A stretch of DNA of 64,000 bases from positions 1,984,001-2,048,000 of the forward strand of contig NZ_CP046244.1 of the NCBI RefSeq assembly GCF_009735625.1, given 5' to 3'. A program made the translations under genes and the position numbers. The notes below the pieces were generated by a model. It made no database searches, was not told the DNA's origin, and saw nothing but the letters and a program-made list of their open reading frames with translations. Positions 1-64,000 of this stretch are shown here, in pieces (positions within the stretch are counted from its first letter, which is position 1; the number at the start of each line of letters is the position of its first letter). Source of the DNA: Moorella glycerini (GTDB taxonomy: Bacteria; Bacillota; DSM-521; Neomoorellales; Neomoorellaceae).

Positions 1-1
1 A

Positions 2-1066
2 GATTCCTATATCTCCTCCCTGGCCTGTTGCCTGGAACTGATCCGCTCCGGGGTGACGGCCTTCGCCGAGGCCGGTGGGCAGGAAGTAGACGGTATGGGT
101 CGGGCCGTGGAGGAAATAGGCCTGCGCGGTATCCTGGCCCGTTCCACCGTGGACTGCGGCGAGGGGCTACCGCAGAAATGGCGGGAGAGTACCGACTACG
201 CCCTCCGGAAACAGGAAGAACTTATTCAACGCTGGCATGGCCAGGCAAACGGCCGCCTCAAGGTATGGTTCGGCTTGCGGACTATTTTTAACAATTCAGA
301 TAAACTAATTAAACGCACCAAGGTCCTTGCCGACAAATACGGTGTTGGCATCCATATGCACGTCGCCGAGATTGAGGAAGAGGTACGCTACGCTAAAGAG
401 AAACGCGGCCACACCACCGTGGAACACCTGGCCAATTTAGGAGTCCTGGATGCCAATTTCCTGGCCGTCCATACCGTCTGGTTGACGGAAAAGGAGATCG
501 ATCTTTTCCTCCTGTATGACGTCAAAGTGTCCCATAATCCGGCCGCGGCCATGCGCGTCCTGGGCTTTGCCCGGGTGCCGGAAATGATCGCTAAGGGGAT
601 TACCGTTTCCATCGGCACCGATGGTGCGCCTTCCAACAACCGCATGGACATGATGGATGAGATGTATTTGGCAACTCTAATCCATAAAGGCCGCAACTTG
701 AATCCCAAGGTCTTACCGGCAGAAAAAGTGCTGGAGATGGCTACCATTGACGGTGCCCGTTGTCTCCTTTGGGAAGAGGAGATCGGTTCCCTGGAGCCTG
801 GCAAAAAAGCCGATTTGATAATTATCAATCCCCGGAGCGCCGGCAGTTTGCCCCTCCACGATCCTATCGCCAGCCTGGTCTACGCTATGCACGCCAGCAA
901 TGTTGAATCTTCCATGTGTGATGGCCGCTGGTTAATGCGCGACAAAAAGATCTTGACTGTTAACGAAGAAGAAGTGCTGGAACGGGCCCAGGTCCGGGCA
1001 GCGGCCCTGGCAAAGAAAGCGGGTATTGTTTTACCGGACCGCTTCCCCCTCGTGAAGATCCGTTAG
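2..1066 (+). CDS. Atz/Trz-family amidohydrolase (SAH/MTA deaminase-like), 5' end outside window
   Basis: The reading frame is open from the first bases and matches the full-length paralogue at 47004-48371 from that protein's residue 103 to its end, so about 102 N-terminal residues, including the first metal-binding HxH, lie upstream. Visible family motifs are HMHVAEIEEE (metal-ligand strand), HTVWLTEKE, and GTDGAPSNNRMDMMDEM with the catalytic Asp, then the C-terminal GSLEPGKKADLIIINP that packs onto the beta domain. The family deaminates S-adenosylhomocysteine, methylthioadenosine, guanine or related rings using one divalent metal in the cytosol; the substrate here is inferred only. Differences from the paralogue are mostly synonymous or conservative, so both copies look under selection. 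An IS1634-like element begins about 90 bases downstream. Confidence 0.9.
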   Translation, partial: DSYISSLACCLELIRSGVTAFAEAGGQEVDGMGRAVEEIGLRGILARSTVDCGEGLPQKWRESTDYALRKQEELIQRWHGQANGRLKVWFGLRTIFNNSDKLIKRTKVLADKYGVGIHMHVAEIEEEVRYAKEKRGHTTVEHLANLGVLDANFLAVHTVWLTEKEIDLFLLYDVKVSHNPAAAMRVLGFARVPEMIAKGITVSIGTDGAPSNNRMDMMDEMYLATLIHKGRNLNPKVLPAEKVLEMATIDGARCLLWEEEIGSLEPGKKADLIIINPRSAGSLPLHDPIASLVYAMHASNVESSMCDGRWLMRDKKILTVNEEEVLERAQVRAAALAKKAGIVLPDRFPLVKIR

Positions 1067-1156
1067 GTAAGCTAATGGGTAATTAATTGGATAGAAAAAC
1101 GCAGCTAATGTTGAAGTACTAAGTATAGTAAGAAGGATGAATGTTATTACCGAAAA

Positions 1157-3096
1157 CCCGAGTTCGACAGTTCGAGGGCACATAAAAGTGCCTCAAATGT
1201 AGGCGCCAGAAGGCTTTTCGGTTCGATCTGTGAAACATACCGTGTAACTACATCGCCTGGCGTGGGTCCAGCTTGAAGAAGCGCGGGGGCTCTGCCACGC
1301 CCAGGGCGGAAAGGATCTGCCGCTGGAAGGTGGTGGTTTCGGTACGCTGCCAGACGGTGCCGGCAGGGCCGGCGAAGATGCCAAGGTGCATTCTATTCAG
1401 CTCATCCCTCAGCCGGGGCCAGGTGTAACGCTGGCCCAGCCTTCCTTCCACCCGCGTCTCGGCTACGCGGATGAGCAGGAGGGCCAGCCAGCATAAGAGG
1501 ACGTGCGCCTCGATGCGCCGCGAGAGGCGGTGGTAGATAGGCCGCAATTCCAAGGCTTGCTTGAGGGTACGGAAGGCGGCTTCCACTTCCAGGAGTTGCT
1601 TGTAGCCCAGGGCGACGTCCGCGGGGCTCAAGGTGTCATCGGAGGTGCGCAGCAGGTACTTGCCATCCAGGCGCTCATCCGCCTTGACCTTGGCCCGGTC
1701 AATCTGTGGCCAGCCTCTCTTGTCGAGCTTTAAGTAGCGGCCGTAGGTGGGGTGGGAGACCAGGCGGCAGACGGCCTTGCCGTGTTCCTTTTTATCCAGG
1801 CGGGCGAACCCTTGCAGTTCCTGTTCCAGTTCTTTGAGCATCCGTTCCCGCTGTTCCCGGTCCCGGGCTTCTTCGTAAGGGTTGCGGACCAGGATATAAC
1901 GCTCTCTGGCTTCCCCGTCGCCGACGATAATCTCTTTAACTTCCACGTTATCCTTAACCTTCTGGTAGCGGCCGGGACGGGAAAGAGCTTCTTCCACAGA
2001 CGGTTTGCCAGATTGCATGCGTTCCCCGGCGATGTAATGGCCACTGCCCGCTGCAGGGTGCGCAGGTTGTCCTCGGAGACGAAGCCCCGGTCCAGGACAG
2101 TGATTACCCGTCCCAGTTTCCAGCCCACCAGGTCCTTTTTCACCTGGTCGATGCGGGTGACGTCCGCCGTGTTGTCGGGCCAGACCCAGCAGCGGATGGG
2201 GATGCCTTCCTGGGTGACGGCCAGGCCAATCACTATCTGGGCAAGATCCGGCCGGTGGTCCTTGGAGTGCCCCCGCCGGCGGAGGAAGTACGCGGCGTCT
2301 CCTTCCTCCGGGTCCTCCCCCTCGACTTCGAAATAGGTACTGGTGGTGTCAAAGAACAACAGGTCAACCTCCAGGTTCAAGAGATGGGCCACGGAGAAGA
2401 AGACCTCTTCCTGCAAGGCGTCGCCGGCTTCCATGAGGACGTCCATGGCCCGGTAGAGCTGCTGCACTGCGATGCTTTCCAGACCAGGGATGGCGACGTC
2501 TCGTTCCACCCAGGTCTCCACCGCCAGCTTGCTCTGCGGGTCCAGCGCCTAGTTGGCCGCCATGGCGAAGATGGCCCGCTCTACGGGGGTACGGAAGGCG
2601 CGGTCCTTGATCACCTTCCCGATGGCCCGGTCAATCCCGAGTTCGCACCAGAGAGCATCTAAAACCAAGGCGCCGCCCAGGGGACGACTCTCCTTGAAAA
2701 GGAGTGGAGCATCACCCACCTTGGCCTGCTGCTGCAGCACGTCCTCCGGCCCCAGGAAGCGGTTGATGCTTTCCACCAGCCGGCGCAAGGAATCCTTGTC
2801 TACCTCCTCTTCCCGGCCGAAGGACCAGAGGACCTGCGCCTGGGGCTTACGGGTTTCGGAGTCGCGGAAGTTGTGGGCCAACTGCACATAGCGGACGACA
2901 GACCCGTCCTTGTTCTTGCGCTGCACGATTCGGATGTACATGCTTACGTTATTCGACGTATATTAGTTAATTCCTGCTATAACATCCAAAATCGTGTACC
3001 TACGGATTTTCGCATTTTCTCTACTTTTAAGCCCGGAAAGCCTTGATATTGCTAGATCTGGGTCCTGGCATGTGCCTCAAAACTGTCGAACTCCGG
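1157..3096 (-). mobile_element. Decayed IS1634-like insertion sequence
   Basis: The ends carry inverted repeats: GAGTTCGACAGTT at 1160-1172 and its reverse complement at 3081-3093, with CCC/CCGG just outside. A 5-bp direct repeat GAAAA at 1152-1156 and 3097-3101 fits a target duplication. The only content is one transposase reading frame on the minus strand, broken by an in-frame stop and a frameshift, so the element cannot move by itself. It sits between the amidohydrolase gene and the DUF362 gene. Element limits are certain to within a few bases. Confidence 0.8.
1248..2941 (-). pseudogene. IS1634-like DDE transposase, broken in two places
   Basis: Read on the minus strand from 2941, the protein starts MYIRIVQRKNKDGSVVRY, has the N-terminal segment of IS1634/IS4-type transposases, and reaches ...FAMAAN before an in-frame TAG at 2549-2551. 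The frame continues with ALDPQSKLAVETW and the catalytic-core strands LLFFDTTSTYFE and VITVLDRGFVSEDNL. At about 2040 it shifts: LQRA runs into the wrong frame, while the other frame gives GHYIAGERMQSGKP, consistent with loss of one G. It then resumes to the C-terminal region with YKQLLEVEAAFRTLKQ, the conserved glutamate region. About 560 residues if repaired. A related intact transposase lies at 61019-62833. Confidence 0.9.
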
Positions 3097-3098
3097 GA

Positions 3099-3132
3099 AA
3101 AGAGAGAGCCATAATATATAAGCTCTCTCTTT
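3099..3132 (-). terminator. Hairpin terminator downstream of the DUF362 gene
   Basis: AAAGAGAGAGC (3099-3109) pairs perfectly with GCTCTCTCTTT (3122-3132) around an AT-rich 12-base loop. Read on the minus strand it lies about 65 bases past the stop of the DUF362 gene and ends in a short T run. It overlaps the likely target duplication of the neighbouring insertion sequence. Confidence 0.6.
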
Positions 3133-3197
3133 CTTAATTTTATATAATCCTAGTGAAGCTAGTCTCAAAGTACGGATAAATGGGTGTTATAATCGAG

Positions 3198-4121
3198 TTA
3201 AATTTTACTTGTGTCAAATAAGAGGGGGGCTTTAGTAAGAATTTGATTATCTATAGTACCTAAGTATTGTTGGCCAAGATTAATTAGAGTACGGGATAAA
3301 AGATTTTGTCCCAAAAGGCGACCACAAAAAACATCAGCTAATACTAGGTTGTCTGCAATAATTAACAAACCTAGCTCTTTCAAAACATCAAAAGGACTCC
3401 AGGGAGTATGGTATTGACCGCCTTCCCAAAAAACGACTGCTTCTTTTATACCCTCAATGACAGCAACGATATTAAATAAAGCAGAATAAAGTTTATCGAT
3501 ATCAATAATTGCCTGGGGGAGGTTAGTATGATATTTTAATCTAGAAGGATATGGAATTAAACCAAATAAATTTTTCATAGATAAGCTAAAATCCCTGGCT
3601 GTAGAACTACACATCTTAATTTTAGCCAGGTCAATTAATGTATGACCGCGTAGAGCATAAAGTTTTTCCGGAATAAATGAATAAAATTCCGGGTAAGTCA
3701 AAGGCCCCAATTTTTTTTCCACATGTTGCTGGATGATTTTAGCGGGTACGACCCTTCCTGCCCAGAATTCTTCAGTAATATTTACATACTCAACATTATG
3801 CCTGGCCAGAACTTCGTCAATACCGGTCCTGGCCAGGTATAATTTTTCCTGGGTTCGAATCCAATCTCGTTGATCATCCATGTTCTCTGGAGTGATTTTT
3901 TGGGAGAGGTCATTCCGGGAGTGGGAGTGACCCTCAATAATTATTTTTTTACCTGATAATGCATTACATACGAGGTCTAATACTGCTGCGCTGGTATAAC
4001 TGCCGGGGCGAGGATCAAACCAGTTAGGCTTAATAAGATAGAGCTCATCAACGGGTAAGTTGTTTTCTAAAAATGATCGTAGCTCATCGAACTTGGTCGT
4101 TTGGACCCACTTTAAGGCCAT
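3198..4121 (-). CDS. DUF362-family protein
   Basis: A 307-residue protein. The N-terminal part with LYLIKPNWFDPRPGSYTSA and KKIIIEGHSHSRND matches DUF362 proteins, which open with a KPN motif. This copy has no C-terminal CxxCxxC ferredoxin cluster, which some relatives carry, so it is the short form. IDLAKIKMCSSTARDFSLSMKNLFG is the conserved middle segment (split here between adjacent strands of the family core). There is no signal peptide and the function is unknown for the family. A clear GAGGAGG site precedes the ATG by 6-7 bases. It is transcribed away from the RpiR/amidohydrolase operon with a 200-base shared upstream region, so it may belong to the same regulon. Its AT-rich composition matches that operon and not the GC-rich surroundings. 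Confidence 0.85.
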   Translation of the reverse strand: MALKWVQTTKFDELRSFLENNLPVDELYLIKPNWFDPRPGSYTSAAVLDLVCNALSGKKIIIEGHSHSRNDLSQKITPENMDDQRDWIRTQEKLYLARTGIDEVLARHNVEYVNITEEFWAGRVVPAKIIQQHVEKKLGPLTYPEFYSFIPEKLYALRGHTLIDLAKIKMCSSTARDFSLSMKNLFGLIPYPSRLKYHTNLPQAIIDIDKLYSALFNIVAVIEGIKEAVVFWEGGQYHTPWSPFDVLKELGLLIIADNLVLADVFCGRLLGQNLLSRTLINLGQQYLGTIDNQILTKAPLLFDTSKI

Positions 4122-4227
4122 GAAAAATCCTCCTCAAGTACAATTATTAATTTTATAATAACAAAGGGTTACCATACAAAGCAAAGCCGGTTTATTATTA
4201 TTAGCAAGAAAAATAGCCAATAAAGCA

Positions 4228-4249
4228 GAAAGCAACATTTTATGCTTTC
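4228..4249. promoter_or_regulatory. Hairpin in the divergent intergenic region
   Basis: GAAAGCA (4228-4234) and TGCTTTC (4243-4249) form an inverted repeat with an 8-base spacer, followed by ATTTTT. It lies midway between the divergent DUF362 and RpiR genes, about 70 bases before the regulator start. It could be an operator for the RpiR protein or a small terminator; the sequence does not decide. The rest of 4122-4320 is AT-rich without other clear structure. Confidence 0.3.
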
Positions 4250-4320
4250 ATTTTTAGATAATAGCAGGATTTCTTGTAAAAGTGTCGAATATAATTTTAA
4301 GAAGATGGAGGTTGGATAAT

Positions 4321-5178
4321 GTGTTAGATGTTAACGCTCGCATTCAGGAGTTATTCCCAAAGTTGAGCCGGGGCAAAAAGAAAATTGCTGAGTATATTCT
4401 TAATAACATTGAAGAAGCTGCTTTTGCACCAGCAGCAACCATTGCGCAGAAAGTTGAGATGAGCGAATCGGTAGTAGTGCGTTTAGCCAGAGATCTGGGC
4501 TTTTCGGGTTATAAAGATATGCAGGAAAATATTCAGCAATCTATCAGAAAGCGTTTATGGATGGCTGATCAATTCCGACAGTGGATGGCCAGTGACGCTG
4601 AAAATGCCGATGGGTACTTGCGGGTAGTAGAAAGGGATATTCAAAACATCAAAGATACCTTTAAAAATATTCCAACGGATACCTTGTCTATGGCGGTAGA
4701 TATGATTATTAAAGCTAGGCGGATTGGTATTGTCGGCCTCAGGGGTCCGTTGGGTCCTAATATCATTTTCTACGTTTTTTTAAATGAGTTACTCGGCAAT
4801 GTTACTTTACTAACTCCCGGAATTGGGCTTTCTTATGATATTTTAAGGTCCTGGAATGAACAAGATCTTGTTATCGGGAGCAGCTTTTTAATGAGCAAAA
4901 ATTTTACGTTAGATATTTTGCGCTTTGCTAAGCAAAGAGGTTGTAAATCGATTGCTATAACCGATAAATTGGTTTCTCCTCTGGCCCAGAAAGCTGACTT
5001 GACTTTACCGGTTTGTGTTGATGGCTCTTTTACTTCATACACTGCCGTAGTGACCCTATTTAATGTCCTTTTATACTTAATAGGCAAAAAGTTACAAGAT
5101 AATGCCCTGCTTTCCTTGGAGGAGATAGATAAATTACTAGATGAGGATTTTAAAACTCAATACCGCGAGGATGATTAA
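4321..5178 (+). CDS. RpiR-family transcriptional regulator (HTH + SIS domain)
   Basis: A 285-residue protein from the preferred GTG at 4321, which has ATGGAGG about ten bases upstream; an earlier in-frame GTG at 4282 would add 13 residues but lacks a comparable site. Residues 1-80 are the RpiR helix-turn-helix: LSRGKKKIAEYILNN, then VEMSESVVVRLARDLGFSGYK (contains the recognition helix). Residues about 120-270 are a SIS sugar-phosphate domain with VGLRGPLGPNII and VIGSSFLMSKNFTLDILRFA. RpiR proteins usually sense a phosphosugar or other small metabolite and control adjacent catabolic genes. The stop is three bases from the next start, so it is co-translated with the amidohydrolase and probably controls the operon 4.3-11.6 kb. 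Confidence 0.92.
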   Translation: MLDVNARIQELFPKLSRGKKKIAEYILNNIEEAAFAPAATIAQKVEMSESVVVRLARDLGFSGYKDMQENIQQSIRKRLWMADQFRQWMASDAENADGYLRVVERDIQNIKDTFKNIPTDTLSMAVDMIIKARRIGIVGLRGPLGPNIIFYVFLNELLGNVTLLTPGIGLSYDILRSWNEQDLVIGSSFLMSKNFTLDILRFAKQRGCKSIAITDKLVSPLAQKADLTLPVCVDGSFTSYTAVVTLFNVLLYLIGKKLQDNALLSLEEIDKLLDEDFKTQYREDD

Positions 5179-5181
5179 TAA

Positions 5182-6522
5182 ATGCTCGAAATTGATCTCT
5201 TACTTACAGCAGGTAATATCTATACTTTGGACGCCAATGACACCAGGTATGAAACAGGAAGCATTGCTATTAATAACGGTAGAATCGTAGCTATTGGTTG
5301 TAGCAACGAGCTTGAGGAACAATATATTGCCAAAGAAAAAATCAATGCTAACGGCAAATACATCTTTCCGGGCCTGATTAACACACACACCCATCTTTTT
5401 CAAACGATACTCAAGGGTTTTGCCCGGGATATGAATTTGAATGACTGGCTGAATACAGTGATTAGGCCTTATGTACCACATATTAATGCTGAAATTTGTT
5501 ATTTATCAGCCCTGGTTGGATGTATAGAAGCTCTGCATTCAGGTACAACGACAATTCTAGATTATATGTATGCTCATCCCCGACCTTATCTCAGCGACGC
5601 TGTCCTGCAAGCCTTTGAGGATGTAGGTATCCGGGGTCTCCTGGCCCGGGGTTTTTCGGAAAGATTATATGGTTCCAACACGACTGGAGGTATGGCAGAA
5701 AAAAGCGAGGAATTTTTGGCCGATGCTTTACGCTTGCGATCAAAGTATGGCGATAGGATTTGGTTAGCCCCGACAGCGATCTGGAATATGACCGATGCAG
5801 GTTTGCGAATGGTGCGAGACTTTGCCCAGGACTATCAGATACCAATTACTATGCATATAAACGAAACTGAACTTGATGATGTTTTTTGCCTAGAACATTA
5901 TGGCCAGCCAGCCCTGGTTTACTTAGAAGAAATGGGGTTCTTGAAAGAACATTTACTGGCGGTACACTGTGTTCATATTGACGCTGCCGGGGCTACAATC
6001 CTCAAAAAATATGGGGTTAAAATCTCCTATAATCCGGTTAGTAACATGATTTTAGGGTCCGGGGCGCTACCATTGTCTCTTTTAAAAAAATATCAATTGA
6101 ATGTTAGCCTGGGTACAGATGGTGCTGCTAGCAACGATTCTCTCAATATGCTGGAAACTATGAAAGTGGCTGCATTATTACCAAAGGTTATTTATCACGA
6201 CCCTGCGGTAATCAGTGCCCAGGATATTGTCCGAATGGCTACTATCGATGGAGCCAAAGCTTTAGGGTTAGGGGAAGAAATTGGCTCTCTGGAACCGGGG
6301 AAAAAGGCAGATCTAATTATTTATAATCCGTTACAACCCCAGTCTTTCCCCATGCATGATCCCCTGGCAACTCTGGTGTATACTTCAAACCCCACTAATA
6401 TCGATACGGTAATTATTAATGGAAAATTAGTAATGGCTAATAATCGTATTGTTACCCTGGATGAGGAAAAGGTTCTCAAAGAAGCCTTGATTGCTGTAGG
6501 GCAGCTGATTGAAAGGGTGTGA
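5182..6522 (+). CDS. Amidohydrolase, Atz/Trz family (SAH/MTA deaminase-like)
   Basis: A 446-residue cytosolic enzyme. It has the first metal pair in GLINTHTHLFQTILKGFARD, the third histidine in PITMHINETELDD, the fourth in LLAVHCVHID, the catalytic aspartate in SLGTDGAASNDSLNMLETM, and the C-terminal GSLEPGKKADLIIYNP. This set is typical of S-adenosylhomocysteine/methylthioadenosine deaminases and of guanine or triazine hydrolases, which hydrolyse a ring amino group using one metal. It shares architecture but is clearly diverged from the other two copies in this window (2-1066 and 47004-48371). It lies immediately downstream of the RpiR gene and about 100 bases upstream of the BMP transporter, which suggests its substrate is what the transporter brings in. 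Confidence 0.92.
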   Translation: MLEIDLLLTAGNIYTLDANDTRYETGSIAINNGRIVAIGCSNELEEQYIAKEKINANGKYIFPGLINTHTHLFQTILKGFARDMNLNDWLNTVIRPYVPHINAEICYLSALVGCIEALHSGTTTILDYMYAHPRPYLSDAVLQAFEDVGIRGLLARGFSERLYGSNTTGGMAEKSEEFLADALRLRSKYGDRIWLAPTAIWNMTDAGLRMVRDFAQDYQIPITMHINETELDDVFCLEHYGQPALVYLEEMGFLKEHLLAVHCVHIDAAGATILKKYGVKISYNPVSNMILGSGALPLSLLKKYQLNVSLGTDGAASNDSLNMLETMKVAALLPKVIYHDPAVISAQDIVRMATIDGAKALGLGEEIGSLEPGKKADLIIYNPLQPQSFPMHDPLATLVYTSNPTNIDTVIINGKLVMANNRIVTLDEEKVLKEALIAVGQLIERV

Positions 6523-6627
6523 TAGAAGCTAAGGATAGCACAAATACACAAAGGGAGGTGAAACGGCAGAAGATAAAAGAAAAGGAGAGAAACAACTAAA
6601 ATATAAAAATTTAAGGAGGGATAGTAA

Positions 6628-7671
6628 ATGAAGCGATTTAGGGAAGTGTGGTTAGCGCTCGTTTTATGTACAGCTATAATCATGCTGTCTGTAAGCGGAT
6701 GTGGGGGGAATTCTTCCAATGCAACTGGTGATAAGGGGAAGACTTCAGCCAGCCAGGTAAATACTACATTTAAAGTAGGTTTGTTGGTACCAAATACAAT
6801 TAATGACGGCGGATGGAGCACATCTGGATACGAAGGCCTTAAGCAGTTGGAAAAGGATATGGGAGCAGAGATAAGTTACATGGAAGTTAAATCGCCATCA
6901 GATGTGGTGGAAGGTTTCACCGATTATGGTAACAAAGGTTATAATATTGTTTTTGGCCATAGCTACGATTATCAGGATGCAGCTAAAAGGGTAGCCCCCC
7001 AATTCCCTAAGACTATTTACATTACAAGTGGCGGGACCACTGTAATGGATAACGTCTCACCAATTTACTTTCAAATGGAACAGGCGGTTTATCTGATGGG
7101 CGTGGTAGCCGCCACCTGGACCAAAACAGGTAAAGTTGGAGCCATTGGCAGTGTTAATATGCCAGCGATTACAAAAACTTTAAAGGCCTTTGCTCAAGGA
7201 GCTAAGGACACCAATCCCAGTGTTGAAGTGGTAACTACCTACTTGGGAACTCAAACCGATGTAGGTAAAGCGCGCGAAGCAGCCCTGGCAATGATTAACT
7301 CCGGAGTTGACTTTTTCTGGGTAAGTGCTAACGCTGCTGGCCAGGGAGTATATGAAGCGGTAGAACAAAGTAAAGCCAAAGGTATAAAAACCTTTGGGGC
7401 TTACAGCCGCTTTTCACAAAAATACCCGGATACTGTGGTAGCCGATGCCTTGCTTGATATGGGCAATGCCTTTGAACTGGTAGCCAAACAAGTCAAGGAT
7501 GGTACCTGGAAGCCGGGAACTCTTAATGTAGGTGTCAAAGAAGGGGTTGTTAAGTTTTTCTGGAACGAAAAAATGTATTCCAATATCCCCCAAAATGTAA
7601 AAGATGCCTATGAAAAGGCGAAAAAGGATCTTATGGACGGTAAGATCAAAATTGATATTGGCGCTTATTAA
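6628..7671 (+). CDS. BMP-family ABC transporter substrate-binding lipoprotein
   Basis: A 347-residue extracytoplasmic binding protein. Signal peptide II with the lipobox LSVSGCGG puts the lipid-modified Cys at about residue 25, followed by a Ser/Thr/Gly/Lys linker. The mature part has the Bmp/PnrA fold: VGLLVPNTINDGGWSTSGYEG, then FGHSYDYQDAAKRVA, and VEQSKAKGIKTFGAYSRF. PnrA/Med-type proteins bind purine nucleosides; some relatives bind other small rings. An AAGGAGGG site sits 8 bases before the ATG. A strong hairpin follows the stop, and the ATPase and two permeases follow in the usual order. Confidence 0.95.
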   Translation: MKRFREVWLALVLCTAIIMLSVSGCGGNSSNATGDKGKTSASQVNTTFKVGLLVPNTINDGGWSTSGYEGLKQLEKDMGAEISYMEVKSPSDVVEGFTDYGNKGYNIVFGHSYDYQDAAKRVAPQFPKTIYITSGGTTVMDNVSPIYFQMEQAVYLMGVVAATWTKTGKVGAIGSVNMPAITKTLKAFAQGAKDTNPSVEVVTTYLGTQTDVGKAREAALAMINSGVDFFWVSANAAGQGVYEAVEQSKAKGIKTFGAYSRFSQKYPDTVVADALLDMGNAFELVAKQVKDGTWKPGTLNVGVKEGVVKFFWNEKMYSNIPQNVKDAYEKAKKDLMDGKIKIDIGAY

Positions 7672-7685
7672 GATATAAACAGGGG

Positions 7686-7708
7686 GCGGTGCGCCGAGGG
7701 CGCACCGC
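7686..7708 (+). other. Intergenic mRNA hairpin between binding protein and ATPase
   Basis: GCGGTGCGCC (7686-7695) and GGCGCACCGC (7699-7708) form a perfect 10-bp stem with a 3-base loop and no U run after it. It lies 14 bases past the binding-protein stop and directly before the ATPase ribosome site. Such hairpins between a binding-protein gene and the rest of an ABC operon commonly protect the upstream message and raise its dosage; that role is inferred here. Confidence 0.7.
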
Positions 7709-7720
7709 TCGTTTGGAAAG

Positions 7721-9277
7721 GTGAAGGATATGGAAGCGCTGGCGGCAAGGGGAATAACGAAAACTTTTGGGCGCGTAGTTGCTAATAATGATGTTTCTTT
7801 TACGGTTAATGAAGGAGAGGTTTTAGCCCTCCTGGGGGAAAATGGTGCCGGCAAGACAACTTTAATGAAAATTATCTATGGTATGGAAAAACCAGACCGG
7901 GGTGAAATCAGCATCCAGGGTCGTCTAGTAGATATCAGATCACCGCGCCAGGCCATCGATTTGGGCATAGGCATGGTTCATCAGCATTTTATGTTGGTGG
8001 CTAATTTTACAGTAGCAGAAAACTTGGTTTTGGGTATGCGCCAAAAGACCGGCATGTTTATTTCTAAGAATGAAATTAATAAGCTGGTTAAGGATTTCTT
8101 TCAACAATATAATTTTGATTTAGATCCCCACGCCAGGGTCGGGGATTTGCCGGTGGGTTTACAGCAGCGCGTAGAGATTCTAAAAGCCCTTTTCCGTGGT
8201 GCCCGGATTTTAATTCTCGATGAACCTACGGCGGTTTTAACTCCCCAGGAAACCCGAGAGCTTTTTACGATTATTAGGCAATTGCAAGGAGAAAATAAAG
8301 CCATTATTTTTATTAGTCACAAGCTCGATGAAGTCCTGGCCGTTAGCCAGAGGGTAGTTGTATTACGCCAGGGTCGAGTTGTGGGAACAGTCGCAACCAG
8401 AGACACCAGTGAAGAACAATTGGCCAAGATGATGATTGGACGGAAATTGGTTCGGCCCCAAAAAAAGAGTGCAAGTGTTTGCGCAAAACAACCCCTATTA
8501 GAAATTAAGGACCTGATAGTTAAAGAGAAGGGGCATGAAGTTTGCCAAAAAATTTCTCTGGCTGTTTGGTCTGGGGAAATAGTCGGGATTGCCGGAGTAG
8601 ATGGCAACGGCCAGAAGGAGTTGGTGGAGGCTGTCACAGGTTTAATAAAACCCTATAGCGGTCGAATATTCCTCGCAGGTGAAGATATAACGGGAAAAAG
8701 CCCCCGACAAATACGTGAAAAGGGTCTGGCTCATATTCCTGAAGATCGCCAGGCCAGGGGTTTAATTATGAGTTTTAATCTGGCCGAAAACATGATTCTG
8801 GTGGACCATTATAAATCCCCTTTCTCACATCATGGTTTTTTAAAATCAACAATAATTAGTTCTCATGCTGATAAACTTATAAAGCAATATCGAATTAAAG
8901 CAGATGGTCGCCAGGCTTTAGCTTCTTCGTTATCAGGTGGGAATCAGCAAAAAGTAGTGGTGGCAAGGGAGATTGGCAGTGATCCTAAGGTATTAATCGC
9001 CGTAAAGCCAACCCGCGGTTTAGATGTCGGTGCAGTAGAATATATTCATAACTGCCTTCTAGAAGAAAGAGCAAAGGGCAAGGCAATTTTATTGGTATCT
9101 TCGGAACTCGAAGAAATAATGTCTTTAAGCGATAGAATTGCTGTAATGCATGGTGGTCGGCTGACAGGGTTAGTATGGCCCGGCATCAGTGAAGAAGAAC
9201 TCGGCCAAATGATGGCCGGGGTTAAAGAAATATTTATAGCTTTACAGCCGAAAGAGGGTGCTTGCCTTGAAGTCTAA
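7721..9277 (+). CDS. BMP-type ABC transporter ATP-binding protein (two NBDs)
   Basis: A 518-residue tandem ATPase. NBD1 has Walker A GENGAGKTTLMK, signature LPVGLQQRVEILKAL and Walker B ILILDEPTAVL. NBD2 has the degenerate A loop GVDGNGQKELVEAV, signature LSGGNQQKVVVARE and LIAVKPTRGLDVGAVE. This pattern, with a degenerate second A loop and PTRGLD instead of DEPT, is that of the nucleoside-importer ATPases next to BMP proteins (YufO/NupA type). The GTG at 7721 or the ATG nine bases later may be the start; the ribosome site GGAAAGG suits either. It overlaps the next gene by about 10-20 bases, so translation is coupled. Confidence 0.95.
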   Translation: MKDMEALAARGITKTFGRVVANNDVSFTVNEGEVLALLGENGAGKTTLMKIIYGMEKPDRGEISIQGRLVDIRSPRQAIDLGIGMVHQHFMLVANFTVAENLVLGMRQKTGMFISKNEINKLVKDFFQQYNFDLDPHARVGDLPVGLQQRVEILKALFRGARILILDEPTAVLTPQETRELFTIIRQLQGENKAIIFISHKLDEVLAVSQRVVVLRQGRVVGTVATRDTSEEQLAKMMIGRKLVRPQKKSASVCAKQPLLEIKDLIVKEKGHEVCQKISLAVWSGEIVGIAGVDGNGQKELVEAVTGLIKPYSGRIFLAGEDITGKSPRQIREKGLAHIPEDRQARGLIMSFNLAENMILVDHYKSPFSHHGFLKSTIISSHADKLIKQYRIKADGRQALASSLSGGNQQKVVVAREIGSDPKVLIAVKPTRGLDVGAVEYIHNCLLEERAKGKAILLVSSELEEIMSLSDRIAVMHGGRLTGLVWPGISEEELGQMMAGVKEIFIALQPKEGACLEV

Positions 9278-10364
9278 TGTTGGTACAATTATTGATCATA
9301 TATGGGAAAGAACTAAAGCTAATCTTTATTTACCTTTTTTAGCAGTTATATCTGCCTTGCTGATAGGGTCTATTGTAATGGTAATTGTAGGATATAACCC
9401 TCTGGTAGCGTACCAAGCTATGTTTCTTGGTGCCTGCGGTAGTAAAGGTAGCCTGTCAGAAACCTTATTGAAAACTATTCCCCTTTTATTTACTGGTATA
9501 GGTGTTGCTATTGCTTTTAAAGGGCGCTCCTTTAATATCGGTGCTGAGGGCCAGTTTTATATGGGAGCCCTGGTAGTTAGCTGGCTGGGCGTTGTTGGTA
9601 AGGGCATTCCGGCTTTTCTTTTCATCCCAATGTTGTTGATAGTGGCTTTTATTACTGGTGCTCTTTATGGAGCTTTGCCAGGTTATCTTAAAGCACGTGT
9701 GGGTGCTTCAGAAATTGTAACAACTGTAATGTTGAATTCTATTGCCATTCAGCTTGTGTCTTATATGGTTCAAGGGCCGCTCCAGGAACCCAGACATTTT
9801 TACCCTGAAACGGCTGAAATCCTAAATACAGCTAAACTGGGAATTATTTTACCTGGTACAAGGTTACATGCTGGCTTATTGCTGGCTTTGTTGGCAGCCG
9901 TTTTATGCTATTTGTTGTTATACAAAACTGTATTGGGCTATCAAATCAGGGCTGTAGGGGCCAATGCCGAAGCGGCCGAATATGCCGGAATAAATGTTAA
10001 AAGAAATATTGTAACTACCATGGCATTAAGTGGCGGTTTAGCAGGTCTGGCAGGGGCTGTAGAAGTAATGGGAGTAACTTGGAAGCTATACCAGAATATT
10101 TCACCGGGATACGGCTATACAGCCATTGCAGTGGCTTTATTAGCACGGGAAAACCCGCTGGCGGTGATCCTATCAGCTTTGCTTTTTGGAGCCCTGAATA
10201 CCGGCTCGAATATGATGGCGCGGAGTGTTAATGTACCTTCGGTTTTATCCTCGCTGGTGCAGTCCCTAGTAATATTCTTTGTTGTTGGTTATTCGGTTTT
10301 TGAATATAAATTTGCACCAAACCATAAGCGCAGTATTGCTCGGGAGGAGGGTTTGAGTGTCTGA
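9258..10364 (+). CDS. BMP-type ABC transporter permease 1
   Basis: A 365-368-residue membrane protein of the BPD_transp_2 family. About eight to ten hydrophobic segments are visible from PFLAVISALLIGSIVMVIVG onward, with the family landmarks FNIGAEGQFYMGALVV and IRAVGANAEAAEYAGI. The GTG at 9258 and the TTG at 9267 are both possible starts; AGAGGG upstream is spaced better for the TTG, giving MKSNVG. It overlaps the ATPase gene upstream and the second permease downstream by 8 bases. It forms the inner-membrane channel of the importer with the next gene. Confidence 0.95.
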   Translation: MLALKSNVGTIIDHIWERTKANLYLPFLAVISALLIGSIVMVIVGYNPLVAYQAMFLGACGSKGSLSETLLKTIPLLFTGIGVAIAFKGRSFNIGAEGQFYMGALVVSWLGVVGKGIPAFLFIPMLLIVAFITGALYGALPGYLKARVGASEIVTTVMLNSIAIQLVSYMVQGPLQEPRHFYPETAEILNTAKLGIILPGTRLHAGLLLALLAAVLCYLLLYKTVLGYQIRAVGANAEAAEYAGINVKRNIVTTMALSGGLAGLAGAVEVMGVTWKLYQNISPGYGYTAIAVALLARENPLAVILSALLFGALNTGSNMMARSVNVPSVLSSLVQSLVIFFVVGYSVFEYKFAPNHKRSIAREEGLSV

Positions 10365-11292
10365 GACTTATCTTAATTTCGCTTTCATTATAACTGTCCT
10401 TCAGGCGGCGATCCGAATGTCTACCCCTTTAATCTGGGCTACTATGGGAGGCATTTTCTCGGAAAAAGCCGGGGTTCTAAGCATTGGTATGGAGGGCATC
10501 CTTTTGGTGGGAGCCTTTGGAGGTTTCATAGGGGCTTTCTATACTGGGAATTTATTGTTGGGTGTCCTTATAGCAATGCTAGCCGGAGGGATAACTGCTG
10601 CTATCTATGGTTATCTAACAGTTAAAATAGGTGGTAGCCAGGCAGTAGTGGGAACAGCGCTTGTACTTTTTGCTGCTGGCATTACTGGTTTCTTATATCG
10701 GGCGATCTTTGGTGTCAGTAGTAATTTAACAAATGTAGGTATGTTTTCTGACTTAAAAATACCAGTATTAAGTCGCATTCCTTATATTGGGTCTATTTTA
10801 TTTGAACAAAACGTCCTTGTTTATTTAGGCTTTATGGTTGTTCTAATAACCTGGTTTACCCTTTATCGTACAGCTTGGGGCCTGGAGATCCGTTCCATTG
10901 GCGAGCATCCAGAAGCAGCTGATACAGTGGGGCTTAATGTCAATCTCTACCGAAATATTTGCGTTTTAATTAGCGGTTTACTGGGGGGGATTGGTGGAGC
11001 CTATTTATCTCTGGCCAATGCTAATACATTTGTTGAGATGATGTCGGCAGAAAAAGGTTACATGGCTTTTGCGATTATTATCCTGGGCAAATATAACCCT
11101 TTAGGAGCATTGCTTGGTTGCTTATTATTTGGCTTTGCTGATGCTTTGCAGTTACGTTTACAAGCGTCAGGTATTAATATTCCTTTTCAGTTTCTATTAA
11201 TGTTACCGTACGTTTTAACTCTAGGAGTAACGGCTAGCGCAGGGAGGGCAGAAAAGCCGGCGGCCCTGGCTAGACCTTATAAAAAGAATTAA
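10357..11292 (+). CDS. BMP-type ABC transporter permease 2
   Basis: A 311-residue hydrophobic permease of the same family and the heterodimer partner of permease 1. The conserved segments are LSIGMEGILLVGAFGGFIG and IRSIGEHPEAADTVGLNV, the second matching the EAA-like cytoplasmic loop of this transporter class. The GTG start at 10357 has GGGAGGAGGG upstream and overlaps the previous stop. It is the last transporter gene; a small TIGR04076 gene follows after 16 bases. Confidence 0.95.
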   Translation: MSETYLNFAFIITVLQAAIRMSTPLIWATMGGIFSEKAGVLSIGMEGILLVGAFGGFIGAFYTGNLLLGVLIAMLAGGITAAIYGYLTVKIGGSQAVVGTALVLFAAGITGFLYRAIFGVSSNLTNVGMFSDLKIPVLSRIPYIGSILFEQNVLVYLGFMVVLITWFTLYRTAWGLEIRSIGEHPEAADTVGLNVNLYRNICVLISGLLGGIGGAYLSLANANTFVEMMSAEKGYMAFAIIILGKYNPLGALLGCLLFGFADALQLRLQASGINIPFQFLLMLPYVLTLGVTASAGRAEKPAALARPYKKN

Positions 11293-11308
11293 TACTGGGG
11301 GGAATAAT

Positions 11309-11605
11309 ATGGCTACTCATCAATGGATTAAACCTAAACCTATCAAAATTGTAGTCGAACGAGTAACAGAGCATCCTGAACGAGGTGTTTGTCACTGTCA
11401 TCAGGTAGGACAGGAGTATACCTTTGACTTTGAACGTTGCCCGGTAGATTTTTGTGCTGCTGCTTTTCATACTTTATGGCCTCATTTGCGGGTATTGGAA
11501 TTAGGAGGCCGCCATCCTTGGGATGCTGAAGAGGGGGTTACTTACGTGGCCTGCCCCGATCCTAATAAGCCAGTTATTTTTAAGATTGTTGCCGGGAAAA
11601 AATAG
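11309..11605 (+). CDS. TIGR04076-family small protein
   Basis: A 98-residue soluble protein. The pattern fits TIGR04076: an N-terminal beta strand IKIVVERVTEHPE, a CHCHQVGQEY turn, a mid-protein Cys in ERCPVDFCAAAFHTLWP and the DPNKPVIFKI terminal strand. Its five cysteines and several histidines could bind a metal, but the family has no assigned function. It is the last gene of the amidohydrolase/transporter operon, with a GGGGGGAA-type ribosome site, and a strong terminator follows 30 bases later, so it is probably co-expressed with the importer. Confidence 0.8.
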   Translation: MATHQWIKPKPIKIVVERVTEHPERGVCHCHQVGQEYTFDFERCPVDFCAAAFHTLWPHLRVLELGGRHPWDAEEGVTYVACPDPNKPVIFKIVAGKK

Positions 11606-11632
11606 AACTTTTAAACGTCAAATGTTGATACT

Positions 11633-11659
11633 AAAAGCCCTTTTAAAGGGCTTTTATTG
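11633..11659 (+). terminator. Rho-independent terminator of the BMP operon
   Basis: A perfect palindrome AAAAGCCC / GGGCTTTT (11633-11655, stem up to 11 bp) followed by ATTG. It lies 28 bases past the TIGR04076 stop. The A-rich left arm means it can also act on the other strand. The group II intron fragment starts directly after it. Confidence 0.8.
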
Positions 11660-11660
11660 T

Positions 11661-11899
11661 AGTGCGCCCGGTATGGGCGCTGACTTGGTGGTGAAAGTCC
11701 ACTGCAGGCGAGGCAGCACCAGCCTGTTAGCCAAAGGCAAGGGTGCCCGCCGCGAGGTGGGATCCGAAGGAAGCCGGAGGCAAAACCACGGCCCGATGAA
11801 TAAAAACCCCATACGAGGCTAAACCGCCCGGATGAGCTGGCAACACACAGCGAAATCCCAGGCTGCCAAGGAGCGGTGGAGTATTGTTACACGTCAAAT
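11661..11899 (+). mobile_element. Group II intron, 5' portion (domain I)
   Basis: The segment opens with GTGCGCCCGG, the GUGYG consensus of bacterial group II introns. It continues with typical domain I landmarks: GGTGAAAGTCCACTGCAGGC, AGCCTGTTAGCC, and near 11820 a stretch reading AAACCGCCCGGATGAGCTGG. It runs to about 11899 and then meets intron sequence in the opposite orientation. Domains II-VI do not follow on this strand, so it cannot splice. Confidence 0.8.
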
Positions 11900-12211
11900 T
11901 ATTAGCTTTTTTGATGTACGCTTTACTGGTTGCGGATGGTAGTTTCTGGCCCGCATTTCGGCCACGATTTCTGCCACCAGGTGGGCCTGTTGACTTTCCG
12001 TTTCATAATGCCGCCGGCTATAGCCATCAATGCCGGCTGTCCGGCTACCCTTATTTTGCAAGACATGCTTCAGGGCAATAGCTATCCAGTAGGGAGTTTC
12101 CAGCAGTTGAAATAAGTTATCAAACACTCGGCCTTCCTGGCTGAACTGGTTGAGCTTCATTTGTTTTCGACTAACAAAATCACCGCTGGGGCGGTTCGTT
12201 TGTGTGCTCAT
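11894..12211 (-). pseudogene. ltrA: Group II intron reverse transcriptase, N-terminal fragment
   Basis: From the ATG at 12211 on the minus strand the protein begins MSTQTNRPSG and carries the RT-0 region FDNLFQLLETPYWIAIALKH and KGSRTAGIDG, as in LtrA-type maturases. Homology stops after HPQPVKRT, where RVYIPK-like residues would be expected; six unrelated residues and a stop follow at the inversion junction. About 100 of the usual 400-450 residues remain, and the catalytic YADD motif is absent. It encoded the enzyme for intron splicing and mobility. Confidence 0.85.
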
Positions 12212-12504
12212 ACTCCGAGCTTCCTTTCGGTCTACTTCCAAATGGCTCCTTGTAACTGTCCTCCTTCGCCGTGCAGGTGGCTTTCCCACCTTCGGACTAC
12301 TACGAGGACTCCGCCGGTTTCCTGCCACTTCAGACGCAGCTATCCCAGGCCCGTTAAGGCCCGGCAGGAAACCTTCTCCGGTGTCCATCCCGGTACTCTC
12401 GATATGTAACCTTTAGGTTCCCACTCTATGCCGGGGGTGCTGTTCCAAAAGCTTAGACCTCTATAGCTACTGGACTTCCTAAAGAGGCACAAACATAGAC
12501 TCTT
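11900..12504 (-). mobile_element. Group II intron, inverted internal part
   Basis: On the minus strand this segment reads as the continuation of a group II intron: the distal part of domain I (near 12400, GGTTACATATCGAGAGTACC), the pre-ORF region, then the N-terminus of the intron reverse transcriptase. It faces the 5' fragment at 11661-11899 head-on, so one part has been inverted. The reverse-transcriptase C-terminus and domains V-VI are missing from the window. The IS1182-like element starts at 12505, exactly where the intron segment ends. Confidence 0.75.
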
Positions 12505-14098
12505 TAGAAGCGTTGTGAAAAACTCAATCTAAATGGCAGGTATTAGACAACCAACAACGAATCCTTAACAGTAATGACATCTAATTTTCAGGAGAGGATT
12601 CCGTTGTTGGGAAGCAAGGAAAACCTGCGGCGGCAAATAGCTATCCAGGTTGTCGATATTGAAAGCCTGATCCCAGAGGATTACTACCTCCGCCGTATTG
12701 ATGCAGCAGTTGATTTTTCATTCATCCGCGCCAGGGTAGCCCATTTGTACTCCCATACCGGGCGGCCATCGATAGACCCGGAAATGGCTTTTCGCCTCAT
12801 TACCCTGTCATACCTGCTGGATATTTCCGAAAACCGCCTGTTCACGGAATTACCCCTGCATGCCGGCTATCTGTGGTTCTGTGGTCTGGACTTTAACAGT
12901 CCTCTACCCGATCGAACCACCCTGGTCAAGGCCAGAAAGCTCTGGCGTAACCACGGTTTATTTGAGGTGATCATGCGCGAGATAGTGCGACAATGCGTTG
13001 CAGCCGGCTTGGTGAAAGGCGACGTGTTGGCCGCCGATGGCACCATTGTTAAAGCGCGGGCAGCGATAAAAAGCCTGGAAGCGTTCACCCCCCAACCGCT
13101 GGATAAATACCTTGAAGAACTCAAAAAACAAGATGAGAAAGAACTGGAAGCTATCACAAAATCAGAGGACGAAAGCGAACCCCCAAGTGGTGGTGAACCC
13201 CCGGTAAGGGGCCAGGGGCAAAGTGATAACAAGCCAGAAGGCCAAGTTTTACAAGACGCCAATCCTTCCCGGGATCTTTCCGCGAGGAAAGCAGGCGACC
13301 CGGATTTTCATGGGGAGAAGTTCAGCAACGCCACTCATCGTTCCACTACTGACCCCGAGGCCCGGCTCTTCCGCAAAGGTCCTGGTAAGGAAGCGAAACT
13401 CAGCTATTTAGCCCATAACCTGCTCGATGTTCGCTCGTGTGTTGTCGTCGACGCCATGGCCACACTGGCCAATGGAGCATTGGAACGGGCAGCCGCCCTG
13501 GAAATGCTGAAAAAAGCCAGTCCCCTTTTATCACCTTTATCCCCGGAAGAAGAAAAACGCTTCTTCCTGGGTGACGGCAATTACACCGCGGGAGATTTCC
13601 TGGCGGAAGTGATCGCATTAGGCTATCAGCCCCTGGTACCCATGGGAAACGTCCAGCTGGAGCCTTTGCCGACCTGGAAACGCCGGACCTATCACCTATC
13701 AACATATAGCAAGCGCAAAGAACGTATCCGGATAGCCAGGGCCAGGAACCTGGCCCGAACGTTGAAGCAAAGCAGGGAATACCGCCGTACCTATCGTTAT
13801 CGTGTCCGTATCGAACACACCTTTGCAGAAGCCAAAGAACATCATGGCCTGGACCGGGCCAGGAGCTATGGCTTGGCTGCGGTAGATGAACATGTAAAGA
13901 TGACTGCAGTGGTACAGAATATAAAACGTCTGGCCACCTGGATTTGGCGTCGGAAAAAACGGGCGGCAAAGGTCATGGAAATGACCCGAACTGCGGTAGC
14001 CATGCTGCAAGAAAGAGTGGCTACGCTCCAACACCTTTTTCTATCATGTTTTCGACTGCGGTTAGCTTTGATTTGAAGGGTTTCTCACAGCACTTCTA
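12505..14098 (+). mobile_element. IS1182-like insertion sequence
   Basis: The ends are imperfect inverted repeats: TAGAAGCGTTGTGA at 12505 and, as reverse complement, TAGAAGTGCTGTGA ending at 14098. A single transposase gene fills the element. I see no target duplication: the left flank is group II intron and the right flank is the middle of a metallo-hydrolase gene. Missing duplication with unrelated flanks suggests a deletion or inversion involving the element after insertion. Confidence 0.8.
12574..14076 (+). CDS. IS1182-family transposase
   Basis: A 500-residue DDE transposase of the IS1182 type. The N-terminal domain (IPEDYYLRRIDAAVDFSFIR, TGRPSIDPEMAFRL) is the DUF772-like segment. The catalytic core has the first Asp in GDVLAADGTIVKA, a second in FLGDGNYTAGDFL, and the Glu in RIEHTFAEAKEHHGLDRA. 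An acidic, low-complexity insert spans residues about 185-240. The frame is intact and full length, so the enzyme could be active. The upstream sequence holds a weak ribosome site only. Confidence 0.92.
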   Translation: MTSNFQERIPLLGSKENLRRQIAIQVVDIESLIPEDYYLRRIDAAVDFSFIRARVAHLYSHTGRPSIDPEMAFRLITLSYLLDISENRLFTELPLHAGYLWFCGLDFNSPLPDRTTLVKARKLWRNHGLFEVIMREIVRQCVAAGLVKGDVLAADGTIVKARAAIKSLEAFTPQPLDKYLEELKKQDEKELEAITKSEDESEPPSGGEPPVRGQGQSDNKPEGQVLQDANPSRDLSARKAGDPDFHGEKFSNATHRSTTDPEARLFRKGPGKEAKLSYLAHNLLDVRSCVVVDAMATLANGALERAAALEMLKKASPLLSPLSPEEEKRFFLGDGNYTAGDFLAEVIALGYQPLVPMGNVQLEPLPTWKRRTYHLSTYSKRKERIRIARARNLARTLKQSREYRRTYRYRVRIEHTFAEAKEHHGLDRARSYGLAAVDEHVKMTAVVQNIKRLATWIWRRKKRAAKVMEMTRTAVAMLQERVATLQHLFLSCFRLRLALI

Positions 14099-14638
14099 GG
14101 GGCGGCGGGAGAGCCGGAGGTGCCCGAACCCTGTAAAGACGAAAGATTATTGCTTTACGCCCGCCCCAAGGCCGTGCGCCAGAAGTGGGAAGAGGCGTTG
14201 CTGGAACGCTTCAAAGCCCGGGCGCCGGAAAGGATGGTTGATGCTAAGAAGGTACGTTCCGACCAGGGAAGCTACATACTCTGCTTCTCTTACTATGACT
14301 TCCACGCCCTGCTGGACATAGAACCCCGCGGGGGAACCTACATCTATTCCTCCAGCGAGGCCTTTGACGAGGAGATGCTGATCGACCACCGGCGTGTGCG
14401 TAACTGGATAGACTTCTTTAGCTTCCAGCTCTACGGTACGCTGGGCCGTGACAGGGAAAAATCCGGCTTCCACGCAAGCGGTCATATCCACGGTCCCGGC
14501 TTGGAAGAACTGGTGGAGACAATCAGACCGGGGTTACTGGTACCCGTGCATACGGAAAACCGTGCCTTTTTCCGCCGCTTCGAGGGAAGATGTCCTGTGG
14601 TATTCCCGCAGAAAGGGCAAAGCGTAGCAGTGGGTTAG
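14099..14638 (+). pseudogene. MBL-fold (beta-CASP type) hydrolase, 5' part removed by the IS
   Basis: The frame is open from the right end of the IS1182 element through to a stop at 14638 and encodes only the C-terminal part of a metallo-beta-lactamase/beta-CASP hydrolase. Landmarks are FHASGHIHGPGLEEL with the beta-CASP histidines and LLVPVHTENRAFF. The N-terminal metal site HxHxDH is missing and is not found elsewhere in the window. The remaining 172-180 residues cannot be catalytic. It is followed after 32 bases, with an AAGGAGG site between, by the split unknown gene, so the two were probably an operon. Confidence 0.8.
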
Positions 14639-15081
14639 AGCAGGTTAAGGACTAACAAGGAGGAAGGGATATGGCCAATGGGGACGTGCCTGGCGACTTA
14701 ATTGCCATGAACATTGAGGTATGCAGGGAACTATGGCGAATGGTGGACTCCCAGGGAGGTATGGTAGGGGCACTTACACCAAAATTAATTTTACCACCTC
14801 GTAGTAACGACAATGAGGACGTCCGGATAAGCGAACAGGAAGCGCGATTTATCTATGCCTCCGTGTTAACACGGGCCAGCCGCTACTTCTTTTCTGTCGA
14901 AACGCCCACGGGGGAAAAATACTCTTTTACTGATGGTGCCGTTAACCAGCGAAGTGCCCTGTCCGACCTGAGCCTTTACACCTTTGGCAATGGATTTCAT
15001 AAACAGGCAAATGTAGAATTTAAAGCCGGCAACCCGCCAGTAGATCATATTAAGAAGGACATTGAAAAACTTGTGAGGGAA

Positions 15082-15087
15082 AGAAAG
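15082..15087. repeat. Target-site duplication, left copy
   Basis: AGAAAG directly before the transposon's left TGT end; an identical copy follows the right end at 18416-18421. Confidence 0.9.
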
Positions 15088-15101
15088 TGTCATTTAGCAC
15101 A
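15088..15101 (+). repeat. Left terminal inverted repeat of the transposon
   Basis: TGTCATTTAGCACA, identical to the reverse complement of 18402-18415. Confidence 0.9.
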
Positions 15102-15245
15102 TTAAATTAACCACCGTTTTTCAAATTAAAGTAACTCACGCCGCCGGCACAAACTGCAAGATTATCAAATTACAGCACCCCAAATTCTCAGGAATTGCAC
15201 ATTAGCACAATAAAATCCCCAAAGAAAAAAGCCGCTCAACGCGGC

Positions 15246-15557
15246 CTAAAAAGAAGGGGCCTTGAACCGTTCCGCCAATTTTTTATCAAGGGCAGCCAGG
15301 CGTTTTCTCTGGAAATCAAATCCTTGTTCCAGTTGCAACTGGCAAATAAAGCTGTAATAATGGGGTTCCTCGCGGGCGGTATAGAAAGACTCCAGGTATT
15401 TTAGCAATTCAGCGTAAAGGTCGCGGGCGAAATCCAATACCGGGCGTTCCAATTCCTCACCGTAGGAACCAGAAGTATTCGCCCAGAGGACGAAAGCCAG
15501 GATCTCCAGGAGACTTTCCACGTCTCTGGGGGAAGCAAGCTTAAGCATAGCCACCAC
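15246..15557 (-). CDS. Small transposon protein of unknown function
   Basis: A 103-residue, largely helical protein that starts with GTG at 15557, three bases after the ATPase stop; two further in-frame starts lie within the first four codons. It has LLEILAFVLWANTSGS, a segment with several aromatic residues (YLESFYTAREEPHYYSFICQ, split over the middle) and a basic end, KRLAALDKKLAERF. I do not recognise a family. Its tight coupling to the ATPase and its place inside the transposon ends argue for a role in transposition, such as an accessory or regulator, rather than cargo. Confidence 0.7.
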   Translation of the reverse strand: MVAMLKLASPRDVESLLEILAFVLWANTSGSYGEELERPVLDFARDLYAELLKYLESFYTAREEPHYYSFICQLQLEQGFDFQRKRLAALDKKLAERFKAPSF

Positions 15558-15559
15558 CC

Positions 15560-16360
15560 TTAGAGGCCAATTTCGGCAGCTGCCTGGCGGACCACATCAG
15601 CACTAATCAGCTGGGCTTTAAGCTGGGCGCCCCAGAGGAGGGAAGTCAGGGCCAGGTTGTTCACCAGGCGCGGCCAGCCGCGGGAGCGAGAAGCGATGGC
15701 CTCGACGGCAGGCGGCTCAAATAAAGGCCTGGTAGCCCCCACCAGGGATAAATGGTGCTCCAGGTAGGCGCCCACCTCCTCACGGTTTAAAGGTTCCACC
15801 TGGAAGCGAACCACCAGGCGTTGGGCCAGAGACTGGGTCTGGTTCAACTCCAAGCGGCTCAACAAAAAAGGCAAGCCGGCCAGGACCAGGATAAAAGGAT
15901 TAAAGGCGTCCATGGCGAAATTAAAGAGCAGGGCCAGGTCCAGCAGGAATTTGGGGTTAGCCAGGTGCATCTCATCCAGGATGAAGACGGGCGTAATCTT
16001 TTTATCCCGGAAGAACACCTGGACCGCCTGCTGGATCTGGTGAAAAAGGTCAATCTTGCGGAAAGACGGTTCTTCCCCCAGGCCCCGGGCCAAACCGCGG
16101 TAAAAATCCATGACCGTCCCTGTGGCCAGGGGCAAATAAATAACCTTAAAGAGGGCCGGGTTTAAATTAGCACAAAAGACCCGCAAGGCAAAGGTCTTAC
16201 CGGCTCCCGGTTCTCCCACCAGGACCCCCATGCCCCGGACGCGGGATAAATACTCCAGCCGGGCCCTCGTTTCTTTTAAACTGCAGGAAAGGAAGGCATC
16301 CTGGGGTTTTAGCTCCTTGCCAAAAGGAGCCCCTTTTAAGCCATAAAAAGCCTGGTACAT
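15560..16360 (-). CDS. AAA+ ATPase of the transposon (ExeA/TniB/TnsC-like)
   Basis: A 266-residue ATPase starting with MYQAFYGLKGAPFGKEL, the standard N-terminus of ExeA-like ATPases. Walker A is GEPGAGKTFALR at about residue 51, Walker B is PVFILDEMHLA at about 135, and sensor/arginine elements appear in LVLAGLPFLLSRLE and AQRLVVRFQVEPL. In Tn7/Tn552-type elements this protein (TnsC/TniB) binds ATP and target DNA and activates the transposase. The ATG at 16360 is one base past the transposase stop, which sets the start; an in-frame extension to 16477 overlaps the transposase and is unlikely. The small gene follows after two bases. Confidence 0.9.
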   Translation of the reverse strand: MYQAFYGLKGAPFGKELKPQDAFLSCSLKETRARLEYLSRVRGMGVLVGEPGAGKTFALRVFCANLNPALFKVIYLPLATGTVMDFYRGLARGLGEEPSFRKIDLFHQIQQAVQVFFRDKKITPVFILDEMHLANPKFLLDLALLFNFAMDAFNPFILVLAGLPFLLSRLELNQTQSLAQRLVVRFQVEPLNREEVGAYLEHHLSLVGATRPLFEPPAVEAIASRSRGWPRLVNNLALTSLLWGAQLKAQLISADVVRQAAAEIGL

Positions 16361-16361
16361 T

Positions 16362-17618
16362 CTAGTTTTGGCCCCCTCCCTGTAAGCTGGCAAAAGAAAG
16401 TTTGCTCTCCCGCTTTGCCCGGGCGTTAACACTGAGCGCCACCGGCTGTGCCACCGCCACCTCTTTACCGGCCACAAAAATCAAGACCCGCTCCAGTTTT
16501 TCCGGGTCAAAGCGCACCTCCACCCGGTTGCCGATAAATTGAGGCGGCACCTCAAAAAGGCGCTTGTTAATGGAGATAGTAGCATCATGATGTACCCGCC
16601 GTTCCTCCCGCTTGAAAAAAAGCGGCTCCAGAACAGCCGGGTCGCTCACCATCTTAACCTGGCTGAACTGGGACATAAACTTATCCAGGGGGCTCATACC
16701 CAAAGCACTGTGGACCTGGCGGTGATAATCTTCCTCCAGCCACTGCCAGAAAGAGCGGTTCAAGTTATCCAGAGATTTAAGGTGTTCATCTTTAACCAGG
16801 GGCAAGAAACGCTGCCTGACGGTCAAGAAGAACCTTTCGATCTTACCCTTGCTCTGCGGGTCATAGGGTTTAGTATTGATCAAGGCTATCCCCAGGGCCG
16901 CGCAGGCCAGCTGCAGCTGCTCCGAACGATAGATTTTACCATTATCCACGTAGACCATCTGCGGAATGCCCCGGCGTAAGATAGCCTCCTTGAAGACCAC
17001 CTTCAAAGACTCAAACTTCTCGGAAGTAAAAAACTGGGCAAAAGTCACCAGGCGGGAACAATCATCGATAAAAGCAAAGAGGAAAGTAGCCACCTTTTTG
17101 TTGCCAACGCGAAGGTAAGGCCCGGCCGCCACATCCCCCTGCCAGAGGGTATTCACCGTATCATAGGCAAAGCGTTTCCGTTCCGGCTCCCGCCGCATCT
17201 CCCGGCCTAAAAGCCCCCTGGATTTCAGGAAACGGTAAATGGTAGCGTAAGAAACGGCGTCCGGTAAAATAACACCTTTAGCCACCAGTTGTTCATAAAA
17301 GACAGAAGCCGGACAGGAACGCTCCTCCTGGCGCAGGGCCAGGAGTTGCTCCTGTAACTCCGGGGATAAGGCCCGCGGCCTTCCCCGGTCAGAACGCCTT
17401 TTCGGTTTTAACCCCTCAAACCCCTCGCGGCGGTAATCCCTGAGCCAGCTGGCAATGGTCTGGGGGCTATAGTCGCAGAGGCCATAATACGGTACTTCAT
17501 GGGGTCTGGCCGTAATACTCTCCAGGTAGGCCTTCCTGCTGGCTACCTGACCCTGCAACAACGGCGCAATCAAGCTAAAGCGAAAAAGAGCGATATTTTC
17601 CCGGTCCTTCTCGTCCAT
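16362..17618 (-). CDS. DDE transposase/integrase of the transposon (TniA/TnsB-like, rve domain)
   Basis: A 418-residue enzyme from the ATG at 17618, which has GGGGAGGGG upstream; an ATG at 17660 would add 14 residues. The N-terminal helix-turn-helix (YSPQTIASWLRDYRREGFEG) precedes the rve core with catalytic residues in QGDVAAGPYL (Asp), VYVDNGKIYRS (Asp) and KGKIERFFLTV (Glu). A beta-barrel C-terminal region follows (INKRLFEVPPQFIGNRVEV), as in IS481/Mu-like transposases. It cuts and joins the element ends. It lies directly upstream of the ATPase gene in one operon. Confidence 0.92.
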   Translation of the reverse strand: MDEKDRENIALFRFSLIAPLLQGQVASRKAYLESITARPHEVPYYGLCDYSPQTIASWLRDYRREGFEGLKPKRRSDRGRPRALSPELQEQLLALRQEERSCPASVFYEQLVAKGVILPDAVSYATIYRFLKSRGLLGREMRREPERKRFAYDTVNTLWQGDVAAGPYLRVGNKKVATFLFAFIDDCSRLVTFAQFFTSEKFESLKVVFKEAILRRGIPQMVYVDNGKIYRSEQLQLACAALGIALINTKPYDPQSKGKIERFFLTVRQRFLPLVKDEHLKSLDNLNRSFWQWLEEDYHRQVHSALGMSPLDKFMSQFSQVKMVSDPAVLEPLFFKREERRVHHDATISINKRLFEVPPQFIGNRVEVRFDPEKLERVLIFVAGKEVAVAQPVALSVNARAKRESKLSFASLQGGGQN

Positions 17619-17760
17619 CACAACCCCTCCCCAGGATTTAAGGTTAACCGGTCCGGTCATTTACCAGTTTAACCTTAACCTGTCCCCCAGGACAGGCAAA
17701 AGGTGTGTGGTGGCTAATGTAGCAGGGAGGCTTTACGGAACCGGGGAAAGCATGGTAAAA

Positions 17761-18291
17761 TTAATTAGCCATAAAATTGCGCCGGAAATGATTATGGAAC
17801 CTTTGGGAAAAGGTTTCGGCGTTGGGGAACGCGGCAATCATTTCCAGCAATTTTATGGCCCTTTGTTTAAATTCCGGCGGGATTATTTCCTGGTAACCCT
17901 GCTCCCGGAAGAAGGCCTGGATGCAATTCATGTTCTTCGCCCAACGGCGGCGGTAGAACTGGAGCAGCTGGTAGTAAATAAGGAGGCGGGCCTTGGAGAA
18001 GAAATATATGAGACAGTCCAGAATGAACTTAAGGGAATACTGGTAATACGGCAGGAGAAAGGAAGGCAAAAGAGAGAAGGTGTGCCGGCAGGAGCGGCAC
18101 CAAAAGCGGCAGATGGGCAGCTGTAGCCACTTTTCCGAGTCACTACCGGCATTACGCCAGTAAAAACCATGCCGCTTTAGAGCCTTCCGGGCCATACAGA
18201 TAGGGCAAGACTCTATGACGGGAAACTCATTTTTCTTACCCCGGGCAGCATAATCCTCCAGGGAAATACCGAAATTGTATACCAGTTGCAT
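17761..18291 (-). CDS. DUF6431 zinc-ribbon protein of the transposon
   Basis: A 176-residue protein. Near residue 30 it has CPIC and near residue 65 CRSCRHTF, two CxxC knuckles that would bind one zinc ion, then a helical, aromatic-rich C-terminal half (LLIYYQLLQFYRRRWAKN). This matches the DUF6431 pattern; the function is not established. It is the first gene in the transposon operon, with GGGGGG before the ATG, and lies 143 bases upstream of the transposase. By position and zinc ribbon it could be a DNA-binding target-site or end-binding factor, comparable in role to TniQ, but this is inference only. Confidence 0.8.
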   Translation of the reverse strand: MQLVYNFGISLEDYAARGKKNEFPVIESCPICMARKALKRHGFYWRNAGSDSEKWLQLPICRFWCRSCRHTFSLLPSFLLPYYQYSLKFILDCLIYFFSKARLLIYYQLLQFYRRRWAKNMNCIQAFFREQGYQEIIPPEFKQRAIKLLEMIAAFPNAETFSQRFHNHFRRNFMAN

Positions 18292-18401
18292 AAACAGCCC
18301 CCCAGAATAATTTGCTAAAATTATATCACTTTGGGGGAACTGTTACATGTTATCTCGATATTTTAAATTGATAAAGTTAGGACTAGTTTTAAGGATGATA
18401 G

Positions 18402-18415
18402 TGTGCTAAATGACA
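18402..18415 (-). repeat. Right terminal inverted repeat of the transposon
   Basis: TGTGCTAAATGACA, the exact reverse complement of 15088-15101. Confidence 0.9.
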
Positions 18416-18421
18416 AGAAAG
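18416..18421. repeat. Target-site duplication, right copy
   Basis: AGAAAG directly after the transposon's right ACA end; identical to 15082-15087. Confidence 0.9.
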
Positions 18422-18745
18422 GTGGGAAACTGGTTTCACCTCCTCAAAAACGTTGATAGCGGGACTTTACCCAGTCTCTTTTATAAGTTCCAACAGGCTT
18501 TTCGGGCACCTGAAGTTTACGCTCAAGTTAACAGCATGGAACCGGTAGTGTTTTGCTTCTGCGTTCTTGACAAAAAATGGGCAATACTAAAGACATTTAT
18601 ACCGCCAGAAAACAAACTGGAAGATTACTGCCGGGGCTTCTTTAATATTGATTACGAGGTGAGCGGGGGAAAAGTTCGGGTAGCGGATTCTTGCGGGTGG
18701 GTTGAGTTAAAAGAAGAACGGTTTTTAGCTTCTGGTACCCAATGA
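18422..18745 (+). pseudogene. Unknown gene, 3' part, split by the transposon
   Basis: This segment carries the last 107 codons and stop of the 246-residue protein whose first 139 codons are at 14671-15087. It begins VGNWFHLLKNVDSG and ends with FLASGTQ. The aromatic and cysteine-rich middle (PVVFCFCVLDKKWAILKTF) has no motif I can name. A start codon generated by the transposon end (ATG at 18410) could give a 111-residue peptide in the same frame, but no ribosome site is obvious. Confidence 0.8.
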
Positions 18746-18825
18746 GCATCATGCTAGATTTGTTTACGCATTATTGCTTACGGTAAGTATTCCTGGTATC
18801 ATACTATAAAAAGGGAGGTATTACG

Positions 18826-19098
18826 GTGAAAGAACAATTCGTCAAACCTACTGAACGCGGCCAGGTTACCATACCTAAAGAAATGCGGGAAAAACTCCAG
18901 ATCAACCAGAATACCAGGCTGCGTATTTATGTGGATGGTAATAAAGTCGTCCTGGAGCCGGTTTCTCCGCTGGACCTTGTTTTTAAGGAGCTTGAGGTTG
19001 AGGCCCGGGCAAAAGGGTTTACCAGGCAGGAACTGGATGAAGAAATAACTGCGGTACGCGAGCGCCTCATGAAAGAGCTTTACGGTGAAGGTCAATGA
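18826..19098 (+). CDS. AbrB/MazE-like antitoxin
   Basis: A 90-residue protein whose first half is a SpoVT/AbrB swapped-hairpin DNA-binding domain: ERGQVTIPKEMREKLQI and VDGNKVVLEPV. The C-terminal half is a charged helix that would bind and inhibit the toxin. The GTG start at 18826 follows AAGGGAGG by 7 bases. It overlaps the PIN gene by 4 bases (ATGA), the typical arrangement of a two-gene toxin-antitoxin operon that represses itself. Confidence 0.9.
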   Translation: MKEQFVKPTERGQVTIPKEMREKLQINQNTRLRIYVDGNKVVLEPVSPLDLVFKELEVEARAKGFTRQELDEEITAVRERLMKELYGEGQ

Positions 19099-19505
19099 GG
19101 ATAATGCTCGATACCAACATCCTTATATCCGGGATGGTCTTCCGCGGGCCTGAACGCCGTTTGCTTGAAACTATTCACCAACGCCGCTTAATCCTGGTAA
19201 TAAACAGCTATATTGTTGAAGAAACTAAAGAAGTTTTGCAGCGTAAGTTTCCCGCCCATATCGCGGCCTTCGATAAACTCTTATCCCTTCTTAATGTAGA
19301 ATATACACCTATGCCTTCTCCTGCATCTCTAGCTATAGCTCGCCCTATTATAAGGGACCCTAAAGATGCTGCAATTCTTGCGTCTGCCATTGAGGCCCGG
19401 CCCGATATTTTTGTCAGCGGTGATCTGGACCTGCATACACCGGAAGTAGGTTTTTTAATAAAAGTCATGACGACCGCTGAGGCTTTAAAACGTCTTAATC
19501 AATAA
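19095..19505 (+). CDS. PIN-domain toxin
   Basis: A 136-residue PIN ribonuclease of the group annotated as putative toxin-antitoxin PIN proteins. Acidic residues sit in MRIMLDTNILISGM (first Asp), SYIVEETKEVLQ (Glu), RPIIRDPKDAAILASA (Asp) and FVSGDLDLH (Asp), which together would bind magnesium. Such toxins cut RNA when the antitoxin is lost. The gene overlaps the antitoxin by 4 bases and looks intact. Confidence 0.9.
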   Translation: MRIMLDTNILISGMVFRGPERRLLETIHQRRLILVINSYIVEETKEVLQRKFPAHIAAFDKLLSLLNVEYTPMPSPASLAIARPIIRDPKDAAILASAIEARPDIFVSGDLDLHTPEVGFLIKVMTTAEALKRLNQ

Positions 19506-19544
19506 GGAATTTCATTGCAGCTAGGTGATAAAATACCCATAGAA

Positions 19545-19689
19545 ACTCTGGTAGATGAATTAGTCTCCGGGAGAATTAAAGCTGGTACTTTATATGCTCG
19601 AAAAACGCCTGCGGGAACAAGGGCAGGTAGAACTGGCGGAAGAGATAATACAAAAATACAGGCCAGCCGTGGAAGGACTGGCCCGCTAA
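19545..19689 (+). pseudogene. Remnant of the small gene found intact at 22464-22628
   Basis: The bases align with 22470-22628 over the whole length (shared blocks GAAACTCTGGTA / GAAACCCTGGTA, CTGGCGGAAGAGAT and ATACAGGCC), but a short internal deletion and frameshifts break the frame. It lies right after the PIN toxin gene. The presence of two copies, each beside a toxin gene, suggests the family is an antitoxin-like partner; that is inference. Confidence 0.6.
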
Positions 19690-19703
19690 ACTTCAAGGAC
19701 GGA

Positions 19704-20369
19704 TTACAAGGATTTATTACGCCAGAAACTGGCTACAATTTCAGCCAGCGGGCCTTCATCGATCATTTTGCGCTGGTTAGATCTAGGCAATAAATGAACG
19801 TAGTTCATTGTAGTATTAATCGAGGCGTGGTTTAGAAGCTCTTTGATCTCAACAAGATTGGCGCCATTTTTCCACAGATTGGTAGCAAAACTATGCCGCA
19901 TGCAGTGAGCGGTAATATTTTTCTGTATACCTGCCTCAATACATAAAGACTTTAAAAGCTTGTTTATCCACGATTTGCTGAGTTTTTTACCCTTAGGGGT
20001 CAGGAACAGGAAAGAAGCTGCATCAGGGTCTGCCGGAATCCTGCTTCTTTCGCCCTTTATATATTCAGTAATGCTATTTACTACCCAGGGTAGCAAGGGT
20101 AATAGATACTCTTTCTTCGTCTTAATGGACGGGATCAGCAATGCTTCCAGGTTGTTAGGATTCTCTATATACGGAAGGTTGATAAGTTCGCTTACCCTGA
20201 TTCCGGTGCCGTACAGAGTGGTCACAATTACCTGTGCGAGCTGTGGAAATCCGCAATCACTTGTAGAAGCTATAATTTTTTTAAATTTTTCCTGGGTTAG
20301 AGTATCTCTTTTAGCGGGTCCGGGCGCTGACATTTTTATTTCTTCAAGAGGATTGCTCATACCCTCCAT
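19704..20369 (-). CDS. Tyrosine recombinase, catalytic part; true 5' end unclear
   Basis: A 221-residue frame from the ATG at 20369 with all catalytic elements of phage-type integrases: Arg in YGTGIRVSELINLP, HCMRHSFATNL with His-x-x-Arg, and the nucleophile Tyr in INTTMNYVHLLPRS. The in-frame sequence upstream to about 20500 still reads as the core-binding domain (IRDFLYTIPENQ, HIISHLRNFFRVL), but no ATG, GTG or TTG precedes it before a stop near 20610. The gene has therefore lost its start, or the short form lacks the N-terminal DNA-binding domain. It is probably not functional as an integrase. Confidence 0.8.
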   Translation of the reverse strand: MEGMSNPLEEIKMSAPGPAKRDTLTQEKFKKIIASTSDCGFPQLAQVIVTTLYGTGIRVSELINLPYIENPNNLEALLIPSIKTKKEYLLPLLPWVVNSITEYIKGERSRIPADPDAASFLFLTPKGKKLSKSWINKLLKSLCIEAGIQKNITAHCMRHSFATNLWKNGANLVEIKELLNHASINTTMNYVHLLPRSNQRKMIDEGPLAEIVASFWRNKSL

Positions 20370-21007
20370 AGGGCCCCCGGTACTGCAAAGAACGCGAAAA
20401 AAGTTACGCAGGTGGCTTATTATATGACATTTGTTGCTTGTTTGATTTTCTGGTATAGTGTACAGGAAATCTCTAATAAACTGGGAATCAATCGGGGCCA
20501 GCCGTTTCCTGATCGAATACGCGGCTGCATAGCCGCCTTCGGGGCTTCGCCCGGTGAGCCTGAGCGTGTATGACAGGCTCCTGGCTCTTGCGATTCTAAT
20601 AATTGACTTAGGCTACCTGAGCGACCTCCTCCACTATGGAATCGCTGATTTGAAGCTCTCCTTTCTCCCGTCCGGCCGGCTGGGCGTAAGCCGCGGGAAC
20701 TGGGGAAAGGCCCGCCAGGCCCACCTCTCCGCGTTTGCCGCCGGCGAGGTCCACCGCGCACCGTCATAGAGAGAATAGCCTGTGGCCGTGTTCTGGCGTA
20801 ATTTGGTCTGAGTGTAAAGGAAACTCTATCCGTTAATCTCTAAAAGGTCTCTGAACCGTACACCAGGATAGTTAAAAGGAGCGGGGGAGGTGCTGCTACC
20901 GCCGTTGGTATGAACTATCACCACCAGCAGGGCAGGGTTGCGCTCCAACCACTCCTGGAGGATACAGATTAGTTGAATTTTATAAATAGGAGTAAGAGGG
21001 ATGGTTT
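20370..21007. other. Degenerate region between recombinase and DUF6884 gene
   Basis: On the minus strand, 20370-20500 continues the recombinase core-binding domain in frame without a start codon. From about 20610 to 20760 another minus-strand frame reads like coding DNA (VGLAGLSPVPAAYAQPAG, ELQISDSIVEEVAQVA) but has no start. A third frame at about 20835-20975 reads LQEWLERNPALLVVIVHTNG. These are short remnants I cannot assign. Only the last 25 bases (a weak GGAGTAAGAGGG) belong to the next gene. Confidence 0.4.
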
Positions 21008-22396
21008 ATGTCAAAAGTTGCTTTGATTTCATGTACCAGTAGGAAAAAAGCATATAAATGTCAAGCAAGAGAATTGTATTGGGAAAGCCCGCGGTTTCGA
21101 CTGGCATATGCTTTTGCAAAGCTTGTTGCAGACAAGATATTTATTCTCTCAGCAAAGTATGGTTTAGTACCGGAAGATAGGGTTATTGAACCTTATAACG
21201 AAACATTAAAGGAGAAAAGTGCCCAAGAGCGTCGTGCATGGGGATACAAAGCGGTAAATGAATTGTGCAAGGTTACTGATGTGGAGCACGATGAGTTTAT
21301 TGTTTTGGCAGGTGAAGTTTATCATGAAAACTTACTACCCCATCTGAGCCATTTCTGGCTTCCGCTTAAAGGTAGAAGTCAAGGCGAATGGATTCCGGAG
21401 TTGGAGAGGCTCGTTAAGCTTGAAAAAGAAACAGATAAAGTATTAGTTCTTCACATGCTCTTTAATGGTCTGCCACGATTGGATTGGACAATGATAGACC
21501 AGCTTCCCTATCAAAATGGCATATATATCATGTTTGAAAAGGGCGAAAGCTATCATAGCATGGATAGGATAGTTCGCGTAGGTACCCATCAGGGTCAAGA
21601 CCGTTTGAAGAAAAGGTTAAGAGACCACTTTGTGAAGGAGGACGCTGATGGCAGTATTTTCCGCAAAAACATCGGCCGTGCTTTTTTGAATATGACTTCG
21701 GATCCATATTTACAAGTGTGGGAAATTGATATGCACAAATCTGGGGAAAAAAGAGACTACGGGCACTTAATTGATGAAAGGCTGGAAGCTGGACTTGAGG
21801 CAAAGATTAGCCAGTATTTAAGAAGTAGCATCACTTTTGTTTGTTTTCCAGTTGATGAAGAAGAGGAACGGCTGCGATTGGAGGAAGGTATTATTGCAAC
21901 GCTTAACAGACATCCGTCATTTGGCCCGAGTAACAATTGGCTAGGCCTGAATAGCCCTGTACCGGAAATAGCCGGCAGTGGCCTTTGGAATAAACAGGGC
22001 CTGGATGGTCAACCGTTATCAGATAATGAAGTAGAGCGGATTAAATGGCTTGCCAGATTTGGTAATGATAGCTACAGGAACAATGCGGTTCATAGGGCAC
22101 GAGTACAAAGAGCGGTGAATCTAGTTATAACGACTGGAAAACCTTATGATTCGGAACGGAAAACAGCTGATGATGTAAGAAATTACATAGATAAATTATT
22201 GCGGGAAGCAAAGAGGCGAGGCGAAGACTATATTGATTTGGTTTCAGGGGATATTCATAAGCAGTTGGGTATGAAAAACAGGATGCCCCAGGTGTGCAGA
22301 ATTATGTATGAGAAAATGCAGGCAGGAGATAAGGTTATACATACTACCCCCAGTGGTAAGAGTTCGACGATAAAAATCAGGTATTATCTAAAATAG
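21008..22396 (+). CDS. DUF6884 + GIY-YIG-like + winged-helix-like fusion protein
   Basis: A 462-residue soluble protein with three parts. Residues 1-125 (VALISCTSRKKAYKCQARELY, then FILSAKYGLVPEDRVIEPY) match DUF6884, a YaaA-related domain. Residues about 155-275 (NGIYIMFEKGE, IVRVGTHQGQDRLKKRLRDHF) look like a GIY-YIG endonuclease fold: a GIY strand followed by VG(T) and a conserved Arg. Residues 395-462 (YIDLVSGDIHKQLG, RMPQVCRIMYEKM, PSGKSSTIKIRYYL) resemble a short winged-helix-like module seen at the ends of nuclease or restriction proteins; that assignment is from memory. It sits alone among mobile-element debris, next to toxin-antitoxin remnants, and is intact. A defence role is plausible but unproven. 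Confidence 0.75.
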   Translation: MSKVALISCTSRKKAYKCQARELYWESPRFRLAYAFAKLVADKIFILSAKYGLVPEDRVIEPYNETLKEKSAQERRAWGYKAVNELCKVTDVEHDEFIVLAGEVYHENLLPHLSHFWLPLKGRSQGEWIPELERLVKLEKETDKVLVLHMLFNGLPRLDWTMIDQLPYQNGIYIMFEKGESYHSMDRIVRVGTHQGQDRLKKRLRDHFVKEDADGSIFRKNIGRAFLNMTSDPYLQVWEIDMHKSGEKRDYGHLIDERLEAGLEAKISQYLRSSITFVCFPVDEEEERLRLEEGIIATLNRHPSFGPSNNWLGLNSPVPEIAGSGLWNKQGLDGQPLSDNEVERIKWLARFGNDSYRNNAVHRARVQRAVNLVITTGKPYDSERKTADDVRNYIDKLLREAKRRGEDYIDLVSGDIHKQLGMKNRMPQVCRIMYEKMQAGDKVIHTTPSGKSSTIKIRYYLK

Positions 22397-22463
22397 AGGT
22401 TGAGTGTTTAAGGAGTTTAATGGCTAGCCAAATATGCTATAATTTAAATCAGAGGTGGTAAAT

Positions 22464-22628
22464 ATGTCCGTAGAAACCCTGGTAAATGAATTAGCCAGCC
22501 TGCCGCCGGGAGAATTAAAACTGGTACTTGAGATGCTGGAAAAACGTCTGCTGGCCCAAAGACAGGTAGCACTGGCGGAAGAGATTATAGAAAGATACAG
22601 GCCGGCCCTGGAGGAACTGGCTCGATGA
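22464..22628 (+). CDS. Small antitoxin-like protein upstream of a Doc gene
   Basis: A 54-residue protein starting at ATG 22464 behind AGAGGTGG: MSVETLVNELASLPPGELK, then a helical, charged end. The LPPGELKLVLEMLEKRL helix and the coupling (4-base gap) to a Doc-type toxin gene suggest an antitoxin, but no family is certain. A decayed copy lies at 19545-19689 next to a PIN toxin. Confidence 0.6.
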   Translation: MSVETLVNELASLPPGELKLVLEMLEKRLLAQRQVALAEEIIERYRPALEELAR

Positions 22629-22631
22629 AAT

Positions 22632-22843
22632 ATGGAGCTGGATACTATAATGGAGATCCACCGCCGGGTTATTGCAGCCACCGGTGGGGAATACAGTATC
22701 CGGGATAAAAATTTACTGGAAAGTGCCTTCATGGCGCCGCTGGCCACCTTCGGCGGGAAGGATTTATATCCGGACATTCTCACCAAGGTGGCCGCTTTAT
22801 TATATTATATGGTATAACCAATAACCATCCCTTCATTGATGGC
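22632..22843 (+). pseudogene. Doc/Fic-type (death-on-curing) toxin, truncated and frameshifted
   Basis: The N-terminal 60 residues are typical of Doc family toxins: IMEIHRRVIAATGGEY and RDKNLLESAFMAPLATFGG. After VAALLYYMV a stop appears. In the next frame the bases at 22820-22843 read NNHPFIDG, the start of the Fic motif HPFxDGNKR, and then the sequence breaks into a recombinase fragment. The Fic core is incomplete, so no AMP/phosphate transfer is possible. Confidence 0.8.
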
Positions 22844-22869
22844 ATTTGCAAATGTAAATTTGGGTTATT

Positions 22870-23181
22870 CTCATTCATTGCCTGGTCGCGTACGCCATTC
22901 CGGGTCCGGCCGGCGCATTCAATAAGCCTTATCGCCATCCGGGGAGTCAGAGCAACGGGGAGAAGTTGTCTTGGAATACTGGTCTTGACTTCATGGGCAA
23001 CTGAAATGCCGATCAGGCCTTTCAACCGTAAAAAGCGGTGGGTAACCATGGCTGCATAAAATTGCTGCAGGGTGATGCTGTAAGATTCCTTTGTGGTGTC
23101 TGGGTGATGACCCCCTAGGGTGTATTTTTCCTGGAACTCGCGCCGGTCTTCCCACCGCTTTTGCGGGGAGAGGTCTGGCAA
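22870..23181 (-). pseudogene. Tyrosine recombinase, N-terminal fragment
   Basis: On the minus strand the frame reads EKYTLGGHHPDTTKESY, then RQLLPVALTPRMAIRLIECA and GRTRNGVRDQAM, the N-terminal and early catalytic part of XerC-like recombinases (the canonical form is ...RDRALLLLLYETGLR). It stops where it meets the broken Doc gene. The catalytic Arg, His-x-x-Arg and Tyr are missing. Confidence 0.55.
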
Positions 23182-23232
23182 TCATCTTCAGTCTCTCCTT
23201 CCTGTTTTTCATGGTTCCCCAATTTACCCCAA

Positions 23233-23418
23233 CTATTCGAGGAAGGTATTAAAATCAACATCTTCCCAGTTCAGCCGGATGATTTCCGAGCGACGCAGGC
23301 CGGCCAGGAGAAAATCAGAGCGGTAGGTTTCGATTGTTTGCGCCGATTTGGCGGTACTTTGTAATTCCAGCTCAAACTCGTCGTAGACATCCTGCAGCAA
23401 TAAAAAACCCCCTCGCAA
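23233..23418 (-). pseudogene. Second recombinase remnant with internal deletion
   Basis: A 61-residue frame joins an N-terminal integrase piece (VYDEFELELQSTAKSAQTIE) directly to the piece around the first catalytic Arg (LLAGLRRSEIIRLNWEDVDF). About 100 residues between the two are gone. It overlaps the hairpin at 23403-23437. Confidence 0.55.
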
Positions 23419-23437
23419 TCTATTTGAGGGAGTTTTT
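23403..23437. terminator. Hairpin with T run
   Basis: AAAAACCCCCTC (23403-23414) pairs with GAGGGAGTTTTT (23426-23437), one mismatch, 11-base loop. The T-rich right arm makes it a terminator for plus-strand transcripts, and the A-rich left arm would serve the minus strand. Confidence 0.6.
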
Positions 23438-23469
23438 CATTTAGCCCGCTGCCGGGGAATTATGTTGGA

Positions 23470-23519
23470 CTTATGGGTTTATAGGTGATACATATAAGTT
23501 TTTACTTACAACCCATAAG
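23470..23519. repeat. Perfect 10-bp inverted repeat
   Basis: CTTATGGGTT (23470-23479) and AACCCATAAG (23510-23519), 30 bases apart, in AT-rich DNA beside the recombinase fragments. It may be a recombinase core or an operator. I see no other feature in 23520-23630. Confidence 0.4.
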
Positions 23520-23639
23520 AAACCAGAAGGGCCAATTTCTGTAACACCTAAGTCGGCTTACAGGTTTGCTCAAAAGCATTTTTTACTGTCTTATAGCTTG
23601 CTGGCTCCAGTTATAGCTCACTGAGTGAATTCATTATTA

Positions 23640-23945
23640 ACGCTTCGCTGGATAATCTCGTACATCTGCTTGAGAAAACCGTCAACCTCGTTCTTCAAAC
23701 GCTCGTCCACTTCAGGCAACCTGTTGAGCAGCGGTTCCAGCGATGGCGCAATTTCATACCAGTCTTACCCCCCTGGCCGCAACTTTTCGCCGTAAAGATT
23801 CCGGCACCTCTTCCTCGCAGAGCAGGTTCAACCAATTAGCCACGGCCCGGGCCCTGGCCTGGGCTTCCGCCTGCCGCTGACCGGCCAATACCTGATCCTC
23901 GGCCATAACCTTCCGGCGCATAGCCATAAAATCCATGGACTCCAT
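23640..23945 (-). pseudogene. MNT nucleotidyltransferase/HepT remnant with the catalytic core deleted
   Basis: From 23945 on the minus strand the protein begins MESMDFMAMRRKVMAEDQV and ends LNLLCEEEVPESLRRKVAA, matching the start and end of the intact MNT at 28238-28594, but about 54 residues with the GSx9DxD metal site are cleanly missing. Beyond the stop, about 23640-23750 matches the last third of HepT (EVDERLKNEVDGFLKQMYEI), so the HepT gene is also largely lost. The cassette is a deleted copy of the one at 27.7-28.6 kb. Confidence 0.75.
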
Positions 23946-24195
23946 GTTGCCATCACCACCCTGGATTATATCCCATACTCCTCAGCTCTAACTATACCCG
24001 GAATCCGCGATAACAACAAGACATTCCCCTGGACCGATGATGACGGCTAGGGAAAAATAGGGCTGCGTTCATTAAACGGAGATCGCTATCGCTCCCTAAC
24101 AATTCTTAGAAATTTTTAAGGTTTAACCACCGGCTTCCTGTTATAATTAAAAAATAGATATGCCGGCAGCGCGGCAACAGGAGAGGGAGATTGAC

Positions 24196-25698
24196 ATGAC
24201 AGCAGGTGCAGTGCCTGTAGCGCCCCCCCGGCCCAAAAGGCTTATGTGGCTGCTTGGGGTGGGTTTATTACTGCTTTTAGGCGGCGCCTTCCTGTGGTGG
24301 TGGCAGGGGCGCCGGGTGCAGGTGACGTACATAACATTGCCCGCCAGCCAGGGCAGCATCGTCAACACCGTCAACGCCGCCGGCACCATCGAGCCGGTCA
24401 AGAGCGTGAACCTGGGCTTCAAGAACAGCGGCATCATCAAAGCCATATACGTCAAGCCCGGGGATGTGGTAAAAGCGGGCCAGGTCCTGGCCAGCCAGGA
24501 CACCGCCGACCTGGAGGCGCAGCTGGCCCAGGCCCGGGCCAATCTCAACAACGCCCTGGCCAAGCTGCAGCTCCTCGAGGCCGGTCCCCTGGCCACGGAC
24601 GTCGCCCAGGCGGAAGCCAACGTCGAATCCGCCCGGGCGGCTTACAACAACGCCCAGGCAACGGTAGAACGCGACCAGGCCCTCTACCAGGCCGGGGCGC
24701 TGTCCAGGGCCGAGCTGGACAACGCCATCACCAACCGCGATTCGGCCGCCGCCAAGCTGCGCCAGGCCCAGGCGGCCCTGGAAGCCCTAAAAAACGGCAG
24801 CCGGCCGGAGGATATAGCCGCTGCTCGGGCGCAGGTGGAGGCCGCCCGGGTGCAGGTTACCCTGGCCCAGAGCAACCTTGACAGCGCCCAGCTCCGCGCT
24901 CCCTGGGACGGCATCATCAGTGCCGTCAACGGCGAGGTAGGATACCGCGTGGGCAGCGGCACGAACAACGAGAGCTTCCTCACCTTGATCACCCCGGCCC
25001 TGCAGCTGCGGGCCCAGGTGAACGAGGCCGACATCAACAAGGTAAAGATCGGCCAGAAGGCTACCTTCACCGTCAACGCCCTGCCCGGCCGGGAGATGTC
25101 GGGACAGGTGGCGTGGATCGCTCCCCAGGCCACCACCGTATCCAATGTCCAGCTCTACGACGTGGTGATTTCTTTAGACCCGAACCTGCCCCTCAAGGCC
25201 GGCATGACGGCCAACGTCAACATCATCACCGCCCGGAAGGACAACGTCCTCACCGTGTCCAGGACGGCCATTGCCTTTGCCTCCAGCTACCAAAGCAACA
25301 GTAATAAAAGCAGCAGCCAGGCCGCCGGGACGGCGGCGCCGGGCAGCGGCTCCGGCAACTCCGGCAACAGGGAAATGCTGCGCGGCGGGCAGGGGAGTGC
25401 CTCCCCCGCCACAGGAACGGGAGCAGGGGAAAGCGAGGCGGGCACTGCCGAACCCGGGACCGGCCGCGCGGTAGTGCTGGTCCTGGAGAATGGCCGCCCG
25501 GTAGCCCGGCAGATCATCACCGGCTTGAGCGATGAGCGCAACGTGGAAGTCGTGCGCGGGCTAAAGGCCGGCGAAGCGGTAATCATCGGCACCAGCACCC
25601 CCGGCAAGCCGGCCACCGGCACCACGGCAAGGTCGCCCTTAAGCCCCACCCCCATCCAGAACCGGCAGCCCAACAGGCCGGCCCAGGGGAGGCAGTAA
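24196..25698 (+). CDS. MacA-type periplasmic adaptor (HlyD family) of an ABC exporter
   Basis: A 500-residue protein from the ATG at 24196 (GGAGAGGGAG upstream). It has one N-terminal membrane anchor (LMWLLGVGLLLLLGGAFL), a biotinyl-lipoyl half starting VNAAGTIEPVKSVNLGF, a long alpha-hairpin with Ala/Gln-rich heptads (residues about 105-220), the returning lipoyl half (LRAPWDGIISAVNGEVGYRV) and a beta-barrel/MP domain. Residues 365-430 are a low-complexity Ser/Gly/Ala linker. It joins the ATPase and permease that follow into a MacAB-like export system; in Gram-positives the cargo may be peptides, lipids or drugs. Confidence 0.9.
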   Translation: MTAGAVPVAPPRPKRLMWLLGVGLLLLLGGAFLWWWQGRRVQVTYITLPASQGSIVNTVNAAGTIEPVKSVNLGFKNSGIIKAIYVKPGDVVKAGQVLASQDTADLEAQLAQARANLNNALAKLQLLEAGPLATDVAQAEANVESARAAYNNAQATVERDQALYQAGALSRAELDNAITNRDSAAAKLRQAQAALEALKNGSRPEDIAAARAQVEAARVQVTLAQSNLDSAQLRAPWDGIISAVNGEVGYRVGSGTNNESFLTLITPALQLRAQVNEADINKVKIGQKATFTVNALPGREMSGQVAWIAPQATTVSNVQLYDVVISLDPNLPLKAGMTANVNIITARKDNVLTVSRTAIAFASSYQSNSNKSSSQAAGTAAPGSGSGNSGNREMLRGGQGSASPATGTGAGESEAGTAEPGTGRAVVLVLENGRPVARQIITGLSDERNVEVVRGLKAGEAVIIGTSTPGKPATGTTARSPLSPTPIQNRQPNRPAQGRQ

Positions 25699-25700
25699 GC

Positions 25701-26450
25701 GTGGGCACGCCCTTAATCCAGCTGCAGGGGGTAACCAGGGTCTACGCGGCCGGCGAAAACCGCGTGCAGGCCCTGCGGGGTATCGACCTGGAAGTCGCCG
25801 CCGGGGAAATGGTGGCCATCATGGGCGCCTCCGGGTCGGGCAAATCCACCCTGATGCACATCCTGGGCTGCCTGGACAGCCCCACCGGCGGCCAGTACCT
25901 GCTGCAAGGCCAGGACGTTACCAGGCTGGCACCGGACCAGCTGGCCTACATCCGCAACCGGCAGATCGGCTTTGTCTTCCAGAGCTTCAACCTCATCGGT
26001 AACATGACGGCCTGGGAAAACGTCGCCCTGCCGCTAATCTACGCCGGCGTGCCCCGGCGGGAAATGCAGGCCAGATCACTTACCGCCCTGCAGCAGGTGG
26101 GGCTGGAGGGCCGGGAACACCACCTGCCGACCCAGCTCTCCGGCGGCCAGCAGCAGCGGGTGGCCATCGCCCGCGCCCTGGTAAACGAGCCGGCCATCAT
26201 CCTGGCCGACGAACCCACCGGCGCCCTCGATACCCGGACGAGCGTCGAGGTGATGGCCATTTTCCAGCGCCTGCACCGCGAGCGGGGCCTGACGGTCGTC
26301 ATCGTTACCCATGAACCCGATATCGCCGCCTACTGCCAGCGGCTGGTACGCCTGCGCGACGGCCTGGTCGTCGCCGACCAGGTCATAGAACAGCCGCGGC
26401 AGGCAGAAAAAGAGCTGGCAGCACTGCCGGCGGGGGAGGGAAAAATATGA
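25701..26450 (+). CDS. MacB-type ABC exporter ATPase
   Basis: A 249-residue nucleotide-binding protein of the LolD/MacB class. It has Walker [15 protein letters not shown], a Q loop in [13 protein letters not shown], signature [15 protein letters not shown], Walker [13 protein letters not shown] and the H loop in VIVTHEPD. The GTG start follows the adaptor stop by two bases and the gene overlaps the permease by four bases (ATGA), so all three are co-translated. It hydrolyses ATP to power the exporter. Confidence 0.95.
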
Positions 26451-27661
26451 GTCTCAGGGCAGCCCTGGCGGTAGCCTGGCGCGGGCTGCTGGCCAACAAG
26501 ATGCGCTCGTTATTGACCATGCTGGGCATCATCATCGGCGTGGCGGCGGTAATCGTCATGATCAGCGTCGGCCAGGGCGCGACGGCCCAGGTGACGGAAC
26601 GGATAGCCCGCATGGGGTCCAATCTCCTGCTGGTCCGGCCGGGGACGGGATTCGGCGCCGTCCGGGGCGCTGCCGGCTCGGTCGACAGCCTTACCCTGGA
26701 CGACGCCACGGCTATCTCCGCTTTGCCCCTGGTGCAGAACGTCGCTCCGGAGATCAACCGGCAGGTGACGGCAGCCGCCGGCAGCCAGACCTGGACCACG
26801 ACCGTCAAAGGCACCAGCGCCTCTTACCTGGAGATTAGAAACCTGGCTGTGGCGGCGGGTTCCTTTTTCTCCCCGGAAGACGCCGGCCAGGCCGCTATGG
26901 TGGCCGTGCTGGGGCCGACGGTAGAAGCCAACCTCTTTCCTTCCGGCACCAGCGCCGTCGGCCAGACCATCACCCTCAACAACCTCCGGTTTACCGTGAT
27001 CGGCGTCCTGGCGCCCCAGGGCAGCGGCATGGGGGGCGTTGACCAGGATGATATGGTCTATATCCCCATCGCCACCGCCCAGCGGCGCTTTACCGGCAGG
27101 CAGAACGTCCAGGTCATCAACGTCCAGGCCCGGGACGCCCGGAGCCTGGACACGGTGCAGGAGGAAGTAGCCACCCTGCTGCGGCAGCGGCATCACCTCA
27201 GCCCGCAGCAGGCCGACGACTTCAACATCCAGAACATGACGGCCATCATGGAAACCGTAGCCGACACCACGAAGACCATGACCCTGCTGCTGGCCAGCGT
27301 GGCGGCGGTGTCCCTGCTGGTGGGCGGCATCGGTATCATGAACATCATGCTGGTGTCCGTCACCGAGCGCACCCGGGAGATCGGCATCCGCATGGCCGTG
27401 GGCGCCACCAGCGGGGCCATCCTGACCCAGTTTCTCATCGAAGCCCTGGTCCTGAGCCTGGCCGGCGGCGTGATCGGGATGCTCGCCGGCCTTACCGGCA
27501 GCTACCTGGTTTCCCGCCTGGCCAGCTGGCCGGCAGTCATCGCCCCGGCCTCCATCCTGCTGGCCATCGGTTTTTCGGCCCTGGTGGGGATATTCTTCGG
27601 CTACTACCCGGCCCGCAAGGCCGCCACCGCCAACCCCATCGAAGCCCTGCGGTATGAGTAG
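26447..27661 (+). CDS. MacB-type ABC exporter permease (FtsX fold)
   Basis: A 404-residue protein with the MacB_PCD/FtsX order: first membrane helix (MRSLLTMLGIIIGVAAVIVM), a large extracytoplasmic domain (residues about 50-270), then three C-terminal helices including GGIGIMNIMLVSVTERTREI, where the ERTREIG loop couples to the ATPase. It closes the operon; a hairpin lies 20 bases past the stop. The GC content of this operon is clearly higher than that of the mobile DNA on either side. Confidence 0.95.
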   Translation: MSLRAALAVAWRGLLANKMRSLLTMLGIIIGVAAVIVMISVGQGATAQVTERIARMGSNLLLVRPGTGFGAVRGAAGSVDSLTLDDATAISALPLVQNVAPEINRQVTAAAGSQTWTTTVKGTSASYLEIRNLAVAAGSFFSPEDAGQAAMVAVLGPTVEANLFPSGTSAVGQTITLNNLRFTVIGVLAPQGSGMGGVDQDDMVYIPIATAQRRFTGRQNVQVINVQARDARSLDTVQEEVATLLRQRHHLSPQQADDFNIQNMTAIMETVADTTKTMTLLLASVAAVSLLVGGIGIMNIMLVSVTERTREIGIRMAVGATSGAILTQFLIEALVLSLAGGVIGMLAGLTGSYLVSRLASWPAVIAPASILLAIGFSALVGIFFGYYPARKAATANPIEALRYE

Positions 27662-27680
27662 GCCCGGCCCTCATAATGAA

Positions 27681-27717
27681 AAGGAGCCCTCTGCAGGCCT
27701 ACAGGGAGCTCCTCTTT
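27681..27717 (+). terminator. Terminator after the MacAB-like operon
   Basis: AGGAG.CCCT and AGGGAGCTCCT fold into a stem with a two-base bulge, followed by CTTT. It is 20 bases after the permease stop. Confidence 0.6.
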
Positions 27718-27724
27718 AACTTAA

Positions 27725-28241
27725 TCACCATGTACACCCCCGCCGGATGATCTCGTACATCTCCTTGATAAAACCGTCAACCTCGTTTGCCAGGCACCGA
27801 TCGACTTCAAGGCAATTTTGTTAAAAGCGGCTCCAGCCTTTCCGGCAGGAGGTTAAAGCCGTAAATATTGTGTACCAGGTGACGGAACTTGCGTCACTCG
27901 TCAAGATAAGTAAAAGTTTCGCGCGCAATTACGGCTGGCCGGATACCGTTTATGTCCAGCTTCATCTGCCGGAGCAAATCCTTATGCCATTCCTGACCGG
28001 AGGGCAGGCTGCCGTCTACTGCCTTGGCGATTTCCTCAAACATATTGTCAATACCGGTATAGTAGTCAAGTAGAACCGAAGCCAGGGCGCGCAAAGTAAA
28101 CTCGTCCGCCTGCCGTAGGCTTATCTCCTGCTGTGGTGTGGCCCAGAATCCCCTGGCCTGTAAGGTTTTCTTTAGCCGCTCCAGGTTTTCTTTTTCTTCA
28201 TTTAACCTTGCCTCCAGGATGAGCAGGTCCCACAATTTCAT
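27725..28241 (-). pseudogene. HepT-like toxin with in-frame stop and frameshift
   Basis: From 28241 on the minus strand the frame MKLWDLLILEARLNEEKEN runs through a typical all-helical HepT body for 115 residues and stops at TGA 27894-27896. The next codons in the same frame read RKFRHLVHNIYGFNL, the conserved end that carries the HEPN-type R...H.x.Y motif, so the stop removes the active motif. A second lesion, one extra T after LTKLP, breaks the frame before EVDRCLANEVDGF. With both repaired the protein would be about 170 residues. The gene overlaps its MNT partner by 4 bases. Confidence 0.8.
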
Positions 28242-28594
28242 GCCAATTTCACCCCCTTTTCAGCAACTTTCCGGCGCAGGGATTCTGGTACCTCTTCCTC
28301 ACAAAGCAGGTTCAAATCAAAGGGTTCGGCTATGTTTTCCGCCTCAACCTGCATTTGCCAGTAGCGATTCTTATCTTTAAAACCCTTTACCAGCAGATCG
28401 ATGTCGGAATGGCTGTTAAAGCCGCCCCAGGCCAGGGAACCGAATAAATATACCCCATCAACGTCATATTTTTCTTTCAGCCATGCAGCCACCTTCCGGG
28501 CCCTGGCCAGGGCCTCCGCCCGCCGCCGCTCGGCCAGGGCCCGGTCTTCAGCCAAAATTTCCCGGCGCACAATCATAAAATCCATGGACTCCAT
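28238..28594 (-). CDS. MNT-type nucleotidyltransferase antitoxin
   Basis: A 118-residue minimal nucleotidyltransferase. The catalytic signature GVYLFGSLAWGGFNSHSDID has the GS and DxD residues that bind metal and ATP. In MNT-HepT modules this enzyme inactivates HepT by adding AMP to the Tyr of its active motif. Here the toxin has lost that motif. A long charged helix (residues 12-40) precedes the fold. The ATG at 28594 or a nearby in-frame ATG at 28585 may be the start; GGAG falls between the two. Confidence 0.85.
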   Translation of the reverse strand: MESMDFMIVRREILAEDRALAERRRAEALARARKVAAWLKEKYDVDGVYLFGSLAWGGFNSHSDIDLLVKGFKDKNRYWQMQVEAENIAEPFDLNLLCEEEVPESLRRKVAEKGVKLA

Positions 28595-28799
28595 ATTGTA
28601 TCGTCACCGACCTGGCATATCCCATGCTTCTCAACTCTAACTATACCCTGAATCCGCCAAAACAACAAGACATTCCGGCCAGGCCGTCGCTTGGCTCGAA
28701 CCCTGGCGGCACTGAAGGGCAAAAATCGGAATTTTAACAGAAGGATTTTCCATATGAGAAAAGAATATTTTAAATAAATCTCTTATAGGAGGTTTTTTT

Positions 28800-29941
28800 A
28801 TGACCAAAAAGTATTTTTTCCTCGTGTTTGCGTTGTTCTTCTTTATAGCCCTGGGTGGGGCAAATGCGGGAGCGACAGACATCGATGCCCGACCGCTTGT
28901 AGTCCAGGGAGCGATGGATTTGGAGATACAAGAACTGGTGAAAGCATTGGATAAACCCAAAGAAATAACCTTTGGTAGCTGGACTTTTTGGCAAGGAACG
29001 ATTGACAACCTTCCAGTTGTTGTCTCCCGTACAGAAGTAGGTATTACCAACGCCGCCGCTGCTACACTCTTGGCTATTGAGAAGTTTCAGCCCTGGGCGA
29101 TAATCAACCAGGGAACCTCAGGGGGCCATGACCCTTCTTTACACCGTTTTGATATTGTCTTAGGAGAGAAGGCCATTAATTACGGAAAGTTCAAGTCCAA
29201 CCACCGGGATTATGGTCAGGGCACTAATCCTCTGGAGTGGATACCAGAAGATGTAAAGTTGAATTTGGATGGCAAGAGAATAAGTTTTCACGGCTTTGAG
29301 GGCGACCCGGAATTATTGAAGATAGCCGAAAGTGTAGCCAGTAGCTATCAATATGGTCGGGTTGTCAAGGGAATAATTGGCACGGCAGATGAATGGAACC
29401 GGGAATTAGACCGGATAAAATGGGCGCATGAACGACTTGGTACTTCCGTAGAAGAAATGGAAACAGCTTCGGCGGCTCAAGTGGCCCGGGCATACAATAT
29501 ACCTTTTCTTGGTATTCGCATCTTATCCAATAGCGACCCCAAAATGAAAACTGGGATCCTAAGGCAGGGGCCTATTGCCAGGAATATGTCTTGCAAGTCA
29601 TTAAAGCCATAGCAAAAGCAAAGAAGTTGCAGGATTTAACTCCTTACTTCAAAGTTTTCATTGACGGTTCCGAGGTTGATTTAAAACATACTCCCTTTGC
29701 CATCAATGACGTTGTATACCTGCCTGTCAGAGAAGTTTTCACCAGAATGGGCGGAACAGTTGCTTGGGATAATGAACAACGCTTAGCTCGGATTAAATTA
29801 GGAGATAAAGATATAGTTATTAAAGCAACGAGTGAGGGCTTGTTGCGAGATAGCATCCTATATATGCCGGTTCCCATGATAGCTCAGTCAACTGATTACC
29901 ATCTGATACTTAATGACTATGAAGTACGCCTTTACCGATAA
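28800..29941 (+). pseudogene. Secreted MTA/SAH nucleosidase fused to a stalk domain, frameshifted
   Basis: Frame one (28800-29612) starts with a signal peptide (YFFLVFALFFFIALGGANAG), then a nucleosidase domain of the MTAN type: VSRTEVGITNAAAATLLAIE, INQGTSGGHDPSL and the catalytic region SVEEMETASAAQVAR, ending ILSNSD before it goes out of frame. Frame two (from about 29540 to 29941) continues YCQEYVLQVIKAIAKAKK and then a copper-amine-oxidase-type stalk domain (FAINDVVYLPVREVFTRMGG). The join needs one extra base in a run of four C at about 29536-29539. Repaired length is about 380 residues. It may be a real loss, a phase-variable run or a sequencing error. Confidence 0.8.
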
Positions 29942-30013
29942 AAAAGAAGCACCACGGTAACTCACGTTCTGGGATGTAAAAGCCCGGCAGAGTGGCCTCC
30001 GCAAAAAGGGTGC

Positions 30014-30049
30014 ATAAAAAAAGCAGCCCCCTGCAGTCACAGGGGGCTG
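30014..30049 (-). terminator. Minus-strand terminator
   Basis: CAGCCCCCTG (30024-30033) pairs with CAGGGGGCTG (30040-30049); on the minus strand it is followed by seven T. The same hairpin with nearly the same sequence ends the homologous gene at 51778-51804. Confidence 0.8.
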
Positions 30050-30246
30050 AATTTATCTTCCCGGCGGAGGATTATGACGTCGCCCTTGCGGTCGATGAGT
30101 TGTACGGCGACAGTACTGCCGCCGGGATCTACCAGCATGTAGCAGCTATTTTTTTCCCAGCAGGCGGTACCGCGGGCAGTTAGTTTACAAAAGGTTTCCC
30201 GGCGGCGCTGGAGGGCCCTTTCCCCTTTCAACAGGCATAGAGCCAC
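30037..30246 (-). pseudogene. 3' fragment of the conserved gene also seen at 51792-52306
   Basis: The frame LLKGERALQRRRETFCKL to REDKFSPL matches the last 65 residues of the gene at 51792-52306, at about 90% identity, and stops being homologous at its 5' side. No function is known; the fragment has a Lys/Arg-rich start and a beta-like end (CYMLVDPGGSTVAVQLI). Confidence 0.7.
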
Positions 30247-30329
30247 CTGCTACATCTTGACACGTACTGCAGCATATATTCAGGTTGATATAAGCCGGGC
30301 TTTATTACTATAATTTCGTAAAGTGGAAA

Positions 30330-30600
30330 ATGATGTATGGAATAGCCAAGTCCATCCTCTTTCTCGTCGGCGAAGAGCCGGTGATGGTAGTCACCTGCGG
30401 GGACGTGAAGGTGAGCCAGAGCCGGCTGAAACAGCACCTGGGTGCCGGGTACTTATCGACTCCAGCCTCAGGCGTTTCCCGGTGGTTTATATAGCCGCCG
30501 GCAGCCCCCGTTCGGCAGCGCCGGTAAACGCTTTACAAACAGCTATTGAAGACCAGGGGTCTCCAGCCGGTGGGTCGGATGGTATAACCCTTTAATATGT
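30330..30600 (+). pseudogene. YbaK/aminoacyl-tRNA deacylase remnant
   Basis: The plus frame reads GEEPVMVVTCGDVKVSQSRL and KQHLGAGY, a segment of YbaK/EbsC-type deacylases. Later, in another frame, PVVYIAAGSPRSAAPV gives the conserved C-terminal strand. The frames are broken and the N-terminal half is missing. Nothing further can be read with confidence in 30600-30900. Confidence 0.6.
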
Positions 30601-30910
30601 CCAGGGTGGCGCTTGTCTGCATCGGGCGGGTGTGGCGATGGTAATCGATGCCGACAGCTATTCAGGTAGCTTTTTATCTGCAGGGTGGATATCAGGGCGC
30701 GGGTGGCTGCCAAAACTTAATAATAGGCATAAGAAAAAGTGGCCTACAGAAGCGGGAAGATACTTAATTATTAAAAAGAAACCTGGCGTATAAAGCCCGA
30801 TAATAACAGCAGGAAGGGCCTATTTTCGACAACTTATTCCATTAATATAAAAAAGTATTTTCCCCTGATTTTTTCACTATCGAGGCAGGAATCCTAAATT
30901 TCATGGAGAA

Positions 30911-30934
30911 TAATATATCTTAATTAAATATATC
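30911..30934. promoter_or_regulatory. AT-rich palindrome upstream of the ROK regulator
   Basis: TTAATTAA (30920-30927) flanked by ATATAT on both sides gives a near-symmetric operator-like site about 90-110 bases before the regulator start. NagC/ROK proteins bind AT-rich palindromes of this type, so autoregulation is likely by inference. A related palindrome, ATAATTTAATTAT, lies at 34584-34596. Confidence 0.4.
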
Positions 30935-31023
30935 GTGAAGGAAGCGGGCATCATCCGTCCGGTGGGACATAGCCCTCGAAAAACCTGTTTTGCCCGCTAC
31001 TTAATAAAGTCGATGCAAAAAGT

Positions 31024-32316
31024 ATGGGGAATGATATGAAGACAAGACGGGGACCGGCAGACCTGAAGTTGTTGCAGGAAATGAACCGGGCGCAGGTGCT
31101 GGAAACCATCCGCGCCTATGGCCCCATTGCGCGGGTGGACATCGCCCGCAAAACGCACCTCAGCCCGACCACCGTCGCTTCCCTGGTGGGCGATCTTATC
31201 GCCGATGGCTGGGTCAGGAGCGTGGGTGAGGGCCAGTCCCGGGGTGGACGCAAACCGACCCTGCTGGAGTTCAACGCCAGGGCCGGCTATATCGTGGCGA
31301 TCGATGTCACCGATTCTTTTCTTACCATCGCCCTCACAGATTTGAACGCGCGGGAACTGGAGCAGGAGCAGTACATTCCTCACAGGCTTACCGGCGATGC
31401 CCTGGCGGAACTAATCAGCGAAGCGGCAGGCAATCTCCTCAATGCCGGGGCAGCGCGGGAATTGCCGGTGGTTGGCATCGGCGTATCGACCCCCGGCCTG
31501 GTGGACGCCGGCGCCGGGGTGGTACGCTACTCCCTGAAGCTCAACTGGATCGACCTGCCCCTTGGGCCGATGCTGGCCGAGCGGTTTCATTTCCCGGTAT
31601 ATGTGGAGAACGATACCAATGCCGCGGCCATGGGCGAGAAGTGGTTCGGGGCCGGGCGCCCCTTTGAGAATATGGTTTATGTGACGGTGGGCAGCGGCGT
31701 GGGCGCCGGGCTAATCCTCAATGGCCGGATTTTTCGCGGTTTTACCGGCAGCGCCGGCGAACTTGGTCATATGAGCATCGATAAAGGCGGGGAAAGGTGT
31801 GAGTGCGGCAATATCGGCTGCCTGGAGAACCTGGTGGCCTGGCCGGCCATCTGGGCGCGGGTGACCAAGGCGGTGAAGCGGGGCGTCCCGACGGTGATTA
31901 CCGAGATAGTCGACAATATCGACCAGGTGACGCCAGAAATCCTGAATAAAGCCGCCCGGGCCGGCGATCAGCTGGCGGTCAACGCCCTGGCGGAAGCCGG
32001 GGTGAGCCTGGGTATCGGCCTGGCCAACCTGGTCAACCTCTTAAACCCCGAAGCCATTATCCTGGGTGGGGAATTAATCGGAAAGGACAGCTTCATGTTC
32101 CAGCACGTCCAGAAAACCATGGCCACCCATGGCCTGCGGGTGCCCGGTGCCGCCGTCCGTCTCATCCCCCACCAGCTGGGCGAGAAAGCCCGCTTGTTCG
32201 GCGTCGCCGGCATCGTACTCCATAACCTCCTGGCGACCAGGTTCTGGTCATCGAGCACCGGACCCAGCGCGGATCCCCATTTTTCCGGGCGACAACCGGT
32301 TATCCGGAGGAGGTGA
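31024..32316 (+). CDS. ROK-family transcriptional regulator (NagC/XylR type)
   Basis: A 430-residue repressor. Residues 15-75 are a winged helix-turn-helix (LLQEMNRAQVLETIRAYG, KTHLSPTTVASLVGDLIADG). The rest is a ROK kinase-like domain with the zinc motif CECGNIGCLEN, the sugar-binding region ENDTNAAAMGEKWFG and GLVDAGAGVVRYS. ROK regulators sense a sugar or its phosphate; here the neighbours point to an amino-sugar inducer. The ATG at 31024 and the ATG at 31036 are both possible; the latter fits the GGGGA upstream. It heads the 31-46 kb locus. Confidence 0.9.
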   Translation: MGNDMKTRRGPADLKLLQEMNRAQVLETIRAYGPIARVDIARKTHLSPTTVASLVGDLIADGWVRSVGEGQSRGGRKPTLLEFNARAGYIVAIDVTDSFLTIALTDLNARELEQEQYIPHRLTGDALAELISEAAGNLLNAGAARELPVVGIGVSTPGLVDAGAGVVRYSLKLNWIDLPLGPMLAERFHFPVYVENDTNAAAMGEKWFGAGRPFENMVYVTVGSGVGAGLILNGRIFRGFTGSAGELGHMSIDKGGERCECGNIGCLENLVAWPAIWARVTKAVKRGVPTVITEIVDNIDQVTPEILNKAARAGDQLAVNALAEAGVSLGIGLANLVNLLNPEAIILGGELIGKDSFMFQHVQKTMATHGLRVPGAAVRLIPHQLGEKARLFGVAGIVLHNLLATRFWSSSTGPSADPHFSGRQPVIRRR

Positions 32317-32416
32317 GGGCGGTGTAGGCCACAGTCACTGGCAGGGAAAGGGTTAAAGCGATCGTATCATTTTTAATTTATTTGGCGCTAATGCCACTAT
32401 AGGGAGAGATGTATAA

Positions 32417-34534
32417 ATGGCCAATTTTCCCAACCTGTTCAAACCCATTCGCATCGGTGACCTGGAGCTAGCCAACCGCATTGTCCATGTGCCCACCGAC
32501 ATCAGTTCCTCCCACGCCGACGGTTCGGTGAGCGAGCGGGATATCCTCCATCACGCTGAAATCGCCAAAGGCGGCACCGGCTTTATCATCGTCGGCGCCA
32601 CCAGCCCGGACGGTAAAACCGGCCGGCCGACGGTGACCTCCCTGGTCGCTGACGGCGACAACTACATCCCCGGCCTGGCCCGCCTGGCGGAATCCATGCA
32701 CCGCTATGGGGCCAAATGCGCCGTCCAGCTGCAACACCCCGGCCGCCAGGCCGCCATCCCGCGTTACAACACCATGTCCACCAATGATATGGTCATCAAG
32801 GTTCCCTGGTCGGCAGGCCACGAGGTAATTTACGCCAATGCCGAGGAAAAGGGCAAAGAGGCGCGGGCCATGACGGTAGAAGAGGTCCTGGATATGATCG
32901 AACTCTTCTCCGAGGCCGCCTGGCGGGTGCAGCAAGCCGGCTTTGACGCCGTGGAACTCCATGCCGCCCACGGTTACCTGCTGGCCCAGTTCATGAGCCC
33001 TTACACCAACCGCCGCAACGACCGCTTCGGCGGCTCCCTGGAGAACCGGATGCGCTTTCCCCTGGCCATCATCGACCAGATACATAAAAAATGCGGCCGC
33101 GACTTCCCTGTCCTCGTCCGTTACTCGGTGGACGAGTGGATCCCCGGTGGCCGCGACCTGGAAGAGAGCAAAGTGGTGGCCCGCATGTTCGAGGAAGCCG
33201 GGGTGGCCGCCCTGGACTTGAGCCAGTGCATCACCGAAACCCCGGGCGCCGGCTTCGACCCCATGTACTATCAGCAGGGTTGGACCATTTACGCCTCCGA
33301 GGCCATTAAAAAAGTCGTTCGCATCCCGGTTATCAACAGCCACACCCTGCGCGATCCCGAATACTGCGAGCAGATCCTGGCCGAAGGCAAAACCGACCTG
33401 GTCGGCCTTTCCCGCCAGCTCCTCGCCGATCCCTACTGGCCGGTTAAAGCCCGCCAGGGCAAGGTGCAGGAGATCCGCAAATGCATCTCCTGCCTGGTAG
33501 GTTGCTGGCAGGAATCCATGCTGGCCAAGAAGGAGATCCGCTGCGCCATCAACCCGGCGGTGGGCGACGCCCGCTACGCCCGCATGCAAAAAGCGAAACA
33601 GAGCCTGAACATCGCCGTCGTGGGCGGTGGCCCGGCCGGTATGGAAGCCGCGCGGGTAGCCACCATTCGCGGCCACAAGGTGACCATTTTCGAAAAGACC
33701 GGCGAGCTAGGTGGGGCTATTCTGGGTTGCTGCCTGGTGCCGGGCAAAGAAAAGATGAAGTGGTACGCCGACTGGATTCGCTACCAGATTAAATCCCTGG
33801 GGGTGGAGGTCCGCTACCGCACCCAGCCGGCGGTGGACGACCTGCGCGCTTACGATGTCGTCGTCAACGCCACCGGCGCCAGTTCCTATATCCCCGACCT
33901 GCCCGGAGCAGACGGCAACAATGTCGTCCGGTTTGAAGAAGTCATGGCCTGCCCGAAACGGACCTGCGAGAACTACCCGGGTGACCGGCAGATGGCCCGC
34001 GTCGGCGAGCAGGTAATCCTGTGGGGCGACCACTTCCAGGCCGTCGACACGGCGCAGTTCCTGGCTTCCATCGGCAAGCAGGTGACGATCGTAACACCGA
34101 ACCGGGAGCTGGGGGCCACCATTGAGCCGGTACACATGTACGTGGTACGCAAGCGCTTTAACCAGACCGATGCCGAAGCATTAACCTCCAAGCCGTACCG
34201 GTACCCGGTCCGGGTGATCACCAATGCCACGCTCCTGGAAATTCGCGCAGATGCAGCCATCATCATGGACCGGGAATTCAACCGCATCACCCTGCCCGCC
34301 GATACGGTCGTCCTGTGCCAGGTAAAACCGAACACCGAACTGTTCAACGAACTGCTGGCGGCTGGCCTTAAAGTGGTCAACGTCGGCGACGCTGTCAAGG
34401 CGCGTAACCTGAAGGCGGCCGTAAGCGAGGGCGCCAATTTCGGGCTCCTCATCGACGGCGACACCCCCTTCAACACCAACGGCGCTATCATGGACGCTAT
34501 CCCCCTGGACGTCCAGGTGGAACTCAACCGGTAA
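32417..34534 (+). CDS. NADH:flavin oxidoreductase, OYE-type, with FAD/NAD(P) domain
   Basis: A 705-residue enzyme of the 2,4-dienoyl-CoA reductase/enoate reductase type. Residues 1-335 are an FMN TIM barrel (HPGRQAAIPR, ELHAAHGYLLAQFMSPYTN, NDRFGGSLENR). A [4Fe-4S] site is formed by CISCLVGC and a fourth Cys (IRCAINP) 11 residues later. Residues 395-700 are a Rossmann FAD/NAD(P) domain (IAVVGGGPAGMEAARVA). Enzymes of this class reduce activated C=C bonds or demethylate amines. It lies 100 bases after the ROK regulator and just before the sugar transporter, unusual company for this family, and suggests an enone or enoate intermediate. Cytosolic; no signal peptide. Confidence 0.88.
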   Translation: MANFPNLFKPIRIGDLELANRIVHVPTDISSSHADGSVSERDILHHAEIAKGGTGFIIVGATSPDGKTGRPTVTSLVADGDNYIPGLARLAESMHRYGAKCAVQLQHPGRQAAIPRYNTMSTNDMVIKVPWSAGHEVIYANAEEKGKEARAMTVEEVLDMIELFSEAAWRVQQAGFDAVELHAAHGYLLAQFMSPYTNRRNDRFGGSLENRMRFPLAIIDQIHKKCGRDFPVLVRYSVDEWIPGGRDLEESKVVARMFEEAGVAALDLSQCITETPGAGFDPMYYQQGWTIYASEAIKKVVRIPVINSHTLRDPEYCEQILAEGKTDLVGLSRQLLADPYWPVKARQGKVQEIRKCISCLVGCWQESMLAKKEIRCAINPAVGDARYARMQKAKQSLNIAVVGGGPAGMEAARVATIRGHKVTIFEKTGELGGAILGCCLVPGKEKMKWYADWIRYQIKSLGVEVRYRTQPAVDDLRAYDVVVNATGASSYIPDLPGADGNNVVRFEEVMACPKRTCENYPGDRQMARVGEQVILWGDHFQAVDTAQFLASIGKQVTIVTPNRELGATIEPVHMYVVRKRFNQTDAEALTSKPYRYPVRVITNATLLEIRADAAIIMDREFNRITLPADTVVLCQVKPNTELFNELLAAGLKVVNVGDAVKARNLKAAVSEGANFGLLIDGDTPFNTNGAIMDAIPLDVQVELNR

Positions 34535-34583
34535 CTAAAGGAGGTGAAGGAACTGCAGTAGTGGGGAGCTAGAACCATTTACC

Positions 34584-34596
34584 ATAATTTAATTAT
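34584..34596. promoter_or_regulatory. AT palindrome before the binding-protein gene
   Basis: ATAATTTAATTAT is symmetric around its central T and ends about 20 bases before the binding-protein start, just upstream of CAGGAGGGAGG. Its TAATT...AATTA arms resemble the palindrome at 30911-30934, so it may be an operator of the ROK regulator. Confidence 0.35.
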
Positions 34597-34614
34597 CAGG
34601 AGGGAGGATTATTA

Positions 34615-35778
34615 ATGTTTGGCAAGCGCAGCAATAAAGCCAGGCTAACCAGGGGTTTGTTCCTCATCCTGGCGCTGATCCTGGCAGTATCTTTATCCCT
34701 GGCCGGGTGCGGCGGCAGCAAAGGTACGGCCCCGGATGCCAGTAAAACCGGTCAGGCCGGTCAGGCGGAAAAAACAGCCAAGAAATCCGGCTTCAACATC
34801 GCCCTGCTCGACGGCACCAACGGCAACGCCTGGCGCATCCAGATGGAGCAGAACATGCAGCAGGTGGCCGACAAACTGAAGTCCCAGGGGATAATCAGCA
34901 ACTACTCCGTTTATGTAGCCAACAACGACGCTACCACCCAGGCCCAGCAGATGGACCAGCTGATTAATTCCGGCGTGGACGCCATCCTGATCAACCCGGT
35001 GTCGGCCACGGCCCTGGCCCCGGTCATCGACAAAGCGGTGAGCAAAGGCATCCTCGTCATGGCCATTGACCAGCACATCAGCCATCCCAAGGTCATCAGC
35101 GTAACTACCGACCAGTACGAATGGGCCCGCATCCAGGCCGAATGGCTGGCCAAGCAGTTGAACGGCAAAGGCGACATCCTGCAGTTCGACGCCATTGCCG
35201 GCGCGCCGGCCAACGAAGTCCGGCACCAGGCCTTCGCCGATGTCCTGGCCAAATACCCCGGCATCAAGGTCTTGAAGCAGGTCAACATGGACTGGGACGA
35301 GGGTAAGGCCAAGCAGCTGATGACCAGCCTGCTTTCTACCTACCCGAATTTCGACGCCATCTTATGCCAGGACGGCGCCGCGGTGGGGATCATTAACGCC
35401 CTCCAGGAAGCCAACCACCCGCTGCCCAAAGCTATCACCAGCGACGAATGGATCGCGTACCTGCGCCTGTGGTATGACATCAACCAGAAGAACCCCAACA
35501 ATCCCCTGAACGCCATAATCGTGGAGAATCCTCCCGGTATCGGCGCCGATGGCCTGATGATCGCCGTCAACCTGCTCCAGGGCAAGAAACTGAAGGATGG
35601 CGTCCTGACCTCCGATCCCATGGACAAGGCCAACAAGAACGCCATTATGATCAAACCCACCCTGATCATAACCAACGAGAACCTCAAGGAATGGTACGAG
35701 AAGACCAAAGATAAGCCTGACACCTATTATATTGACAGCGTCCTGTCGCCAGAGGAGATCGATAAATTGTTCCAGTAG
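34615..35778 (+). CDS. Ribose-type ABC sugar-binding lipoprotein
   Basis: A 387-residue lipoprotein. The signal peptide ends with the lipobox LSLAGCGG (Cys at about residue 32), followed by a Lys/Ala/Gly linker. The mature part has the periplasmic-binding fold of the RbsB/Peripla_BP_4 class: FNIALLDGTNGNAWRIQMEQ, VDAILINPVSATALAPVID, ILVMAIDQHISHP and a hinge region FDAIAGAPANEVRHQ. Such proteins bind pentoses, hexoses or inositols on the outside of the membrane. The ATPase and two permeases follow in the same operon. Confidence 0.95.
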   Translation: MFGKRSNKARLTRGLFLILALILAVSLSLAGCGGSKGTAPDASKTGQAGQAEKTAKKSGFNIALLDGTNGNAWRIQMEQNMQQVADKLKSQGIISNYSVYVANNDATTQAQQMDQLINSGVDAILINPVSATALAPVIDKAVSKGILVMAIDQHISHPKVISVTTDQYEWARIQAEWLAKQLNGKGDILQFDAIAGAPANEVRHQAFADVLAKYPGIKVLKQVNMDWDEGKAKQLMTSLLSTYPNFDAILCQDGAAVGIINALQEANHPLPKAITSDEWIAYLRLWYDINQKNPNNPLNAIIVENPPGIGADGLMIAVNLLQGKKLKDGVLTSDPMDKANKNAIMIKPTLIITNENLKEWYEKTKDKPDTYYIDSVLSPEEIDKLFQ

Positions 35779-35789
35779 GGGTTGAGCCC

Positions 35790-37304
35790 TTGTTACAAGC
35801 GCAGCATATCAGCAAGCATTTCGGCGGTGTGACCGCCCTGAAGGATGCGTCCCTGAGCCTGGCGCCCGGAGAAATCCGGGCGCTGCTCGGGGCCAATGGT
35901 TCGGGGAAAAGCACCCTGGTCAAGGTCCTGGGCGGCCTGGTGGCACCGGACAGTGGTACTATCTTCCTGGACGGCAAGCCCCTGGCCATCAATTCCCCCA
36001 GTGACGCCCGCAGCCACGGCATTGCCGTCGCCTACCAGGACCTGAGTCTGGTGCCCCGCCTTTCCGTGGCGGAAAACATCCTCCTCGGCCGGGAGCCCTG
36101 CCGGCGTCCGGGCTTCGTGGACACCAGGAAGGTCCGGTCGCGGGCGGCGGAATTACTGGCCCGCCTGCAGGTTGACGCCAGCCCCGACGACCTGGCCGGC
36201 GACCTGGAACCGGCGGCCCAGAGCCTGGTGGAAGTCGCCAAAGCCCTGGCCTGGGAACCCCGCATCCTCATCCTGGATGAAGTGACGGCCTCCCTGCATC
36301 ATGATCAGGTGCAGCATCTATTTGCCCTCCTCCGGGCGATGAGCCAGAAAGGGCTGGCCATTCTCTTCGTCTCCCACCGCTTTGATGAAGTGTTCTCCCT
36401 GTGCCAGACGGCCGTGGTCCTGCGCGGCGGGGAAAGCGTGGCTTCCGTGCAGCTGGACCAGGTGGACGAGGCGGACGTAGTCTACCACATGACCGGTACC
36501 AGGCCAGAAAAATACCAGGCCGTAACCGCCGGGGCGCAAAGCGAGGCTGAGCGGGAGGTAGTCCTTGCTGTTACCAACCTCCAGGTCCCGCCGCGGGTGC
36601 GGGGCGTCACCTTGACGGCCCGGGCCGGCGAGATCATCGGCCTGGCCGGCCTGCAGGGCCAGGGCCAGGCGGAATTCCTGCGCGCCATTTACGGCCAGAT
36701 CCCCTTTGGCGGCGGCCGGGTGGAATACGGCGGCGCCGCTGTGGCCTTTGCCTCACCGCGGGAGGCGGTGCGCCGGGGTATCGGCTTTATCTCCGGTGAC
36801 CGGGAACGGGAAGGTATCCTGCCGGTGCGTTCCGTCACCGAGAACCTGTTCCTGGCGCGGCTGGCTAAGAAACGCCTGGTTACTATCCTCAACCCGCGCT
36901 TGTTACAGGATGAAGCCCGCCGGCAGATCAAGCAGCTGCGCATTGTCGCCGGCAGCGCCGGCCACCCGGCCAGCAGCCTCAGCGGCGGCAACCAGCAGAA
37001 GCTGATCATTGGCCGCTGGCTGGCCGTACAGCCGCGGCTCCTTTTACTCGACGATCCTACCAAAGGCGTCGATGTCAGCGCCCGCCGGGAGATCCACGAC
37101 CTGCTGCGCCAGATGGCCGCGGCCGGGACGGCGGTGCTCATCTCCTCCAGCGATAACGAAGAACTCCTGGCCATCGCCGAGCGGATTTACGTCTTTTACG
37201 AGGGCGAAATAATTGCCATCCTCCAGGGAAGCGAAAAAACGGAAGAAGCTCTGGTAGCGGCTATGCTCGGCATGAAACAAACCCGGCCAAAGGAGGGGGC
37301 ATAA
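35790..37304 (+). CDS. Ribose-type ABC transporter ATPase (RbsA/MglA class)
   Basis: A 504-residue tandem ATPase starting with TTG at 35790, 11 bases after the binding-protein stop. NBD1 has Walker A GANGSGKSTLVKVLGG, the signature-like PAAQSLVEVAKAL and Walker B ILILDEVTASL. NBD2 has a degenerate A loop GLQGQGQAEFLRAI, signature LSGGNQQKLIIGRWL and LLLLDDPTKGVDVSA. It powers the importer together with the two permeases downstream and is joined to the first permease by an overlap of start and stop. Confidence 0.95.
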   Translation: MLQAQHISKHFGGVTALKDASLSLAPGEIRALLGANGSGKSTLVKVLGGLVAPDSGTIFLDGKPLAINSPSDARSHGIAVAYQDLSLVPRLSVAENILLGREPCRRPGFVDTRKVRSRAAELLARLQVDASPDDLAGDLEPAAQSLVEVAKALAWEPRILILDEVTASLHHDQVQHLFALLRAMSQKGLAILFVSHRFDEVFSLCQTAVVLRGGESVASVQLDQVDEADVVYHMTGTRPEKYQAVTAGAQSEAEREVVLAVTNLQVPPRVRGVTLTARAGEIIGLAGLQGQGQAEFLRAIYGQIPFGGGRVEYGGAAVAFASPREAVRRGIGFISGDREREGILPVRSVTENLFLARLAKKRLVTILNPRLLQDEARRQIKQLRIVAGSAGHPASSLSGGNQQKLIIGRWLAVQPRLLLLDDPTKGVDVSARREIHDLLRQMAAAGTAVLISSSDNEELLAIAERIYVFYEGEIIAILQGSEKTEEALVAAMLGMKQTRPKEGA

Positions 37305-38333
37305 ATGATGCGGTTGTGGCGCCGGCTGCGCTCATCCCCGGCGGCGTCGGGCTACCTGCTTTTGCTCCTGGGTATCATAGTTAATATCCTGGTACAGGGG
37401 CCCGATTTTTTCACCAGTTACAATTTCAATTCTCTCCTGGCGGTGAATGCCCCCCTGGTGCTGGCGGCCATTGCCCAGACAGTGGTGGTATTAACCGGGG
37501 GTATTGACCTTTCTATTGGCAGCAATATGACCCTGGTTAATACTGTGGCCATCGCCCTGGCCAACCAGGGACACTGGCCGGTAGGGGCGAGCTGGGCCGT
37601 CGCCCTGGTGGCCGCTACCCTGGTAGGGGTGGGTAACGGCCTGATGGTGGCCTATCTCCGCATACCGCCCCTCCTGGCCACCTTTGCCTCCATGTCCGTT
37701 GTCGGCGGCATCGCCCTGTGGGTATGGCCCAAACCAGGCGGGATGGTTCCCCCGGAAATTTATACCGCCTACGGCGCCCCCTTCCTGGGGGTCCCTGTGG
37801 CCGGCTGGATTATCATCGCCGTAGCGCTGCTGTGGCTGGTGGTCTCCCGCCTGCGGGTGGGTACCTACCTCCGCGCCGTTGGCGGCCGTGAGCGTAGCGC
37901 CTATGCCTCGGGTATCAACACGGCCGCAGTAAAGTTCTTCGCCTACACCTTCTGCGGGTTCATTACCGGTGTGGCCGGCCTGTGCCTGACGGCCCTGACC
38001 GCCTCCGGCGACCCCAAGATCGGCCTTCTCTTCGGCCTCAACTCCATTGCCGCCGTAATCCTGGGTGGCAGCAGCCTGGCCGGGGGTTGGGGCAGCGTCG
38101 GCGGTTCCATAGCCGGGGCGCTGTTCCTGGGACTCATTAACAATATCGTCTTCTTCCTGTTCCGCAACTTTGTCAGCCAGATCCAGAGCCTGACGAGCGT
38201 GGCCTCTTTCTACCAGCAACTCCTGGCCAACTTGATTGTGATCTTCGGCCTGGCCAGCGCCGCGCTGACGCAGCGGGGCGAGGCCGGTAGCGGCCCGGGC
38301 CGGCGCCGCCGGGGAGGGACGCAGCATGTCTAA
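37305..38333 (+). CDS. Ribose-type ABC transporter permease 1
   Basis: A 342-residue permease of the BPD_transp_2 (RbsC) family with about eight to ten hydrophobic segments. Landmarks are VVVLTGGIDLSIGSNMTLVN, the family GGIDLS motif, and the cytoplasmic loop YLRAVGGRERSAYASGIN. It lies in line after the ATPase and overlaps permease 2 by 8 bases. The C-terminal tail after QRGEAGSGPG is basic and low in complexity. Confidence 0.95.
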   Translation: MMRLWRRLRSSPAASGYLLLLLGIIVNILVQGPDFFTSYNFNSLLAVNAPLVLAAIAQTVVVLTGGIDLSIGSNMTLVNTVAIALANQGHWPVGASWAVALVAATLVGVGNGLMVAYLRIPPLLATFASMSVVGGIALWVWPKPGGMVPPEIYTAYGAPFLGVPVAGWIIIAVALLWLVVSRLRVGTYLRAVGGRERSAYASGINTAAVKFFAYTFCGFITGVAGLCLTALTASGDPKIGLLFGLNSIAAVILGGSSLAGGWGSVGGSIAGALFLGLINNIVFFLFRNFVSQIQSLTSVASFYQQLLANLIVIFGLASAALTQRGEAGSGPGRRRRGGTQHV

Positions 38334-39285
38334 AATCAACCTCAATTGGCGGCACAACCAGATTTTCATGGCCGGCCTCATCGCCGTCGCCCTCTTTATC
38401 GTCGGCGGCCTGGTCAACGCCAGTTTCTTATCGCCGACCAATATCGGCAGCATCCTCTCCATGGCCGTCCTGCTAGGGTTCGCCGCCGCCGGCCAGACCC
38501 TGGTGGTCATCGCCGGCGGGGAAGGGATCGACCTCTCCGTGGGGGCGGTCATGTCCCTGGGAGCAGTGCTGGCCGCCCAGACCATGGCCGGCCAGAACAG
38601 CAATATTGTCCCGGCCCTGCTGCTGGTGATCCTTTCCGGGGCGACCATCGGCCTGTTCAACGCCGCCGGTATCCTCTACGCCCGGGTACCACCCCTGGTA
38701 ATGACCATGGCCATGGCCAACGTCGTGACCACCATCCAGCTCATCTACACCCACGGCTCGCCGGTGGGCATGCCGGCGCCCATCATCGCTTTCATCGGCT
38801 CGCGCCGGTTGTTTCCCTTCCTGCCCTGGCTGGTGGTGCTGGGCTTCATCATATTATTCCTGATGCAGTTTATCCTGCGCCGGACCGTCTACGGGCAGCA
38901 GCTCTATGCCATCGGCAGCAACTACAACGCCGCTTACCTGGCCGGGGTGCGGGCCGGTACGGTCAAGGGTATTGCCTATATCCTGAGCGGGATTTTGAGC
39001 AGCCTGGCCGGCTTCTGGCTCATTGCCTACAACAACTTCGTCTTCGTCAACATGGGCGCCGCCTACGTGTTGCCCTCGGTAGCGGCAGTGGTCATCGGCG
39101 GCACCTCCCTGGCCGGGGGTGAAGGCTCCTACACCGGCACTCTGATCGGTTCGGTCATCCTTACCGCCCTGGCCAGCCTCCTGGTGGTACTGCACACCGA
39201 TGAAGCCGGGCGGCAGATCATCAACGGCCTGGTCCTGATCCTGCTCCTCGCCCTGTATACCCGGCAACCGGCCATCCGGCAGTAG
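38326..39285 (+). CDS. Ribose-type ABC transporter permease 2
   Basis: A 319-residue RbsC-like permease, the heterodimer partner of permease 1. It has about eight hydrophobic segments, GGEGIDLSVGAVMSLGAVLA and the coupling loop YGQQLYAIGSNYNAAYLAGV. Two distinct permeases, instead of one homodimer as in ribose systems, are typical of importers for larger or modified sugars. The next gene begins 24 bases on with a GGAGGC site. Confidence 0.95.
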   Translation: MSKINLNWRHNQIFMAGLIAVALFIVGGLVNASFLSPTNIGSILSMAVLLGFAAAGQTLVVIAGGEGIDLSVGAVMSLGAVLAAQTMAGQNSNIVPALLLVILSGATIGLFNAAGILYARVPPLVMTMAMANVVTTIQLIYTHGSPVGMPAPIIAFIGSRRLFPFLPWLVVLGFIILFLMQFILRRTVYGQQLYAIGSNYNAAYLAGVRAGTVKGIAYILSGILSSLAGFWLIAYNNFVFVNMGAAYVLPSVAAVVIGGTSLAGGEGSYTGTLIGSVILTALASLLVVLHTDEAGRQIINGLVLILLLALYTRQPAIRQ

Positions 39286-39308
39286 GCCGGCAAAGGAGGC
39301 AAGGAAAA

Positions 39309-40343
39309 GTGAGCAAAGGTGAAGTTATCCGTATCGGCATCGCCGGCGCCGGGTTTATCGGCGCCATCCACGCCGCCGGCTATGCCCATAATCCCCGCGC
39401 GCGGTTAACGGCAGTGGCGGATATCCGGCCGGAAAAAGCCGGCGCCCTGGCAGCGCAATACGGTCTCAAATCTTACCCCACCCTGGATGCGATGCTGGCC
39501 GCGGAAAAGCTGGACGCCATCGATATCTGCCTGCCGTCCTCCTGCCACCGCGAAGCTGTGGTTAAAGCTGCCGCCGCCGGGTTGCACATCCTGGTGGAAA
39601 AACCTTTTGCCATTACCCTGGAAGATATCGACGCCATGATCGCGGCGGTCGAGGCCGGTGGCGTGCGCTTGATGGTAGCCCACGTATGCCGGTTCATGCC
39701 CGAATACATGGTGGCCAAGTCCCTCCTGGCGGAAGGAAAACTGGGGCGGCCCCTTTTCTTTGGCGCCTGGCGGGAATCCGCCACCCCCGGCTGGAGCTGG
39801 AACAACTGGCTCCTGGACCGCCGGCAGAGCGGGGGCACCATTATGGACCTGCAGATCCACGACATTGACCTCAGCAACTGGCTGCTGGGAGAGCCGGTAT
39901 CTTTTTACATGCAGGAAGTCATGGCCCCCGGGCGGCCGGGACCGGCCCATGTAGTTTCTAACCTCATTTATACTAATGGCGCTATGGCCAGCCTGGAAGC
40001 CGGTCACCTGATGCCGCCCTCCTACCCCTTTACCACCGGCTACCGCCTGGTAGGTGAGGAGGGCGCCGTAGAGTTCATGAGCCCCCGCGCGGGCGAAAAG
40101 CAGGTCCTGGTTTACAGGGGTGATGAAGTGACGACCATAGACGGCAACCGCCTGCCGGCTGTCCTGGCCGGCGACCCTTACGCCGAGGAGCTGGCCCATT
40201 TCGTCGACTGCCTCCTTACCGGGGCTCCCTTCCGGGTCACCCCGATGGAGGCGCGCCTGGCGGTGGCAACCGTCCTGAAACTGGTCGCGTCATTTACCCG
40301 GGGCAACCTGGACGCCCCGGCTACCGTCACCGGCGAACGGTAA
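39309..40343 (+). CDS. Gfo/Idh/MocA-family oxidoreductase 1
   Basis: A 344-residue NAD(P)-dependent sugar dehydrogenase, starting with GTG at 39309. Rossmann fold: IGIAGAGFIGAIHAAGYA with GxGxxG, then TAVADIRPEKAGAL. The active Lys is in ILVEKPFAITLED, and the active His in TIMDLQIHDIDLSNWLLG, so the catalytic set is complete. Enzymes of this family oxidise sugars, inositols or amino sugars, or cut glycosides through a 3-keto step. It is the first of three such genes placed one after the other. Confidence 0.9.
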   Translation: MSKGEVIRIGIAGAGFIGAIHAAGYAHNPRARLTAVADIRPEKAGALAAQYGLKSYPTLDAMLAAEKLDAIDICLPSSCHREAVVKAAAAGLHILVEKPFAITLEDIDAMIAAVEAGGVRLMVAHVCRFMPEYMVAKSLLAEGKLGRPLFFGAWRESATPGWSWNNWLLDRRQSGGTIMDLQIHDIDLSNWLLGEPVSFYMQEVMAPGRPGPAHVVSNLIYTNGAMASLEAGHLMPPSYPFTTGYRLVGEEGAVEFMSPRAGEKQVLVYRGDEVTTIDGNRLPAVLAGDPYAEELAHFVDCLLTGAPFRVTPMEARLAVATVLKLVASFTRGNLDAPATVTGER

Positions 40344-40374
40344 TCTAACTTCCGCTGCAGGAAGGAGAATAATT

Positions 40375-41355
40375 GTGACCCTACGTATAGGCCTTATCGG
40401 CTGCGGGGCCGCCGGCCAGGCCCACGCCGCCGCCTACCGGGACCTCGAGGGAGTAGAACTCCGGGCCGTGGCCGATGCGGACGCTGCTGCCGCCGCCCGC
40501 CTGGCGGCTGCAGCCGGCGGCGCAGCCCTGTCCCTGGAAGAACTCCTTGACACTGATCTAGACATAATCGATATCGCCACCCCGACCCCTACCCATGCTG
40601 CCCTGGTGCAGGAGGCTGCCCGCCGGGGCAGGGATATACTTTGCGAAACGCCCCTGGCCCGCACCATGGACCAGGCGCAGGCGGCCGTGACCGCCTGCCG
40701 GGAGGCGGGAGTCCGCCTCATCCCCTTACACCTCAACGCCTTTATGCCTCCCCTGCGCCGCGCCGCGGCCATCCTGACCGGCGGTAGCCTCGGCCGGGCC
40801 GGGGTAATACGGATCACCAGGCGCCGGCCCGGCGTACCAGCCAGCACCGGCGACTGGCGCCGCAGCTTGAAGGAGAGTGGTGGCGTCATCCTGGACCTCC
40901 TCGCCCAGGACATCGCCTTCCTGATCGGCTGCTGCGGCCGGGTGCAGCGGGTTTACGCCGCCTCCACCGCCTACCGGGAGATCCTGGCCGGGGAATACGC
41001 CCTGGTTTCACTACGAATGCAAAACGGGGTTATTGCCCACCTGGACGGGAACTGGCTGCCCGGCGACCAGGGCGGTGACGAACTGGAGATCGCCGCCAGT
41101 AACGGCCTGATAGCTTATTCCGAAGAAAACACAGCACCCCTGAGGTTCACCACCGCTGGCGGCGACCCGGGGCGCCGCGTCCTGGTAAGCCCGGTGGACG
41201 AGGACATGTACGCTGCCGGCTTGAGGGAAGCCCTGCGTTCCCTGGCGGGCGAACCCACCTCCCTGGCCGGCACGGAGGTTGCCCTCCACACCCTGGAAGT
41301 CGCCCTGGCAGCCCTGGAGTCGGCAGCCACCGGCCAGGTTTTTACTTTAGCGTAG
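40375..41355 (+). CDS. Gfo/Idh/MocA-family protein 2, altered active site
   Basis: A 326-residue protein starting with GTG at 40375. The Rossmann half is normal (IGLIGCGAAGQAHAAAYRD), but the EKP motif reads ILCETPLARTMD, with Lys replaced by Thr, and the catalytic-His segment reads GVILDLLAQDIAFLIG, with Gln in place of His. Both key residues are missing, so it is either a non-catalytic subunit or an enzyme with another chemistry. It lies between two normal paralogues, with 32- and 17-base gaps. Confidence 0.85.
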   Translation: MTLRIGLIGCGAAGQAHAAAYRDLEGVELRAVADADAAAAARLAAAAGGAALSLEELLDTDLDIIDIATPTPTHAALVQEAARRGRDILCETPLARTMDQAQAAVTACREAGVRLIPLHLNAFMPPLRRAAAILTGGSLGRAGVIRITRRRPGVPASTGDWRRSLKESGGVILDLLAQDIAFLIGCCGRVQRVYAASTAYREILAGEYALVSLRMQNGVIAHLDGNWLPGDQGGDELEIAASNGLIAYSEENTAPLRFTTAGGDPGRRVLVSPVDEDMYAAGLREALRSLAGEPTSLAGTEVALHTLEVALAALESAATGQVFTLA

Positions 41356-41371
41356 TCAAGGAGATGAGGGG

Positions 41372-42352
41372 ATGAAGATAGGGATCTTAAGTTTCGCCCA
41401 TATGCACGCCTACAGCTACGCCGGCGCCCTTACCCGCTTGCCCGGGGTGGAGTTTGCTGGCCTGGCGGACGACGACGCCGGCCGGGGCCGCGCTGCCGCC
41501 GGGCAGTTTGGCACCCGTTACTTCCCTACGGTTGACGCCCTCCTGGAAACAGATATCGACGGGGTTATCATCTGCTCCGCCAATGCCGATCACGCCCGCC
41601 TGGCCCTGGCCGCAGCAGCCCATGGCAAGCATATCCTATGCGAAAAACCCATTGCCACCACCGTCGAAGATGCCGCCCGCATGATCGCTGCCTGCCGGGA
41701 AAACAACGTCCAGCTGGGCATTGCCTTTCCCTGCCGCTTTCACCCGGCGGCGCGCCGGCTGCGCCAGGAAATCCAGGCCGGCAAGCTGGGCCGTGTGGTA
41801 GCCATTCGCGCTACCAATCACGGCTCGCTGCCGCCCGGCTGGTTTTTAGACCGGGAAAAGGCCGGCGGCGGCGCTATCATGGACCACACCGTCCACGTCG
41901 TCGACCTCATCCGTTGGTTTTTAGGGCAGGAAGTGACCCGCGTCTATGCCGAGGCCGGGACCCTGCTTTACGATATCGCCGTTGATGACTGCGGCCTGCT
42001 CTCCCTGGAACTGAGCGGCGGCGCCTTCGCCACCCTGGATACCAGCTGGTCACGGCCACCGGGCTTCCCCACCTGGGGCGACGTGACCATGGAAATCATC
42101 GGTACCGGCGGTACCGCTTACCTGGACCTGTTCGCCCAGAACCTGGCGGTCTACGGGCCGGGCGAGTTGACCACCCGTTACGAAAACTGGGGCAGCGACG
42201 CCGATTACCTCCTGGTGCGGGAATTTGTGGCTAGCATTGCCGGCAACCGCCAGTTCCCGGTTTCTGGCGAGGACGGTCTGAAAGCCCTGGAGGTGGCCCT
42301 GGCTGCCTACCGCGCCGCGGAAACCCATGCGCCGGTAGCGGTGGGAAACTAA
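41372..42352 (+). CDS. Gfo/Idh/MocA-family oxidoreductase 3
   Basis: A 326-residue dehydrogenase. The cofactor loop is unusual, KIGILSFAHMHAYSYAGAL, without GxGxxG, as in some subfamilies that open with GILSFAHxH. The active Lys is in ILCEKPIATTVED and the active His in AIMDHTVHVVDLIRWFLG, so it should be catalytic. The distinct N-terminal loop suggests a substrate or cofactor use different from protein 1. The kinase gene starts two bases after the stop, so the two are tightly coupled. Confidence 0.9.
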   Translation: MKIGILSFAHMHAYSYAGALTRLPGVEFAGLADDDAGRGRAAAGQFGTRYFPTVDALLETDIDGVIICSANADHARLALAAAAHGKHILCEKPIATTVEDAARMIAACRENNVQLGIAFPCRFHPAARRLRQEIQAGKLGRVVAIRATNHGSLPPGWFLDREKAGGGAIMDHTVHVVDLIRWFLGQEVTRVYAEAGTLLYDIAVDDCGLLSLELSGGAFATLDTSWSRPPGFPTWGDVTMEIIGTGGTAYLDLFAQNLAVYGPGELTTRYENWGSDADYLLVREFVASIAGNRQFPVSGEDGLKALEVALAAYRAAETHAPVAVGN

Positions 42353-42353
42353 C

Positions 42354-43358
42354 ATGGGGAAAGAACGTAGCTACGTCCTGGGAGTAGATCTGGGTGGCAC
42401 CAAAATCGCCTTCGGCCTGGTAGACCAGGTAGGGCAGGTTGTCAGCGACCTGATCGTACCCACCCATCCTGACGATGGCGCCGCGGGCGTCATCGAGCGC
42501 ATCGTTGCCGGGCTGCGCCAGGTGGCGGCGGCAGCCGGGGACCGGCAGGAAATCAAGGGGGTAGGCATGGCTCTCCCGGGCGTTTTCGACGGTGACAGCG
42601 GCAGGGTGCTCCTCTCCGCCAATTTGAACTGGCGCAATGTCCCGGTTAGCGAAATCCTGGCCAAAGAACTGGACCTTCCTCTTTTCCTGGAGAACGACGC
42701 CCGCGCCGCGGCCTGGGGCGAAAAGTGCTTCGGCCATGGGCGCCAGGTCGAAAACCTGCTCTATATTGCCATTGGCACCGGCATCGGCGGCGGTCTCATC
42801 CTGGGCGGGCGGATCTACCGTGGCCACCACGGCAACGCCGGCGAGATCGGCCATATGGTAGTTGCCCCGGCAGGGCCCCGCTGCGGATGCGGCAATCACG
42901 GTTGCTGGGAAGCGCTGGCCTCGGGCAAGGCCATCGCCAGCCGGGCCGCCGCCCTCCTCGCTGCCGGCCGGCCATCGAGCCTGAGGGAGATTATAGACCG
43001 TAATGAAGAACTCACCGCTTTTCACGTCGCCACCGCCGCCGCAGCCGGCGATCAGCTGGCGCAGGAGGTTATGGAAGAGGCGGCCGGTTATATCGGTTTG
43101 GGCATCGCCTCTCTAGTGACTATCTTCGACCCGGAGCTGGTGGTCCTGGGCGGCGGTGTCAGCCGGACCGGCAGCTTGCTGTTACCCACGGTAATCCAGG
43201 TGGTGCGCCAGCGCGCCCTGCCGCCGGCTGCCGGTGACGTGCAGATAGTCCTTTCCAGCTGGCCGGAAATGGCAGGGGTCGTCGGGGCCGCCGCCGTAGC
43301 CTTTGCCCGCCTCGGCTTGCTTGACGAAGGGGGCCGGGAATTATGTCGCGCATGTTAA
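42354..43358 (+). CDS. ROK-family sugar kinase
   Basis: A 334-residue ATP-dependent kinase. It has the phosphate loop GVDLGGTKIAFGLVD, the catalytic region LENDARAAAWGEKCFGHG with the general-base Asp, and the zinc motif CGCGNHGCWEALASG. Unlike the ROK regulator at 31024 it has no DNA-binding domain. With NagA and the SIS protein downstream it would phosphorylate glucose, N-acetylglucosamine or N-acetylmannosamine. It overlaps the SIS gene by 16 bases. Confidence 0.93.
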   Translation: MGKERSYVLGVDLGGTKIAFGLVDQVGQVVSDLIVPTHPDDGAAGVIERIVAGLRQVAAAAGDRQEIKGVGMALPGVFDGDSGRVLLSANLNWRNVPVSEILAKELDLPLFLENDARAAAWGEKCFGHGRQVENLLYIAIGTGIGGGLILGGRIYRGHHGNAGEIGHMVVAPAGPRCGCGNHGCWEALASGKAIASRAAALLAAGRPSSLREIIDRNEELTAFHVATAAAAGDQLAQEVMEEAAGYIGLGIASLVTIFDPELVVLGGGVSRTGSLLLPTVIQVVRQRALPPAAGDVQIVLSSWPEMAGVVGAAAVAFARLGLLDEGGRELCRAC

Positions 43359-44377
43359 CGGAGATCCTGGAGCAGCCGGGCGTGTTGCGCCGGCTGCTCC
43401 AGGAAGAAAAAGAAAACATCCGCTCCATAGCCAACCTCATCCAGGAGCGGCAGTGCCGCTATGCGGTTATCGCTGCCCGCGGTACCTCTGACCATGCCGC
43501 CACCTTCGCCAAATACGCCCTGGAGGTTTACACCGGCCTGCCGGTAGCCCTGGCCGCTCCCTCGGTAATCACCCTTTACCGGGGCCGCCTGCAGCTGCAG
43601 GACGCCCTGATAATCGGCATCTCCCAGTCGGGCGAGGCGGCCGACGTAGGGGAGATCCTGCGCCAGGGCCGGGCGAGCGGCGCGGTGGTAGTCACCATCA
43701 CCAACGAAGCGGAATCCACCCTGGCCCGGCAGGCCGACCACCTGCTCCTCTGCCGCGCCGGTAAAGAGACAGCACTGGCGGCGACCAAGACGTATACCAG
43801 CGAACTGGCCCTGCTGGGCATGCTGGTGGCGGCCCTGGCCGGGCGTGACGACTTGAACGCCGCCCTGGCAGGGGTGCCGGAGGCCATGGAGGCCTGCCTG
43901 GCCCTGGCGCCACGCATCAACCAGGTCGTAGAGCGGTACGCTTATATGGACGAATGTGTGGTCCTGGGCCGGGGGCTGAACTACCCCACCGCCCTGGAGG
44001 TGGCCCTGAAGCTGCAGGAAACCTGCTACGTTCAGGCCCAGGGCTTCTCCGCCGCCGACTTTTTACACGGCCCCATTGCCATTGTTGATCGGGGCTTCCC
44101 GGCTATCATCGTAGCGCCTTCTGGCAAGAGCTATATGCAGATGCAGGAAATGGCCGGCCAGCTCCTGGCCCGCGGGGCGGAACTCATCGTCATCTCCGAC
44201 CGGCAGGAGATCCTGGGCCAGGCCCGGACCGGCCTGGAACTGCCAACCGTGGACGAATTCGTCTCGCCCCTTACCAGCATCGTGGTCATGCAGCTTTTCG
44301 CCTGTTTCCTGGCCGGGGCGAAGGGCCTGGACCCCGATCAACCGCGGGGATTGCGTAAGGTAACCGTGACCCGTTAG
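43343..44377 (+). CDS. SIS-domain aminosugar isomerase/deaminase (GlmS C-half-like, NagB-II type)
   Basis: A 344-residue protein with two SIS domains like the isomerase half of GlmS and no glutaminase domain. Motifs are IAARGTSDHAATFAKYALE, IIGISQSGEAADVGEILRQ and the C-terminal LGRGLNYPTALEVALKLQE with FSAADFLHGPIAIV. Proteins of this class (NagB-II) deaminate and isomerise glucosamine-6-phosphate to fructose-6-phosphate, replacing the unrelated NagB. The position between a ROK kinase and NagA supports that reading. A role as AgaS- or FrlB-like deglycase cannot be excluded. Confidence 0.88.
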   Translation: MSRMLTEILEQPGVLRRLLQEEKENIRSIANLIQERQCRYAVIAARGTSDHAATFAKYALEVYTGLPVALAAPSVITLYRGRLQLQDALIIGISQSGEAADVGEILRQGRASGAVVVTITNEAESTLARQADHLLLCRAGKETALAATKTYTSELALLGMLVAALAGRDDLNAALAGVPEAMEACLALAPRINQVVERYAYMDECVVLGRGLNYPTALEVALKLQETCYVQAQGFSAADFLHGPIAIVDRGFPAIIVAPSGKSYMQMQEMAGQLLARGAELIVISDRQEILGQARTGLELPTVDEFVSPLTSIVVMQLFACFLAGAKGLDPDQPRGLRKVTVTR

Positions 44378-44469
44378 AAAAGAATACTTGGGGGGCACAT
44401 TGTTCGCAGTAACGATCCCGCGGGATGAACCGTATCGATTGCCGGACAGGAAAGAGGGGAGACAGCGCT

Positions 44470-45822
44470 TTGCCGACCAGCATACTAGCGACCAGAGATA
44501 TATCCTTGCAGGGCGGTACCATTGTCCTGCCGGACCGGGTAATTGCCGGCGGTACTTTAACGATTAGGGGCGGAAAAATCACCGCCCTTGCCGGGCCCGG
44601 CGCTGCCGGGGAAGGTGCAGCCGTTGCCACGGCCGGCGTTGAGGGTGGCTATGGTGGCCTAGGCGTAGCTGGTTGCGGCAACGGTGGCCCGGCTGTAGAC
44701 GTGGCGGGTTCTGCCAGCCTCACTGCTCCCGGTGCCGGCCAGGTGCACCGGGTCATAACCGTAGACGTTTCCGGCCGCTATGTCTGCCCTGGGTTCATTG
44801 ACCTGCACGTCCACGGTGGCGGCGGCCACGGCTTTGACTGGCAGCAACCGTGGACTGAATGGGAGCAGGTGGCCCGCGTCCACGCCCGCCACGGAGTAAC
44901 CGGCCTCCTGGCCACAGTCCCGGCCCCCCACGGTGCATGGCACCTGCTGCATGAGTTCCGCCAGGAGGTGGCCGGGAAAAGATGGGACGGGAGTACCATT
45001 CTCGGCCTGCATCTGGAGGGGCCGTACTTAAGCCCGGCGCGCCGCGGCTGCTGGCCTGAGTCTTCCCTGCGGCTGCCCCGGCCTGACGATTGCCGCGCCC
45101 TCCTGGAAGCCGCCGGTCCCGTCCTGAAAATCATTACCCTGGCCCCGGAACTGCCCGGTGCTATGGAATGTATCTCTCTCCTGGCCGCCGCCGGGGTGGC
45201 GGTCGCCATGGGCCACACGGACGCCACCTATGACCAGGCGGTCCGGGCGGCCCGCGCCGGCGCCCGGAAGGTCACCCACCTCTACAACGCCATGCGGGTG
45301 CTGCACCACCGGGAGCCCGGCGCCGCAGGGGCAGCCCTGGATCTGGCCGGGGTGACGGCGGAAATAATCTGCGATGGCGTCCACGTCCACCCGGCCGCCA
45401 TGCGCCTGGCCCTGCGGGCCAGAGGGGTGGACGGCCTCAACCTGGTCACCGACGCCAGCCCCCTGGCCGGGGCTCCGGATCCGGGAATAGAAGTGCCCTT
45501 CGGCCAGTTCCCCGTAAGGATCGTTGACGGCGCCTGCCGCACGCCTGACGGTTCCCTGGCCGGCAGCCTCCTGACCATAGACCAGGCGGTAGCCAATGCC
45601 GTCCGGTTGCTGGATATCCCCATCTGGGAAGCGGTGCGCATGGCCAGCCTTGTCCCCGCCCGGTCCATCGGCATAGCACAACGCAAGGGCTCCCTGGAAC
45701 AGGGAAAAGACGCGGATATCGCCATCCTGGACAGCGACTTTAAAGTGGAAGCCACCTTCATCGGCGGCTGCCTGGTCTATGTCGCCCCAGAAGCCGCCGG
45801 GAGATATAAAATTAGGTATTGA
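44470..45822 (+). CDS. nagA: N-acetylglucosamine-6-phosphate deacetylase
   Basis: About 450 residues from the TTG at 44470, which has GAGGGGAG eight bases before it; an ATG at 44425 would add 15 residues. NagA motifs: FIDLHVHGGGGHGFDW (metal pair), LGLHLEGPYLSP (Glu ligand), MGHTDATYDQA and KVTHLYNAM (His ligands), DGVHVHP, and the catalytic Asp in LVTDASPLAG. It removes acetate from GlcNAc-6-P in the cytosol. Residues about 30-85 hold an unusual Gly/Ala/Val-rich insert (GVEGGYGGLGVAGCGNGG) before the normal VDVSGRYVCPGFID. It is the last gene of the locus. Confidence 0.92.
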   Translation: MPTSILATRDISLQGGTIVLPDRVIAGGTLTIRGGKITALAGPGAAGEGAAVATAGVEGGYGGLGVAGCGNGGPAVDVAGSASLTAPGAGQVHRVITVDVSGRYVCPGFIDLHVHGGGGHGFDWQQPWTEWEQVARVHARHGVTGLLATVPAPHGAWHLLHEFRQEVAGKRWDGSTILGLHLEGPYLSPARRGCWPESSLRLPRPDDCRALLEAAGPVLKIITLAPELPGAMECISLLAAAGVAVAMGHTDATYDQAVRAARAGARKVTHLYNAMRVLHHREPGAAGAALDLAGVTAEIICDGVHVHPAAMRLALRARGVDGLNLVTDASPLAGAPDPGIEVPFGQFPVRIVDGACRTPDGSLAGSLLTIDQAVANAVRLLDIPIWEAVRMASLVPARSIGIAQRKGSLEQGKDADIAILDSDFKVEATFIGGCLVYVAPEAAGRYKIRY

Positions 45823-45825
45823 CAG

Positions 45826-45872
45826 CCAGTTAAGTGGGGCGCCCATGCAGGACGCCCCTATTCGTTAACTGG
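45826..45872 (+). terminator. Double-stem terminator after nagA
   Basis: An outer stem CCAGTTAA/TTAACTGG (45826-45833, 45865-45872) encloses a GC stem GGGGCG/CGCCCC (45836-45841, 45853-45858), the latter followed by TATT. It lies directly past the nagA stop and ends the sugar operon. Confidence 0.7.
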
Positions 45873-45975
45873 GCATCAATCCGGGTTACAACCCGGCTTT
45901 ATTATTGGTTTAGACTGCTACCGCACGGCCTCAACACTGGGCAAATTGCCATCCTATCCGCCAAATCATAATGAA

Positions 45976-46003
45976 TTGCAAATAGAATAATGTATGCTAT
46001 ACT
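45976..46003 (+). promoter_or_regulatory. Sigma-A-type promoter of the XRE-cupin gene
   Basis: TTGCAA at 45976-45981 and TATACT at 45998-46003 are separated by 16 bases and lie about 40 bases before the start codon. Confidence 0.6.
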
Positions 46004-46042
46004 TAGGTTTAGTACATTCTCAGCTTTACCGGAGGCAGTGCT

Positions 46043-46597
46043 TTGGATATTGGCGCCACCATCAGGTTACAAAGAATGGCGAAAGGGATCTCTATCCGGG
46101 AATTGGCCCGCCTAACCGGTCTCTCTCCCAGTGCCATCAGTCAGATCGAAACAGGTAAATCTGTTCCCAATATACTAACCATGAAAGCAATTGCTGAAGC
46201 CCTGGGGATCTCAGTTATATCCTTTTTAATGGAAAACCTGGATACCAAGATTAGCCTGGTGAAACCGGAGGAACGGCCACGCCTTATCCGTAATTCTACA
46301 CCTACGGGTGACCTTATTGAAGAATTCCTTACCCGGGGACGAAATTTCCAGATGGAGCCGGCGGTAATTACCGTACCGCCAGAAGCCGATTCCGGTAGGG
46401 CGATATCTCATCCCGGCGAAGAACTTATTTTTATTTTAGAGGGTGAGCTTAAATACATCCTGGAGGGAGTAAATGATTATAATCTAAAAAAAGGGGATTG
46501 TCTTTATTACCCCTGCACTATCCCCCACCGCTGGCGTAACCCCTCCAGACAAATTGAGGCCCAATTTTTAATTGTTGCTACCCCGTCGCTGTTCTAA
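46043..46597 (+). CDS. XRE-family regulator with C-terminal cupin domain
   Basis: A 184-residue repressor-like protein starting with TTG at 46043, with GGAGG seven bases before. Residues 5-60 are an XRE helix-turn-helix (ISIRELARLTGLSPSAISQ, ETGKSVPNILTMKAIAEALG). Residues 105-180 are a cupin (HPGEELIFILEGELKYILEG, KGDCLYYPCTIPHRW), which would bind a small effector. Proteins of this layout (PuuR-like) control nearby catabolic genes. It lies between the sugar operon and the amidohydrolase/adenine deaminase pair and more probably controls the latter. Confidence 0.9.
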   Translation: MDIGATIRLQRMAKGISIRELARLTGLSPSAISQIETGKSVPNILTMKAIAEALGISVISFLMENLDTKISLVKPEERPRLIRNSTPTGDLIEEFLTRGRNFQMEPAVITVPPEADSGRAISHPGEELIFILEGELKYILEGVNDYNLKKGDCLYYPCTIPHRWRNPSRQIEAQFLIVATPSLF

Positions 46598-46680
46598 TTT
46601 AGCCATTGACATCAATGGAGCCGAAGCATATAATTAATTAAAATAAAATAAGAAACAATGTAGCTTTAAACCGGCATTGA

Positions 46681-46717
46681 AGCCACCCCAACTATATTAC
46701 AGCAAGGGGTGGCTTTT
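46681..46717 (+). terminator. Terminator of the XRE-cupin gene
   Basis: AGCCACCCC (46681-46689) pairs with GGGGTGGCT (46706-46714), followed by TTT. It is 84 bases past the stop. Confidence 0.8.
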
Positions 46718-46889
46718 CATATATCCTCAAGGATTGATTTATTGCAAATTAAATTTAAAAAATTATTACCCGCACAGAAGGAAAAAACATAAAGAGGTTG
46801 AATCTATCCTTAGTGTACGCTTTGGATGACAATGTTCAATATAACAGCCAGAACTTGATTTTGCAATCGCCCTCTCGGAAGTGGTACTC

Positions 46890-47003
46890 AATTTGATTAT
46901 CCCTGAAACAACAAAACCCGGAATGTAGCCGGGGGACGGGTTATATCCAGGCAGTAGAGCTGCCGGATGCTGTAGTATCTTTAATTCCGGGGAGGTTTTT
47001 GCC
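46890..47003 (+). promoter_or_regulatory. Structured 5' leader of the amidohydrolase gene
   Basis: The 110 bases before the start hold three consecutive hairpin-like pairs: AACCCG...CGGGTT (about 46915-46944), GGCAG/CTGCC (about 46951-46965) and CCGG...CCGG just before the GGGGAGG ribosome site. The layout could be a regulatory leader, but it matches no riboswitch I know. The preceding 46720-46890 holds nothing recognisable. Confidence 0.35.
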
Positions 47004-48371
47004 ATGCCACAGATACTCATTAAAAATGGCTATGTAGTCTCCATGAATCCCCTCCGCCAGGTCTTCGCCGGCGGCGATGTCTTGGTGGAAGGGGATAAGA
47101 TCGTCGCTGCCGGGACGGTGCCGGCGGAGCTAATCAAACATGATGCCGAAGTCGTCGATGCCAGCGGCAAAATCGTCATGCCGGGGCTGGTCAATACCCA
47201 CGTCCACCTGTCCCAGCAACTGGGGCGCGGCTTGGGCGACGACGTCGACCTGCTAACCTGGCTCCACGAGCGCATCTGGCCCTACGAGAGCAGTATGGAC
47301 CTGGAGGATTCCTATATCTCCTCCCTGGCTTGCTGCCTGGAGCTGATCCACTCCGGGGTGACGACCTTTGCCGAGCCCGGCGGCCAGGAGGTCGATGGGA
47401 TGGGCCGCGCCGTAGAAGAGATTGGCCTGCGCGGTATCCTGGCCCGTTCCACCATGGACTGCGGCGAAGGGCTGCCGGCCAAGTGGCGGGAGAGTACCGA
47501 CTACGCCCTCCGGAAACAGGAAGAACATATCCGGCGCTGGCACGGCCAGGCCAACGGCCGCATCAAAGTATGGTTCGGCCTGCGGACTATCTTCAACAAT
47601 TCCGATGAGCTAATCAAACGCACCAAGGACCTGGCCGATAAATACGGGGTAGGCATCCACATGCACGTGGCCGAGATTGATGAAGAGGTACGCTTTGCTA
47701 AAGCCACCCGCGGCCATACTACAGTTGAGCACCTGGCTCAACTGGGAGTCTTGGATGCCAATTTCCTGGCCGTCCATACCGTCTGGCTGACGGAAAAGGA
47801 GATCGATCTTTTCCTCCTGCATGATGTCAAGGTATCTCACAACCCGGCGGCGGCCATGCGCGTCTTGGGTTTTGCCCGGGTGCCGGAGATGATCGCCAAA
47901 GGTATCACCGTCTCCATCGGCACCGACGGCGCGCCCTCCAACAACCGCATGGACATGATGGACGAGATGTACCTGGCCACCCTGATCCATAAAGGCCGCA
48001 ACCTGAATCCCAAGATTTTGCCGGCGGAAAAAGTCCTGGAGATGGCCACCATCGACGGCGCCCGCTGCCTGTTATGGGATGACGCGATCGGCTCCCTAGA
48101 ACCCGGAAAAAAAGCCGATCTGATAATCATCAACCCCCGGAGCGCCGGGAGCCTGCCCCTCCATGACCCCATTGCCAACCTAGTCTACGCCATGCACGCC
48201 AGCAATGTCGAGGCCTCCATGTGCGACGGCCGGTGGCTAATGAGGGATAAAAAGATCCTCACCGTCAACGAAGAAGAAATCCTCGATCGGGTCCAGGCCA
48301 GAGCGGCGGCCCTGGTAAAGAAGGCCGGCATTGTCCTGCCGGACCGTTTCCCGGTAGTAAAGGTAAGGTAG
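47004..48371 (+). CDS. Atz/Trz-family amidohydrolase (SAH/MTA deaminase-like), full length
   Basis: A 455-residue cytosolic enzyme. Metal pair in GLVNTHVHLSQQLGRGLGDD, third His in GIHMHVAEIDEEV, fourth in LAVHTVWLTEKE, catalytic Asp in SIGTDGAPSNNRMDMMDEM, C-terminal GSLEPGKKADLIIINP. The family releases ammonia from adenosine derivatives, guanine, cytosine or triazines using a single metal. It is the intact paralogue of the gene at the window's left edge. Adenine deaminase follows, which strengthens a role in purine breakdown. GGGGAGG precedes the ATG by eight bases; a structured leader lies upstream. Confidence 0.93.
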   Translation: MPQILIKNGYVVSMNPLRQVFAGGDVLVEGDKIVAAGTVPAELIKHDAEVVDASGKIVMPGLVNTHVHLSQQLGRGLGDDVDLLTWLHERIWPYESSMDLEDSYISSLACCLELIHSGVTTFAEPGGQEVDGMGRAVEEIGLRGILARSTMDCGEGLPAKWRESTDYALRKQEEHIRRWHGQANGRIKVWFGLRTIFNNSDELIKRTKDLADKYGVGIHMHVAEIDEEVRFAKATRGHTTVEHLAQLGVLDANFLAVHTVWLTEKEIDLFLLHDVKVSHNPAAAMRVLGFARVPEMIAKGITVSIGTDGAPSNNRMDMMDEMYLATLIHKGRNLNPKILPAEKVLEMATIDGARCLLWDDAIGSLEPGKKADLIIINPRSAGSLPLHDPIANLVYAMHASNVEASMCDGRWLMRDKKILTVNEEEILDRVQARAAALVKKAGIVLPDRFPVVKVR

Positions 48372-48392
48372 ATCAGAAACTACAGCAACCGT

Positions 48393-48450
48393 GGTCGGCT
48401 TGGGCGACGACGACGACCTGTTTACCTGGCTCTACGAGTGCATCATGCCT
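48393..48450 (+). pseudogene. Duplicate scrap of the amidohydrolase gene
   Basis: The bases match 47230-47285 (in protein terms GLGDDVDLLTWLHERIWP becomes GLGDDDDLFTWLYECIMP). It lies in the gap between the intact gene and adenine deaminase, and it shows that a further tandem copy was once here and was deleted. Confidence 0.75.
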
Positions 48451-48476
48451 GTGCCCCTGTATCTATATTAAAAACT

Positions 48477-48518
48477 GGAGGTGAAAGGCAACACTGTACA
48501 GGTGTTGCCGGAGAAATG
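48477..48518 (+). promoter_or_regulatory. Hairpin between ribosome site and start of adenine deaminase
   Basis: The only good ribosome site, GGAGGTG at 48477-48483, is 32 bases before the ATG at 48516. Between them GGCAACAC (48487-48494) and GTGTTGCC (48502-48509) make a perfect 8-bp stem with a 7-base loop. Folding would bring the site to a normal distance; a second GGAG (48510-48513) is too close to the ATG to work well. Confidence 0.5.
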
Positions 48519-50276
48519 AACACACGTTTGATGGCGGTAGCCCTGGGTCAGGAAAAGGCCGACCTGGCCCTTATAAACGGGCAAATCGTCAATGTTTATA
48601 CACGGGAGATTTACCCCGGTGGAGTGGCTGTCTGCGGCGATAAAATCGCTGCCACCGGTGCAATCGACCACTGTATCGGCCCGGAAACACGTGTCATAGA
48701 TGCCGGCGGCAGGTATTTATTGCCCGGCTTTATTGACGGTCATATCCACCCCGAAAGCACCAACCTCAGTATCCGCCAGTTCGCCGAAGTTGTTTTAACC
48801 CACGGGACTACCTGCATCATGGCTGATATGCACGAAGTAGGCGTTGTAGGGGGAATGGAGGCCATCGAGGCCGTCCTGGCCGAGGCGGCCGGTACCCCGC
48901 TGAAAATCTACTTTATCGTCCCTTCCCACATCCCCTTTGCCCCGGGTTTGGAAACCAGCGGTGGCCATATGGACAGCGAAGTTATCGCTAGGGCCCTGCA
49001 GAGCCCTGACGCTGTGGGGCTTTCGGAAATCGTAGCCCCTTACCTTCTCCAGCAGTTCCCGGACCTGTTGCATTCCATGGATTTGACCCTGGCAGCCGGC
49101 AAGTCCTTACAGGGTCACCTGCCAGAAACTAAAGGCCCGGCCCTTCAAGCTTGCCTGGCAGCAGGGGTAATGACCGATCACGAATCTTTGAGCACCGAAG
49201 ATGCCCTGGAAAGGGTGCGTACCGGTTGCCACCTGATGATGCGTGAAGGTTCCGTGGCCCATAACCTGGCTGATTGCCTCAAGGTAATTACTGAACACCA
49301 TGTTGACCCCACCATGTGCAGCATTATTACCGACGACCTTCACACCATCGATGCCGTAGAAAAGGGCCACCTGGATGCGAGCCTGCGCGTAGCCCTGGCC
49401 AGCGGCATTGATTTCCCCACTGCCGTGCAAATGGTAACGCTAAATGCCGCCCGCGCCTTTAACCTCGACCGGGAAATCGGTTCCCTGGCACCCGGCCGGC
49501 GGGCCGATATCAATATCACCACCGGACCGGAAGACTTCGAGGTACAAACCGTTATAGCCGGGGGCAAATTGGTAGTAGAAAAGGGGAAACTGTTAACCAG
49601 ATTCCCGGTGGCAGAGCATAATCCCATCTTACTTAACACCGTCAAGCTGCCGCGGCCGCTGACGGCTACCGACCTGGCCATCAAAGTTAACGGTACAGCC
49701 AGGATCGCCAGGGTGAAGGTCATGCGCACCCTGGACTGGATCCCCATCACCGTAGGGCAGGAGGCCACCCTGCCGGTTGCCGGGGGAATTATCCAGGCCG
49801 CGCCGGACCAGGATGTCATTTATATCGCCCAGGTGGAGCGCCACGGTAAAGGCGGCCGGATAGGCAAAGCCTTTATGGCGGGGTTCAACCTGAAGAGCGG
49901 CGCCCTTGCCTCGACCATCGCCCATGATAACCATAATATTATCGTGCTGGGAGTTAACCATGCCGATATGGCCCTGGCCGTAAACCGCCTGGCGGAAATC
50001 GGTGGCGGCCAGATTGTGGTTAATAATGGCCAAGTGCTTTATGAAGTGCCCTTCCCGGTCCTGGGCCTGTTAAGCGACCTGGATGCCTGGGCCCTGGCGG
50101 AAGAAAAAAGGCGCCTCAACGCTTCCGCGCAAAAACTGGGCTGCACTATCAGCATGCCCTTTATGTTCCTTTCTTTTATCAGCCTGGCTGCCATTCCCGA
50201 GTACGCCATCACCGACCATGGTTTTATCGATGTCCTGCAGCAAAAGGTCATCGACCCGGTGCTTTCAGTAGAGTAA
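48516..50276 (+). CDS. ade: Adenine deaminase
   Basis: A 586-residue enzyme from the ATG at 48516; the start MNTRLMAVALGQEKADLAL matches the family, and the longer in-frame start at 48438 overlaps a gene scrap. Motifs: FIDGHIHPESTNLS (metal pair), THGTTCIMADMHEVGVVGG, GHLPETKGPALQACLAAG and SIITDDLHTIDAVEKGHLD. It converts adenine to hypoxanthine and ammonia with a binuclear metal centre in the cytosol. With the amidohydrolase upstream it forms a small purine-deamination unit. Transcription ends at the hairpin at 50308. Confidence 0.93.
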   Translation: MNTRLMAVALGQEKADLALINGQIVNVYTREIYPGGVAVCGDKIAATGAIDHCIGPETRVIDAGGRYLLPGFIDGHIHPESTNLSIRQFAEVVLTHGTTCIMADMHEVGVVGGMEAIEAVLAEAAGTPLKIYFIVPSHIPFAPGLETSGGHMDSEVIARALQSPDAVGLSEIVAPYLLQQFPDLLHSMDLTLAAGKSLQGHLPETKGPALQACLAAGVMTDHESLSTEDALERVRTGCHLMMREGSVAHNLADCLKVITEHHVDPTMCSIITDDLHTIDAVEKGHLDASLRVALASGIDFPTAVQMVTLNAARAFNLDREIGSLAPGRRADINITTGPEDFEVQTVIAGGKLVVEKGKLLTRFPVAEHNPILLNTVKLPRPLTATDLAIKVNGTARIARVKVMRTLDWIPITVGQEATLPVAGGIIQAAPDQDVIYIAQVERHGKGGRIGKAFMAGFNLKSGALASTIAHDNHNIIVLGVNHADMALAVNRLAEIGGGQIVVNNGQVLYEVPFPVLGLLSDLDAWALAEEKRRLNASAQKLGCTISMPFMFLSFISLAAIPEYAITDHGFIDVLQQKVIDPVLSVE

Positions 50277-50307
50277 AAGTAAGGGTTCAAATCACCCCGC
50301 CAGGCAT

Positions 50308-50356
50308 AGCCCGGTGCAATGCGGATAATCCCCGTAGTGACCGGGCTTCATTTTTG
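50308..50356 (+). terminator. Terminator of adenine deaminase
   Basis: AGCCCGGT (50308-50315) pairs with ACCGGGCT (50340-50347), with further pairs inside, followed by TCATTTTT. Confidence 0.7.
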
Positions 50357-50392
50357 GCCATGAACATGCAGTTGTGCCATAGATTGCTCTCC

Positions 50393-50455
50393 TGGGCTCC
50401 CTTGGCATTTGGCAAAGAGTTGGAAAAACAGGCCGGCAGCCCCTGGCATGATAAG
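50393..50455 (+). pseudogene. Scrap of the RelE-like toxin gene
   Basis: This stretch, with TTGGCAAAGAGTTGGAAAAA and AGGCCGGCAGCCCCTGG, matches codons 46-64 of the toxin gene at 58347-58715. Nothing of the flanks is preserved. Confidence 0.65.
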
Positions 50456-50488
50456 CCGCATTTTTATTGACATTACAAGGCAAAAAAT

Positions 50489-50541
50489 GGTTATTATACT
50501 TTTGAGGTGTTATAGTATAATAACCTAAGCGATATTATACT
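50489..50541. promoter_or_regulatory. Operator-like repeats upstream of the Fic gene
   Basis: GGTTATTATAC (50489-50499) and GTATAATAACC (50515-50525) are a perfect 11-bp inverted repeat with a 15-base spacer; a third half site, TATTATACT, follows at about 50533-50541. They lie 25-75 bases before the start and probably bind the winged helix of the Fic protein itself (inference). Confidence 0.55.
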
Positions 50542-50565
50542 TTAGTTTAACAAGAGGTGGTCGGG

Positions 50566-51750
50566 ATGAAACCGGAAAATTTTACTAAATTGGCTCCCGG
50601 GCGTACCATATGGATGCCGGAAGGTTTTTGGGCCTTCGTTCCCGATCCATTGCCTCCAAACATAGACTGGAATTCAAACCTGGTGACGGCGCTCTCGGCC
50701 GCCGATCGTGCTGTAGGCGAACTTGCCGGTTTAGGACGCAACCTACCAAACCCGCATTTACTTATCAATCCCTTTATTCGCCGGGAAGCAGTTCTATCCT
50801 CACGGATAGAAGGAACACGGGCCTCGTTATCAGATATATACGCTTATGAAGTAGGACAGCTACGTTTTTGGGAATATATGGATACAGAAGATGTGCGCGA
50901 AGTGGTTAATTATATCCGGGCATTAGAATATGGGTTGCAACGGATGAATGATTTACCCTTGAGCCTGCGATTAATACGGGAACTTCACGGTATTCTCATG
51001 GAAGGGGTACGTGGTAGCAGCCGGGCACCGGGCGAATTCCGGCGAGTACAGAACTGGATTGGTCCACCTGGATGCAGCGCGGCTGAGGCCCATTTCGTAC
51101 CGCCACCGGTTTCCGAGATGCATCAAGCCCTTGATAAATTAGAAAGATTTTTGCATGACGAGCAAGGATTGCCACCTCTTATCAAAGCAGCCCTGGCACA
51201 TTACCAGTTTGAGGCCATCCATCCATTTTTAGACGGAAATGGACGTATGGGCCGCATGCTAATTATATTATTATTGTGCAACTGGGGTATTTTACCCCAA
51301 CCATTACTGTATTTAAGCGCCTATTTTGCCATGTACAGGGATACTTATTATGAGTGCCTTCAAAGTGTAAGCACCCGGGGAGATTGGAATAAATGGCTGC
51401 TCTTTTTTTTACAGGGAGTTGAGTCCCAGGCCCGTGACGCTATTCTACGTGCCAAACGTTTACAGGACCTGCAGAGAAATTATCACCAACGTTTGGCTCG
51501 AACCCGTGTTCCGGCTACAACCCTGCGATTGGTTGATTTCTTGTTTGAATACCCGGTGGTTTCTGTCCCGCAACTGGCGCGTTACCTGGATATTACCTTT
51601 ACCGCCACCAGTAAACACGTCAAAGCACTGGAAGAAGAAGGCATTTTGCGAAGAGCTGGCGAACGCAAACGCAATCAACTATATGTAGCCGTAGAAGTAC
51701 TAGCGGCGATCGAGAATCCTCTTACCAGCGACTCTTCCTCCACCAGATAG
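50566..51750 (+). CDS. Fic-family AMPylase with C-terminal winged helix
   Basis: A 394-residue protein from the ATG at 50566 (AGAGGTGG upstream). N-terminal residues hold the Fic_N segment with the inhibitory-helix-like EAVLSSRIEGTRASLSD. The Fic motif HPFLDGNGRMGRMLI (about residue 224) is complete, with catalytic His, phosphate-binding loop and Arg. The end (residues 320-390, VPQLARYLDITFTATSKHVK) is a winged helix-turn-helix, so it probably also binds DNA. Fic enzymes transfer AMP to Thr/Tyr/Ser of target proteins; the S..EG motif keeps this class inactive until triggered. It stands alone with its own operator. Confidence 0.92.
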   Translation: MKPENFTKLAPGRTIWMPEGFWAFVPDPLPPNIDWNSNLVTALSAADRAVGELAGLGRNLPNPHLLINPFIRREAVLSSRIEGTRASLSDIYAYEVGQLRFWEYMDTEDVREVVNYIRALEYGLQRMNDLPLSLRLIRELHGILMEGVRGSSRAPGEFRRVQNWIGPPGCSAAEAHFVPPPVSEMHQALDKLERFLHDEQGLPPLIKAALAHYQFEAIHPFLDGNGRMGRMLIILLLCNWGILPQPLLYLSAYFAMYRDTYYECLQSVSTRGDWNKWLLFFLQGVESQARDAILRAKRLQDLQRNYHQRLARTRVPATTLRLVDFLFEYPVVSVPQLARYLDITFTATSKHVKALEEEGILRRAGERKRNQLYVAVEVLAAIENPLTSDSSSTR

Positions 51751-51777
51751 AAGTAACCGGTGTGTAAACTTAAAATG

Positions 51778-51804
51778 CAGCCCCCTGCAGGTCACAGGGG
51801 GCTC
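51778..51804 (-). terminator. Minus-strand terminator
   Basis: AGCCCCCTG (51779-51787) pairs with CAGGGGGCT (51795-51803); on the minus strand TGCATTTTA follows. It ends the conserved gene at 51792-52306 and is almost the same as the hairpin at 30014-30049. Confidence 0.75.
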
Positions 51805-52306
51805 AATTTATCTTCCCGGCGGAGGATTATGACGTCGCCCTTGCGGTCGATGAGCTGCGCGGCGACAGTACTGCCGCCGGGATCTACCAGCAGGTAGCAG
51901 CTGTTTTTTTCACGGCAGGCGGTACCGCGGGCGGATAGTTTACAAAAGGTTTCCCGGCGGCGCTGGAGGGTCCTTTCCCCTTCCAGCAGGCGCAGGGCCA
52001 GGGTATCCATATTTAAAAGGCAGGGCAGGACCTGGTTGCCGGCCAGGATCAGCCGGGTGCGAAAGAAGCCCTCGACATAAGGCTCAAAACTTTTTACCTT
52101 GCCGCCGACCACATAGCCTGTGCCGCCTTCATCGCGGCAGCGGGGCCGGCGCAGGCGTAAAGGTACCAGGACCATCTCCGGCCCCAGGACATCAAGACAT
52201 TCTTCGTCCGGCGCCGGTCAAGGAGTATCTGGCCGTCATCCAGCCAGACCTCGGTATAGTTGCCGGCATCATCGCCGCTGCCGTAGACCGGCACCAGGAT
52301 GATCAA
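51792..52306 (-). pseudogene. Conserved protein of unknown function, one frameshift
   Basis: From TTG 52306 the frame MIILVPVYGSGDDAGNYTEV and WLDDGQILLDRRR leads into a wrong frame. From about 52205 the other frame gives DEECLDVLGPEMVLVPLRL and continues to REDKLSPL. Loss of one G in the CGCCGGACG stretch explains it. Repaired length is about 170 residues. The middle (GGKVKSFEPYVEGFF) and the Arg-rich LQRRRETFCK are also found in the fragment at 30037-30246. I do not know a function. It is the last gene of a minus-strand set with YvrJ and DUF2922. Confidence 0.65.
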
Positions 52307-52341
52307 GAGGGGAATTTATCACGGTTCGGGATAGCGGCGAT

Positions 52342-52485
52342 TCAGCCGGGGGGTTTCAGGGTTCGGGCCAGCTCGTTTATAGCTACCGTCAGGTCATCGA
52401 GTTTTTTCTCCACCCTGACTAAGAGGTAAAAGGCAATGACCATAGGGAAGCCATAGTTGCCGATCTGGACCCAGAGGTTTTCCAT
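52342..52485 (-). CDS. YvrJ-family small membrane protein
   Basis: A 47-residue protein, start ATG at 52485 behind GGAGGGAG: MENLWVQIGNYGFPMVIAFY, then LLVRVEKKLDDLTVAINELA. This is the YvrJ family: one hydrophobic helix with a Gly-x-x-Gly-Phe-Pro turn, and a short charged amphipathic tail. The family is widespread in Bacilli and Clostridia next to DUF1659 and DUF2922 genes; the function is unknown. Confidence 0.85.
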   Translation of the reverse strand: MENLWVQIGNYGFPMVIAFYLLVRVEKKLDDLTVAINELARTLKPPG

Positions 52486-52516
52486 GTCAGGCTCCCTCCT
52501 TTTCCTCGCTAAAGTT

Positions 52517-52717
52517 CTACTGCTGGATTACCTTTTCCCGGGCCTGGCCCAGGAGTTCCCCCCAGGCGGCGGCGCATTCGGCGCAGAGAATAAGGTCGCC
52601 GATGAGGGCAGTATCTTCCAGGAGCAGTATTTTACCTTCCAGGGTCTGCTGGCGGTCGCAGCAGTCACAACGTCCCCGCCGGGGCCGGGCAAAATAACTG
52701 AACCTGACTTGAAACAT
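52517..52717 (-). CDS. Small zinc-ribbon-like protein
   Basis: A 66-residue protein from ATG 52717, six bases after GGAGG. CDCC near the N-terminus and CAEC in the middle (DLILCAECAAAWGELL) form a four-cysteine set that can bind zinc. I know no family name. It lies in the same minus-strand group between DUF2922 and YvrJ. Confidence 0.65.
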   Translation of the reverse strand: MFQVRFSYFARPRRGRCDCCDRQQTLEGKILLLEDTALIGDLILCAECAAAWGELLGQAREKVIQQ

Positions 52718-52862
52718 TATAAAGACCTCCATGTAATTTCATCTAATTGCACTTTAGGGAAACCGGCCGCCAGGGAAGTAAGGCCGTTAGAAAGTTTCAC
52801 CCCAATTTAGGCCGGGAGGAAGGGGCGAGTCCCTTCCCCACCTCCTCCCGGGCCGGTAAAGG

Positions 52863-53084
52863 TTAAGCAGCGATGATGTCGGTGACGTCCCTGGTGACGA
52901 TACGGGCCCCGACAATAGCCGTCAAGTCGCCGCCGGGCGAGGTAAAGATGTTCCTGGCCAGGATGAGTTCCATAACGCTCCGGACTTCAGCCTCGGTCAG
53001 GTTATCCCGCGGGTCCTGGACGGCCAGGGTGGTCCGGCGGCCGGCAGCATTCTGGAAGATCAATTCCAGGCGTTTGGTAAGCAT
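52863..53084 (-). CDS. DUF2922-family protein
   Basis: A 73-residue protein with the DUF2922 pattern: KRLELIFQNAAGRRTTLAV, then a helix LTEAEVRSVMELILARNIF, then GGDLTAIVGARIVTRD. The function is unknown; the gene is normally paired with DUF1659, as here. AGGAGGTG precedes the ATG by seven bases. Confidence 0.85.
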   Translation of the reverse strand: MLTKRLELIFQNAAGRRTTLAVQDPRDNLTEAEVRSVMELILARNIFTSPGGDLTAIVGARIVTRDVTDIIAA

Positions 53085-53109
53085 AACTGTTCACCTCCTA
53101 TAGATTTAC

Positions 53110-53337
53110 TTAGGTGCCGGCACTGAGGTCGTTCTCGTTAACGCGGCTGACGGCGTTAACGGGATGTACCTGCAGGCTGCCAATGGCCTGGGCGACGTCG
53201 TAGACATCCTGGTCACTGGCAGAAGGTTTGACGCGGCTGTAGGAGCGCACCCGGTAAACGGGTTGCCCAGTAGCGTCAGTCCCGGTCTGCACCTGCAGGC
53301 GTAAGGTGGTGGCCAGCGGGGTGCTGATAACGGCCAT
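53110..53337 (-). CDS. DUF1659-family protein
   Basis: A 75-residue protein from ATG 53337 (GGGAGGTG upstream). It reads MAVISTPLATTLRLQVQTG, then KPSASDQDVYDVAQAIGSLQ, which matches DUF1659. It is the first gene of the minus-strand set DUF1659, DUF2922, zinc-ribbon, YvrJ. The function is unknown. Confidence 0.85.
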   Translation of the reverse strand: MAVISTPLATTLRLQVQTGTDATGQPVYRVRSYSRVKPSASDQDVYDVAQAIGSLQVHPVNAVSRVNENDLSAGT

Positions 53338-53472
53338 TTTTTTCACCTCCCTTCGGACAGCCATAGCATAGCATGGTTACCTGTAAAAACGAACTAATGT
53401 TTGCACGCGATTACGAGCTAAAACCTGTCGTTAACCGCTAATACCGGCTGCTAAGGAAAGCCAATAAAGCAT

Positions 53473-53750
53473 AAAAACGAAAGCAGGAATATCGTACCAG
53501 GCGGATTACCTTAATAATTGGCAAAGAGTTGGAAAACCAGGCCGGCAGGCCCCTGGCAGGATACCGGAGCGTTTATCTAGATAACAGGTCGCTGCGGATT
53601 ATATGGAAGGTTACGGAACTGCAGGTAATAGAGGTCGCCATCATAGCCGGCATAGCCGAACGCGAAGGAATGCTGGCCTATAAACTGGTTTCCAGGCGCA
53701 GGAAGAATTGGAGAAGTATATCGAGGAACTGGTTAAGTAATAACAGGTCT
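53473..53750 (+). pseudogene. Deleted copy of the RelE-like toxin gene
   Basis: 53473-53515 matches 57851-57893 upstream of the antitoxin. At about 53518 it jumps to a position equal to 58491 and runs at about 97% identity through the toxin end (58714). The antitoxin and the first 48 codons of the toxin are missing, and a base lost at about 53704 shifts the last codons. The first 44 bases are a fossil of the operon's upstream DNA. Confidence 0.85.
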
Positions 53751-53922
53751 TAATAAAAGGCTAAGTAGTATCCAGTATGAACTACTCATCCAGGACGGCG
53801 TTACCGGCCTGGTAGAGCTTCCAGGGAGCCCTTAAGCATTATTTGGCTGAAAATAAAATTGAAGATAGTGTACTTATCAAATAATATTGTTGTGGTAGAA
53901 TAGTTAACGGGAGGTGGCAAAG

Positions 53923-54149
53923 ATGCAGGAAGTAATGCCAGGCATCATTGTTGACCCATTAATTAAAGGGGGTAAGCCGGTAATAAAGGGTACGCGCGTA
54001 CCGGTTGAACTTATCGTAGGTAAATTAGCCGGGGGCCTTACTTATAAAGAAATTATGGCAGAATACGACCTAAAAAAGAAGATATCCTGGCGGCACTGCG
54101 CTACGCAGCTAATATACTGGCGGAAGAACAAATAAGGGCGGTGCCATAA
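53923..54149 (+). pseudogene. DUF433 antitoxin, copy A, frameshifted
   Basis: It starts with ATG 53923 behind GGGAGG and reads MQEVMPGIIVDPLIKGGKPV, then IKGTRVPVELIVGKLAGGLT, both typical of DUF433. After EYDL a base is missing relative to copy B (CTAAAAAAG against CTCAAAAAAG), so the last 30 codons shift. Copy B at 59227-59409 has the right frame there but no 5' end. DUF433 proteins usually pair with a DUF5615 PIN-like toxin; only traces follow. Confidence 0.8.
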
Positions 54150-55462
54150 ATAGCTTTTTTGCTTGCCAGAGACAAGCGCTATAATTACTGCAGACGTAGG
54201 TTTTGCAGGACTTTCATATACAACTTCGATGGGCGGCCGCCGTCAAAGCAGCGCCGGCGGCGCCCATCCCGGGCCTGCGGTTATATGCGCTGCCTAGGAG
54301 CCGGCGCTGAGGTCATTCTCGTTGACGCGGCTAACGGCAGTAAAGTAAAAAGCAAACGGGGGTATTTCCTTTGCGGCGAGCAGCAGCAATTTCCCTCATC
54401 GCTGTTATCATAATCGCCGGCGCCCTTGCGGCGGCCCGTTCCCGGACGGGGAGCCCGCCACAGCAGCAAAACGTCCAGCAGCAGGAACCCGGAGTGCAAC
54501 AGCCCAACGTCCAGCAGCAAGAGTTGGGGGTACCGCAGCAACCCGGCCCCGGCACGAATGAGCCGGGAGTCCAGCAGCCCGGGCCGGGTACCGGCGCTCA
54601 AGCCCTGCCGGCGGTCGTAAAGCCCGGTGACTTTTTCCCATTATACCCAGGCAGCAGGTGGCAGTACCTGGGCGAGGGGAACGAATACGCCACCTTTAAA
54701 CGCGAGGTCCTGTACGCCAGGGGCGACAGAGCCCAGATCAGGGAGGACAACGGCGGCACCGTGAGCGCGGCCGTGTTCAAGATCACGGAAGACGCGGTGA
54801 CGCGCGTCTTTTTTCAGGGAGAAGCCTACGAAGGGACAAACTTCCTGGACCATGAGCCCGGAGAAAACGTGGTAATTTTAAAGGCGCCTCTGGCAGCAGG
54901 CACCAGGTGGGAAACCCCCAACGGCCCCAGGGAGATCGTCGACGTCAACGCCACCGTAGACACGCCGGCGGGTAAATTTGAGAACTGCCTCAAGGTGAAG
55001 CTGGAAGGCATCGGTTCCACTATATTCGAGTACTACAATGAAGGGGTAGGGATGGTGAAGAGGGAATTTATTTCCGGAAGCACCCGGGTCACCTCCACCC
55101 TTGAAAGCTATGAAATAACCCCGGCCGGATAGAGTTGCAGCCAGGTAAACCACAACCGCTACCGCCAGCGATAGGATAGTGTTAGGAAGCACGTCCCCGC
55201 CGCCACCCGGGAAAGGCTGCCGGCGATAGCCGCTACCAGCGCAGGCCATTTTATTGCCGGCATGTTTCCATATCGAAGGTCTGACTGGGGGAGAAAGATC
55301 CGGACGGCCGGTAGGCAAGGAGAGCCGGCCAGTTATACGTGCTGCGGCTATGGTCGAGCGGTGGCTGGCAGCCCTGGGGGCAGGCAGGTAGTTTCCCGGA
55401 CAGGAAGTCTTCTAGAGGCTAATGCTGGTAGTATTTGGACCGGGGTGCTTGGTAGCATGATC
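53969..55462 (+). repeat. Segmental duplication, copy A
   Basis: About 1.49 kb that is near-identical to 59227-60722. It includes the DUF433 end, the secreted Pro/Gln-rich protein gene and 325 bases after it. Differences are scattered single bases and a cluster near 55190-55260. At 55133-55457 I see no gene. Confidence 0.9.
54371..55132 (+). CDS. Secreted Pro/Gln-rich protein, copy A
   Basis: A 253-residue exported protein that starts with TTG at 54371. An N-terminal hydrophobic signal (AISLIAVIIIAGALAAA) is followed by a low-complexity stalk, residues 28-80, of repeats like VQQPNVQQQELG and GPGTNEPGVQQ. A beta-rich domain of about 170 residues follows (FPLYPGSRWQYLGEGNEYA, TFKREVLYARGDRAQI, YYNEGVGMVKREF). 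This globular part occurs in cell-surface proteins of Firmicutes, without known function. The stalk presumably spans the cell wall. Copy B (59632-60393) is nearly identical, with an Ile/Thr change. Confidence 0.75.
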   Translation: MRRAAAISLIAVIIIAGALAAARSRTGSPPQQQNVQQQEPGVQQPNVQQQELGVPQQPGPGTNEPGVQQPGPGTGAQALPAVVKPGDFFPLYPGSRWQYLGEGNEYATFKREVLYARGDRAQIREDNGGTVSAAVFKITEDAVTRVFFQGEAYEGTNFLDHEPGENVVILKAPLAAGTRWETPNGPREIVDVNATVDTPAGKFENCLKVKLEGIGSTIFEYYNEGVGMVKREFISGSTRVTSTLESYEITPAG

Positions 55463-56282
55463 GGCTGCCGGGCGCTGCCTAACCCGTGCCCTGGCCTTCA
55501 TTTACTGGGCCGGTGTCGCCGTCGCCGCCGTCAGCCTGGGCGCCGCTACCGGATATATCCATTTTCCCGGAGCCGTCGTCAACAATGCCCTGTATTCTAC
55601 TTTCCAGTATAAAAATACCGGCGCGGCCTACCTGCTGGCTACCGGTGTTATCGGTCTTATTCTCCAGGGCAAACGCTGGCGATTGGCCGACCTGGCTATT
55701 TATGGTCCGGGTTATTACCTGGGCGCGGTGGTCATCCTGGGCAGCCAGTCGCGGGGCGGGTGGGTTCTCTTCCCCCTGATCCACCTGGCACTGCTCCTTC
55801 TCCTACCCCGGGCCTGCCGCAACCGCTGCCTTTACGCCTTGATGGTCAACCTGGGGGCGGCCCTGGTCATCAGCCGCCGCTTCTTACCGGCCGTCCTGGC
55901 CGGGCAGCAGGCCTACGCCGTAAAGCTGCTCCTGGCCGGTGCCCTGGCCGTAATTGTCGTCCATGCAATTGTTTACAGCATGTCAAATTACCTGGCCGGG
56001 CGGGCCGAAGCAAGGGTGCGCCGCTTCCTGGCCCTGGGCGCCATGATCTACCTTGGGCTGGCTGTAGCCGCTTATGCTTATTACGCTGCCCAGGCCTTCC
56101 CGCAGGCGGCCCAGGGTTTTGTCCCTGGGCAGGTAGCGGCGCGGGCCGGTACCATCAGCGGTTATGAACCCAGCTTCCAGCGTTGTCTTTGGAAGACCAG
56201 GAGAAAATTAAAGCCCGCCTGGTCGAACAGATCAACTTTGCCCGCAAATGCATGCAGGTACGACGTTGAGCATTTTGCCTAA
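55458..56282 (+). pseudogene. Multi-span membrane protein (O-antigen-ligase-like?), 5' end missing
   Basis: The frame opens after a TGA at the duplication boundary and reads TRALAFIYWAGVAVAAVSLG onward with six or seven hydrophobic segments (for example GPGYYLGAVVILGS, AVKLLLAGALAVIVVHAIVY). No ATG, GTG or TTG precedes 55683. Near 56180 the frame shifts: another frame gives LSLEDQEKIKARLVEQINFA to a stop at about 56269. The beginning was cut off when copy A of the duplication was placed here. An O-antigen ligase/Wzy-like family is a guess. Confidence 0.5.
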
Positions 56283-56305
56283 ATATGGTTTTAACTTGAA
56301 GAGGG

Positions 56306-56995
56306 GTGGCCCTGGTGAACCAGTTTGACGATGACGATTGCGAACTCAAGGAAACCGCCTCCCGGTATATACCGGAAGGTGGCCTCCCAGTGCCACCAGC
56401 CAAGATGAGCTTTACGGAGTTCCTGGCCTGGTGCAATGAGGACACCTGGGCCGAGTGGGTGGACGGGGAGGTAGTATTATTGACGCCGGCGGCCGTCAAA
56501 CACCAGCGCGTAAGCCTGTTCCTGAGCAGTTTTCTCGCGAATTACGTGTTGTTAGAGCAGCAAGGGCAGGTTTTTACCGCCCCTTTCCTCGTCCACTTGC
56601 CAGAACCGGTCCGGCGGGGGAGAGAACCGGATATTATTTTTATCAAACAGGAGAACCTGGGACGGTTGCAAGCCAACTACCTGGACGGGGCGCCGGACCT
56701 GGTGGTGGAGATCACATCACCGGAGAGCCTCGCCCGGGACCGCGGTGAGAAGTTCAGGGAATATGAAGCAGCTGGTGTACCGGAGTACTGGCTGGTCGAC
56801 CCTGACCGCCGGCAGGCCGAATTCTACCATTTGGAGGCGAACGGTCGCTATCATCTAAGCACCGCCGGTGCAGCGGGAGTCTACTATTCGCGCGTCATTC
56901 CCGGCCTGGGGCTGAAAATCGAGTGGCTATGGCAGGACCCGCCTCTATCCGCCCTGGAAGCCCTGCAGCAAATGGGTTACAAAGGGCGGCCATAA
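56306..56995 (+). CDS. Uma2-family endonuclease-like protein
   Basis: A 229-residue protein with the Uma2 (DUF820) restriction-endonuclease-like fold: MSFTEFLAWCNEDTWAEWVD, then EPDIIFI, APDLVVEITSPESLARDRGE with the catalytic Asp/Glu-x-Thr/Lys-like set, and AAGVPEYWLVDPDRRQAEFY. The family is common in cyanobacteria and some Firmicutes and its role is unknown. The start is GTG at 56306, or GTG 56315. Two short scraps of this gene's 3' end lie at 57812 and 59186, so it has been a duplication hot spot. Confidence 0.85.
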   Translation: MALVNQFDDDDCELKETASRYIPEGGLPVPPAKMSFTEFLAWCNEDTWAEWVDGEVVLLTPAAVKHQRVSLFLSSFLANYVLLEQQGQVFTAPFLVHLPEPVRRGREPDIIFIKQENLGRLQANYLDGAPDLVVEITSPESLARDRGEKFREYEAAGVPEYWLVDPDRRQAEFYHLEANGRYHLSTAGAAGVYYSRVIPGLGLKIEWLWQDPPLSALEALQQMGYKGRP

Positions 56996-57092
56996 CTGGG
57001 CCGGCAGGCCGGGGAAGACTTTATGCTGCCGCACGGCGTGGAAGTAAATGGCTTTGGTGCATAACCGAATTATTGCTTTCTTACTTATAATG

Positions 57093-57111
57093 TCTTACAC
57101 TAGGCGTAAGA
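57093..57111. promoter_or_regulatory. Operator-like inverted repeat before the VapBC-type operon
   Basis: TCTTACAC and GCGTAAGA form an imperfect dyad (one mismatch) around TAG, 15 bases before the antitoxin start and just before AAAGGAGG. TTACTTATAAT upstream may hold the -10 box. It is in the normal place for autorepression. Confidence 0.5.
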
Positions 57112-57126
57112 AAGGAGGCTTTTGTT

Positions 57127-57381
57127 ATGGAAATAGCCAGTTTATCTTCCAAAGGGCAACTGGTACTACCGAAAAATATTAGAGAAGAGCTCGCCTTGAA
57201 ACGTGGAGGAGAACTAAAGGTGGAGTTGGTAGGGGGTAAGATAATCCTTGAACCTGTTTACCAGAAAACCAGGACGGCTGGCTGGCGTCGCTGGCGTGGT
57301 GCCCTGCGCGGGAAGCGGGTATTGGAAGAACATCTGGAGGAACACAGGCAAGAGGTAGACCGTGATGGTGAAGATATTTGA
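57127..57381 (+). CDS. vapB: AbrB/MazE-type antitoxin (VapB)
   Basis: An 84-residue protein. The AbrB fold is LSSKGQLVLPKNIREELAL followed by VGGKIILEPV; the charged tail (KRVLEEHLEEHRQE) would cover the toxin. AAGGAGG precedes the ATG by nine bases. It overlaps the VapC-type gene by 17-20 bases. Confidence 0.9.
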   Translation: MEIASLSSKGQLVLPKNIREELALKRGGELKVELVGGKIILEPVYQKTRTAGWRRWRGALRGKRVLEEHLEEHRQEVDRDGEDI

Positions 57382-57802
57382 TGCCTATGCCGTCTTATGC
57401 TGGATGCAAGAAGAACCCGGTTCATCTTACATTGAGCATCTGTTGGACCAGGCCGAAAAAGAAGTAATTAAGATCCAGATATCAGCCATTAATATTGGGG
57501 AAATCTTTTACCGCCTTGTTAAGAGTGGGCATAGCAAAGAGGCGGCCTCCTTTTTAATGGACGTTAAAAAGAAAATCTTTCCCTGGCGGGTAATGCCGGC
57601 ATCTAATACACGTATCTGGGAAGCAGCGAAACTAAAAGGCGAATACAGGATCTCTTACGCCGATGCTTTTGCCCTGGCACTGGCCCGGAAAACAGGGGGT
57701 GCAATAGTTACAAGGGACCCCGAAATAATTGAAGTTTGTAATAGCGGGCGTTTTCTATTGGATCAAATACCCTCAGAATGGCCACTTCAGGCAAAAAAAT
57801 GA
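57365..57802 (+). CDS. vapC: PIN-domain toxin (VapC type)
   Basis: A 145-residue PIN nuclease. Acidic residues appear in VKIFDAYAVLCWMQEEPGS (Asp), ISAINIGEIFYRL (Glu), YRISYADAFALALAR (Asp) and AIVTRDPEI (Asp). VapC toxins cut tRNA or rRNA when free. A GTG at 57362 one codon earlier is also possible. It looks intact and is 30 residues longer in its PIN core than the toxin at 19095. Confidence 0.9.
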   Translation: MVKIFDAYAVLCWMQEEPGSSYIEHLLDQAEKEVIKIQISAINIGEIFYRLVKSGHSKEAASFLMDVKKKIFPWRVMPASNTRIWEAAKLKGEYRISYADAFALALARKTGGAIVTRDPEIIEVCNSGRFLLDQIPSEWPLQAKK

Positions 57803-57811
57803 GGCTTTGTT

Positions 57812-57846
57812 AAGACCCGCCCCTATCCGCCCCGGAAGCCCTGCAA
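57812..57846 (+). pseudogene. Scrap of the Uma2 gene 3' end
   Basis: GACCCGCCCCTATCCGCCCC and GGAAGCCCTGCA match 56938-56971 with two changes. It lies right after the VapC-type gene and before the upstream DNA of the Phd/RelE operon. Confidence 0.75.
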
Positions 57847-58000
57847 ATGCCAAAACGAAAGCAGGGATATCGTACCAGGCGGATTACCTTAATATTTATT
57901 GTTCTTGACTTTCACGTCCAAATACGCGATAATTTAAACGAAAACAACAACGTATTTATTTACGCGTAAATGCATATCATTTAGAAAGGAGGATTTTTCA

Positions 58001-58369
58001 GTGGGAGGCTTCGTACCGGTTATGAAAGGTAAGCCGCTTTTCTCTAGCGACCAGATTGTTAACATCAGCGATTTACAGCGCAAATGGCGCAGTGTCGTAG
58101 AACCAAAATTGCATGAGATGCCCTTTTTAATGATGTTTTCCGGTTCCGAACCCAGGGCAACTATTTTAAGCTATGACAAATTTAAAGAACTCTGGGAAAA
58201 GGTTGCTGAAGCCGCGGAACTGGAAATAAAATTGGAACTGCTGTGCCGTATACTCGAAAATGAAAAGGGCGGCCAGGCTTTGGTGCCCCTTGCTGAGGTA
58301 ATTAAAAAGGCCGGTATAACCGCCGAGGATCTGGAGGCTGCTCCTGATGTCGACCTCGAAAATGATTGA
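58001..58369 (+). CDS. Phd/YefM-like antitoxin
   Basis: A 122-residue protein starting with GTG at 58001 (AAAGGAGG eight bases before). KPLFSSDQIVNISDLQRKWR followed by MMFSGSEPRATILSYDKFKE fits the Phd/YefM N-terminal DNA-binding fold; the acidic C-terminus (residues 85-122) would bind the toxin. It overlaps the RelE-like gene by 23 bases. Confidence 0.8.
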   Translation: MGGFVPVMKGKPLFSSDQIVNISDLQRKWRSVVEPKLHEMPFLMMFSGSEPRATILSYDKFKELWEKVAEAAELEIKLELLCRILENEKGGQALVPLAEVIKKAGITAEDLEAAPDVDLEND

Positions 58370-58715
58370 TCTTGTACCGGCCAATGTAAAATTTTTTCCC
58401 GCGGCTGAAGCAGATTTCCTGGGACTGGATAAAAGCAGGCAGATAAAAGTAATTAAAGCCTTGCAAAAAATATCCCGGGCTCCCTCTGCATTTGGCAAAG
58501 AGTTGGAAAACCAGGCCGGCAGGCCCCTGGCAGGATACCGGAGCGTTTATGTAGATAACAGGTCGCTCCGGATTATATGGAAGGTTACGGAACTGCAGGT
58601 AATCGAGGTCGCCATCATAGCCGGCATAGCCGAACGCGAAGGAATGCTGGCCTATAAACTGGTTTCCAGGCGCAGGGAAGAATTGGAGAAGTTTATCGAG
58701 GAACTGGTTAAGTAA
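58347..58715 (+). CDS. RelE/ParE-like toxin
   Basis: A 122-residue protein, or 117 from an ATG at 58362. The RelE pattern is FPAAEADFLGLDKSRQIKVI, then RPLAGYRSVYVDNRSLRIIW and VAIIAGIAEREGMLAYKL. RelE/ParE toxins cut mRNA on ribosomes or block gyrase; the class here is not decided. Partial copies lie at 53473-53750 and 50393-50455. Confidence 0.85.
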   Translation: MSTSKMIDLVPANVKFFPAAEADFLGLDKSRQIKVIKALQKISRAPSAFGKELENQAGRPLAGYRSVYVDNRSLRIIWKVTELQVIEVAIIAGIAEREGMLAYKLVSRRREELEKFIEELVK

Positions 58716-58745
58716 ACCTACATGACTTAAAAGGGGTTGATATTA

Positions 58746-58970
58746 ATGCGCTTAACTGCTGTTATGCAAAAACGTGGTGACTGGTATATAGGCTTTATTA
58801 AAGAAATCCCCGGCATAAATAGCCAGGGGAAAACCCTTGAAGAACTACGAAACAACCTTAAGGAAGCCACTCAGTTAATATTGCAGGCAAACGCAGAATT
58901 AGCAGGCAAGTTTCAAGGACCAGATACTATTATTGAACCCCTGGAAATTGCGGTGGAGGCCGTAAATTGA
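58746..58970 (+). CDS. hicB: HicB-like antitoxin
   Basis: A 74-residue protein from ATG 58746; AAGGGG is 9-15 bases before it. MRLTAVMQKRGDWYIGFIKE, EIPGINSQGKTLEELRNNLKE and EATQLILQAN match the HicB RNase-H-like fold without a helix-turn-helix. It overlaps the HicA gene by four bases. Confidence 0.88.
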   Translation: MRLTAVMQKRGDWYIGFIKEIPGINSQGKTLEELRNNLKEATQLILQANAELAGKFQGPDTIIEPLEIAVEAVN

Positions 58971-59161
58971 AGCGTAAGGAATTACTGCGCCATTTGCGCC
59001 AACATGGATGCCGGCAACTGCGAGAGGGTGGAAATCATACCGTTTTCTTTAACCCCTCTAACTTTAAGACATCTACAGTTCCGCGCCACAATGAAATCGA
59101 AGACTTCCTGGCCAACAAAATATGCAAAGACCTGGGCATCCCTTTAGTTAAGAAACGATAA
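58967..59161 (+). CDS. hicA: HicA-like toxin
   Basis: A 64-residue double-stranded-RNA-binding-fold protein starting with TTG at 58967. KRKELLRHLRQHGCRQLREG, then GNHTVFFNPSN with the catalytic His and TVPRHNEIEDFLANKICKDL. HicA cuts mRNA. Order is antitoxin then toxin, the opposite of the classical hicA-hicB order. Intact. Confidence 0.88.
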   Translation: MKRKELLRHLRQHGCRQLREGGNHTVFFNPSNFKTSTVPRHNEIEDFLANKICKDLGIPLVKKR

Positions 59162-59185
59162 ATCTACCCTAACTCGGTCCACCCT

Positions 59186-59222
59186 GGACCCGCCTCCATG
59201 CGCCCCGGAATCCTTGCAGAAA
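59186..59222 (+). pseudogene. Second scrap of the Uma2 gene 3' end
   Basis: GACCCGCCTCCATGCGCCCC and GGAATCCTTGCAG match 56938-56972 with four or five changes. It ends where copy B of the segmental duplication begins. Confidence 0.7.
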
Positions 59223-59226
59223 GCAA

Positions 59227-59409
59227 GGGGGTAAGCCGGTAATAAAGGGTACGCGCGTACCGGTTGAACTTATCGTAGGCAAATTAGCCGGGGGCCTTAC
59301 TTATGAAGAAATTATGGCAGAATACGACCTCAAAAAAGAAGATATCCTGGCGGCACTGCGCTACGCAGCTAATATACTGGTGGAAGAACAAATAAGGGCG
59401 GTGCCATAA
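59227..59409 (+). pseudogene. DUF433 antitoxin, copy B, 5' end missing
   Basis: The frame begins inside the gene (GGKPVIKGTRVPVELIVGKL) and ends normally with ILAALRYAANILVEEQIRAV. The first 15 codons and the ribosome site are missing, having been replaced by a Uma2 scrap. It keeps the correct frame where copy A has its deletion. Confidence 0.8.
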
Positions 59410-59631
59410 ATAGCTTTTTTGCTTGCCAGAGACAAGCGACTATAATTACTGCAGACGTAGGTTTTACAGGACTTTCATATACAACTTCGATGGGCGGCCG
59501 CCGTCAAAGCAGCGCCGGCGGCACCCATCCCGGGCCTGCGGTTATATGCGCTGCCTAGGAGCCGGCGCTGAGGTCGTTCTCGTTGACGCGGCTAACGGCA
59601 GTAAAGTAAAAAGCAAACGGGGGTATTTCCT

Positions 59632-60393
59632 TTGCGGCGAGCAGCAGCAATTTCCCTCATCGCTGTTATCATAATCGCCGGCGCCCTTGCGGCGGCCCGT
59701 TCCCGGACGGGGAGCCCGCCACAGCAGCAAAACGTCCAGCAGCAGGAACCCGGAGTGCAACAGCCCAACGTCCAGCAGCAAGAGTTGGGGGTACCGCAGC
59801 AACCCGGCCCCGGCACGAATGAGCCGGGAGTCCAGCAGCCCGGGCCGGGTACCGGCGCTCAAGCCCTGCCGGCGGTCGTAAAGCCCGGTGACTTTTTCCC
59901 ATTATACCCAGGCAGCAGGTGGCAGTACCTGGGCGAGGGGAACGAATACGCCACCTTTAAACGCGAGGTCCTGTACGCCAGGGGCGACAGAGCCCAGATC
60001 AGGGAGGACAACGGCGGCACCGTGAGCGCGGCCGTGTTCAAGATCACGGAAGACGCGGTGACGCGCGTCTTTTTTCAGGGAGAAGCCTACGAAGGGACAA
60101 ACTTCCTGGACCATGAGCCCGGAGAAAACGTGGTAATTTTAAAGGCGCCTCTGGCAGCAGGCACCAGGTGGGAAACCCCCAACGGCCCCAGGGAGATCGT
60201 CGACGTCAACGCCACCGTAGACACGCCGGCGGGTAAATTTGAGAACTGCCTCAAGGTGAAGCTGGAAGGCACCGGTTCCACCATATTCGAGTACTACAAT
60301 GAAGGGGTAGGGATGGTGAAGAGGGAATTTATTTCCGGAAGCACCCGGGTCACCTCCACCCTGGAAAGCTATGAAATAACCCCGGCCGGATAG
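59632..60393 (+). CDS. Secreted Pro/Gln-rich protein, copy B
   Basis: A 253-residue protein, same start (TTG) and layout as copy A: a signal segment, a Gln/Pro-rich stalk and a beta-rich domain ending with ESYEITPAG. The only amino-acid difference I see is Thr for Ile in KLEGTGSTIFEY. The near identity shows the duplication is recent or kept uniform by gene conversion. No cell-wall sorting motif is present. Confidence 0.75.
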   Translation: MRRAAAISLIAVIIIAGALAAARSRTGSPPQQQNVQQQEPGVQQPNVQQQELGVPQQPGPGTNEPGVQQPGPGTGAQALPAVVKPGDFFPLYPGSRWQYLGEGNEYATFKREVLYARGDRAQIREDNGGTVSAAVFKITEDAVTRVFFQGEAYEGTNFLDHEPGENVVILKAPLAAGTRWETPNGPREIVDVNATVDTPAGKFENCLKVKLEGTGSTIFEYYNEGVGMVKREFISGSTRVTSTLESYEITPAG

Positions 60394-60822
60394 AGTTGCA
60401 GCCAGGTAAACCACAACCGCTACCGCCAGCGATAGGATGGTGTTAGGAAGCAGCGTCCCCGCCACTAACGGGGGAAGGCAACCGGCAACTACCGCTACCA
60501 GCGCAGGCCAGTTTATGCCGCCATGTTTCCATATCAAAGGCTTGACTGAGGGAGAAAGATCCGGCCGGCCGGTAGGTAAGGAGAGCCGGCCAGTTATACG
60601 TGCTGCGGCTATGGTCGAGCGGTGGCTGGCAGCCCTGGGGGCAGGCAGGTAGTTTCCCGGACAGGAAGTCTCCTAGAGGCTAATGCTGGTAGTATTTGGA
60701 CCGGGGTGCCCGGGTAGCATGTTCGGCCCGGTACCCCGGGCCTTTCTGCCATGTAGGCGCTTTCTCGTTCGGGCGCGAAGAAGGCGGCTCCGGTGACGAT
60801 GTTGCCGGCGCGCTTATACAAA

Positions 60823-60834
60823 TTAATACTTGTT
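60823..60834. repeat. 12-bp direct repeat, left of the IS
   Basis: TTAATACTTGTT, identical to 62919-62930, flanking the IS1634-like element. IS1634 elements are known for unusual, variable-length target duplications. Confidence 0.8.
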
Positions 60835-62918
60835 TTAACCCAACTTTGACACTAAAACTTCTATTTCAAGGGCTTAAAGACCACCAAGACTAGTAATATC
60901 AACGATCTTTCTCTACCGAAGTCGGCAAAACGTAGTGAAAACAAATCTGCCTTAGAGTATTTTCACGCCGGGCATCTCTTGGTATAATAGTAATGACGAT
61001 AACCGAGGTGATGCCCCTTTGTTCCCCCGTATTATCACTACCAGGCGCGGCGGCCATACCTACCATTATCTGGTCCTGGTAGAATCCTACCGGGAAAAAG
61101 GCAAGGTAAAACAGCGCCAGGTTGGGCATTTAGGCAACATCGACCAGTATTCCCAGGAAGAGATACAGCGGCTTATTAATAAACTGCGGGAATTCCTTAA
61201 GGAAGATGAGCTGGGCACTGTTAAGGACCTCCAGACCTTCGGCACCAAGCATTATGGTATCCCCTATGTGGTGAATTTTTTCTGGGAGCGACTGGACCTG
61301 GACGCCTTCTTTAAAAACTATCTCCAAAATCGTCAAGTAGAGATGGATGTGGCCTTATGCACCAAGATTATGATTTTAAACCGCCTCATCGCTCCTAAAA
61401 GCAAGCTTGGAGTATCCCAATGGTTAAGGCAAATTTACCTGCCGGAACTGGAAGAGAAACAGCCTGAGTTGCATCATTTTTACCGTACTCTTGACGTCCT
61501 GGAAGAAATGAAGGATTATCTGGAACGCCACTTGTACAACCGGCTTACGGATCTCTTGAGTTATCAGCTTAACCTGGTGTTTTACGACTTGACCAGCAGC
61601 TACTTTGAAGGTACCCATTGCCCCCTGGCCAGGTTCGGTTATTCCCGCGACCACCGGCCGGACTGCCGGCAAATTAATATTGGCCTCCTGGTGACTCCGG
61701 AAGGCATGCCTATTGCCCACCAGGTATTTGAAGGTAATATACCTGATAAAGTAACCGTGGCTGGCGCCATCGAACAACTTAAGCAAAAGTTTGCCATCAA
61801 GAGCTGTATTTTCGTGGGCGACCGGGGTATGCTGACCAGTCATAATTTAGAAGAACTCAAGGAGGCTAACTTCCGTTATATCCTGGGCTTTCATAAACGC
61901 GGCCGGGAAGTGAGCGATGAACTACTGGCCAGGTACCAAAACCTCGAAGAATACCAGCTAATAGACGGCGATAACCCCCTCTTTTATGTGGAAGTACCAC
62001 CAGAGCAGGTACAGGCTCCCCCTAAAGAAAACTTGGTAGAGGGAGAAGAGGAAGAAAAGGAAAACTTCGAGCCTCCGGTTCGCTATATCCTTTGCCACAA
62101 TCCTCTCAAAGCCCAAGAGGATTATGAATTTCGGGTCAAAGCGATAGAAGAAGCCAGGATAAAATTGCAAGAGCTGAAAGACAGGCTGGCCCGGGAAACC
62201 CCGCGGCGGGGGCGCAAGCCTACCACAAAAGGAGTCATGCTTAAAGCAGCTGCTATCCTTAACAAGAAGGGCCTTGCTCCAATTTTTGATATTACTTATG
62301 ACGGCAAGTCTTTCAACTTTGAAATTAATGAGCCGGCTCTGGCTAAAGAGGCTTTGCGGGACGGCAAATTTTTAATCCAGACTAATGCTGACCTGCCAGC
62401 TGAGGAGGTAATTGCCGCCTATAAAAACCTGCTCCAGGTAGAAACCGCCTTTCGCCATATCAAGGACTTCATTCGCTTGAGGCCTATCTACCACTACAAC
62501 GAAAGTCGGGTTAAGGGACACATCTTTATATGTGTGCTGGCTTATCTCTTTGAAAAATGGCTGGAGGTGATACATCGCCGATATATTGAAGATGAGATTT
62601 TTAAGGCGAAACAAATCCCTGATCCTGAAAGTCAAGAAAGAGAGTTACGCCGCTGGAAGGTTGCCCATAAAAGCGGCCGCCGTATCCTGGAATTATTAGA
62701 AGAGATAAAGGCTGTTGACCAGCAGTTTCTTGATAAGCGGATTTATAGTATCACCCAGCCCGGACAAAGCCAGAGTGAATTGTTAAAAATTTTGGGCCTT
62801 CCACTTCCACCTAAAATTTTAACCTTCAGGTAGCCACTAAGAGCCCCAGAAAGGGGTTGTAGTGACAATTGTCCCTATGGACCCCTTGATTTTTAAGGGG
62901 CGGTGTCAAAGTTGGGTT
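60835..62918 (+). mobile_element. Intact IS1634-like insertion sequence
   Basis: The inverted ends share ACCCAACTTTGACAC (60838-60852) and its reverse complement (62903-62917). A single transposase gene is inside. Direct repeats of 12 bp flank it. The element has kept its frame, so it may be active; the outermost two bases of each end are uncertain. Confidence 0.9.
61019..62833 (+). CDS. IS1634-family transposase
   Basis: A 604-residue DDE transposase that starts with TTG at 61019, after GAGGTGATG. N-terminal part FPRIITTRRGGHTYHYLVLV, EKGKVKQRQVGHLGNIDQY; core strand LVFYDLTSSYFEG with the first Asp, CIFVGDRGMLTSHNL with the second, and LLQVETAFRHIKDFIRLRPI with the Glu region. A charged low-complexity insert spans residues about 340-400. 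The frame is complete. It is related to, but diverged from, the broken copy at 1248-2941. Confidence 0.95.
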   Translation: MFPRIITTRRGGHTYHYLVLVESYREKGKVKQRQVGHLGNIDQYSQEEIQRLINKLREFLKEDELGTVKDLQTFGTKHYGIPYVVNFFWERLDLDAFFKNYLQNRQVEMDVALCTKIMILNRLIAPKSKLGVSQWLRQIYLPELEEKQPELHHFYRTLDVLEEMKDYLERHLYNRLTDLLSYQLNLVFYDLTSSYFEGTHCPLARFGYSRDHRPDCRQINIGLLVTPEGMPIAHQVFEGNIPDKVTVAGAIEQLKQKFAIKSCIFVGDRGMLTSHNLEELKEANFRYILGFHKRGREVSDELLARYQNLEEYQLIDGDNPLFYVEVPPEQVQAPPKENLVEGEEEEKENFEPPVRYILCHNPLKAQEDYEFRVKAIEEARIKLQELKDRLARETPRRGRKPTTKGVMLKAAAILNKKGLAPIFDITYDGKSFNFEINEPALAKEALRDGKFLIQTNADLPAEEVIAAYKNLLQVETAFRHIKDFIRLRPIYHYNESRVKGHIFICVLAYLFEKWLEVIHRRYIEDEIFKAKQIPDPESQERELRRWKVAHKSGRRILELLEEIKAVDQQFLDKRIYSITQPGQSQSELLKILGLPLPPKILTFR

Positions 62919-62930
62919 TTAATACTTGTT
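62919..62930. repeat. 12-bp direct repeat, right of the IS
   Basis: TTAATACTTGTT, same as 60823-60834. Confidence 0.8.
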
Positions 62931-63003
62931 CACTTCTCCCTCATGTGGTAGAATTAACCTGTGGGCGTTTTTTTATCCTGCCCGGGGAAGGGGGTGAGAA
63001 AGG

Positions 63004-64000
63004 ATGTTTAAGCTCTGGCGTAACAGGTATGTGGCCGGTAACACCTGCTTCATCCTGTTCCTGGTGTTCCTCTTCTCACTTACCTTCGCAGCATTTCCCA
63101 ACGCAGCCAGTGCGGCTATAAACAGTATTGACTTTACTGGGACAGCTCCCCAAGGTGCTATTACGATCCAGTTAAACCCAACAACTACGACCGACTTTAA
63201 TAATGTTGTAACTACGTTGTTGAATTACCTTAATAATAATAGCACTACGGTTACCAGCGGCGTATATACTTCTGTTTATAGAGTATATGACGCTGTTTAT
63301 GGTGCTGTTTATAGTTATACTGTTTACTTGGTATACAATGCCGCCAATACTGACCATCTCAATACGATAACCTTACCTTCTGTTGTTTATAAGTATTGGG
63401 ATGGCAAGCAATGGGTTCCAAATGCTTATGTGGAGGTGCCTGTACCTGTCCCGAAGACCACCAGTGGCGGTGGTGGCGGTGGCGGCGGCGGAGCCCCGGC
63501 TCCAGCTCCTACAACCACGCCCACTGACTACGGCCAGGTCCAGGTGAACACCAGTACGGGTACCATTACGGTAACCATTGACGCCGCCAAAGTGGCGAGC
63601 CTGCTCAACCAGGCAGCGCCAACCGTTGTCCTACCGGTCGAGGTGCCGGCCGGTACCACTGTGAAGCAGGTAGAAGTTCCAATCCCGGCCCAGACCCTGC
63701 AGCAGGCAGCCGAGAAAGGAAAAGCCATTGAGCTGGCCCTGCCCGGCATGCAAGTGGTCTTGCCGCCCGGGGTAATCCCGAGCGGGCAACTTACCGGGGG
63801 CAATGTCACCTTCAAGGCCGAGATGCTGGCCGGAGAAGCCGCCAAACCGTATACCAGCAACCTGGCGAGCGGGATGACGGCGGCCAGCAGTGTAGTGGAA
63901 CTGAACCTCAGCACTGCTGGTGGCAGTGCCAGCCTAGCCAGGCCGGTAACCCTCGCCCTGAGCTACCAGACCACCGCCGACCCCAACCTGCTTGGTATCT
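63004..64000 (+). CDS. Secreted surface protein, 3' end outside window
   Basis: The frame from ATG 63004 (GGGGGTGAGAAAGG before it) stays open to the last base, 332 codons. It begins with a signal peptide (FILFLVFLFSLTFAAFPNA, cleavage after ASA), then about 100 residues rich in Tyr, Thr, Asn and Val, then a linker of nine Gly and Pro/Ala repeats, then a beta-rich part (GTITVTIDAAKVASLLNQA, QQAAEKGKAIELALPGMQVV, PPGVIPSGQLTGGN). This domain is often found before SLH domains in thermophilic Firmicutes, so anchorage to the cell wall is likely, but that part is not in view. The IS1634-like element ends 86 bases before the start and may affect its expression. Confidence 0.8.
   Translation, partial: MFKLWRNRYVAGNTCFILFLVFLFSLTFAAFPNAASAAINSIDFTGTAPQGAITIQLNPTTTTDFNNVVTTLLNYLNNNSTTVTSGVYTSVYRVYDAVYGAVYSYTVYLVYNAANTDHLNTITLPSVVYKYWDGKQWVPNAYVEVPVPVPKTTSGGGGGGGGGAPAPAPTTTPTDYGQVQVNTSTGTITVTIDAAKVASLLNQAAPTVVLPVEVPAGTTVKQVEVPIPAQTLQQAAEKGKAIELALPGMQVVLPPGVIPSGQLTGGNVTFKAEMLAGEAAKPYTSNLASGMTAASSVVELNLSTAGGSASLARPVTLALSYQTTADPNLLGI

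Follow-up and report, generated by a model that had tools for sequence, protein, structure and literature searches.

PDC-M57, a candidate phage-defence system, in a probable one-gene form in Moorella glycerini

A gene at positions 21008-22396 on the plus strand of a 64,000-nucleotide stretch of the Moorella glycerini genome (contig NZ_CP046244.1; hereafter the window) is probably a one-gene version of PDC-M57, a catalogued candidate phage-defence system. We read it so because its relatives, which span many bacteria and archaea, are often located in islands of genes against viruses. The 462-residue product fuses the M57A (DUF6884/YaaA-like) and M57B (GIY-YIG nuclease) components of this system to a C-terminal winged-helix domain. 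Beyond what was catalogued, we describe a single-gene form with three domains, an active site of divergent GIY/RVG type, and tails and partners that can be exchanged, and we propose a mechanism that can be tested.

Results

An intact gene of foreign composition

The reading frame begins with ATG, runs uninterrupted through 462 codons and ends with TAG, and the AlphaFold2 model of the whole protein, computed with 31 aligned sequences, had a mean pLDDT of 90.1. The position and intactness given in an earlier note on this DNA were confirmed, but the C-terminal end quoted there is one residue short of the actual one, ...PSGKSSTIKIRYYLK. The G+C content of the gene is 41.7% vs 53.8% for the window, and its GC3 is 38.7 vs ~84 in the downstream genes; both values lie far below the surroundings, so the gene looks foreign or acquired. 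The mobile-element debris and toxin-antitoxin remains that the earlier note described around it are indeed there. Upstream lie a transposase gene with a DUF6431 protein, a MazE/PIN pair and a tyrosine recombinase remnant (19704-20369, minus strand; PF00589, 9.6e-30), which at 221 residues is below the length of the full enzyme. Downstream follow directly a small antitoxin-like ORF (22455-22628, plus strand), the same DNA also following the gene in the congener G013, and a truncated Fic/DOC fragment of 61 residues (22632-22817, plus strand; PF02661, 1.2e-07).

Several repeats were seen in the same region. Two copies of a 124-nt direct repeat derived from antitoxin-like sequence (19567-19690 and 22506-22629, 83% identical) flank the recombinase remnant and the M57 gene on either side, and a 22-nt inverted pair (19716-19737 / 20781-20802) brackets the remnant. 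A segment of ~100 bp upstream of the gene (20759-20863) has copies at 85-95% identity elsewhere in the genome and in congeners, and may mark where a small mobile element ends. Elsewhere in the window, two ORFs of 253 residues each, ~5.3 kb apart (54371-55132 and 59632-60393), are identical over their first 55 residues and are probably a recent duplication.

Both halves match PDC-M57

PDC-M57 is a multi-gene phage-defence candidate of PADLOC-DB v2.0.0 (2023), and both of its components matched the window protein nearly full-length within the same ORF: PDC-M57A (PDLC04712) at residues 1-134 (profile 1-134 of 138, E 1.9e-41) and PDC-M57B (PDLC04713) at residues 144-347 (profile 4-207 of 211, E 5e-72). 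The A component is present, and the B component is present and physically linked to it, as in a member of the system. The system is thus not undescribed, as had been suggested from the sequence, both halves having been catalogued already. The term single-gene suits the fused window copy but not the many relatives that are two-gene pairs: the window copy is one fused gene with an added winged-helix tail, and its relatives show fused and two-gene forms. Our literature search gave no paper naming PDC-M57 or DUF7662 and just two naming DUF6884, and we therefore rejected the idea that this is an already-tested defence system; activity or phage protection by any M57 member was likewise not found in the papers searched.

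A DUF6884 domain with the YaaA fold

The N-terminal domain (residues 4-131; 21017-21400, plus strand) matched the DUF6884 family PF21818 with E 6.8e-35 and a score of 120.6 bits, well over the cut-off, which is 30. Both motifs of the family are there: CxxxK (C9-K13; 21032-21046, plus strand), a putative active site with C9 and K13 invariant in 31/31 sequences, and LSAxxG in the form LSAKYG (residues 47-52; 21146-21163, plus strand), with S48 kept in 30/31 and G52 in 26/31. The Pfam authors name the same two motifs and propose an active site in DUF6884 (PMC11701544).

Fold assignments here and below come from VIA comparison; with Foldseek by itself, neither the full model nor the middle domain had a match below E 0.001. 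The N-terminal domain superimposed best on E. coli YaaA (5caj; Z 9.8, 130 residues, 3.0 A), followed by the archaeal AF0587 (2q07; Z 8.9). Although the folds are alike, the YaaA/DUF328 profile PF03883 scored 14.9 bits, under its cut-off of 29.6. The domain thus has its CxxxK and LSAxxG motifs and its YaaA fold in common with DUF6884/YfjM and YaaA; descriptions of the latter show them either on their own or combined with different domains, whereas the window copy is joined to a GIY-YIG domain.

A GIY-YIG nuclease domain with an altered second motif

The middle domain (residues 144-347; 21437-22048, plus strand) was modelled alone with a pLDDT of 95.3, and its top match was the N-terminal domain of UvrC (Z 5.8, 85/89 residues, rmsd 2.6 A; Z 5.2 from the full-length model). 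Among the matches listed, all chains at Z >= 2 were of the GIY-YIG type, namely UvrC domains and a plant glutaredoxin N-domain. These Z values are moderate, so the assignment leans on the motif alignment too, and since the Pfam GIY-YIG family PF01541 gave no match to the window protein at E<=1, it rests on fold and residues.

The active site was examined in two alignments, one of 31 fused sequences and one of the window domain with 24 separate M57B proteins. Residues G171, Y173, R187, V189, R190, G192, L200, R203, H207, E292 and W311 were invariant in both. They include the G and Y of the NGIY motif (residues 170-173; 21515-21526, plus strand), Arg203, which corresponds to the catalytic Arg of GIY-YIG enzymes (21614-21616, plus strand), and Glu292, the counterpart of their metal-binding Glu (21881-21883, plus strand). 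An hhalign comparison with UvrC of related genomes, covering a short stretch of 37 columns at 35% identity (E 0.0013, probability 18%), paired GVY with GIY, YVG with R190-V-G192 (21575-21583, plus strand) and the catalytic Arg with R203. Glu292 lies outside this stretch, and its equivalence was drawn from the pattern L-E-x-x-L/I-I common with UvrC, not from a tool alignment. At the place of the YIG tyrosine stands Arg190, invariant throughout the aligned relatives; the domain can thus belong to the GIY-YIG fold only as a divergent subgroup, and with the second Tyr changed to Arg its catalysis could be altered. The window protein has the fold and the catalytic Arg and Glu in common with the UvrC nuclease domain, but it lacks the other parts of UvrC, carries the Tyr-to-Arg change and, unlike UvrC, separates the Arg from the Glu by a long, mostly helical insert.

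A winged-helix tail behind a flexible linker

A flexible linker (residues 355-382; 22070-22153, plus strand), the sole segment with pLDDT below 50 and the one with the highest dN/dS of the gene, leads to the C-terminal winged-helix domain (residues 387-462; 22166-22393, plus strand), modelled as a block of pLDDT 79-95. Its fold matches at Z 5-6 include Z-alpha, CtsR and SSV1 F-112; a Pfam search of the tail by itself gave zero matches. A PDB sequence search found no relatives of the window protein, and 6-phosphogluconate dehydrogenase, the sole weak match (E 0.053), was rejected as a relative. A free-standing 88-residue protein that resembles the tail was seen in another genome (L092:7368-7634), ~2.4 kb from a tail-less M57 gene. 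All together, the three parts foreseen in the earlier note were recovered: a YaaA-like first domain, by profile and fold; a middle region that folds as GIY-YIG and holds the Arg and Glu that were to be searched for; and a small winged-helix-like module at the C-terminus.

Fused genes, gene pairs and exchangeable partners

We surveyed the architecture of 80 loci (L050-L129). Fused forms comprised 23 with a C-terminal tail, 13 with two domains and 8 with other extensions; the others were A>B pairs (25), B>A pairs (2), B only (7) and fragments (2). The A>B genes mostly overlap by 1-14 bp, and the 'pairs' in L061, L107, L113 and L116 look like broken genes. The reverse order B>A was seen at L109:10004-11093 and L127:7268-8363, with overlaps of 71 and 35 bp. 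That the two domains are repeatedly reunited is the strongest sign that DUF6884 and M57B work together.

An accessory domain, DUF7662, is C-terminal in L076 and L095 and N-terminal in L075. One five-part protein (L074:8822-11332) consists of an RNase_T exonuclease, DUF7662, DUF6884, M57B and a PcrA/UvrD tudor domain. Divergent DUF6884 proteins adjoin M57B at L110:10668-11465, here with DUF7662, and at L108:1751-2443; they are possible alternative partner classes for M57B.

A patchy, conserved and decaying gene

Eight genomes of our phylum sample carried copies 76-89% identical to the window gene. Seven were full-length orthologues (76-84%), and one, from the same genus, was 5'-truncated (89%). 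M57B was present in 10/299 genomes of the phylum, a patchy distribution, and named relatives occur in Clostridia, Bacilli, archaea, Bacteroidota, Chloroflexota and Proteobacteria. Haloferax volcanii, one of the control genomes, also had an M57B match. The high identity across distant families suggests horizontal transfer. The matches listed from collections of plasmids and phages covered the DUF6884 half alone, at under 60% identity. Comparison with four full-length orthologues gave dN/dS of 0.14-0.16, the linker being least constrained: the gene is under purifying selection.

Defence genes are usually lost often. Of 11 genomes from the genus, G013 has the 5'-truncated copy, and G237 retains only both ends of the gene (window 21289-22189 is missing); the DNA downstream of this G237 locus shows synteny with the window. 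The remaining genomes of these 11 had no recognisable copy, flanking repeats aside.

Defence genes near several relatives

Several relatives lie among defence genes, be they of BREX, type I restriction-modification, Druantia, a Thoeris-like TIR or further candidate systems. BrxHI, PglZ, BrxA and PDC-S11 are immediately upstream of M57 in L053; in L061, a GajB-like UvrD helicase and DruE lie upstream and a TIR protein of short-Argonaute type downstream; DruE is also near M57 in L073, and HsdR with a ThsB-type TIR in L054. In L097 the M57AB pair stands between hsdS and hsdR and overlaps hsdS by ~10 bp. On a viral contig (L129), an M57 copy follows HK97-gp10-like and tail-tube-like genes of a phage structural module. 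The earlier note had proposed examining such neighbourhoods in other genomes; several copies do sit in defence islands and the relatives are not mostly in housekeeping contexts, although many, notably the two-gene Bacteroidota copies, stand alone among ordinary genes with no obvious defence neighbour. Serine recombinases are near some relatives. In several Firmicutes (L051, L053, L054), a zinc-ribbon/DUF6438-like gene and a PRiA4_ORF3 gene come after M57, within ~60 and 625 bp.

A type I methyltransferase cluster was found in 7/79 loci vs ~0.4 expected, roughly estimated as ~18-fold above chance; the expectation derives from the PF02384 frequency in 149 Bacillota genomes (146 matches), applied to 1.04 Mb of flanks, and so uses a Bacillota-only rate and an assumed genome of ~2.7 Mb. 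L054 and L058 are one kind of locus, and a recount with 5 loci gave a Poisson chance of ~5e-5. The PADLOC MTase_I model pointed weakly in the same direction (5/145 near genes vs 2/140 far genes). Near and far neighbours differed modestly in PADLOC matches overall, a comparison that is weakly informative because it is based on the 25 families listed.

Discussion

On a slight balance of probability, the single-polypeptide version of PDC-M57 is most likely a modification- or lesion-dependent DNA endonuclease. We infer that DNA is its target: the DUF6884 pocket (CxxxK/LSAxxG) would sample a flipped base, modified or damaged, that marks foreign DNA, and the GIY-YIG domain (Arg203, Glu292, and Arg190 for the second Tyr) would then cut or nick that DNA and so restrict phage. 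The exchangeable winged-helix tail may bind DNA, holding the protein there or setting its specificity. The defence role claimed in the earlier note stands as the best reading, some relatives lying inside defence islands, but defence itself is unproven.

Recognition of modified bases is proposed by analogy, with three precedents in view. DpdC, a YaaA-superfamily protein of the 7-deazaguanine DNA modification system, acts within DNA on a base that is modified, and changes it (PMC12839542). It shares the superfamily with the M57A part, to which its profile matched weakly (E 1.1e-4); the match covers positions 48-107 of 312 (~60) and not the whole-length profile, and no dpd genes were seen beside the window gene. 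The closest tested precedent, CMoRE/PD-T4-3, is a type IV enzyme that combines GIY-YIG with a sensor of modification and restricts phages of the T-even group (PMC12923530). Like the window protein, it is a single protein in which a GIY-YIG domain nearest to UvrC is joined to a second DNA-reading domain, but it is of a different family: compared by description, its sensor has no known fold, whereas the other domain of the window protein is DUF6884. The CMoRE motifs are GIYxY-YIG and those of the window protein NGIYIM and RVG, with Met at position 175 and the third Tyr missing. Since GIYxY is absent, the window protein is not a CMoRE member and could at most work in a CMoRE-like way; the PD-T4-3 model was absent among the matches listed for it in the PADLOC-DB search.

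The third precedent, B. subtilis YfjM, is a DUF6884 protein found among binders of DNA with abasic or ribonucleotide lesions and predicted to flip bases (PMC11701544), and it points equally to repair, the main rival to the defence reading. In a repair endonuclease, DUF6884 would find lesions, abasic or ribonucleotide, beside which GIY-YIG would incise, as in UvrC or Cho, the defence neighbours being incidental. That UvrC is the nearest solved GIY-YIG domain, and that L074 fuses the pair to an RNase_T exonuclease, DUF7662 and a UvrD tudor domain, would fit such a function. We nevertheless consider it rather unlikely: the family is patchy (10/299) and the gene foreign in composition, unlike a core repair gene, it has decayed in two congeners, and its link to defence genes is frequent. 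The second-best fold match of the N-terminal domain, AF0587 (2q07), which we take to be an archaeal relative of tRNA-modifying enzymes, could instead suggest an abortive-infection RNase, in which a YaaA/ArcS-like domain would read an RNA, whether tRNA or some other, that GIY-YIG would cleave upon infection; the winged-helix and DUF7662 tails and the links to DNA-directed systems suit DNA better, and we give this idea little credence.

It is similarly very doubtful that the protein is an accessory subunit of type I restriction-modification or BREX, modulating or backing up a host system. The L097 pair between hsdS and hsdR and the L053 copy adjoining BREX genes would agree with this, but most copies are unlinked to restriction-modification, and a search of the window genome for PF02384 methyltransferases gave none at 1e-20. 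Recombinase and transposase remnants adjoin the window gene, as serine recombinases do some relatives, yet a GIY-YIG homing endonuclease or mobile-element helper is extremely improbable, given a free-standing ORF, no intron or intein seen on reading its surroundings, the conserved pairing with DUF6884 and the defence neighbours.

Within the preferred reading of a base-directed endonuclease, a bolder form, which we hold decidedly unlikely, would make the protein a new class of restriction: the Cys9/Lys13 pocket of DUF6884 would itself attack or excise a phage base and pass the site to the Tyr-to-Arg GIY-YIG domain, with the tails swapping specificity. If true, this would be the first function for the DUF6884-nuclease pair. 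DUF6884/YaaA-type domains are widespread and their function is unsettled, and a single protein in which such a domain is tied to a nuclease makes it possible to test directly what such a domain reads. If the protein cuts DNA with unusual bases, it would add a family of restriction enzymes across bacteria and archaea, and may find use as a tool in the detection of bases that are modified or damaged.
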